A DNA stretch of 35,411 nucleotides from Tannerellaceae bacterium (GTDB lineage: Bacteria > Bacteroidota > Bacteroidia > Bacteroidales > Tannerellaceae). The position numbers and the translations under genes are program-made. Position 1 is the stretch's first letter. The number at the start of each line of letters is the position of its first letter. Location of the stretch: the NCBI GenBank assembly GCA_031266215.1, contig JAISBL010000091.1, forward strand, positions 1 through 35,411, written 5' to 3'. Positions 1 to 35,411 of this stretch are shown here, piece by piece. Below the pieces are notes generated by a model that worked only from the letters and a program-made list of their open reading frames with translations, did not search any database and had not been told where the DNA came from.

Positions 1-2
1 GA

Positions 3-104
3 ACAAAAGAATTGTTGGAGGTGGCCATTGCTGATGCTTTAGATATAATTTCCGTATCGGATATTTTAGGATGGTTTGCCGAGGATGGATATAGTACACA
101 ATAA
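3..104 (+). CDS. C-terminal fragment of an ORF truncated by the window start (…TKELLEVAIADALDIISVSDILGWFAEDGYSTQ*)
   Basis: Open frame from base 3 to TAA at 102-104. The 'I..WF…GY' tail is loosely reminiscent of some IS transposase C-termini, but identity is not established. Confidence 0.5.
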   Translation, partial: TKELLEVAIADALDIISVSDILGWFAEDGYSTQ

Positions 105-174
105 ATTCAATTGCTATAAATGCGTTTGCCCTGGGTTTTTGTATATGCCTGTTTTGCAGATTGAAATAATAATA

Positions 175-182
175 TAACTTTG
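175..182 (+). promoter_or_regulatory. Bacteroidota-type -7 element TAACTTTG upstream of rplY
   Basis: Exact TAnnTTTG match about 88 bp upstream of the likely ATG at 270. Confidence 0.5.
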
Positions 183-269
183 CTGCGCTTTTTTAAGCCC
201 AGCCGTAGTGTGATGGGGAATTAGGAAGCATAACTAATTTTGAGTAACACAAATAAATTAAAAACGAAG

Positions 270-929
270 ATGAAATTTTTTCAATTGGAAGGAACTCCCA
301 GAGAAGCGGGAGCTGTCGGTAAAAAAGCCGCAAAGGCTATCCGTAAAAAGAACTACATCCCTGCAGTATTGTATGGCGGAGTGCCTGTAAAACTGCCCTA
401 TGAAGGCGAACTGAGTCCGGGCGAAACCCTGGTGAAAACAGGCAACAATGAAGGACTTATAGTGACCAGCCTGATGGTTAGCAAAGACTCCGTGCGCGGC
501 CTGATATATACGCCGGAGGTATTTCTGGTAGACCTGTCGCTAAAGAACGGCAAGAAGGTGAAAGCCATTCTTAAAGATATCCAGACCCAGCCGGTGACGG
601 ACGAGATACTGCATATAGACTTTATCGAAATCCACGAAGACAAGCCTATAATCATTGAAGTGCCCATCGCCCTGCACGGACACTCCGAAGGTGTGAAAGC
701 CGGGGGCAAGCTGAGCCTTGAAATGCGTAAGCTGAAAGTGAAAGCCCTGTATAAGGATATTCCTGAAAAACTGAACATTGACATCACCAACATGGGATTG
801 GGAAAGACAATACAGGTAGGTTCCCTCAACTTTGACAAGATGGAACTGGTCAGCGCGAAAAATGCCGTAGTATGCGCCGTGAAACTGACGCGAGCCGCTC
901 GCGGCGCCGCAGCAGCTTCGGGCAAGTAA
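270..929 (+). CDS. rplY: 50S ribosomal protein L25/general stress protein Ctc
   Basis: MKFFQLEGTPREAGAVGKKAAKAIRKKNYIPAVLYGG N-terminus and two-domain Ctc layout. The ORF track starts at TTG 240; ATG 270 matches family N-termini better. Confidence 0.9.
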   Translation: MKFFQLEGTPREAGAVGKKAAKAIRKKNYIPAVLYGGVPVKLPYEGELSPGETLVKTGNNEGLIVTSLMVSKDSVRGLIYTPEVFLVDLSLKNGKKVKAILKDIQTQPVTDEILHIDFIEIHEDKPIIIEVPIALHGHSEGVKAGGKLSLEMRKLKVKALYKDIPEKLNIDITNMGLGKTIQVGSLNFDKMELVSAKNAVVCAVKLTRAARGAAAASGK

Positions 930-951
930 GATAATATTTACCCTGACAGAT

Positions 952-991
952 GCAAGGGAAGGACGTTCCGGGGTGGATGTTCTTCCCTTGC
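952..991 (+). terminator. Stem-loop between rplY and pth
   Basis: GCAAGGGAAGGAC / GTTCTTCCCTTGC arms (13 bp with one G:U) followed by a TA-rich tract. Confidence 0.6.
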
Positions 992-1007
992 TATATTTTA
1001 TAGATGA

Positions 1008-1574
1008 ATGATGAAGTTTCTGATAGCCGGACTGGGGAATTTTCCTCCTGAATACCGGGAGTCCCGCCATAATATAGGATTCCGCGTAGCAGACAGGCTC
1101 GCGGAGGATGCAGGCGTGCAGTTCTGTCCGGCGCGTTACGGCGACATAGCCGGGCTGCGGATAAAGGGAAAAGAGCTTCTGGTGCTTAAACCTACAACGT
1201 ATATGAACCTGAGCGGGCAGGCGGTGCGCTACTGGCTTCAGAAGGAGAAGATTCCCGATGAGAACCTGCTGGTGGTAGTGGATGACATAGCCCTCCCCTT
1301 CGGCGTTTTACGCCTAAAGCCCAAAGGCAGTCACGGCGGACATAACGGACTGAGGAATATTGAGGAAATGCTGGGTACGGAGGTATACGCCCGTCTGCGC
1401 TTCGGCGTCGGGAACGCCTTCGGCGCCGGACGGCAGGTGGATTATGTGCTTGGGGCCTTTGACCCGGAAGAGCTTGCGGCGCTGCCGGATAAGATAAAGA
1501 CGGGAGCGGAGATGGTGAAAAGCTTTTGCCTCGCCGGTGTGAACATCACCATGAACCAGTATAATAATAAATGA
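1008..1574 (+). CDS. pth: Peptidyl-tRNA hydrolase
   Basis: [78 protein letters not shown] are canonical Pth motifs. Confidence 0.97.
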
Positions 1575-1586
1575 AAAACAACGACG

Positions 1587-2000
1587 ATGAACGAAGTGCG
1601 AATAGACAAATGGATGTGGGCCACGCGCATATTCAAGACCCGTACGATAGCCGCCGAAGCCTGTAAGAAAAACCGGGTGATGATAGGCGGGGTGAGCGTT
1701 AAGCCTTCGAGGATGATAAGGGAAGGCGAGATAATACAGGTGCGGAAGCCTCCCATCACCTTTTCGTTCAGGGCGCTGAAGCTTACCGAACACCGCATGG
1801 GCGCCAAGTTAGTCGCCGAATATCTGGAGAACGTAACCCCCAGGGAACAGTACGAGATATTGGAAATGAACCAGATATCCGGATTCGTGGACCGTGCAAG
1901 GGGACTGGGGCGTCCTACAAAAAAAGACCGCCGGGAGCTGGAGCAGTTTACCGACGCGGATGATTTTGACTTCGACTTTGATTTCGACTCCGAAGAATGA
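1587..2000 (+). CDS. S4-domain RNA-binding protein (HslR/Hsp15-like)
   Basis: RIDKWMWATRIFKTRTIAAEACKKNRVMIGGVSVKPSRMIREGEIIQVRK S4 motif; acidic (DF)n C-terminus. Confidence 0.92.
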   Translation: MNEVRIDKWMWATRIFKTRTIAAEACKKNRVMIGGVSVKPSRMIREGEIIQVRKPPITFSFRALKLTEHRMGAKLVAEYLENVTPREQYEILEMNQISGFVDRARGLGRPTKKDRRELEQFTDADDFDFDFDFDSEE

Positions 2001-2009
2001 CCTGCTATT

Positions 2010-2387
2010 ATGATAAAGCAACTACTTCTGGTATGTATAGGCGGAGGCGCCGGTAGCGCGCTGCGGTTCCTGATCTCTTTTGTGACAGGCAGGTGCGGCC
2101 CGGCCGGACTGTTTCCCCTTGCCACGTTCATTGTGAACGTGACGGGTTGTATCCTGATAGGATTACTTATAGGCTTCGCAGACAGGTATGAGGTACTGGA
2201 CAGGAACATGAAGCTGCTCCTCATTACCGGATTCTGCGGGGGTTACACCACCTTTTCTACCTTTTCGCTCGAGAATATCCAACTACTGGAAGGGCATCAT
2301 TACCTCACCTTCGCAGTATACACCTCCGGCAGTCTGGCGGCAGGCATAGCCGCCGTAGCGCTGGGCATCTTCCTGTCCAGGCTATAA
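2010..2387 (+). CDS. crcB: Fluoride efflux channel CrcB/Fluc
   Basis: GGGAGSALRFLIS … GFCGGYTTFSTFSLE signature, four predicted TM segments, 125 aa. Confidence 0.95.
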   Translation: MIKQLLLVCIGGGAGSALRFLISFVTGRCGPAGLFPLATFIVNVTGCILIGLLIGFADRYEVLDRNMKLLLITGFCGGYTTFSTFSLENIQLLEGHHYLTFAVYTSGSLAAGIAAVALGIFLSRL

Positions 2388-2417
2388 AAGAAAAAAACGA
2401 TGTAAGAGGAGGATTTC

Positions 2418-2526
2418 CGAACAAGGCATGTTCTAACCCACGAACAAGGCCGGTTCGTTCCCACGAACATGACGTGTTCGTGCCTACGAACATGACGTGT
2501 TCGTGGGTTAGAACACGGCCGGTTCG
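2418..2526. repeat. Array 1: five 23-bp units, 17-bp dyad CGAACA-N5-TGTTCG + 6-nt spacer
   Basis: Units at 2418, 2441, 2464, 2487, 2510, exact 23-bp register. The last unit enters the 3' end of the BASS CDS. Confidence 0.95.
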
Positions 2527-3839
2527 CGTCGGCCCTTCCTGCGCCACCAGCCTGCAAGCGCCGATCCGGTTATATTCATCAGAGGCCCGAAGACGGCGGA
2601 GGCAACACCTGCTGCGGCCGCCTTTCCTATCTGCGTGGCCAGTCCGGCGTTTTGCATGCCAACCGCTAACGCTATCGCCCGCCGGTCTTTCTCAGGCGCC
2701 CTGAATAACCATGCCACAGTGTAGCCGAGGGCGTAACCGGCGGAGTTGAGGAACAGGCCGGTCAGGAGCAGCAAGGCTCCCACGCTGAGCAGACTGTCGC
2801 GTACGGTGGCGGTGACGATGGTGATTATAAGCGCTATGCCGGCCATCGGGAGGAAGGATAAGAAAGAGTCTGTTATCCTGCGGTCGCCCCTGAAAATGAT
2901 CCGCATGATGACGGAAAAGACAATCGGGCCGAAGCAGAACCAGCAGGCCGATTTGAGCAGTGAAAGGAGGAATCCAGCAATACCGCATCCGTCGGAGACC
3001 ATCTCTGCCAGGCACGTAAGAGCTATTATCACGAAGTAAGTCCCCAACTGTATAGCTTTGGACCCGGCCACGTCCCGGGCGGAGTAAAAGAGGTTGAATA
3101 TGAACCCGGCCACGATGGGGAGTACGATCATATTAAGGCTGTAAAGCATCATTCCCCATACGTCGATTGCTATGTACTGACCGGCCAGCAGGCGCATAAG
3201 CGCCGGCGTGAGCACGGGCGACAGCAGGGTGGCGATAAGGCCGATGGCGACCGAGAGCGGCAGGTTGGCGCGCGCGATGTAAGACATGACGTTTGACGCC
3301 GGTCCGCCCGGCACGCAGCCTATCAGGATGACACCCATAGCTATTCCCGGAGGGAAGATGAATGCCTGCGATATGGCGAAGGCCGCCAGGGGCATGATCA
3401 TGAACTGCGCACACACGCCGATAATCAGGCTGCGCGGCATACGGACGATGCCGGCAAAGTCTTTCGGGCTCATCTTCGAGCCTATCCCAAACATGGCGAC
3501 CTGCAATAGCGGCGCTATCAGGATGCCCGGCTCAAAACTCCCCACAGCCGTGAAGCAATGCGGGTAGAACATTGAGGCCGCCACGGCCGCTAATATCCAG
3601 ACCGTGTAAGAGAACCTCCTGACGGCCTCAAAGCCCCTGACGCCTATGGCAAGGAGTATGAGGCAGCCCAGTATGGCAGGTCCGACCAGACCGACGCGCC
3701 CTGCCGGTATCAGCGACAGGGCGACGAGGGCCAGGGCGAGCGAGCCGCCGATAAGGCATTTGTAAGTAACTTTATTGTTCACGGGTAAAATCGCCGCGGT
3801 CAGCTCCAGAGGCGGTCGTGAGAACGCTTGTCGTCCCAC
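2508..3839 (-). CDS. Bile acid:sodium symporter (BASS)-family transporter
   Basis: About ten hydrophobic segments; PLLQVAMFGIGSKMSPKDF and GCVPGGPASNVMSYIARANLPLSVAIG BASS motifs. Likely start is GTG at 3782 (VNNKVTYKCLIGG), since the ATG ORF overlaps the upstream gene. Confidence 0.88.
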   Translation of the reverse strand: MGRQAFSRPPLELTAAILPVNNKVTYKCLIGGSLALALVALSLIPAGRVGLVGPAILGCLILLAIGVRGFEAVRRFSYTVWILAAVAASMFYPHCFTAVGSFEPGILIAPLLQVAMFGIGSKMSPKDFAGIVRMPRSLIIGVCAQFMIMPLAAFAISQAFIFPPGIAMGVILIGCVPGGPASNVMSYIARANLPLSVAIGLIATLLSPVLTPALMRLLAGQYIAIDVWGMMLYSLNMIVLPIVAGFIFNLFYSARDVAGSKAIQLGTYFVIIALTCLAEMVSDGCGIAGFLLSLLKSACWFCFGPIVFSVIMRIIFRGDRRITDSFLSFLPMAGIALIITIVTATVRDSLLSVGALLLLTGLFLNSAGYALGYTVAWLFRAPEKDRRAIALAVGMQNAGLATQIGKAAAAGVASAVFGPLMNITGSALAGWWRRKGRREPAVF

Positions 3840-5284
3840 TCCGGCGTGGGAGCAAAGTAACTCTTGTCACGCGGGTTCAGGTGCTGCTTCACCACTTCGT
3901 CGTTAAGCTCTATCCCCAGTCCGGGAGAGTCAAGCGGCACGTTGGCGAAGCCACTGGTTATCATCGGTTCTTTTCCGGTCATTTTGACCATGCTTTCCCA
4001 CCACGGGCTGTCTACGCTGTGGTGCTCAAGGGCCAGGAAGTTATGCGTCGCCGCCGCACAGTGCACGTTGGCCATAAAGCAGATCGGCGTCCCGGCCATG
4101 TGCATAGCCATAGCCACGCCATGCTCCTCGGCATAGTCGCCAATGCGTTTGGTCTCCAGCAGTCCGCCTGAAGTGGCAAGGTCAGGATGGATGATGTCTA
4201 CCGCATTAGCATCTATAAGAGGCTGGAAGCCGTCTTTGAGGCAATAGATATCTTCACCCGTACAGGTAGGCGTCTCGAGGGCGTCGGAGATTATCTTCCA
4301 CTGATCGGTGCGATACCACTGAACCATGTCTTCGAGCCATGCGAGGCGGTATTTCTCCATCGCCCGTCCGAAGCGGATGGAGTTGTTCAGGTCGAAATGC
4401 CCGAAGTGATCGGAGCACAGAGGCACTTCGTAGCCGACGGCGTTGCGCACCGACTCTACATAGGAGGCGAGGCTCTCAAGCGCCTTGTCGGTTATCTGAA
4501 CCTGCGTGAAGGGATGTTCGGTGTTGCCGTATCCCATGTAAGTGCGAAGGTCGTACTGTCCGCGTACCCCTCCCCAGAACTTGTTGTTGACTATCGAGTT
4601 CTGCTGGTCGGCTGCGAGATGTATACCAAGGTCCATCTTCAGCCAGGTGAAACCCTGATCGACCATCCTCTTCTTCACCACCTCGGCAAACTTTTCGGGC
4701 GTACCGGCGTCGGGCGTATCGGCATAGAGGCGCACCTTGTCGCGGAAGCGGCCGCCAAGGAGCTGCCATGCAGGTACGCCGTAAGCCTTGCCGCACAAGT
4801 CCCACAGCGCCATCTCGACAGCGCATACTCCGCCGCCCTGGCGTGCGTGGTAGCCAAACTGGCGGATGATCCTGAAGATCAGCTCGACGTTACAGGGATT
4901 CAGACCCAGGATACGGCTTTTGAGGAATAGGGCGAAACGTTCGTCGGCCCCGTCCCGCACTTCTCCCAGTCCGTATATACCCTGGTTGGTATCGATCCTG
5001 ATGATAGGCGTACGGCCTACGTTCTGAACTACGGCGTAGCGCATGTCGGTGATCTTGAGTTCCGACGGCGCCGAGGCCTTATTTACATTCTGGGTCGTAT
5101 GAGCGACGGCATCTTCTATCGAAGCATGCATCATCCCGCCCAGCGTCAGTCCGCCGAGCGCAGCCCTTTTGAGAAAACCCCTGCGCCCTGCGGCGGGGTT
5201 AGCGGGAGAGCCATAAACGCTGAGGGCTTCAGCCTCTTCCCTTGCCCGTTCTTTAGTGACGAGATCTTTTAATTTGTTCTTCAT
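3800..5284 (-). CDS. Enolase-superfamily (mandelate racemase/RspA/mannonate-dehydratase-like) enzyme with Tat-type signal
   Basis: AVEMALWDLCGKAYGVPAWQLLGG, LKMDLG, LEDMVQWY, TGEDIY, DLATSGGL motifs; N-terminal RRGFLKRAALGGLTLGGMM. Confidence 0.88.
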   Translation of the reverse strand: MKNKLKDLVTKERAREEAEALSVYGSPANPAAGRRGFLKRAALGGLTLGGMMHASIEDAVAHTTQNVNKASAPSELKITDMRYAVVQNVGRTPIIRIDTNQGIYGLGEVRDGADERFALFLKSRILGLNPCNVELIFRIIRQFGYHARQGGGVCAVEMALWDLCGKAYGVPAWQLLGGRFRDKVRLYADTPDAGTPEKFAEVVKKRMVDQGFTWLKMDLGIHLAADQQNSIVNNKFWGGVRGQYDLRTYMGYGNTEHPFTQVQITDKALESLASYVESVRNAVGYEVPLCSDHFGHFDLNNSIRFGRAMEKYRLAWLEDMVQWYRTDQWKIISDALETPTCTGEDIYCLKDGFQPLIDANAVDIIHPDLATSGGLLETKRIGDYAEEHGVAMAMHMAGTPICFMANVHCAAATHNFLALEHHSVDSPWWESMVKMTGKEPMITSGFANVPLDSPGLGIELNDEVVKQHLNPRDKSYFAPTPEWDDKRSHDRLWS

Positions 5285-5333
5285 TACTGGTTTATTTAAG
5301 TTCGATTACAATAGAGAATATTTTTATTAATGA

Positions 5334-6455
5334 TTATCCGTTAACCTCCTTGTCGGCCGCTTCCATCAGTCCGCGCATATAACCGACGGCAAAGAGGTTG
5401 CCCAGCAGTCCGTAACTTGGGTTGGTATTATCCTCGCCCGTCATCGTAGGCACATGATCGGGGCGTATAGGCCCGCGGAAGCCCGTCTCATAATAAGCTT
5501 TCATGGAGCGGTACATATCTGTTATGCCGTCGTCGTGGTAAACCTCCTCAAAGTTGGTGCGTGTCCCACGAACGTCCCTGAAATGTACGAAGAATGTACG
5601 GCCTGCAAAGCGCCGGATAACCGCCGGCACGTCTTCGCCCATCGTAGCGAAGCATCCCTGGCAGAGCGTAACGCCGTTGACCGGGTTCCTGTACAGGTTC
5701 ACGGCCCTTTCCATATTATCGGCCGAGATGAGTATGCGTGCAATGCCGCGGAGCGACGGTATAGGCGGATCGTCGGGGTGCAGGGCCAGGAGCACGCCGG
5801 CCTTTTCGGCTTCGGGCACTATGGCTTTCATGAAGTACTCAAGATTAGCCCACATCTCATCGGCGGTAAACTCGCGCCCGAACCGGTTGCCGGCACTGGC
5901 GTCCACCGATTCTATATCAAAGGCGGTGACGAGCGAGCCTCCCCTCGTCTTGCGGTCGCTGGAGGTGCGGAACCACCCGACCTCGGGCATCCAGTTGTAG
6001 CAAACCACCTTTACCCCATGCCGTCCGGCGGCGTGAAGGAAGGTGATAAAGCGGCTGATCTCCTGATCGCGTCCCTCAAGGGCGAGCTTGGTCTGCGAGC
6101 CAAGGGCCGGCGGGCCTTCTACGACGCAGAAATTCAGTCCGCGCTCACGGTAAGCGGCCACGGTGCCTTTCACGGCCTCCTCGCCCCAGGAATCAGTCCC
6201 CTGCGGCAGGCCCAACTGGCGGGCCGGCATTATCCCGCCCACGGCATACTCCACGCCAAGCTCTTTAGCCATCTGCACCTTGGTCGCGTTTGTAGGGCCA
6301 CCGTAGAAAAAGTCAAAAGCCAGTTGCATCTCGGCCTTACCTCCTGCCGGAGGCCTTGTCTCCTGCCGGCGGGCGGCGAACGCAGGCCCTGCCCCGGAGG
6401 CTATCATTCCACCCCCTGCCAGTATCGATGCGTTAATAAAGTTTCTTCTGTTCAT
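5334..6455 (-). CDS. TIM-barrel mannonate dehydratase (UxuA)-like protein with signal peptide
   Basis: GVEYAVGGI…, VEGPPALGSQTKLALEGRDQEI, VVCYNWMPEVGWFRTSSDRKTRGG, LALHPDDPPIPSLRGIARI, HFRDVRGTRTNFEEVYHDDGITDM motifs; N-terminal MNRRNFINASILAGGGMIASG. Confidence 0.85.
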   Translation of the reverse strand: MNRRNFINASILAGGGMIASGAGPAFAARRQETRPPAGGKAEMQLAFDFFYGGPTNATKVQMAKELGVEYAVGGIMPARQLGLPQGTDSWGEEAVKGTVAAYRERGLNFCVVEGPPALGSQTKLALEGRDQEISRFITFLHAAGRHGVKVVCYNWMPEVGWFRTSSDRKTRGGSLVTAFDIESVDASAGNRFGREFTADEMWANLEYFMKAIVPEAEKAGVLLALHPDDPPIPSLRGIARILISADNMERAVNLYRNPVNGVTLCQGCFATMGEDVPAVIRRFAGRTFFVHFRDVRGTRTNFEEVYHDDGITDMYRSMKAYYETGFRGPIRPDHVPTMTGEDNTNPSYGLLGNLFAVGYMRGLMEAADKEVNG

Positions 6456-6596
6456 ATCAGTATTATTATTTAAAATATCAAATCACACCGGCGCCACGGG
6501 TGCGTAGTACATGCCGCCGCACCTTCTTCCGTTCGTCAGGGCCTCATTTACAGTGGGTTTGTACATGTGCCAAAGGCCTCCGGGCACAAATGTAAG

Positions 6597-6828
6597 GCTT
6601 TTGGACATATGCGCAAGAGCTTTGGACATATGCGCAAACGCTTTGGACACATGCGCAAACGCTTTGGACATATGCGCAAGAGCTTTGGACATATGCGCAA
6701 ACGCTTTGGACACATGCGCAAGAGCTTTGGACATATGCGCAAAGGCTTTGGACATATGCACAAAAGCTTTGGACATATGCGCAAAGGCTCCGGGCATATG
6801 CGCAAGAGCTTCGGACATATGTCCAAAT
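6597..6828. repeat. Array 2: eleven 21-bp units, GCTTTGGACATATGCGCAARN, centred on CATATG dyad
   Basis: Units at 6597 (22 bp), then 6619 to 6808 in exact 21-bp register. Degenerate units continue into 6555-6596 and about 6829-6870. Confidence 0.97.
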
Positions 6829-6877
6829 CGCCCTGGCATATATCCGGAGAGCCTGCGTGTATGTCCTGACGGCCGGG

Positions 6878-8437
6878 TCATTTCCTTACATCCCACCAGC
6901 AGCGGTATGTGAACTGCCCCACCAGGGTTACGTCCGCCGGCATACCCATACGGGCGAGGGCGGCAAGATAATTAGCCTCGTTACGTGTCTGCTCGCTGCT
7001 GGCGTAAGGCATTCGCCGGGGCATATCCACGCCGTTGATGTTGGGCGCCAGGTCCGGGCCCCACTGGCGGATGTAAAACCATCCCTGGAATGGGTCCATA
7101 TAGTTGGCTATCCACATCTCGCGCAGGAGGCTGGCCTCGCTGTAAGGGCGGTAAGCAAGATAATCGTCTATCTCCGCGTCGGTGATACGGTTGACGCCGG
7201 GATAGGAGTTGTAGAATGTCATATTGGCCCTGACACCCTGGCGGTACATATCGTCAGCCGTCATCCCCGAAGTGTTCCAGCCAAGCGCAGCGGCCTTGGC
7301 GATGCAGAAATACATCTCATGCGCCGCCAGGCGTACGACAGGCGACTCGTAGTCGAAAAGATACCTGCTCGGACGGGTGAAGTCTTTCTGTATCCTTTCG
7401 TATGGCGCGAACTGGACATCCTGTCCGTGGGGATAACCCCGTTGCAGGTCGACGGTATAATCCCACGCCGTATCATCCCACCAGTAAGTGTTCATTATAC
7501 CGGAGTTGGGCACCGGCAGGTCCTCCCTCAGCTTTCCTCCGAGGATGACCTTGCGGCGCGGGTCGCTGTCTTTAAGGGCTTCCACGAAATCAGCCCCCAG
7601 CTTCCAGTACTTCTCCGGGTCATTGTATATCATGGCGTAAGCCACCGGGTTGCGCTCGGAGTTCTGGTTGTCTACGCAGGGAATGCTGAAGTTAGCGGCG
7701 TTGTCGAGGATCACTCCGCCCTTTATAGCCTCTTCGGCATACCGGCGGGCGGACTCAGGGTCTGCGGCCGCCATACGCATAGCCATCCGCAGCATGAGCG
7801 AGTAGCCGAACTGCCGCCAGGCGGATATGTCTCCCTTGTAAATAACGTCGTACGTCCTCCATGACGGCAGGCTCTCGTCAAGCGCGGCGCAGGACGAGGA
7901 GAGCGTCTCGAGGATAGAGCGGTAGATGTCCTGCTGTGCGTCGAAGACCGGCGACAACATCCCTTCGAGGTAGGCCTCCCCGGCCTCGGAGTACGGAATA
8001 TCGCCGTATACATCCGTCCCCCACGAAAAGATCGCTCCCTTGAGGATGTTGAGTATAGCGATATTGTTGGCCATCTGGGGAGAGTTCTCCTTCTCCAGCA
8101 CGCTGAGTATGTGCACCACCATCTTCGCCTCGTTGCTGAACATATCCCACGGCTCGTTGAAGTAAGACCCGTCGTACTGGTACCGGTCTCCCGGCATTAT
8201 GAGCGAATGCGTGGCGTAATACTTTGCATACCCGGCGGGTATCCTCAGGGCCGTGACGGCCGAACGGCGGGAGTAGTTCACTTCAAGGTTGGTGAAGAGC
8301 ATCCCGATGTCTGCCGTTTCGTCTGTAACCATGTATTTGGGATTGTCCATATCCGCCAGGCTGTCCGTATTGCAGGCCGTGAATCCTGCCGCCAGCAGAA
8401 AAGCAAGTGCGGGGAGATAAATATGTTTTTTCATCAT
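6878..8437 (-). CDS. SusD/RagB-family outer-membrane lipoprotein
   Basis: Lipoprotein signal (LLAAGFTAC), DVYGDIPYSEA, YAEEAIKGG, and position directly downstream of susC. Confidence 0.93.
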   Translation of the reverse strand: MMKKHIYLPALAFLLAAGFTACNTDSLADMDNPKYMVTDETADIGMLFTNLEVNYSRRSAVTALRIPAGYAKYYATHSLIMPGDRYQYDGSYFNEPWDMFSNEAKMVVHILSVLEKENSPQMANNIAILNILKGAIFSWGTDVYGDIPYSEAGEAYLEGMLSPVFDAQQDIYRSILETLSSSCAALDESLPSWRTYDVIYKGDISAWRQFGYSLMLRMAMRMAAADPESARRYAEEAIKGGVILDNAANFSIPCVDNQNSERNPVAYAMIYNDPEKYWKLGADFVEALKDSDPRRKVILGGKLREDLPVPNSGIMNTYWWDDTAWDYTVDLQRGYPHGQDVQFAPYERIQKDFTRPSRYLFDYESPVVRLAAHEMYFCIAKAAALGWNTSGMTADDMYRQGVRANMTFYNSYPGVNRITDAEIDDYLAYRPYSEASLLREMWIANYMDPFQGWFYIRQWGPDLAPNINGVDMPRRMPYASSEQTRNEANYLAALARMGMPADVTLVGQFTYRCWWDVRK

Positions 8438-8453
8438 GAACAGTTTTATTGTG

Positions 8454-11400
8454 TTAGAAAGAAAGGTTGATATTGAGCGAATAATTGCGCGTGGCCGGAA
8501 GGGCGAAACGCTCCAGCCCGTTATTGTTCAGCGTAGAGGCGTCACCGTTGGGGAGCTTGTTGACGATGTCGAACAGGTTGCGCCCGACGAGCGACAGTCT
8601 CACGTTACGGATGGGAAGGTTCCTTAGCGCCGAGTTCGGAAGGGTGTAGGCGAGCGAGAGCTGCCTCATCTTGACGTACGAGGCGTCGAAGACGTTATAA
8701 GATACCAGGTCTCCCATGCCGTAGCGGTAGTAGTTCTCAAAATTATTCCTCTCGTAAGGTATGCTGGTGTCATGGTCCAGCGGCACGTATATGCCTTCAG
8801 GGTTGAGGTATACGCCCTCGACGGGAATACCCCCTTCGCGATATTCGACAGTACGTTTGCTGTGCCCGCGGGCCGTCATGTCCCACTCTGAGTAAGAGAA
8901 GACTTTGGCCCCCCACTTGGCGTCGATCATGGCCTGCAGGGTGAATCCTTTGTAACTTAAAGACGTCGATATGCTTCCCATATTGGGATGAAGCCCCGAC
9001 CCAAGTATAACAGGCTCTGAGGTCTTCTGGGGGAACCATATCCCGCGCGAGGCGTTCCAGTACCATATGGGCTGACCCGAACCTTCGTCGATAGCCTGAG
9101 TGTATCCTACGATGGAGGTGAAGGGCTGGCCTACGATCTGCTTTGTGGTAGCGTTGGCGGCATCGCCGTAGCTGTTGACCTGCAATTCGCTGACGCCTCC
9201 CAGGTCGAGCACCCTGGAGGTGTTGAAGGTATAGGTGAAGGTCAGGCTCCATTCAAAGCCCCTGGCTCTCACGGGCACTACGGTGAGCATGAACTCATGG
9301 CCCTTGTTGCTCATCTGGCCAAGATTGACCGTCGCTCCGGTGTATCCGCTGGATAGCGGCGCGCTGACGCTTACGATGTCGTTGCTCGTCAGCTTGTCGT
9401 AATAGGCGTAGTCGAGGGCCAGGCGGTTATCGAAGAACCGCATGTCGATGCCGGCCTCGTACTCACGCGTTTCGTACGGCATGAGGTCGGACTTTGGTAT
9501 GGTCGCAGGCAGCGACAGCAATGGATAACCGGCGTACCCAAGGGCGTTGGAGGTGTATCCGAACTTCGTCATGTACGGGTTGGCTCCCCCGCCGACCTGT
9601 GCATAGGAGGCCCTGAACTTGCCGAAGGTCACCCACGATGGTAGTTTGAAGTGCTGTGAGAATATATAACTCAGCCCCACGCTGGGGTAGAATATGCTGT
9701 TGCTGGCGGGCGAGAGGCTGGAGAACCAGTCGTTACGCCCGGTGGCGGTCAGGTAGACGAAGTTATTGTAAGAAACTTCGGCGCTGCCGTACAGTGAATT
9801 GATGCCGTACTCGGAATATGAGACGTTGGTAGCCAGTACCGAGGCGTTGGTTACCTCATGATAGTAGGGAATGGTCAGGCGCGTACCTGTCAGTCCGTCG
9901 CGGTTGTTTACCGAATGTGTGAGGCTTCCGCCGAACATGGCGTTGACGTTGAATTTGCTGATGTCTTTGTTGAAGACGATAGAATAATCGGCGTTCCAGC
10001 GCGTGTCCTTGTTCGTGAACTCGTCCACGCTGCCTGTTCCCTGTGAGAACTGCGTGGCGCCGTAGGCTTCAACCGTGCGGGCTTTGACGACGTTGAGGTC
10101 TATCCCTATCCTTCCGGTGGCGTAGAGCCAGGGAGTGATGTCGTACCGGCCGGATAAGACGGCGTTCACGCGGTCGCGCTGGTCGTTGGCCTCATTCTGA
10201 TAGCTGGCCCAGTATGGATTGTGGTAGTACTCGTTGGTACTCCAGGGCAGCATGTTGCCGGCCTCGTTGGCCCCTATCTTCGATGTTGTTCCCTTAGCCC
10301 AGTCAAGGTCCCACATGGTAGGCATATGTCCCAGCGTCCAGACGTAAGACTGTGTGTTCGGACGGTTCTTGACCTTCATCGTGGAGAACTCCAGCTTGGC
10401 GTCTACATGCAGTTTGGTCCCGATAAGCGACGAGGTATTGAGCGATATGGTCTGCCTGTTCATATCCGAATTAGGCAGCGGCGACTGCTGCCGCATATCG
10501 GATACCGACAGCCTGTAATTCTGCGTCTCCGACCCTCCGGAGAAGGCCAGGGCGTTGTTTGCAAAGAATCCGCTCCTCGTGAAGCTGTCCCACGGCAGTT
10601 CATGGTAGCTGTATCCCCAGGGCACGGGCGTGACATTATCGGGGTAATAGGCTTCGCTGCCGTCATATTTGGCTCCCCACTCCTGATGGGCGTTATATCC
10701 CCATCCGTTCACGTTGACGTCGGGCTTTTTGCCTTCGATACCTACGCCGTAGGTCGTCTGACGGTTCCTGAAAGGGTTCACGTATTCTTCGAACCCAAAG
10801 CTGCCGCTGTAAGTGACACCCAGGTTCTGATCCTTGCGCTGGCTGCCTTTCTTTGTAGTGATCAGGACTACGCCGTTGGCAGCCTGCGATCCGTACAGGG
10901 CCGTCGCGGCGGCGCCTTTGAGTACGCTGATCGTTTCTATATCATCGGGGTTGAGCGTGTTCAGCACGTCGCCGAAGTCGCGGCTGTTACGTGTGAATGA
11001 TGACAGACTAATCTGTATCCCGTCGACCACGTACATCGGATTACTGTCTCCGTTTATCGTAGTGTTCCCACGGATCAGCACCTTGGACGATCCGGCGATG
11101 CCGGTTCCCATAGTGGCGATGTCCACGCCCGCTATCTTGCCCGACAGCGAGTTCATTATGTTAACGTCAGACGACTGCCCCAGTTCGTCGCCCTTTACCT
11201 CGGCGGCGGAATAAGTCAGGGCTTTCGTCTGCCTCTTGATGCCGAGGGCGGTCACGACGACTTCGTCCAACTGCCTGCGGTCTTCAACCAGCGTGATGTT
11301 GATGCGTGAGCCGGCCGACGTTCCTATACGTATCTGCTGCTCCATGTATCCAATGAAGGAAACTACCAGCACAGCTCCGGGCGATACGCTGAGCGAAAAC

Positions 11401-11936
11401 TCGCCGTCCAGATCGGTCACAGTCCCGTTCGTAGTCCCTCTCTCCATGATATTGGCCCCGATGATAGGGCCGGCCTCATCGCTTACCACGCCTCGCACCG
11501 TGATCTTTGCTATATCCTGTTGCGGGCGCGGAAGGGCGTTGGGTGTTGCATCATTAGATCTGGCATCCACCTTCCTCAGTGAAATATAGTTGTCTCCGAA
11601 CCAATAGGCAATGTTGCCATCGCTGAAGACGTCTTTCAGAATGTCTGAAACTCTCCGGCTTTTCGTATGTATTGTCACATGACGGTTTATATCTACATCG
11701 GTATTGCTGTAGACAAAAAGATAGCCTGTCTGCTCTTCTATCTCCGAGATGAGTTCCTTCAGAGTCAGAGCTTCGTTACTTATTTGCACAACGGTTGTCT
11801 GCGAGTATAATTCTTTCGCTTGCAACTGTATAAGAAATACGAATAACAGAAATGTGGATAATTTCATAATACGAGATACTTTCCTTGGTTTAAGCTCTCT
11901 TAATGCATAAGAAATCGTTGCTAAGTTTTTTTTCAT
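8454..11936 (-). CDS. SusC/RagA-family TonB-linked outer-membrane transporter with N-terminal STN domain
   Basis: STN-like region (LTLKELISEIEEQTGYLFVYSN), carboxypeptidase-regulatory domain, LDEVVVTALGIKRQ TonB box, VLIRGNTTING…PMYVVDG, plug/barrel, C-terminal NLSF. Confidence 0.96.
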   Translation of the reverse strand: MKKNLATISYALRELKPRKVSRIMKLSTFLLFVFLIQLQAKELYSQTTVVQISNEALTLKELISEIEEQTGYLFVYSNTDVDINRHVTIHTKSRRVSDILKDVFSDGNIAYWFGDNYISLRKVDARSNDATPNALPRPQQDIAKITVRGVVSDEAGPIIGANIMERGTTNGTVTDLDGEFSLSVSPGAVLVVSFIGYMEQQIRIGTSAGSRINITLVEDRRQLDEVVVTALGIKRQTKALTYSAAEVKGDELGQSSDVNIMNSLSGKIAGVDIATMGTGIAGSSKVLIRGNTTINGDSNPMYVVDGIQISLSSFTRNSRDFGDVLNTLNPDDIETISVLKGAAATALYGSQAANGVVLITTKKGSQRKDQNLGVTYSGSFGFEEYVNPFRNRQTTYGVGIEGKKPDVNVNGWGYNAHQEWGAKYDGSEAYYPDNVTPVPWGYSYHELPWDSFTRSGFFANNALAFSGGSETQNYRLSVSDMRQQSPLPNSDMNRQTISLNTSSLIGTKLHVDAKLEFSTMKVKNRPNTQSYVWTLGHMPTMWDLDWAKGTTSKIGANEAGNMLPWSTNEYYHNPYWASYQNEANDQRDRVNAVLSGRYDITPWLYATGRIGIDLNVVKARTVEAYGATQFSQGTGSVDEFTNKDTRWNADYSIVFNKDISKFNVNAMFGGSLTHSVNNRDGLTGTRLTIPYYHEVTNASVLATNVSYSEYGINSLYGSAEVSYNNFVYLTATGRNDWFSSLSPASNSIFYPSVGLSYIFSQHFKLPSWVTFGKFRASYAQVGGGANPYMTKFGYTSNALGYAGYPLLSLPATIPKSDLMPYETREYEAGIDMRFFDNRLALDYAYYDKLTSNDIVSVSAPLSSGYTGATVNLGQMSNKGHEFMLTVVPVRARGFEWSLTFTYTFNTSRVLDLGGVSELQVNSYGDAANATTKQIVGQPFTSIVGYTQAIDEGSGQPIWYWNASRGIWFPQKTSEPVILGSGLHPNMGSISTSLSYKGFTLQAMIDAKWGAKVFSYSEWDMTARGHSKRTVEYREGGIPVEGVYLNPEGIYVPLDHDTSIPYERNNFENYYRYGMGDLVSYNVFDASYVKMRQLSLAYTLPNSALRNLPIRNVRLSLVGRNLFDIVNKLPNGDASTLNNNGLERFALPATRNYSLNINLSF

Positions 11937-11943
11937 AACTTTG
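11936..11943 (+). promoter_or_regulatory. Candidate -7 element TAACTTTG on + strand, antisense to the susC start
   Basis: Exact TAnnTTTG match directly adjoining the susC start codon and oriented opposite to susC. Confidence 0.4.
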
Positions 11944-11949
11944 CAGTAC

Positions 11950-12023
11950 TTTAAATTTATAATATGATTTGATCTAAAATGTGAAATGACTCTAAGGAGA
12001 GTGCGCCAGCGCTCTCCTTTTTT
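11950..12023 (+). ncRNA. Candidate small antisense RNA between fecR and susC
   Basis: Bounded by TAACTTTG (11936-11943) and a GGAGAGTGC-gcca-GCGCTCTCC-TTTTTT terminator (11996-12023) reading on + only. No + strand ORF. Confidence 0.45.
11996..12023 (+). terminator. Rho-independent terminator
   Basis: 9-bp stem with one G:U and a GCCA loop, followed by T6; the reverse orientation lacks a U-tract. Confidence 0.75.
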
Positions 12024-12095
12024 GTCTTACCGGAGGGTAGTGTCAGGAGGTGTCCATAATGTGTGTTTTCATAAATAGCAGGTAATAATTAAAGG

Positions 12096-13085
12096 TTAAT
12101 ATATCTCTATCTCATATTCGTCTATTAGTTTGTAATTAAACTTTCCGGTTTCTTTTATCGCCTGAAGGATAAGCTCTATCTTATCGCTCTGCCTGAATTT
12201 GCCTGAGAATACGTATGAGGATATTTCCTCTTTCCTTAAATGTATTTTTACATTATACCATAATTCCAGGCAGTCTCTGATTTCTTTGAAAGAGATGTTT
12301 TCAAAGTGATAGATGCCGTTCATGATATAGCGTGAGTAGCTGAAGGTGGAATATGACTTCGCCAACTCCCCGTTGTCTCCGAGAAAAGCAGTCTCTTCGG
12401 GATTAAGATGAAGCGTCTTGCCGGCATCGTCTTTATCGTATATGAAAACGGATCCTTCCACAAGATCAGTCTTGAAGATCGGGCTTTCGCTATAAGCAAA
12501 TACGTTGAACTGGGTTCCTGTCACCTGTATGTTATATTGCCTGGTTTTTACGGTAAATGGCTTTTCTTCATCCTGGCTTACCGTGAAAAAAGCTTCGCCG
12601 TCCAGCTCTATCGTGCGTTCTTTCTTATTGAATTGGGTTGGTATGCTAAGTTTGGTCCTTGAACTTAGCCATGTTTCCGTTCCGTCGGGAAGTACAACAT
12701 GTATAGACTGTCCTTTGGGCGCTTCTATGTACGTATAGCTGTTGTCTTTTGCGTCTTTCATAGCCTGCTGGTATGCATATACCATCCAGATACAGCTTAC
12801 GAAAAACGCCACCGCCGCGTATTTAAGAGTTGTGATCAAAACTCGCCGTTGCCTCCGTCTGGCGGCAACGTGCATCAGTTCGCTCATCTTCTGTACGACC
12901 CACTGTTCGTCGCCTTCCTTATTTGCCATACCGGATATAGCCATTATGTTTTGCATACGGGCAAACTCTTTTTTCAAAGCGGCATCACTGTCTATTTCCT
13001 GAAACAGGACGCTTCTTTCCGGTTGAGTTATCGTGCCGGCAAAGTATTTATTCAGCAGTTCGTGCATAATATCCTCTTCTAACAT
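12096..13085 (-). CDS. FecR-family anti-sigma factor
   Basis: TYIEAPKGQSIHVVLPDGTETWLSSRTKLSIPTQF…ERTIELDGEAFFTVSQDEEKPFTVKTRQYNIQVTGTQFNV FecR core; one TM segment. Confidence 0.95.
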   Translation of the reverse strand: MLEEDIMHELLNKYFAGTITQPERSVLFQEIDSDAALKKEFARMQNIMAISGMANKEGDEQWVVQKMSELMHVAARRRQRRVLITTLKYAAVAFFVSCIWMVYAYQQAMKDAKDNSYTYIEAPKGQSIHVVLPDGTETWLSSRTKLSIPTQFNKKERTIELDGEAFFTVSQDEEKPFTVKTRQYNIQVTGTQFNVFAYSESPIFKTDLVEGSVFIYDKDDAGKTLHLNPEETAFLGDNGELAKSYSTFSYSRYIMNGIYHFENISFKEIRDCLELWYNVKIHLRKEEISSYVFSGKFRQSDKIELILQAIKETGKFNYKLIDEYEIEIY

Positions 13086-13706
13086 TTATATGACGTAAAA
13101 AATAATTTTCCCACCTAATGGAAATGAAGAAATCAGGATGGTGAAGAATATACAGATGGGAATGCGATCCTTCAATATTGCTCTCAGCTTGCGTAATGCA
13201 ATGCTCATCTGGCCTTCGACAGTATTGGTGGAAATATTCAACTGCGCCGCTATCTCTTTGTGTCTGAGTCCTTCGATCCGGTTGAGTATGAATATCTCCC
13301 TGCATCGTTCGGGCAGGGAATGGATGGCGTCGGCTACGATTATCCTTATTTCTTCATTTGTGAGGATATTTTCATCCATAACCTGCAGTGAATAGAGGTT
13401 CAACTGAAGCTCTTTTTCCAGCAATTCAGACAACGGCTGCTCTTTCTGTTTAAGTTGCGTTTGTTTGCGCAAATAATCAATGCATCTGTTTTTAACAGAC
13501 ATAAAAATAAATGCATCAATGTTGATCAAAGTGTCAATCTTATCCAAATTTTCCCACAGGTGAAGGAATACATCTTGCACTATGTTTTCGGCATCTTGCA
13601 GTGTGAGGACGTACGTTTGTGCGAAACGCACCAGTTTGGGATAATGTATAGAATACGCCTTTTCAAAATCTTCTTTATGGGATTTGAGCGCTGAAACTAA
13701 AGCCAT
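13086..13706 (-). CDS. ECF RNA polymerase sigma-70 factor
   Basis: FEKAYSIHYPKLVRFAQTYVLTLQDAENIVQDVFLHLWEN region 2 and LPERCREIFILNRIEGLRHKEIAAQLNISTNTVEGQMSIALRKLR region 4. Confidence 0.96.
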   Translation of the reverse strand: MALVSALKSHKEDFEKAYSIHYPKLVRFAQTYVLTLQDAENIVQDVFLHLWENLDKIDTLINIDAFIFMSVKNRCIDYLRKQTQLKQKEQPLSELLEKELQLNLYSLQVMDENILTNEEIRIIVADAIHSLPERCREIFILNRIEGLRHKEIAAQLNISTNTVEGQMSIALRKLRAILKDRIPICIFFTILISSFPLGGKIIFYVI

Positions 13707-13807
13707 AAGAATATAATTTTCCCATAAAGATAGATATTTGAAGAATCTACGGATACATCTGCCTTGATTTTTTTCAATTTAAACCCGGAGGCAGGAGTAA
13801 ATACAGG

Positions 13808-14995
13808 TCATGAAATCAGTTCGTGGCTCCTGAACACTTTCCGGATAGCATCAAGTGCAATATCTAATTGGGAACGTGTGTGGGTGGCCATAAGTGAAAA
13901 GCGGATCATGGTATCGGTCGGCGCCACAGCAGGTGAAACGACCGGATTGACAAATATCCCGGCATCAAACAACTCGCGAACGATAAGGAATGTCAGGTCG
14001 TTGTCACGTATATATAATGGTATAATAGGCGTAGAGGTGTTCCCTATTTCGCATCCCATCTCACGGAAGCCCTTCAGGGCATAGTGTGTATGCTCCCAAA
14101 GGCGTTCTAAACGTTCGGGTTCGCTCAGCATTATATCCAGTGCTGCGGCTGCGGCTGCGGTAGCCGACGGCGTGCTGCTTGCACTGAAGATATAAGAACG
14201 GGAGTGATGACGCAGGAAGTTTATAGTTTCTTTGTTGGATGCTATAAAGCCGCCGATAGAGGCCAGTGATTTACTGAATGTCCCCATTATAAGGTCTACG
14301 TCTTTCGTTACACCGAAGTGGTCGCAGGTGCCGCGTCCGTTTTTTCCCAGCACGCCGATACCGTGCGCTTCGTCCACCATCACGCTGGCGTTGTATTTCC
14401 TGCTGAGGGCTATGATTTCGGGCAGATTGGCAATGTCGCCTTCCATGCTGAATACGCCGTCGGTAACGATGAGTTTCAACTTGTCCGGTTCGCACTTCTG
14501 GAGTTGTTTCTCCAGCGAGTCCATATCGTTGTGTTTGTATTTAAGCTTAGTCGAATATGAAAGGCGGTGTCCTTCAATTATTGATGCATGGTCTAATTCG
14601 TCCCATATAATGTAGTCTTCGCGTCCCGTGAGGCAGGATACCACGCCGAGGTTTACCTGAAATCCGGTGGAATAGATCATGGCTTCTTCTTTTCCCACGA
14701 GATCGGCAAGGCGTCTCTCAAATTCCAGGTGTATATCCAGCGTACCGTTCAGATGGCGCGAGCCGGCGCAGCCTGTGCCGTATTTGCGTGTGGCTTCAAT
14801 AGCGGCTTCTTTTACTTTCGGATGATTAAGCAGGCCCAGATAAGCATTGGAACCAAACATCAGGACTTTCTTTCCGCTGATAATAACTTCGGTATCCTGA
14901 TCGCTTTCAATCATTCTTCCGTATGGATAAATGCCCGCAGCCATTGCTTTCTGCGGAGCGTCATACTTCCCTAATTTCTCTTGCAGTAGTGTCAT
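13808..14995 (-). CDS. spt: Alpha-oxoamine synthase family PLP enzyme, probable serine palmitoyltransferase
   Basis: GSNAYLGLLNHPKVKEAA, GTGCAGSRHLNGTLDIHLEFE, DELDHASIIEGHRLS, VDEAHGIGVLGKNGRGT, MGTFSKSLASIGGFIA. SPT versus KBL/AONS is inferred from phylum and the neighbouring lipid kinase. Confidence 0.8.
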   Translation of the reverse strand: MTLLQEKLGKYDAPQKAMAAGIYPYGRMIESDQDTEVIISGKKVLMFGSNAYLGLLNHPKVKEAAIEATRKYGTGCAGSRHLNGTLDIHLEFERRLADLVGKEEAMIYSTGFQVNLGVVSCLTGREDYIIWDELDHASIIEGHRLSYSTKLKYKHNDMDSLEKQLQKCEPDKLKLIVTDGVFSMEGDIANLPEIIALSRKYNASVMVDEAHGIGVLGKNGRGTCDHFGVTKDVDLIMGTFSKSLASIGGFIASNKETINFLRHHSRSYIFSASSTPSATAAAAAALDIMLSEPERLERLWEHTHYALKGFREMGCEIGNTSTPIIPLYIRDNDLTFLIVRELFDAGIFVNPVVSPAVAPTDTMIRFSLMATHTRSQLDIALDAIRKVFRSHELIS

Positions 14996-15164
14996 AAAGT
15001 TCTAACGGGGATAAGTTTTTGCTGTTTATTTTTATCAGATAGTCATTGGATCTGCTTTGTTTACAACATATTTACTATTAGTTGCCAGATCCAGACCCGG
15101 CGGCAAAAATAGTAAAAAAATAACTTCTTATGGGTGTTATGTTTTAAAAGTTTGGCAAATGTAT

Positions 15165-15172
15165 TACTTTTG
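15165..15172 (+). promoter_or_regulatory. TACTTTTG (-7 type) upstream of lipid kinase
   Basis: TAnnTTTG match 36 bp upstream of the ATG. Confidence 0.45.
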
Positions 15173-15207
15173 CCGGCAAACTAATTGATTGAAAGACAGA
15201 TAATGCA

Positions 15208-16206
15208 ATGACAAGAAAAGCAACCCGGAAACAACTCGACATTCAGGCTATTATAAATCCCATATCAGGCAGAGGCTCAAAGCGCAAAATTCCCAAAATG
15301 ATAGAAGAAATGGCTGAGTCAAAAGGTTACTCGTTATGTGTGTCTTTCACCGAGTATTCCGGTCATGCCGGCGAACTTACGAGGCAGGCTATCCGGCAGG
15401 GGGCTAAATTTATCTTTGCCGTTGGGGGCGACGGTACGGTTAACGAAGTGGCCACAGCAATGATATATTCCGATGTTGTGCTGGGTATTATTCCGAAAGG
15501 ATCGGGGAACGGGTTGGCGCGCGAACTGCACATACCAATAGACGCCAGGCGGGCTATTGATATGATGAGGCAGGAGCATGTGCTGACAATCGACGGGTGT
15601 AAAGCCAACGGCCGCGTCTTTTTCACTACCTGCGGCGTTGGCTTTGATGCGGCGGTAAGCCATCAGTTCGCCCGCGAAAAAAGACGCGGATCGCTTACAT
15701 ACGTCAAGAACGCCATCAAAGAATATCTTAGCTATAAACCGGAAGTATACGAACTGTATATCGAAGACCTGTCCATCAAGGAAAAGGCTTTTCTGGTAGC
15801 CTGCGCCAATGCTTCACAGTATGGGAACAATGCTTACATTGCACCCAATGCCAATATTCAGGATGGTAAGATGGACGTCACCATCCTTTCGCCGTTTACT
15901 CCCCTGGATATTCCTTCACTTGCCTTCCAACTGTTTACCAGGCAAATAGACAAGAACAGCAAGATAAAGGTAATGCAGGCATCACAGCTTTCTATCATAC
16001 GGCAAAAACAGGGACTGATGCATCTGGACGGAGAACCGGTAATGTCTGACAGCCGTATTGACATCTCAGTTATTCCCAAAGCTCTGAAAGTCCTTACGCC
16101 TGAGACCTTATCTTATACAAGCGAGATGAGGTATTTTTTCAGCCAGGTGACTGACTTTTTCGATAAGACACGTTCTGAGATTCGCAATTTATCATCCGGG
16201 TATTAA
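15208..16206 (+). CDS. Diacylglycerol/sphingosine-kinase catalytic-domain lipid kinase
   Basis: INPISGRGSKRKIPKM, FAVGGDGTVNEVATAM, LGIIPKGSGNGLARELHIP, HLDGEPV motifs. Confidence 0.93.
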   Translation: MTRKATRKQLDIQAIINPISGRGSKRKIPKMIEEMAESKGYSLCVSFTEYSGHAGELTRQAIRQGAKFIFAVGGDGTVNEVATAMIYSDVVLGIIPKGSGNGLARELHIPIDARRAIDMMRQEHVLTIDGCKANGRVFFTTCGVGFDAAVSHQFAREKRRGSLTYVKNAIKEYLSYKPEVYELYIEDLSIKEKAFLVACANASQYGNNAYIAPNANIQDGKMDVTILSPFTPLDIPSLAFQLFTRQIDKNSKIKVMQASQLSIIRQKQGLMHLDGEPVMSDSRIDISVIPKALKVLTPETLSYTSEMRYFFSQVTDFFDKTRSEIRNLSSGY

Positions 16207-16223
16207 CAGCGTTGACGCAGGGA

Positions 16224-16625
16224 TCAGTATTTCTGTTTCATGGTAAACGCTTCCAGGTCTGCTTTATTCTCTATTGCTTTTGCAAATTCGATAAAGTGAG
16301 CGCTGGCGTTGTGCGAGGCGATTGCTTCCTGTGATTTCCAATTCTCAATAAAGGTATACCGCAACGGGTTGGTTACATCCCTGAAGACATCGTATGAGAT
16401 ATTCCCTTCTTCTTTACGGGTTCCAGCCACGACAGCTTCTATGGCGGCGAGCACTTCGCCTTCAGACTCAGGATACAACGTTACGTTGGCTACAATCGTC
16501 AATGCCCCGGAACTAACAGCTTCCTTCGCCGTCTCTTTCTCTTTCGTCGCTGAGTTGCACGAACATAAAAACAATACCGAACAAAATGCGCCAAGCAGGG
16601 CGCTGATCTTTACACCTTTTTTCAT
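16224..16625 (-). CDS. Antibiotic biosynthesis monooxygenase (ABM)-domain lipoprotein
   Basis: Lipobox (SVLFLCSC); EEGNISYDVFRDVTNPLRYTFIENWKSQEAIASHNASAHF. Confidence 0.87.
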   Translation of the reverse strand: MKKGVKISALLGAFCSVLFLCSCNSATKEKETAKEAVSSGALTIVANVTLYPESEGEVLAAIEAVVAGTRKEEGNISYDVFRDVTNPLRYTFIENWKSQEAIASHNASAHFIEFAKAIENKADLEAFTMKQKY

Positions 16626-16828
16626 GACATTCTCTTTTTTAATTATACAATCTGTGGTACTAACTTAAAAGCTTATTGCTTTTTACGGAGGCAAAAGTAT
16701 GTCAATTTTCCGGAATTAACGCGGGTCACAGGTAAGAAAGTCGCCACCATCACAGAGTCATTGCCTTTGCATGGCAATTATGATCCCGGCAGTTAAAAAA
16801 GCCGGTAAATACATATGGTTTTGAGATA

Positions 16829-17164
16829 TTCGTATGTACGTTTTCCGAATTCGTATGTACGTTTTCCGAATTCGTACGTACGTTTCATGAATTCGTACGT
16901 ACGTTTTCCGAATTCGTATGTACGTTTCCTGAATTCGTATGTACGTTTCCTGAATTCTTACATACGTTTCCTGAATTCGTATGTAAGTTTCCCAAATTCT
17001 TACGTACGTTTCATGTATTCGTATGTACGTTTTCCGAATTCGTACGTAAGTTTCTTGAATTCGTATATACGTTTTCTGAATTCTTACGTACGTTTCCTGA
17101 ATTCGTACATACGTTTCATGTATTCTTATGTAAGTTTGTACTATTCGTACTTACGTTTATACTA
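16829..17164. repeat. Array 3: sixteen 21-bp units, TTCGTAYGTACGTTTYCNGAA
   Basis: Sixteen units in unbroken 21-bp register; core CGTACGTACG/CGTATGTACG palindrome. Confidence 0.97.
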
Positions 17165-17293
17165 TCTCATATGGAATTGCTGCTCCATTTCCCTGTGTTG
17201 GCGTGAAGTAATGTGGGATGAGACTGTATCCAATTAGCCGCGCCCGCAAAAAAAAGCGTTAACTTGCAGCCCTGAAAATTAATACTAAGCTGC

Positions 17294-19141
17294 ATGAAAG
17301 ATTTCCTTAACATCCTCCGTCGATTTATTCCTCCTTATAAGAGGTTTCTGGCGTTCAATGTCTTTTTCAATATATTATCGGCTATACTTAACCTTTTTTC
17401 TTTCGCCCTGATCATTCCTATACTTAATATACTGTTCAAGACCGACGATGTGGTTTACAGTTACATGGAATGGGTGTGGAATCCATACTCATGGGATGCA
17501 TGGAAGGACACGCCCGGACTGCTGAAAAATAATTTCTTTGCCTTTGTGACAAGCCTTATCGAAACCCGCGGAGGTTCGTTCACCCTCATCGTGCTCGGCC
17601 TCTTCCTGGTAGTGATGACATTCCTGAAAGCGACAGCCACATACTTCGCATTCTTTACGATGATACCAATACGCACCGGGGTGGTTCGCGACATACGCAA
17701 CCGCATAAACCATAAGATAACACAACTGTCACTCGGTTTCTTTTCCGAAGAACGCAAGGGCGACATACTGGCGCGCGTCTCGGGTGATGTGAATGAGATA
17801 GAGACATCTATCATGAGTTCGCTCGACATGCTGTTCAAGAATCCTATCCTAATCACGATATACATCGTCGGGATGGTCATTATAAGTTGGCAACTGACGC
17901 TCTTTGTCCTTATCCTCCTGCCGGTAGCCGGCTACATCATGGGGCAGGTGGGCAAAACGCTAAAGCGCAGATCGCTCATCGGGCAGGAACAATGGGGGTA
18001 CCTGATGAGTCAGATCGAGGAGACTCTGAGCGGCTTGCGCATCATAAAAGCCTTTAATGCCGAAAAGAAGATACAGGAGCGCTTCGAGAGAAGTAATGAC
18101 ACCTTCCGCCGGACTACCAACCGGATATACCGCCGCCAGCAGATGTCGCAGCCGATGAGCGAGTTCCTCGGAACCGTCACGATAGCCATTGTACTATGGT
18201 ATGGGGGAAGCCTGATACTGAGCGATAACAGTTCGATCGACGCCTCTACGTTCATATATTACCTGGTCATCTTTTACAGCGTCATAAACCCGGCCAAAGA
18301 CCTCAGCAGGGCGGTCTACGCCATACAGAAAGGCCTGGCTTCGATGATACGCATAGACAAGATACTCATGGCCGAGACTGACATCAAAGACCCCGGAACG
18401 CCGCTGCCAGTCAGTCTGGAAGACCGTATTGAGTACAGGGATGTATGGTTTAAGTACCGGAACGACTGGATACTGAAGGGGATCAACCTCACAGTGCGCA
18501 AAGGGAAAACCGTTGCCCTCGTAGGCCAGTCGGGCTCAGGGAAAAGCACACTGGTGGATCTGCTGCCCCGCTTTTACGACGTAAACAAGGGCAGTATCAC
18601 AATTGACGGCATAGACGTAAGAGACACGACGCTTCACCGGTTACGTGCGCTGATGGGCAACGTAAACCAGGAGGCAATACTCTTTAACGACACGTTTTTT
18701 AATAACATAGCCTTTGGCGTGGACAGCGCCACGCAGGCTCAGGTAGAGAGCGCAGCCCGGGTGGCCAACGCCCATGATTTCATAATGGCCGCCGCACATG
18801 GTTACGACACCTCCATAGGCGACCGTGGAAGCAAGCTGTCCGGCGGACAGAGGCAACGCCTTAGCATTGCCCGCGCGATACTGAAGAACCCTGCCATCCT
18901 GATACTCGACGAGGCTACCTCGGCGCTCGACACAGAGTCGGAACGGCTGGTGCAGGAGGCGCTTGAGAACCTGATGAAGAACCGCACGACCATCGTCATC
19001 GCACACCGGCTGTCTACTATCCGCAACGCCGACGAGATATGCGTGATGCATGAGGGCGAAATCGTAGAACAGGGCAGGCACGAAGACCTCCTCGCCCGTA
19101 ACGGATACTACAAACGCCTGTGCGATATGCAAAGCTTTTGA
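17294..19141 (+). CDS. MsbA-like ABC exporter (fused permease/ATPase)
   Basis: Six-TM domain; Walker A VGQSGSGKSTLVD, LSGGQRQRLSIARAI, Walker B ILILDEATSALD. Confidence 0.96.
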   Translation: MKDFLNILRRFIPPYKRFLAFNVFFNILSAILNLFSFALIIPILNILFKTDDVVYSYMEWVWNPYSWDAWKDTPGLLKNNFFAFVTSLIETRGGSFTLIVLGLFLVVMTFLKATATYFAFFTMIPIRTGVVRDIRNRINHKITQLSLGFFSEERKGDILARVSGDVNEIETSIMSSLDMLFKNPILITIYIVGMVIISWQLTLFVLILLPVAGYIMGQVGKTLKRRSLIGQEQWGYLMSQIEETLSGLRIIKAFNAEKKIQERFERSNDTFRRTTNRIYRRQQMSQPMSEFLGTVTIAIVLWYGGSLILSDNSSIDASTFIYYLVIFYSVINPAKDLSRAVYAIQKGLASMIRIDKILMAETDIKDPGTPLPVSLEDRIEYRDVWFKYRNDWILKGINLTVRKGKTVALVGQSGSGKSTLVDLLPRFYDVNKGSITIDGIDVRDTTLHRLRALMGNVNQEAILFNDTFFNNIAFGVDSATQAQVESAARVANAHDFIMAAAHGYDTSIGDRGSKLSGGQRQRLSIARAILKNPAILILDEATSALDTESERLVQEALENLMKNRTTIVIAHRLSTIRNADEICVMHEGEIVEQGRHEDLLARNGYYKRLCDMQSF

Positions 19142-19171
19142 ACCCAATAATCATAATACCCTCCACACACC

Positions 19172-21622
19172 ATGAAAAACAACTGCATCCTATCCCTCTC
19201 ACTGTTTTTCTTCCTTGCCGGGTGCACCCTGCCGGAAGCCGGTAAAGAACGACACCTGTCTTATCACTTTGACGCTCCTGCACGCATATGGGAAGAATCT
19301 CTCCCGCTTGGTAACGGCCGCATCGGCATGATGCCCGACGGCGGCACAGACCGTGAAAATATCGTACTGAACGAAATATCCCTCTGGTCGGGAAGCCGGC
19401 AGGATGCCGATAATCCATACGCAGGCTGGTCTTTGCCCAATATCCGCCGGATGCTCTTTCAGGGGCGTAATGACGAGGCGCAGGAGCTTATGTATAAAAC
19501 CTTCGTATGCAAAGGTCCGGGCAGCGGACAGGGCAATGGCGCCAACACTCCCTACGGAAGCTACCAGATGCTGGCTAACCTTGTCTTCAGTTACACCTAC
19601 CCTCAGGCCGGCGGGTATGACCCGGTCTCCGACTACCGCCGTGAACTAAGTCTGGACGAAGCCACGGCTAAGGTCTCGTTCCGGAAAGGCCCGGCCCGCT
19701 ATAGTCGCGAAGCATTCACCTCCTTCGCCGGAGATATGGGAGTTATACATCTCAGTGCCGATACAGCCGGGGCGCTGAACTTCTCCGTCGGGATGAACCG
19801 CCCCGAACGCTCCGAAACCGCCGCTTACGGTAAGGACCTGGTTCTGCGCGGACAGCTTAATAACGGTACCGACGGACGTGGTATGCGCTACGCCGCCCGT
19901 CTGCGCGTTGCACTGCCCGGAGGAAGAGGAACGCTGTCGGTTTCAGACACCGCTATTTCCGTCAGTGACGCCTCGGAGGCAATTGTCTTTGTCAGCATGG
20001 CCACGGATTACTTCGGCGCCGACCCCGACGATCGCGTACTGTCCCTGCTCGACGCTTCCGCAAGTAAAGACATCCAGGCGCTCAGGGAAGAGCACACAGC
20101 CGCTTACGCCCGGCTGTTTGAAAGGGTTGACCTCGATCTGGGGCGGCGCGACGAGAAGGAGGTACTGCCGATAGACCGCCGGCTGGCCGCTTTTGAGAAA
20201 GATCACGACGATCCCGGCCTGATCGCCCTCTACTTCCAGATGGGCCGTTACCTTCTGATCTCATCAACACGGCCCGGCCTGTTACCCCCAAATTTGCAGG
20301 GACTGTGGGCAAATACCATACGAACGCCCTGGAACGGGGATTACCATCTTAACATCAACCTGCAGATGAATCTCTGGCCTGCCGAGGTAACAAACCTCCC
20401 GGAGTTGCATCTCCCAATGATAGAATGGACTAAACAGCAGGCGCCCGGCGGAGAGCAAACGGCCAGAGTCTACTATAACTCCCGCGGCTGGGTCACACAT
20501 ATTCTTGGTAATCCGTGGAACTTTACCGCTCCGGGCGAACATCCTTCCTGGGGAGCTACCAACACCTCGGCCGCATGGCTCTGCGCACACCTGTACGACC
20601 ACTACCTTTACTCCCGCGACAGGGAGTACCTCGAAGATGTATACCCGGTGATCAGGGGCGCTGCATTATTCTTCGCAGACATGCTGACCGAAGACCCTCG
20701 CAGCCACTATCTGGTGACAGCTCCCACTACTTCGCCTGAGAATGCTTTCCTGTTTAATGACAGTCAGGTCAGCGTATGCGCCGGCTCTACGATGGACAAC
20801 CAGATCATTCGCGAACTGTTTGACAACACCATCGCCGCCGCCTCCGTCCTGGCTCTGGATACTGCCTTTTCGGAAGAACTGGCTGCAAAGCGCGCCCGTC
20901 TTATGCCTACAACCATCGGGGAGGACGGGCGTATAATGGAATGGCTTGAGCCTTTTACAGAGGCCGAGCCGAACCACCGCCACGTATCACACCTGTACGG
21001 GCTTTATCCCGGCCATGAAATATCTCCGGACGATACGCCCGAACTGGCCGCCGCCGCCCGCCGGACGCTCGAAGCACGCGGGGATAAAAGTACGGGCTGG
21101 TCGATGGCATGGAAGATAAACTTCTGGGCGCGCCTGCATGACGGCGAGCATGCCTATAAGCTGCTGTGCGACCTGCTGGCGCCTGCCATAAGACCGGATG
21201 CAGACGGACGGCGGCGGCATGAAGGCGGAACGGCCCCCAACCTCTTCTGCATGCATCCGCCTTTCCAGATAGACGGTAACCTTGGCTCCTGCGCCGGCAT
21301 AGCCGGGATGCTTATCCACAGCCGTCCTGACGGCAGGATAGAGTTTCTTCCGGCCATTCCCGCAGCCTGGGCTGACGGCAGTTTCAGCGGACTGAAGGCG
21401 CATGGCGGCGCAGAGGTCTCGGCCGCATGGAAGGGCGGTATGCTTACCGAAGCTTCGTTACACGCCACGGCCCCGTTTGCCTACAGCATCAGGCTGCCCG
21501 GCAATTCCGCCGACATGCGTATAGCCATCAACCATACCGCCGTATCTCTCCCGGTAGTCAATGGAGTGTTAGATGTAAATATGCAATCCGGTGACATCCT
21601 CTCGCTGGTATTTTCAGACTAG
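19172..21622 (+). CDS. GH95-family glycosidase (alpha-L-fucosidase-type)
   Basis: FDAPARIWEESLPLGNGRIGMMPDGGTDRENIVLNEISLWSG, LLPPNLQGLWANTIRTPWNGDYHLNINLQMNLWPAEVTNL; lipobox FLAGC. Confidence 0.94.
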   Translation: MKNNCILSLSLFFFLAGCTLPEAGKERHLSYHFDAPARIWEESLPLGNGRIGMMPDGGTDRENIVLNEISLWSGSRQDADNPYAGWSLPNIRRMLFQGRNDEAQELMYKTFVCKGPGSGQGNGANTPYGSYQMLANLVFSYTYPQAGGYDPVSDYRRELSLDEATAKVSFRKGPARYSREAFTSFAGDMGVIHLSADTAGALNFSVGMNRPERSETAAYGKDLVLRGQLNNGTDGRGMRYAARLRVALPGGRGTLSVSDTAISVSDASEAIVFVSMATDYFGADPDDRVLSLLDASASKDIQALREEHTAAYARLFERVDLDLGRRDEKEVLPIDRRLAAFEKDHDDPGLIALYFQMGRYLLISSTRPGLLPPNLQGLWANTIRTPWNGDYHLNINLQMNLWPAEVTNLPELHLPMIEWTKQQAPGGEQTARVYYNSRGWVTHILGNPWNFTAPGEHPSWGATNTSAAWLCAHLYDHYLYSRDREYLEDVYPVIRGAALFFADMLTEDPRSHYLVTAPTTSPENAFLFNDSQVSVCAGSTMDNQIIRELFDNTIAAASVLALDTAFSEELAAKRARLMPTTIGEDGRIMEWLEPFTEAEPNHRHVSHLYGLYPGHEISPDDTPELAAAARRTLEARGDKSTGWSMAWKINFWARLHDGEHAYKLLCDLLAPAIRPDADGRRRHEGGTAPNLFCMHPPFQIDGNLGSCAGIAGMLIHSRPDGRIEFLPAIPAAWADGSFSGLKAHGGAEVSAAWKGGMLTEASLHATAPFAYSIRLPGNSADMRIAINHTAVSLPVVNGVLDVNMQSGDILSLVFSD

Positions 21623-21799
21623 CACCGCAAGCGCTGCGCATACATCCTTTAATGACCGGACGATGCCATGTCATCTTTGTTTGCAAGAACATGTAAATAT
21701 TGTTATGTAGCCTGAGTTTGATGTAAGAATATCAGCCTGATAAATACGTGAGAGAGTGCCTGAACTTTCATCATCTATGTACGGAACTGTTTCCGATAA

Positions 21800-21914
21800 G
21801 GTAAGACCGGCTTACCAGCTATGGTAAGACACACTTACCAACTCAGGTAAGACACACTTACCAGCTCAGGTAAGGCCGGCTTACCAGATAAGGGAAGACC
21901 GACTTACCGGCTAA
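21800..21914. repeat. Array 4: five 23-bp units, GGTAAG-N5-CTTACC + 6-nt spacer
   Basis: Units at 21800, 21823, 21846, 21869, 21892 in exact 23-bp register; decayed units on both sides. Confidence 0.96.
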
Positions 21915-21976
21915 GGCAACTGATGATCCCGGTAATGAGACGCCGGCTCACTCGGTAAGGTTTTTTGGTGTGTGCT

Positions 21977-22024
21977 GACGCCGGAAGGCGTCTTAGATGG
22001 CTAACCCTGCGCCCTTCAGGGCGC
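21977..22024. other. Two adjacent perfect hairpins: GACGCC-GGAA-GGCGTC and GCGCCC-TTCA-GGGCGC
   Basis: Perfect 6-bp stems with 4-nt loops at 21977-21992 and 22009-22024. Confidence 0.7.
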
Positions 22025-22376
22025 AGCCCGGGGCAGAGCAGTCAGCCACCTGCAGAACTGCGAAGCTGTTCAACAGGGGTGTGTTTTGCCGTGGCTTTCG
22101 GATGGGTGATGCCTTACGCCTCTACATTTTCCCTCTCGCTATTGATGCAATTTCACCTCACGGACTGTTGTTTATGGGTTTATCGAATTATGGGTTAAAA
22201 TACCGGTCCACATCAGCCAGTGAGCGTAGCCGGCTATGGTGGAAATATGCACGGGATGATATGATGAATATCTGTACTGATCTGATGCCGTAAAAGATGA
22301 ATTATCGGGACGGAAACAGCGTGGCGGAGATGAACTTCCGGGATGGTTTTAGTTAGGGTAAATCGTTGTTATACAG

Positions 22377-22384
22377 TACTTTTG
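22377..22384 (+). promoter_or_regulatory. TACTTTTG (-7 type) upstream of fimbrillin-like gene
   Basis: TAnnTTTG match 26 bp upstream of the ATG. Confidence 0.4.
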
Positions 22385-22409
22385 AGCCGTAATTTTAAAT
22401 CATTTAAAC

Positions 22410-23357
22410 ATGAAACATTTTGGTTTTGTTCTTGTGGCGACCATCATCGCCACCTCCGCCTCCAGCAGGGCGGGCGATCCTGAAGAAGGAGGCGTAACTA
22501 TCGAAAAAGGACGGCTCGCCTTCATCCTTCCCGATGCCGGGAGGGCAGTTACTTATGCCGTCGGCGAAGGCGACGAAAACGGCGCCGATAATGATCTCCT
22601 CGGCATTTACATGTTTGACGCGGAGAGTAAATTCATCAGCCGTACTACGCATACCTACGGCGATGGTGAGTCGGTGAGCGAAGGGCGTAAGTTCACTGTC
22701 TCCGTCACCGGTACGGGAGAAAGACGGTTTGTCTTCGTCAAAGCTCCTGCCGATTATTTACTGCCTACTCTTACCGCAGGGTCGTCAACTGTCACGGAAA
22801 TGGCCGGCATAGTTACGCCGGCTTACAACGCCGGCACTCCGCTCACGGCTCCTTTTGTGATGTCTAACGCTCTGGCCTCCGATCAGCCATACGTAAAAGT
22901 AACGGATATAGAAATCCAGTCCGGCGATATCACTGTATCGCTCAAACGGCGTGTGGCAAGGTTTGACGTTATTGCAGATGGTATCACTATTACTAATGTG
23001 AGTATCACTAACGCCGCTCCTACGGGCAGGGTACTGGATAACAGCAACACCGTGGCTGCGCCTCTTGCCGGCGGGCTTACTTACACGATCGCGGGAGGAA
23101 GTCTGGCTAACGAAGGTAAGAGTTTCTACCTCTATCCCACTACACTTGGGGCAGGCAGTACGGGTACTGTTATTACCGTCACGGTTGAGAGCAAGACGTA
23201 CTCTATCACCCTTGCCAACGATCAGCCGATAGAGGCTAACAAACTGTACAGGATAATCGTCGCCCAGAGTGCAACAGACTCCAGCCTTAGCTTTAAGCTT
23301 GTGGTGGCTGACTGGACCAGTGACGATATCTACGACCTGCCTGCCTTTGAAGACTGA
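22410..23357 (+). CDS. Fimbrillin (FimA/Mfa)-like secreted protein
   Basis: Fimbrillin-style pattern: LGIYMFDAESKFISRTTH, FVKAPADYLLPTL, VSLKRRVARFDVIADGITITNVSITNA, LYPTTLGAGSTGTVITVTV, PIEANKLYRIIVAQ. Confidence 0.7.
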   Translation: MKHFGFVLVATIIATSASSRAGDPEEGGVTIEKGRLAFILPDAGRAVTYAVGEGDENGADNDLLGIYMFDAESKFISRTTHTYGDGESVSEGRKFTVSVTGTGERRFVFVKAPADYLLPTLTAGSSTVTEMAGIVTPAYNAGTPLTAPFVMSNALASDQPYVKVTDIEIQSGDITVSLKRRVARFDVIADGITITNVSITNAAPTGRVLDNSNTVAAPLAGGLTYTIAGGSLANEGKSFYLYPTTLGAGSTGTVITVTVESKTYSITLANDQPIEANKLYRIIVAQSATDSSLSFKLVVADWTSDDIYDLPAFED

Positions 23358-23383
23358 AGCCCGCGCCCTGGTTTAACGTAAGC

Positions 23384-23636
23384 GACAGAACGTCTCTGTA
23401 TTATGCGACAGAGACGCTCTGTCCAGTGCGACAGAGACGCTCTCTCTTATACGACAGAGACGTTCTCTCTTATGCGACAGAGACGTTCTCTCCTATGCGA
23501 CAGAGGCGCTCTCTCTTATGCGACAGAGACGCTCTCTCTTATGCGACAGAGACGCTCTCTCTTATGCGACAGAGACGCTCTGCCTTACGCGACAGAGACG
23601 CTCTCTCTTATGCGACAGAGACGCTCTGTCCAGTGC
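23384..23636. repeat. Array 5: eleven 23-bp units, GACAGA-GACGC-TCTSTC + 6-nt spacer (ttatgc/cagtgc)
   Basis: Eleven units from 23384 to 23614 in exact 23-bp register. Confidence 0.97.
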
Positions 23637-23955
23637 GACTCATGCCTGTTTTCTTTTCTTAGCTATAACCTGCACTGACAGACTGGCGGCTGAAATACAT
23701 TTATTTTTATTCTATTTCCTTTTGCTTATAATCCCTTATCCCAGGTTTAAAGCTGATGATTATTACACGGGATTCGGAACAAATATTTAGAAACCGACAA
23801 TAAAACAATAGAAGTTATTACCGCATTGAAATGGCTTCGGAACCTGCACAGGCCCTGAACCCGTCATTGGTCCTGAAAGCGGTTGCAATCAATCCGGCAG
23901 GCACGATTTTCGACCATAAAGCTGAAATTGTTACATGGCTCACAGAAATATATTA

Positions 23956-23963
23956 TATCTTTG
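23956..23963 (+). promoter_or_regulatory. TATCTTTG (-7 type) upstream of M16 peptidase
   Basis: TAnnTTTG located inside the longest ORF but upstream of ATG 24009. Confidence 0.5.
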
Positions 23964-24008
23964 CCGCAATGTAAATATGTAATGAATTGCAATAAATGGG
24001 AGTGTCTA

Positions 24009-26891
24009 ATGAAATATTTGATAAGTGTGACGTTGTTTTTAAGTAGTGCAAATATATTGCCGGCTCAACTGCCTGCGCCTCTTCAGGTAAAAGAATACAA
24101 ACTAAGTAATGGATTGACAGTCTGGCTCAATGAAGATCACAGCCAGCCTAAAATATTTGGCGCCGTCGTAGTGAAAGCCGGTGCGAAGGATACGCCCGAT
24201 ACAGGTATCGCCCATTATTTTGAACACATGATGTTTAAAGGGACCGACAAGATAGGCACGATAAATTATATCGCCGAAAAAGCCCTGATCGACTCGATTG
24301 TCGCACGGTATGACGAATTATCGCTGACAAAAGATGAGAAAGAACGTTTGCGTATTCAGCGGGAAATAAACCGGTTCAACATACAGGCGTCGGACTATAC
24401 CATACCTAATGAATTTAACCGCCTGATATCACGCTACGGCGGGACGCGTCTGAACGCCGGCACGTCTTATGATTATACGGTATATTACAATACGTTTTCA
24501 CCCCAATACATAGCACAATGGGCGGAACTGAACAGCGAACGGTTGCTTAATCCCGTCTTCCGCATGTTTCAGACGGAGCTTGAAACGGTCTACGAGGAAA
24601 AAAACATGTACCGCGACGCTGTGGGGCGCGATGCAATGGAAAAGGTGTTGGAACGTTTCTTCCATCCCCACCCATATGCCTATCCCATAATCGGAAGCAC
24701 CCAATACCTGAAGAACCCGCGCCTGTCGGAAATGGCGGAGTTTTTTGACGACTATTACGTGGCCTCCAATATGGGACTGATCCTTAGCGGCGACTTTGAT
24801 CCCGGGACGACACTGCCTATACTGGAAGCCGCCTTTTCGCGCATACGCGACAAAAAGGTTCCTGAAAAGAAAAAGGCAGATATTCCTCCTTTCCGGGGAG
24901 AAGAAAAGTTTCAGGTACGCGTCCCGGTGCCTTTGGTAAAAATAGCAGCCTTTGCATTCAGAAGCGTCCCCGCTAATCATCCGGATCAGGTTGCGCTGAA
25001 CATCGTTGTTGGTTTGCTGAACAACTCTAACGGTACCGGATACTTTGACAGGCTGATGGTAAACCATAAGCTTATGGGCGCCATGACGATCAGCGAGAGC
25101 TTCAACGACGCCGGCGTATTGGGCGTTATTGTCATACCCAAATTAGTGTTTCAATCGCTTGCCAGTGCGAAAGAGCTGGTATGGAATGAAATAGAGCGAA
25201 TCAAGAACGGAGACTTCAGCGACGAAACGTTCAACAGCCTCAAACTCGAACAGAAACGTAAGTATGTTTCGCGCCTGGAAGATATCAATTCGCGCTCGGA
25301 AATGATGATATCACTCTTCTCGCAGGGTAAATCGTGGAACGCCTATGTGGATGAATCCGAACGCATAAATGAGTTGACAAAAGAAGACGTAGTGGCAACC
25401 GCCCGGAAATACTTCACCGAAAACTACCTGTATGTAACAAAGAAGACAGGAAAATATCCGAAAGATAACCTGCCCAAACCTGATTTTCAACCTGTGGTGC
25501 CGCGGAATGCGGAATTGTCTTCGGAATATGCCCGGGGACTGGAGCGGCTGCCTGTAAAAGAGATTGTACCCCGCTTCATTGATTTTAAAAATGATGTAAA
25601 TATACTCCCACTCTCGCCTCTGGCTAAACTGTATGCGTCAACCAATACGGTGAATGATATTTTCACGCTTGATATTTCGTTCGGCATCGGCAAGACAGAG
25701 CGCCCGGAGCTGACTCAGTTAACTTCATACCTTTCGCTCTTGGGAACGGAAGATTTGTCGTTCGAAAAGTTTCGCGAAGCATTGCAGACGTTGGCCGGCA
25801 CCATGTCGTTTGAAGCAGGCAGCAACCGGTTTGTTATCAAAGTCAGCGGTTTCGACGCCAATTTCGACGCAACACTGGCCCTCGTTTCATCTTTTATGCA
25901 ACGCGCAAAAGCAGAAAACAAAAAGTTGAAACAATTGATAGACGAAGAGAAGGTCGTTAAAAAGACATTCTATAAATCAACCGATAACCTGGCGCAGGCT
26001 TTACTTGAAAAGGTAAAGAACGGAGAAAAGTCATCCTATCTGAATAAACTATCCATTCAGGACATTAAAAAACTGAAGGGAGAAGACCTGATTGAGGTAT
26101 TCCGTAACACACAGAAGGTTGAATGTGATATATATTATTGCGGTACGCTGCCCGCCGGGGAAGTGTCCGGATGCATACGCAAACACATCAATGTAGATGG
26201 CATAACTGTAGCTTCGAACTCACCTGTTTACCGTCCGCTGACAGATTATCCGGAGCCAACTGTGTATTTATGCGACATGCCTGACGCCACACAAAGTATC
26301 CTTTTCAGCTATGTGAAAGGAGACGGATTGACTGATGAATCAGACCGCAATGCGGCAAAGCTATTCTCCGGCTATTTTGGCGGTGACATGTCTTCACTTA
26401 TGTTTCAGGAAATCCGCGAATTTCGTTCACTTGCCTATCGCACAAGCGGAAGATATACCATATTGCCTCTGAACCTGCAGGATAAGCCCGGAGAGTTCAC
26501 CGCAATGCTTTCCACGCAGAGTGATAAAACGATAGACGCCCTCACCGTATTGGACGGGCTTATCCGTGAAATGCCCATGAATCCCGAACGTCTGCCGGCC
26601 GTCAAACAATCACTTATCAATCAGTCGGTGAACGATTACCCCACATTCAGAAAAATCCCTGAGCGCATAGCCTCCCTGTTGAACGAAGGCTACCATTCGG
26701 ATCCAAACGAGACTTTAATGACAGGCCTCTCCAAAATGGAGATGAGCGACATAGCCCGTTTTTACGAAAAGAATATAAAAGGTCGCCCCATCATCTATAT
26801 AATAGTAGGCAACTCCCGTAAAATAGACATGGAGAAACTCTCCGAATTTGGAAAAGTAATAAAGGTAAAGAAGGAAGAACTGTACAATTAA
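24009..26891 (+). CDS. M16-family zinc metallopeptidase (two-domain, exported)
   Basis: HYFEHMMFKGT (HxxEH), second E motif region, 960 aa; signal peptide MKYLISVTLFLSSANILPAQ. The ORF track start (23883) is likely too early. Confidence 0.93.
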   Translation: MKYLISVTLFLSSANILPAQLPAPLQVKEYKLSNGLTVWLNEDHSQPKIFGAVVVKAGAKDTPDTGIAHYFEHMMFKGTDKIGTINYIAEKALIDSIVARYDELSLTKDEKERLRIQREINRFNIQASDYTIPNEFNRLISRYGGTRLNAGTSYDYTVYYNTFSPQYIAQWAELNSERLLNPVFRMFQTELETVYEEKNMYRDAVGRDAMEKVLERFFHPHPYAYPIIGSTQYLKNPRLSEMAEFFDDYYVASNMGLILSGDFDPGTTLPILEAAFSRIRDKKVPEKKKADIPPFRGEEKFQVRVPVPLVKIAAFAFRSVPANHPDQVALNIVVGLLNNSNGTGYFDRLMVNHKLMGAMTISESFNDAGVLGVIVIPKLVFQSLASAKELVWNEIERIKNGDFSDETFNSLKLEQKRKYVSRLEDINSRSEMMISLFSQGKSWNAYVDESERINELTKEDVVATARKYFTENYLYVTKKTGKYPKDNLPKPDFQPVVPRNAELSSEYARGLERLPVKEIVPRFIDFKNDVNILPLSPLAKLYASTNTVNDIFTLDISFGIGKTERPELTQLTSYLSLLGTEDLSFEKFREALQTLAGTMSFEAGSNRFVIKVSGFDANFDATLALVSSFMQRAKAENKKLKQLIDEEKVVKKTFYKSTDNLAQALLEKVKNGEKSSYLNKLSIQDIKKLKGEDLIEVFRNTQKVECDIYYCGTLPAGEVSGCIRKHINVDGITVASNSPVYRPLTDYPEPTVYLCDMPDATQSILFSYVKGDGLTDESDRNAAKLFSGYFGGDMSSLMFQEIREFRSLAYRTSGRYTILPLNLQDKPGEFTAMLSTQSDKTIDALTVLDGLIREMPMNPERLPAVKQSLINQSVNDYPTFRKIPERIASLLNEGYHSDPNETLMTGLSKMEMSDIARFYEKNIKGRPIIYIIVGNSRKIDMEKLSEFGKVIKVKKEELYN

Positions 26892-26893
26892 CT

Positions 26894-28141
26894 ATGAAAA
26901 TTAGAGAATACCTGCCTAAGATAGCTGTGTTTACGTTTTGCGCATGGATCATTGCGCAGGTTGTGACCCTTTTCTTTTACCGGCATACACCCCAGTTTTC
27001 AGATGCGGCAGTATATGATAATCTTGCCGCATATTGCCATGACAACCAGGTGTTTTATCCTAATGCCTCACAACTCTTTGCTGACTATGTTGTTTATCCG
27101 GGATATATAAATTATCTCGTTTTGCATCTTAAAATTTTCGGCTCCCTGATATATGCCAATATATTCAATATGATATTTAATGTGATAATCGTATTGGAGA
27201 TTTTTATTCTTGCAAGACATCTCATTAACAGACAAGCAGCCATGATTGCTGTTATTCTGTATTGTATCTTACCGTCAAACACCCTGCTGATACAAGTTCA
27301 CTTAACAGAAATACCCTTTTTGGCGGCAGTACTGGGAGCTGTCTGCCTGCTGAAACAGGACAGGCATATTTCGCTCGTCTGTGCCGGCCTGCTATTTTTC
27401 GTTGCAAACTGGATAAGGCCCCTCACGCCTTTATTCATACTGCCGGTACTGTTATACATGCTTTTCCACAAGTTTTCGTACAAAAATTACCTGTCTCTGT
27501 TACTTCCGTTTTTCGCTTCGATAATATTCATCGGCACCTGCACGAAAATGAATTCCGGGCAGTTTATATTTCAAGCCACCACCGGGAGTATAAATCTTAT
27601 ACAGGGAGCAAGCGATCAGGCCAATGGAGGTTATGAACATGAGTGTTTCGAGGAAGGAAACATCGGATATATTGAGAACCGGGAGCAATTGAATTTCAAA
27701 GAACGAAATTCAATATGGATGACCCGGAGCATCCGGTGGATTAAAGAGCATCCGTTCAAATACGCTTCCCTGATTCCGGTAAAGATAGCCCGTACATGGT
27801 GGGGCGATGATTATCTGGGTAGTTTCCTGAGCGAAGAGCCGGCTTTCTTCAGTACGAATCCTACATCTTCACAAAAAATACAGCGCATCCTCTCCGGCGT
27901 CCTGTTTAGTTTAACGTATTATGCAGTCATGCTCTGTTTCCTGATCTCGCTCTTCCAATTCAGGAAAAAATGGAATAAAGACATGCTGATTTTACTTATA
28001 CCGCTTATCCTTGGCACTATAATGCAATCATTGCTGTATGGCACCCAACGGTACCATTATCCATATATGCCTGCCATCCTTATTTTTGCCGCATGGTGGA
28101 TAAACTCACTCATGATGAAAAAATCCATTCCGTCTCAGTGA
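26894..28141 (+). CDS. GT39/ArnT-like polytopic glycosyltransferase-type membrane protein
   Basis: Many TM segments, early SDAAVYDNLA acidic loop, PSNTLLIQVHLTEIPF. Confidence 0.7.
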   Translation: MKIREYLPKIAVFTFCAWIIAQVVTLFFYRHTPQFSDAAVYDNLAAYCHDNQVFYPNASQLFADYVVYPGYINYLVLHLKIFGSLIYANIFNMIFNVIIVLEIFILARHLINRQAAMIAVILYCILPSNTLLIQVHLTEIPFLAAVLGAVCLLKQDRHISLVCAGLLFFVANWIRPLTPLFILPVLLYMLFHKFSYKNYLSLLLPFFASIIFIGTCTKMNSGQFIFQATTGSINLIQGASDQANGGYEHECFEEGNIGYIENREQLNFKERNSIWMTRSIRWIKEHPFKYASLIPVKIARTWWGDDYLGSFLSEEPAFFSTNPTSSQKIQRILSGVLFSLTYYAVMLCFLISLFQFRKKWNKDMLILLIPLILGTIMQSLLYGTQRYHYPYMPAILIFAAWWINSLMMKKSIPSQ

Positions 28142-28227
28142 CAAAGTAAACTCTCCACAAAAGAGATTCCCGGAACCACATTATCAAATAATTGCGGAAA
28201 AAATTCTTCATTCGTAAATAAGTTACG

Positions 28228-28235
28228 TACATTTG
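28228..28235 (+). promoter_or_regulatory. TACATTTG (-7 type) upstream of mce operon
   Basis: TAnnTTTG match 47 bp upstream of the ATG. Confidence 0.5.
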
Positions 28236-28281
28236 CGGAAAATTTTATATAACTATCGTATTATTTAAAAATTTATATCGT

Positions 28282-28680
28282 ATGGACATTACACATATTG
28301 AACACCTTGGTATTGCCGTGAAGAGCATTGAGGCCTGCCTGCCATATTATGAAGGTGTATTGGGTTTAAAATGTTATAACATTGAAGTTGTAGCAGACCA
28401 AAAGGTTAAAACAGCATTCTTTAAAGTGGGACAAACGAAAATCGAATTGTTGGAACCGACAAGCGAAGACAGTACGATTGCTAAGTTTATCGAGAAAAAA
28501 GGTGAAGGTATTCATCATATCGCTTTTGCCGTGCCTTCGGTTCAGGACGCCCTTGACGAAGTATCATCCAAAGGAGTACAACTGATAGACAAAGCTCCGC
28601 GACAAGGCGCTGAGGGATTGAACATAGCATTCCTGCACCCGAAATCAACCTGCGGAGTATTGACTGAACTCTGCATGTAA
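28282..28680 (+). CDS. mce: Methylmalonyl-CoA epimerase
   Basis: HIEHLGIAVKSIEACLPYYEGVLGL, FFKVGQTKIELLEPT, GEGIHHIAFAV vicinal oxygen chelate motifs. Confidence 0.95.
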   Translation: MDITHIEHLGIAVKSIEACLPYYEGVLGLKCYNIEVVADQKVKTAFFKVGQTKIELLEPTSEDSTIAKFIEKKGEGIHHIAFAVPSVQDALDEVSSKGVQLIDKAPRQGAEGLNIAFLHPKSTCGVLTELCM

Positions 28681-28719
28681 TACTGACAGTAATAATAACT
28701 TATATACTAAAAAATAACA

Positions 28720-30273
28720 ATGAGTAACCAGCTTGAAAAAGTAAAAGAGCTTATTTCCCTTCGGGAAAAGGCACGCCTCGGCGGCGGCGTAAACCGGATT
28801 GAAGCCCAGCATAATAAAGGTAAATACACTGCCCGCGAACGTATCGCCATGCTACTTGATGAAGGTAGTTTTGAAGAGTTCGACATGTTTGTACAACACC
28901 GCAGTACAAATTTCGGAATAGAAAAAACCAAGTTCCTGGGCGACGGGGTTGTAACAGGATACGGAACGATCGAAGGACGTTTGGTATATATCTATGCACA
29001 GGACTTTACCGTATTTGGAGGCGCACTGTCGGAAACACTGGCGCTGAAAATCTGCAAAGTGATGGACCAGGCCATGAAGATGGGCGCTCCCGTTATCGGA
29101 CTGAATGACTCAGGCGGCGCGCGTATCCAGGAAGGTGTGAATGCCCTGGCCGGATACGCAGAGATATTCCAGCGCAACATCCTTGCATCGGGAGTAGTAC
29201 CTCAGATATCCGGGATCTTCGGCCCCTGCGCCGGAGGAGCCGTTTATTCTCCCGCCCTGACCGATTTTAATATCATGACACGGGGAACCAGCTATATGTT
29301 TCTCACCGGTCCCAAAGTAGTAAAAACCGTAACCGGCGAAGACGTAACCCAGGAACAACTGGGCGGCGCAAGCATACATACTACCAAATCAGGAGTTGCT
29401 CATTTTGCTGTGGATACTGAAGAAGACGGGTTCAACCTTATACGCAAACTGCTCAGTTACCTGCCGCAAAATAATCTGGAAGAAACACCGCTCAAGGTAT
29501 GCAAAGACCCGATTGACCGCCTTGACGACAGTCTGAACGACATTATCCCCGACAGCTCTGCCCAATCGTACGACATGTACGAGGTGATCGGGACAATCAT
29601 AGATAGCGGAGAATTTCTGGAAGTACATGCCGATTATGCAAAGAACATCATTGTAGGTTTTGCACGTTTCAACGGCCAGTCCGTTGGCATCGTGGCTAAC
29701 CAGCCGAAAGTAATGGCCGGTTGCCTTGACAGCAATGCCTCACGAAAAGGAGGACGCTTTGTCCGCTTCTGCGACGCTTTCAATATACCGTTGGTAACGC
29801 TGGTAGATGTTCCGGGGTTCCTTCCGGGCACAGGACAGGAATACAACGGCGTTATCCTGCATGGGGCCAAGCTGCTGTACGCCTACGGAGAAGCTACCGT
29901 CCCGAAAGTAACCGTCACACTGCGTAAATCCTACGGAGGCGCCTATTGTGTGATGAGCTCCAAACACCTGCGCGGCGACATGAACTACGCCTGGCCTACG
30001 GCCGAAATAGCCGTCATGGGCCCCAGCGGAGCAGTTGAAGTCATCTTCGCCAAAGAAGTAGCAGCATCGGAAAACCCTGCAAGGGTGGCAGCCGAGAAAG
30101 AAGAAGATTATCGCAAGGCATTTGCCAACCCGTATAACGCTGCCCAGTATGGTTATATAGACGATGTGATCGAACCCCGCAATACCCGTTTCCGTATTAT
30201 CCGCGCGCTGGAACAGTTGCAGACCAAGAAGCTGACCAACCCTGCCAAGAAGCACGATAATCTGCCTCTATAA
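28720..30273 (+). CDS. mmdA: Methylmalonyl-CoA decarboxylase/propionyl-CoA carboxylase carboxyltransferase subunit
   Basis: [68 protein letters not shown]. Confidence 0.95.
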
Positions 30274-30285
30274 TCCAAAGAAGGT

Positions 30286-31173
30286 ATGAAGACGATAAGA
30301 AAGAAAACAGGGCTGCTCCTGTTGCTCACACTGATATTTACGGCAGGAGTGCAGGCGCAGCGGGTAACCTCGATGCGCATCAATGAGGTGCTGGTAATAA
30401 ACGCAGACAACTTCGTAGACGACTACGGCAAGCGTAGCGGCTGGGTGGAGTTGTTCAACACCTCGGCGGGGACGGTCAACATTGGCGGCTGTTTCCTGAC
30501 CGACGACAGGAATAACCCCAAAAAGTACCCAATCCCCAAGGGCGATGTCCTTACACGTATAAGCCCCCGGCAACACGCATTGTTCTGGGCCGACGGGATT
30601 GCTTCACGCGGTACATTCCACGTTAATTTTGTGTTTGACCCCGATAAGGAAAACTATGTAGCCTTCTATGACACCGACGGTAAAACACTGGTTGACGAGA
30701 TAGTTATACCTGCCGGTCAAAAAGAAGACATCAGCTATGGACGCAGGGTAGACGGACTGGAGGAATGGATTTACTTTACCAAAGTCACGCCAAGCACAAA
30801 CAACCTGACGCTGGATACAAACGAAAAGCTTGACAACTTCAAGATAAACGACTCATGGGGAATAGGTATGACTCTCTCGGCTATGGCCGTGGTCTTCATC
30901 GGGCTGTTTGTCCTGTACGTCATCTTCAAGCAGGTTGCGAAATTATCCATAGCAGCCAGCAAAATCAGAGCGAAGAAAGCAGGCGAGACCGTCCTGAGTG
31001 ATGGCGGAGATATTTCCGGAGAAGTACTGGCAGCTATCAGCGCCGCTTTGTATGAGCTGAACGAAGATGTGCATGATATAGAAAGGACCGTTCTGACAAT
31101 ACAAAAGGTAAAACGCAACTATTCGCCGTGGAGTTCCAAAATTTATAGCTTACGCGAGAATCCAAGAAAATAA
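30286..31173 (+). CDS. Secreted lamin-tail-like domain fused to OadG-type (gamma subunit) TM region
   Basis: Signal peptide, INEVLVINADNFVDDYGKRSGWVELFNTSAGTVNIGGCFLTDD…(LTD-like), then IGMTLSAMAVVFIGLFVLYVIFKQVAKL (OadG-like); sits in the decarboxylase operon. Confidence 0.82.
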   Translation: MKTIRKKTGLLLLLTLIFTAGVQAQRVTSMRINEVLVINADNFVDDYGKRSGWVELFNTSAGTVNIGGCFLTDDRNNPKKYPIPKGDVLTRISPRQHALFWADGIASRGTFHVNFVFDPDKENYVAFYDTDGKTLVDEIVIPAGQKEDISYGRRVDGLEEWIYFTKVTPSTNNLTLDTNEKLDNFKINDSWGIGMTLSAMAVVFIGLFVLYVIFKQVAKLSIAASKIRAKKAGETVLSDGGDISGEVLAAISAALYELNEDVHDIERTVLTIQKVKRNYSPWSSKIYSLRENPRK

Positions 31174-31287
31174 TTATCCATTATAACAACAAGCATGAAA
31201 CGAGCATGAAAAAACTATTTACGCCAAAGGCGATAAATAAAACATACTGCGAGTTCCATACCTACATTAATTAACTATTTTATTCGT

Positions 31288-31719
31288 ATGAAAAGTTTTA
31301 AATATACAATCAACGGCAATGTCTATAAAGTGCATATCAACTCGGTAGTAGAGAACGTTGCTGAAGTAGAGGTAAACGGAACACCTTACAACGTGACGAT
31401 GGAGAAGCCGTCTAAAAAGCAGGTGGTCACAATTAAGAGACCGGTGCAGGCCCCGACAACCCCCAGCGGCGAACCTGTCGTAACGCGCCCTTCGTCAGCA
31501 TCTACGCCGGGAGCGGTACGCTCTCCGCTGCCGGGCATCATCCTGGACGTGAAATGCAGTGTCGGCAGCACGGTAAAGAGAGGCGACGTCCTGTTCGTCC
31601 TCGAAGCCATGAAGATGGAGAACAACATCCATGCCGACCGTGAAGGCAGCGTTATCGAATTAAAGGTAAACAAAGGAGATTCTGTGCTCGAAAACGCAGA
31701 ACTCGCAATCATCGGATAA
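31288..31719 (+). CDS. mmdC: Biotin carrier (biotinyl/lipoyl-domain) subunit
   Basis: PGIILDVKCSVGSTVKRGDVLFVLEAMKMENNI biotinylation motif after a linker. Confidence 0.95.
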   Translation: MKSFKYTINGNVYKVHINSVVENVAEVEVNGTPYNVTMEKPSKKQVVTIKRPVQAPTTPSGEPVVTRPSSASTPGAVRSPLPGIILDVKCSVGSTVKRGDVLFVLEAMKMENNIHADREGSVIELKVNKGDSVLENAELAIIG

Positions 31720-31723
31720 GACC

Positions 31724-32884
31724 ATGCAAGAAAGTTTATTTTCATTCCTCGGTGAGAACCTCCAATTGTTCCTTACCTATACAGGAGTATATAACGCCAC
31801 GCCCGGTCACTTTATCATGATCGCGGTGGGTTTGATCTTTATATTCCTGGCCATCAAATATGAATTTGAACCGATGCTCCTTATTCCCATCGGATTTGGC
31901 ATACTGATCGGTAATATACCTTTCAAAGACGCCGGGTTGCAGATTGGACTTTATGAGCAGGGCTCGGTGCTGAACATCCTCTATCAGGGCGTAACTTCCG
32001 GATGGTATCCGCCCCTGATATTCTTAGGCATCGGCGCGATGACGGACTTCTCGGCGCTGATATCCAACCCCAAGCTGATGCTTATCGGGGCGGCTGCGCA
32101 GTTTGGCATCTTCGGCGCCTATGTCATAGCGCTCCAGATGGGATTTGAGCCGAACCAGGCAGGCGCTATCGGTATAATCGGCGGGGCCGACGGGCCGACG
32201 GCTATCTTCCTGTCGTCAAAACTGGCGCCAGAACTTATGGGAGCTATCGCCATATCGGCCTACTCGTATATGGCGCTGGTGCCGATAATACAACCGCCGT
32301 TCATGAGGCTGCTGACAACGAAAAAGGAGCGCGTAATACGGATGAAATCCCCGCGTGTCGTTTCTTCTACCGAAAAGATCATGTTCCCCATCATCGGATT
32401 GCTGCTGACATGTTTCCTTGTTCCCTCCGGTTTACCATTGCTGGGAATGTTGTTCTTCGGGAATCTTCTTAAAGAAAGCGGCGTCACACGCCGTCTGGCC
32501 GAAACAGCCCGTGGTCCGCTGATTGACACCATCACCATTTTGCTGGGGATAACCGTTGGGGCCTCCACTCAGGCTACACAGTTCCTGACCATGAACTCGA
32601 TCAAGATATTCGCACTGGGAGCATTGTCTTTCATAATAGCTACCTGTGCCGGCGTCATGTTCGTTAAGTTCTTCAACATATTCCTGCGTAATGGCAACAA
32701 GATCAACCCGCTCATCGGCAACGCCGGCGTATCTGCCGTCCCCGACTCGGCGCGTATCTCCCAGATAGTAGGTATGGAGTATGACTCGACCAACTATCTG
32801 CTGATGCATGCTATGGGGCCGAATGTGGCTGGCGTGATCGGCTCGGCTGTCGCAGCCGGTATCCTGTTGGGATTCTTAGGGTAA
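31724..32884 (+). CDS. oadB: Na+-translocating decarboxylase beta subunit
   Basis: YPPLIFLGIGAMTDFSALISNPKL, GAIGIIGGADGPTAIFLSSKLAP, NPLIGNAGVSAVPDSARI. Confidence 0.96.
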   Translation: MQESLFSFLGENLQLFLTYTGVYNATPGHFIMIAVGLIFIFLAIKYEFEPMLLIPIGFGILIGNIPFKDAGLQIGLYEQGSVLNILYQGVTSGWYPPLIFLGIGAMTDFSALISNPKLMLIGAAAQFGIFGAYVIALQMGFEPNQAGAIGIIGGADGPTAIFLSSKLAPELMGAIAISAYSYMALVPIIQPPFMRLLTTKKERVIRMKSPRVVSSTEKIMFPIIGLLLTCFLVPSGLPLLGMLFFGNLLKESGVTRRLAETARGPLIDTITILLGITVGASTQATQFLTMNSIKIFALGALSFIIATCAGVMFVKFFNIFLRNGNKINPLIGNAGVSAVPDSARISQIVGMEYDSTNYLLMHAMGPNVAGVIGSAVAAGILLGFLG

Positions 32885-32910
32885 ATACATTGTTTATTTG
32901 ATTATAAGGG

Positions 32911-32944
32911 GTAGTGCCGGGAGTCCGGCGCTACCTCTTTTTTT
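32911..32944 (+). terminator. Rho-independent terminator of the decarboxylase operon
   Basis: GTAGTGCCGG-gagt-CCGGCGCTAC followed by a T-rich tract. Confidence 0.9.
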
Positions 32945-33083
32945 GTGCTTATACACAGTGTATCATAATCTGAGTTCGATGTAAGAAAACCAAACGCTGC
33001 CTCCCGTTGTCGTCAACAGTGGCGACGGCGGGGAGGATGCACCTAAGCAATGAGTTCCCCGGCAGGGTATTTACCGGGACTTT

Positions 33084-33146
33084 TGGTAAGCGCCTTACCA
33101 GGCCCCTGGTAAACACCTTACCAGGCGTTAGGTAAGTATAATTGCA
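33084..33146. repeat. Array 6: two clear 23-bp units TGGTAA-N5-TTACCA + 6-nt spacer, plus a decayed third
   Basis: Units at 33084-33100 and 33107-33123; partial AGGTAAG at 33130. Confidence 0.85.
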
Positions 33147-33209
33147 AAAACGAAACGTGCGCGATTAAAAAAATGTACATAAATCTGCATTTTTTTCGTG
33201 GAAGGCAGG

Positions 33210-33249
33210 GCGGCATTTAAACTCCATTTTAAGGCGGTTTAAATGCCGC
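33210..33249. repeat. 13-bp perfect inverted repeat GCGGCATTTAAAC-N14-GTTTAAATGCCGC
   Basis: Arms 33210-33222 and 33237-33249. Confidence 0.9.
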
Positions 33250-33531
33250 TATGCGCGTTCCGGTATTATCGTTTATAGTTCTCAAAATACATGAGATCGG
33301 TATACCTGCCATTCCTGCCCATGTATTGGCAAACAGTGTTTGTTTTAGCCCTGCTGAATGGATTACAAAGTATATGGTTGTCTTGTATGCAAATGCAGGG
33401 AGCGATGGCTATTTTTGCGGCAAATCTCAAGAGAATACTCAAACTGTCCTAAACAATAATTGATCTAGTGATAAAAAACTCAGCAGAGCCTCAGGTAAAG
33501 CATAATATTACCCCAAAACAGTAACAATTGC

Positions 33532-33579
33532 AAAAAACGCAAGAAGATGAAATTTTGAATTCGAACTCTTGCGTTTTTT
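33532..33579. terminator. Strong stem-loop AAAAAACGCAAGA…TCTTGCGTTTTTT
   Basis: 13-bp perfect arms with A- and T-tracts on the two sides, so potentially bidirectional. Confidence 0.75.
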
Positions 33580-33697
33580 TATATTATTAAACTATCGGGG
33601 GAAGAGAGTAAAAATGGACACTTTTTCAGTGCCCTCTTGAGAAATTAGGAGGGGTTTTAATTGTTCCCGCCTGGTTCTAAAAAGCGACTATTTACAT

Positions 33698-33768
33698 GGT
33701 CGCTTAATGGTCGCTTGTGGTCGCTACGTTTGTGAATCAACAACTTACGGGGTCGCTTAATGGTCGCT
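33698..33768 (+). repeat. Cluster of GGTCGCT(T) octamers, including two GGTCGCTTAATGGTCGCT copies
   Basis: Direct copies at 33698, 33709, 33719, 33751, 33762; inverted AAGCGAC near 33682. Confidence 0.85.
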
Positions 33769-34048
33769 GACTGAGAAATTAGCCTGGGCGTGATTGTCAT
33801 TCAAAATGTATAAACAAGTTTTATCTACCCTTGGGGTGTTGAGCCGTTCTTTTTGATCAAAAAAATTTGGTTAAAACAAAATAAGTCCCCAATTTAGTCC
33901 CTTTAACAAGTAAATAGCTGATTATCAATATTAATCGTTGTCTTATAAAGATTCGAACTTAGACAAACAGAACCAAAACCTTTAATATTATATATGATTT
34001 ACAGCCAATTAGATGTATTTTGTAAGTTTTTTGTAAGTCAAAAACACC

Positions 34049-34056
34049 TATATTTG
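34049..34056 (+). promoter_or_regulatory. TATATTTG (-7 type)
   Basis: TAnnTTTG match 28 bp upstream of the ATG at 34084. Confidence 0.45.
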
Positions 34057-34083
34057 CATAAACTTAACTTAAATTAAATTGTC

Positions 34084-34398
34084 ATGAAAATTGTTTACAA
34101 CAATATCCTGCCATTTAAGGGCTTCATAGCTATAAACCTTTTCGGCGTGCTTTTCGTGCGGGGAACCAGCATCAGCTTTCAAACACTTCATCATGAGGAA
34201 ATACACACCGCACAGATGAAAGAGATGTTGTATGTGTTCTTCTACCTCTTTTACGTCATTGAATGGCTTATACGGCTTTTTAAGTACCAAAGCTGGGCGT
34301 ATTACAATATCTCCTTCGAGCGCGAGGCATACGCAAACATGTCAAATAGCAATTACCTGAAGGAAAGGAAATGGTATGCGTGGGTTAAGTATTTGTGA
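34084..34398 (+). CDS. Small membrane-associated HExxH protein (putative minimal zinc peptidase)
   Basis: HHEEIHTAQMKEM (HExxH), hydrophobic segment YVFFYLFYVIEWLIRL, then ISFEREAYAN. Confidence 0.7.
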   Translation: MKIVYNNILPFKGFIAINLFGVLFVRGTSISFQTLHHEEIHTAQMKEMLYVFFYLFYVIEWLIRLFKYQSWAYYNISFEREAYANMSNSNYLKERKWYAWVKYL

Positions 34399-34620
34399 GT
34401 GCTATCATTTTGTCATACATAATGTGCTGTGTTAGAGCCGAGGTCGGAATCCCGACTACGGTAATACACTGGGATACAGCCGTTATGGGAATTCCCATGT
34501 CGGTAGATAATTTTGCTTGCCATTTCTTGTTGACAAGCAATAACAAGCTTTGACAAGTCAGATTTACTGTATTCATGTTTTATATCATGATTTTTTAAAG
34601 TATTTGTATTTGTTTGTTTC

Positions 34621-34628
34621 TATATTTG
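34621..34628 (+). promoter_or_regulatory. TATATTTG (-7 type)
   Basis: TAnnTTTG match 24 bp upstream of the ATG at 34652. Confidence 0.45.
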
Positions 34629-34651
34629 CGGCAAAATAATTCGCCAAGTCA

Positions 34652-35176
34652 ATGAAAACGATGAATAACAATAAAATAAAAGCTACAATACTCTATGTTT
34701 TGAATAGCATTCATGAGGGAGTTGATTTTTTGAAGTTGTTCAAAATTATTTATTTTGCAAATCAAAGACATTTATCACAGTACGGACGCTCCATAGTTGA
34801 TGACAAATTTGTAGCAATGCAAAATGGGCCGGTTTTGACAAATACGTATAGTAAACTGCGTACAGATAAGTTTGATTTTGTAGAAAGGAACCCGGAAGAG
34901 GGATATATGCTTTTTGCAAAGGAATTGCCCGACATGGATGAGCTTTCTATATCGGACATTGAATGTCTGGATTGTTCTATAAAAGAAAATAAGAATTTGA
35001 CATTTAAGGCGTTATCTGATAAATCGCATGATTCTGCATGGCAAATCGCATGGGATTCGAGGAATGGAAAAAACTCGGTCTATATGGATTTGATTGAGAT
35101 TGCGCGAGCAGGAGGCGCAAGTGATGAAATGATAGATTATATAAAGGAAGACTTATTTATAGATTCATGTCTGTGA
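34652..35176 (+). CDS. Panacea-domain (SocA-like, formerly DUF4065) antitoxin-type protein
   Basis: KATILYVLNSIHEGVDFLKLFKIIYFANQRHLSQYGRSIVDDKFVAMQNGPVLTNTYSKL matches the Panacea fold's conserved pattern. Confidence 0.8.
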   Translation: MKTMNNNKIKATILYVLNSIHEGVDFLKLFKIIYFANQRHLSQYGRSIVDDKFVAMQNGPVLTNTYSKLRTDKFDFVERNPEEGYMLFAKELPDMDELSISDIECLDCSIKENKNLTFKALSDKSHDSAWQIAWDSRNGKNSVYMDLIEIARAGGASDEMIDYIKEDLFIDSCL

Positions 35177-35411
35177 AACTGTCAGATTTATTGCGAGGGT
35201 CTGAAAAAGAACATGTTATAAAAGAAAGATGTGTTTATTATGTAAGGCTTACGGAAAAACATTCAATCAACACAAAAGACAAGGAATATAGATACAAGTT
35301 TGTTATAATAATAGGGTGTGACAATAATTCTTTTTATGGTGTTCTTTTAATAAATAATAAATTAGGATTTCCAAAAGAGGAACAATACGAGCTTAAGTGT
35401 GCCTCGAATAA
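35167..35411 (+). CDS. Partial ORF overlapping the Panacea gene; candidate cognate toxin, truncated by window end
   Basis: ATG at 35167 overlaps the Panacea stop by 10 bp; open to window end: MSVKLSDLLRGSEKEHVIKERCVYYVRLTEKHSINTKDKEYRYKFVIIIGCDNNSFYGVLLINNKLGFPKEEQYELKCASN. Confidence 0.6.
   Translation, partial: MSVKLSDLLRGSEKEHVIKERCVYYVRLTEKHSINTKDKEYRYKFVIIIGCDNNSFYGVLLINNKLGFPKEEQYELKCASN

Follow-up and report, generated by a model that had tools for sequence, protein, structure and literature searches.

A predicted cis-antisense RNA facing the susC leader in a Tannerellaceae locus, with relatives across the Bacteroidales

The gap between fecR and susC in the DNA analysed here (the window, 35,411 nucleotides from a Tannerellaceae bacterium) quite probably encodes a cis antisense RNA of about 75 nt, which would pair with the susC leader and most likely repress susC. 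Judged from the sequences compared, there is very probably an RNA gene opposite the susC leader; by analogy with antisense RNAs already described, its most likely effect is to dampen susC mRNA. Antisense RNAs to susC are known from Bacteroides transcriptomes, and whether antisense transcripts are noise or have a function is still debated. In this respect, most STN-SusC genes of the genus show the box at exactly the same place on the start codon, terminators that covary and wobbles specific to one strand; together with matches in other families, this argues for a class under selection. With the search model, such RNAs can moreover be predicted from nothing but a genome sequence, also for uncultured gut species.

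The minus strand of the window carries successively the genes of an ECF sigma factor, FecR, a SusC-type receptor and a SusD-like protein (Table 1), fecR and susC being separated by 159 nt. The source genome is Tannerellaceae-like: the nearest ortholog of this SusC, 86% identical, is found in a Tannerellaceae MAG. The region 3' of susC (2508-8437, minus strand) encodes, besides the SusD-like protein, a UxuA/TIM-barrel enzyme, an enolase-superfamily enzyme and an SBF-family transporter, and this downstream gene set suggests a sugar-acid locus rather than a classic polysaccharide locus. At the closest ortholog (L035) the nearest listed ORF upstream of susC is a phage-type integrase (1757-3100), and fecR was not found upstream of susC; the antisense cassette at the susC start (3890-4010) is kept there despite the integrase neighbour.

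Table 1. Coordinates, in the window, of the predicted RNA, its signals and the neighbouring genes.
Feature	Position	Strand	Basis
-7 promoter box TAACTTTG of the predicted antisense RNA	11936..11943	+	Sequence; position shared with 72/90 genus STN-SusC genes
Predicted antisense RNA, ~75 nt (73-79)	~11949..12024	+	Start inferred from the box, +/- 4 nt; fold; covariance-model match
Intrinsic terminator, 11-bp stem, T6	11994..12023	+	Stem-loop scan; family covariation; antisense-strand G-U wobbles
Micro-ORF MKTHIMDTS*, diverged counterpart of the TGCCTATG micro-ORF, without the exact motif	12043..12072	-	Related genus locus L041 has MKASTDTS*
susC start codon	11934-11936	-	ATG
susC/TonB-dependent receptor, presumed cis target	8454..11936	-	Pfam Plug + CarbopepD_reg_2; N-terminal STN-like region
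SusD-like protein	6878-8437	-	
fecR anti-sigma gene, upstream of susC	12096..13085	-	Pfam FecR + FecR_C
ECF sigma factor gene, same locus	13086..13706	-	Pfam Sigma70_r2 + Sigma70_r4_2

An earlier note on this DNA had placed a promoter box beside the start codon of susC, followed at a distance by a strong terminator. The location of the box stands, though it does not simply adjoin the codon: the two overlap by one base, the first T of the box pairing with the A of ATG. The presence of the terminator and its T6 (12018-12023) stand as well; its stem-loop (11994-12019) comprises 11 pairs, six of them G-C according to the scanner, around a GCCA loop, and it lies about 50-75 nt past the box. As the note had it, no ORF separates the two signals, at least none of 80 aa or more. 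Compared with shuffles, the predicted RNA (about 11949-12025) is 4.1 sd more stably folded (z = -4.1); the first hairpin of GTTAATACT type, present in many relatives, is missing from the window copy. With a -7 box at that site, the RNA would begin 11-15 nt and stop about 85-90 nt before the susC ATG, and would thus cover the susC leader while the start codon itself stays uncovered. The complementarity between this RNA and the leader immediately upstream of that codon is perfect.

Taken alone the box proves nothing, since TANNTTTG occurs 30 times in the window for 21 occurrences expected. With some 21 TANNTTTG expected per window, one could imagine that an A+T-rich gap merely brought together a random box and an unrelated hairpin. 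The starts of the 90 SusC genes with an STN-type N-terminus sampled from the genus leave chance a practically negligible probability: CAAANNTATG, i.e. TANNTTTG on the opposite strand, lies exactly on the start codon in 72 of them (the loci being mutually related, these counts are not independent events), and this exact position is also conserved across families. The two N positions of TANNTTTG vary freely among the boxed genes. Three of 20 SusC genes lacking the STN extension carry the box at the start codon. The -33 element, weak in the window according to the earlier note, is so family-wide: no conserved -33 element was found, TTG at spacers of 17-23 being no commoner in the 72 genes (12) than at control positions (17). 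In the own genome the exact string CATAACTTTGC has three sites, two of which are not at susC starts, so that this string is not specific. At several family sites (L089-L098) TTTTTCATAACTTTGC lies a few tens of nt before unrelated genes, which is consistent with TANNTTTG being a general promoter box.

A terminator on the antisense strand is present in 59 of the 72 boxed genes and ends 83-138 nt from the ATG (median 96); as controls, shuffling the leaders gave 1.5% and the sense strand 6.7%. The sequences thus place box and terminator at fixed positions far beyond chance. In an alignment of 37 sequences, whose terminators were chosen for pairing, 96.2% of the cells of the helix are paired and all 12 of its 12 pairs covary with changes on both sides; such double changes number 104, whereas shuffles gave 25 and sliding the helix never more than 20. 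A symmetric hairpin scan, treating G-T and A-C alike and having no preference for G-U over A-C, was applied to the stems of 52 loci: read on the antisense strand, they contain 74 G-U wobbles (G-T in DNA) and a single A-C. The 8 nt that follow the hairpin hold on average 6.0 T on the antisense strand versus 1.6 on the sense strand.

These data bear on whether the hairpin could rather be a structural element of the susC mRNA leader, the antisense RNA not being made. The hairpin is indeed located inside the susC leader, and the sense strand also folds around it (z = -2.2). We nevertheless regard this explanation as very unlikely: read on the sense strand, the antisense G-U wobbles would become C-A mismatches (74 versus 1), the T-tract follows the hairpin on the antisense strand only, and the -7 box is placed for that strand. 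The wobble bias indicates that the structurally selected transcript is the antisense one, not the susC leader. The plus-strand RNA antisense to the susC 5' leader, proposed at the outset, thus gains support from the box, the directional terminator, the covariation and the wobbles, and these answer the objection, raised with it, that the hairpin might serve minus-strand transcripts only. At the level of sequence, layout, conservation, covariation and strand of the structured RNA can be considered as established.

The predicted RNAs of the relatives measure about 75-130 nt, and their sequences diverge strongly while box and terminator stay. Such a divergence of the RNA body would also suit an antisense RNA that is made but acts mainly through transcription interference, or through promoter/terminator insulation, and not through base pairing; in favour of this, the two promoters are opposed, the antisense one lying on the susC start, and the terminator would shield fecR (and the sigma gene) from antisense transcription. 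On the other hand, the 5' part of many members forms a second, weaker hairpin (arms resembling GTTAATACT/AGTGTTAAC), whose wobbles are again biased towards G-U over A-C (34 versus 2), which suggests that the RNA body matters; besides, pairing in cis is automatically perfect. We find it rather unlikely that pairing plays no main part, and consider transcription interference by the opposed promoter as a real alternative, or an addition, to pairing.

For the pairing antisense RNA that we favour, the following scheme can be proposed. The antisense promoter, with its -7 box on the susC start codon, would fire back across the susC 5' leader, and the transcript would end at the factor-independent terminator. 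In the absence of substrate the ECF sigma factor would be held by FecR, and the antisense RNA would pair with whatever susC leader is transcribed, over a stretch of roughly -12 to -90, thereby blocking translation initiation of susC or triggering decay; RNA polymerase coming from the opposed promoter may add interference. Once the sigma factor is released, sense transcription would outrun the antisense RNA. Transcription at this locus, repression of susC and its exact mechanism are what we infer here; the cis-repressor, our preferred reading, is in line with the DonS precedent.

When the window copy and its closest ortholog were left out of its construction, a covariance model still recovered the window copy (11934-12028) with 47.8 bits and E = 1e-6, and gave five loci at E < 0.003 in the own genome, the window included. 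The stem pairs of a second match in the window (17108-17199; 20.5 bits, E = 0.08) are broken, and it was put down to chance. Across the order Bacteroidales 20 of 149 genomes match at E <= 0.001, in 19 families, a number which is a lower bound as this search used stricter filters. Of the 36 loci fetched (own genome and order, counting the window), 28 have a SusC-like protein whose reading frame begins at the box and points away from it. Six loci from named records (Phocaeicola massiliensis, Parabacteroides distasonis and Bacteroides finegoldii) match at E < 0.003; in five, a SusC-like start carries the box. The family to which DonS belongs, Bacteroidaceae, is represented by B. finegoldii (L216 and L221, with sigma and FecR genes) and by P. 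massiliensis (L213, on a stretch that is not annotated).

According to the account of Cao et al. (2016) given in PMC7366714, DonS-family RNAs are antisense to susC homologs and have a negative effect on them. For Bacteroides thetaiotaomicron ten PUL antisense RNAs were reported, five of them confirmed by Northern and some anticorrelated with susC (PMC7366714); a later count reached 32, the correlations with the PULs being negative for some and positive for others, so that repression is not universal (PMC10994844). The comparison with DonS made in the earlier note is apt as to layout (PMC7366714, PMC10994844): in both cases a short RNA diverges from a PUL susC homolog, is antisense to its 5' end and is preceded by a -7 box of the sigma-ABfr type; in the present family box and intrinsic terminator are conserved, a -33 element is not. 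DonS-like RNAs measure 78-128 nt; about 73-79 nt are predicted here from an inferred start site. A difference lies in the host, Bacteroides for DonS and a Tannerellaceae relative in our case. On the basis of layout, box, terminator and presence in Bacteroidaceae, the predicted RNA of the window belongs with the PUL-associated (DonS-like) cis-antisense RNAs, a known class. The order-wide model and the exact coupling to the start codon are extensions, which we did not find stated in the literature searched.

FopS, deposited in Rfam, acts in trans via a shared 5' seed and represses the translation of SusC-like transporters (PMC11697453). FopS and GibS share with the present RNA their small size and terminator end (PMC11697453, PMC7366714); FopS RNAs likewise consist of a single-stranded 5' part followed by a terminator, and four of the 14 are antisense (PMC11697453). 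A trans-acting RNA of this type, found here by coincidence, seems however highly improbable: FopS works through its seed, whereas the RNA described here is encoded in cis, on the start codon of the adjoining gene, and the whole RNA family remains bound to that position. Moreover neither the window nor 20 related loci matched any Rfam family at the gathering score, with a release that may lack FopS; over gathering and permissive thresholds the single match was to a snoRNA, judged fortuitous.

The sense strand of the leader may contain an element of its own. GCCTATG is found in 44 of 59 loci, where it precedes the hairpin by 28 nt and the susC ATG by about 120 nt. In 42 of these 44 genus loci its ATG is followed by an in-frame stop within 8 codons; the remaining frames give 16 and 20 of 44, and 500 shuffling runs averaged 16.5 without exceeding 25. 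This bias holds when similar sequences are clustered (13/14), and an in-frame stop follows in 37 of 38 other loci, other families included. A conserved TGCCTATG micro-ORF with its stop, usually of 1-9 codons, may therefore be a new feature of the susC leader; TGCCTATG was also considered as an ECF promoter element; the in-frame stop bias favours translation, although the motif may also have a promoter role. Since the peptides differ (M*, MK*, MM*, MDIF* etc.), it is the act of translation, not the peptide, that would matter. Besides the window, examples are genus loci such as L042-L174, and L069-L116, L190-L202, L216 (B. finegoldii) and L218 (P. distasonis).

We only tentatively suggest, as an idea somewhat less probable than its contrary, that STN-type SusC operons across the Bacteroidales share a leader module in which a translated TGCCTATG micro-ORF precedes the antisense-covered stretch and the box is fused to the susC start, both setting susC translation. 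If true, translation of the micro-ORF by ribosomes would combine with the antisense RNA into a two-part leader switch, which we did not find in the literature searched. Several leaders without GCCTATG (L048, L051, L119, L132, L155, L158, L215, L221) show instead a short ORF ending with Pro-stop, for example MLRGP*, MQRGP*, MNNGP*, MGP*, MTRSP* and MKNKDP*, related sequences being counted more than once; such ORFs could stall ribosomes.
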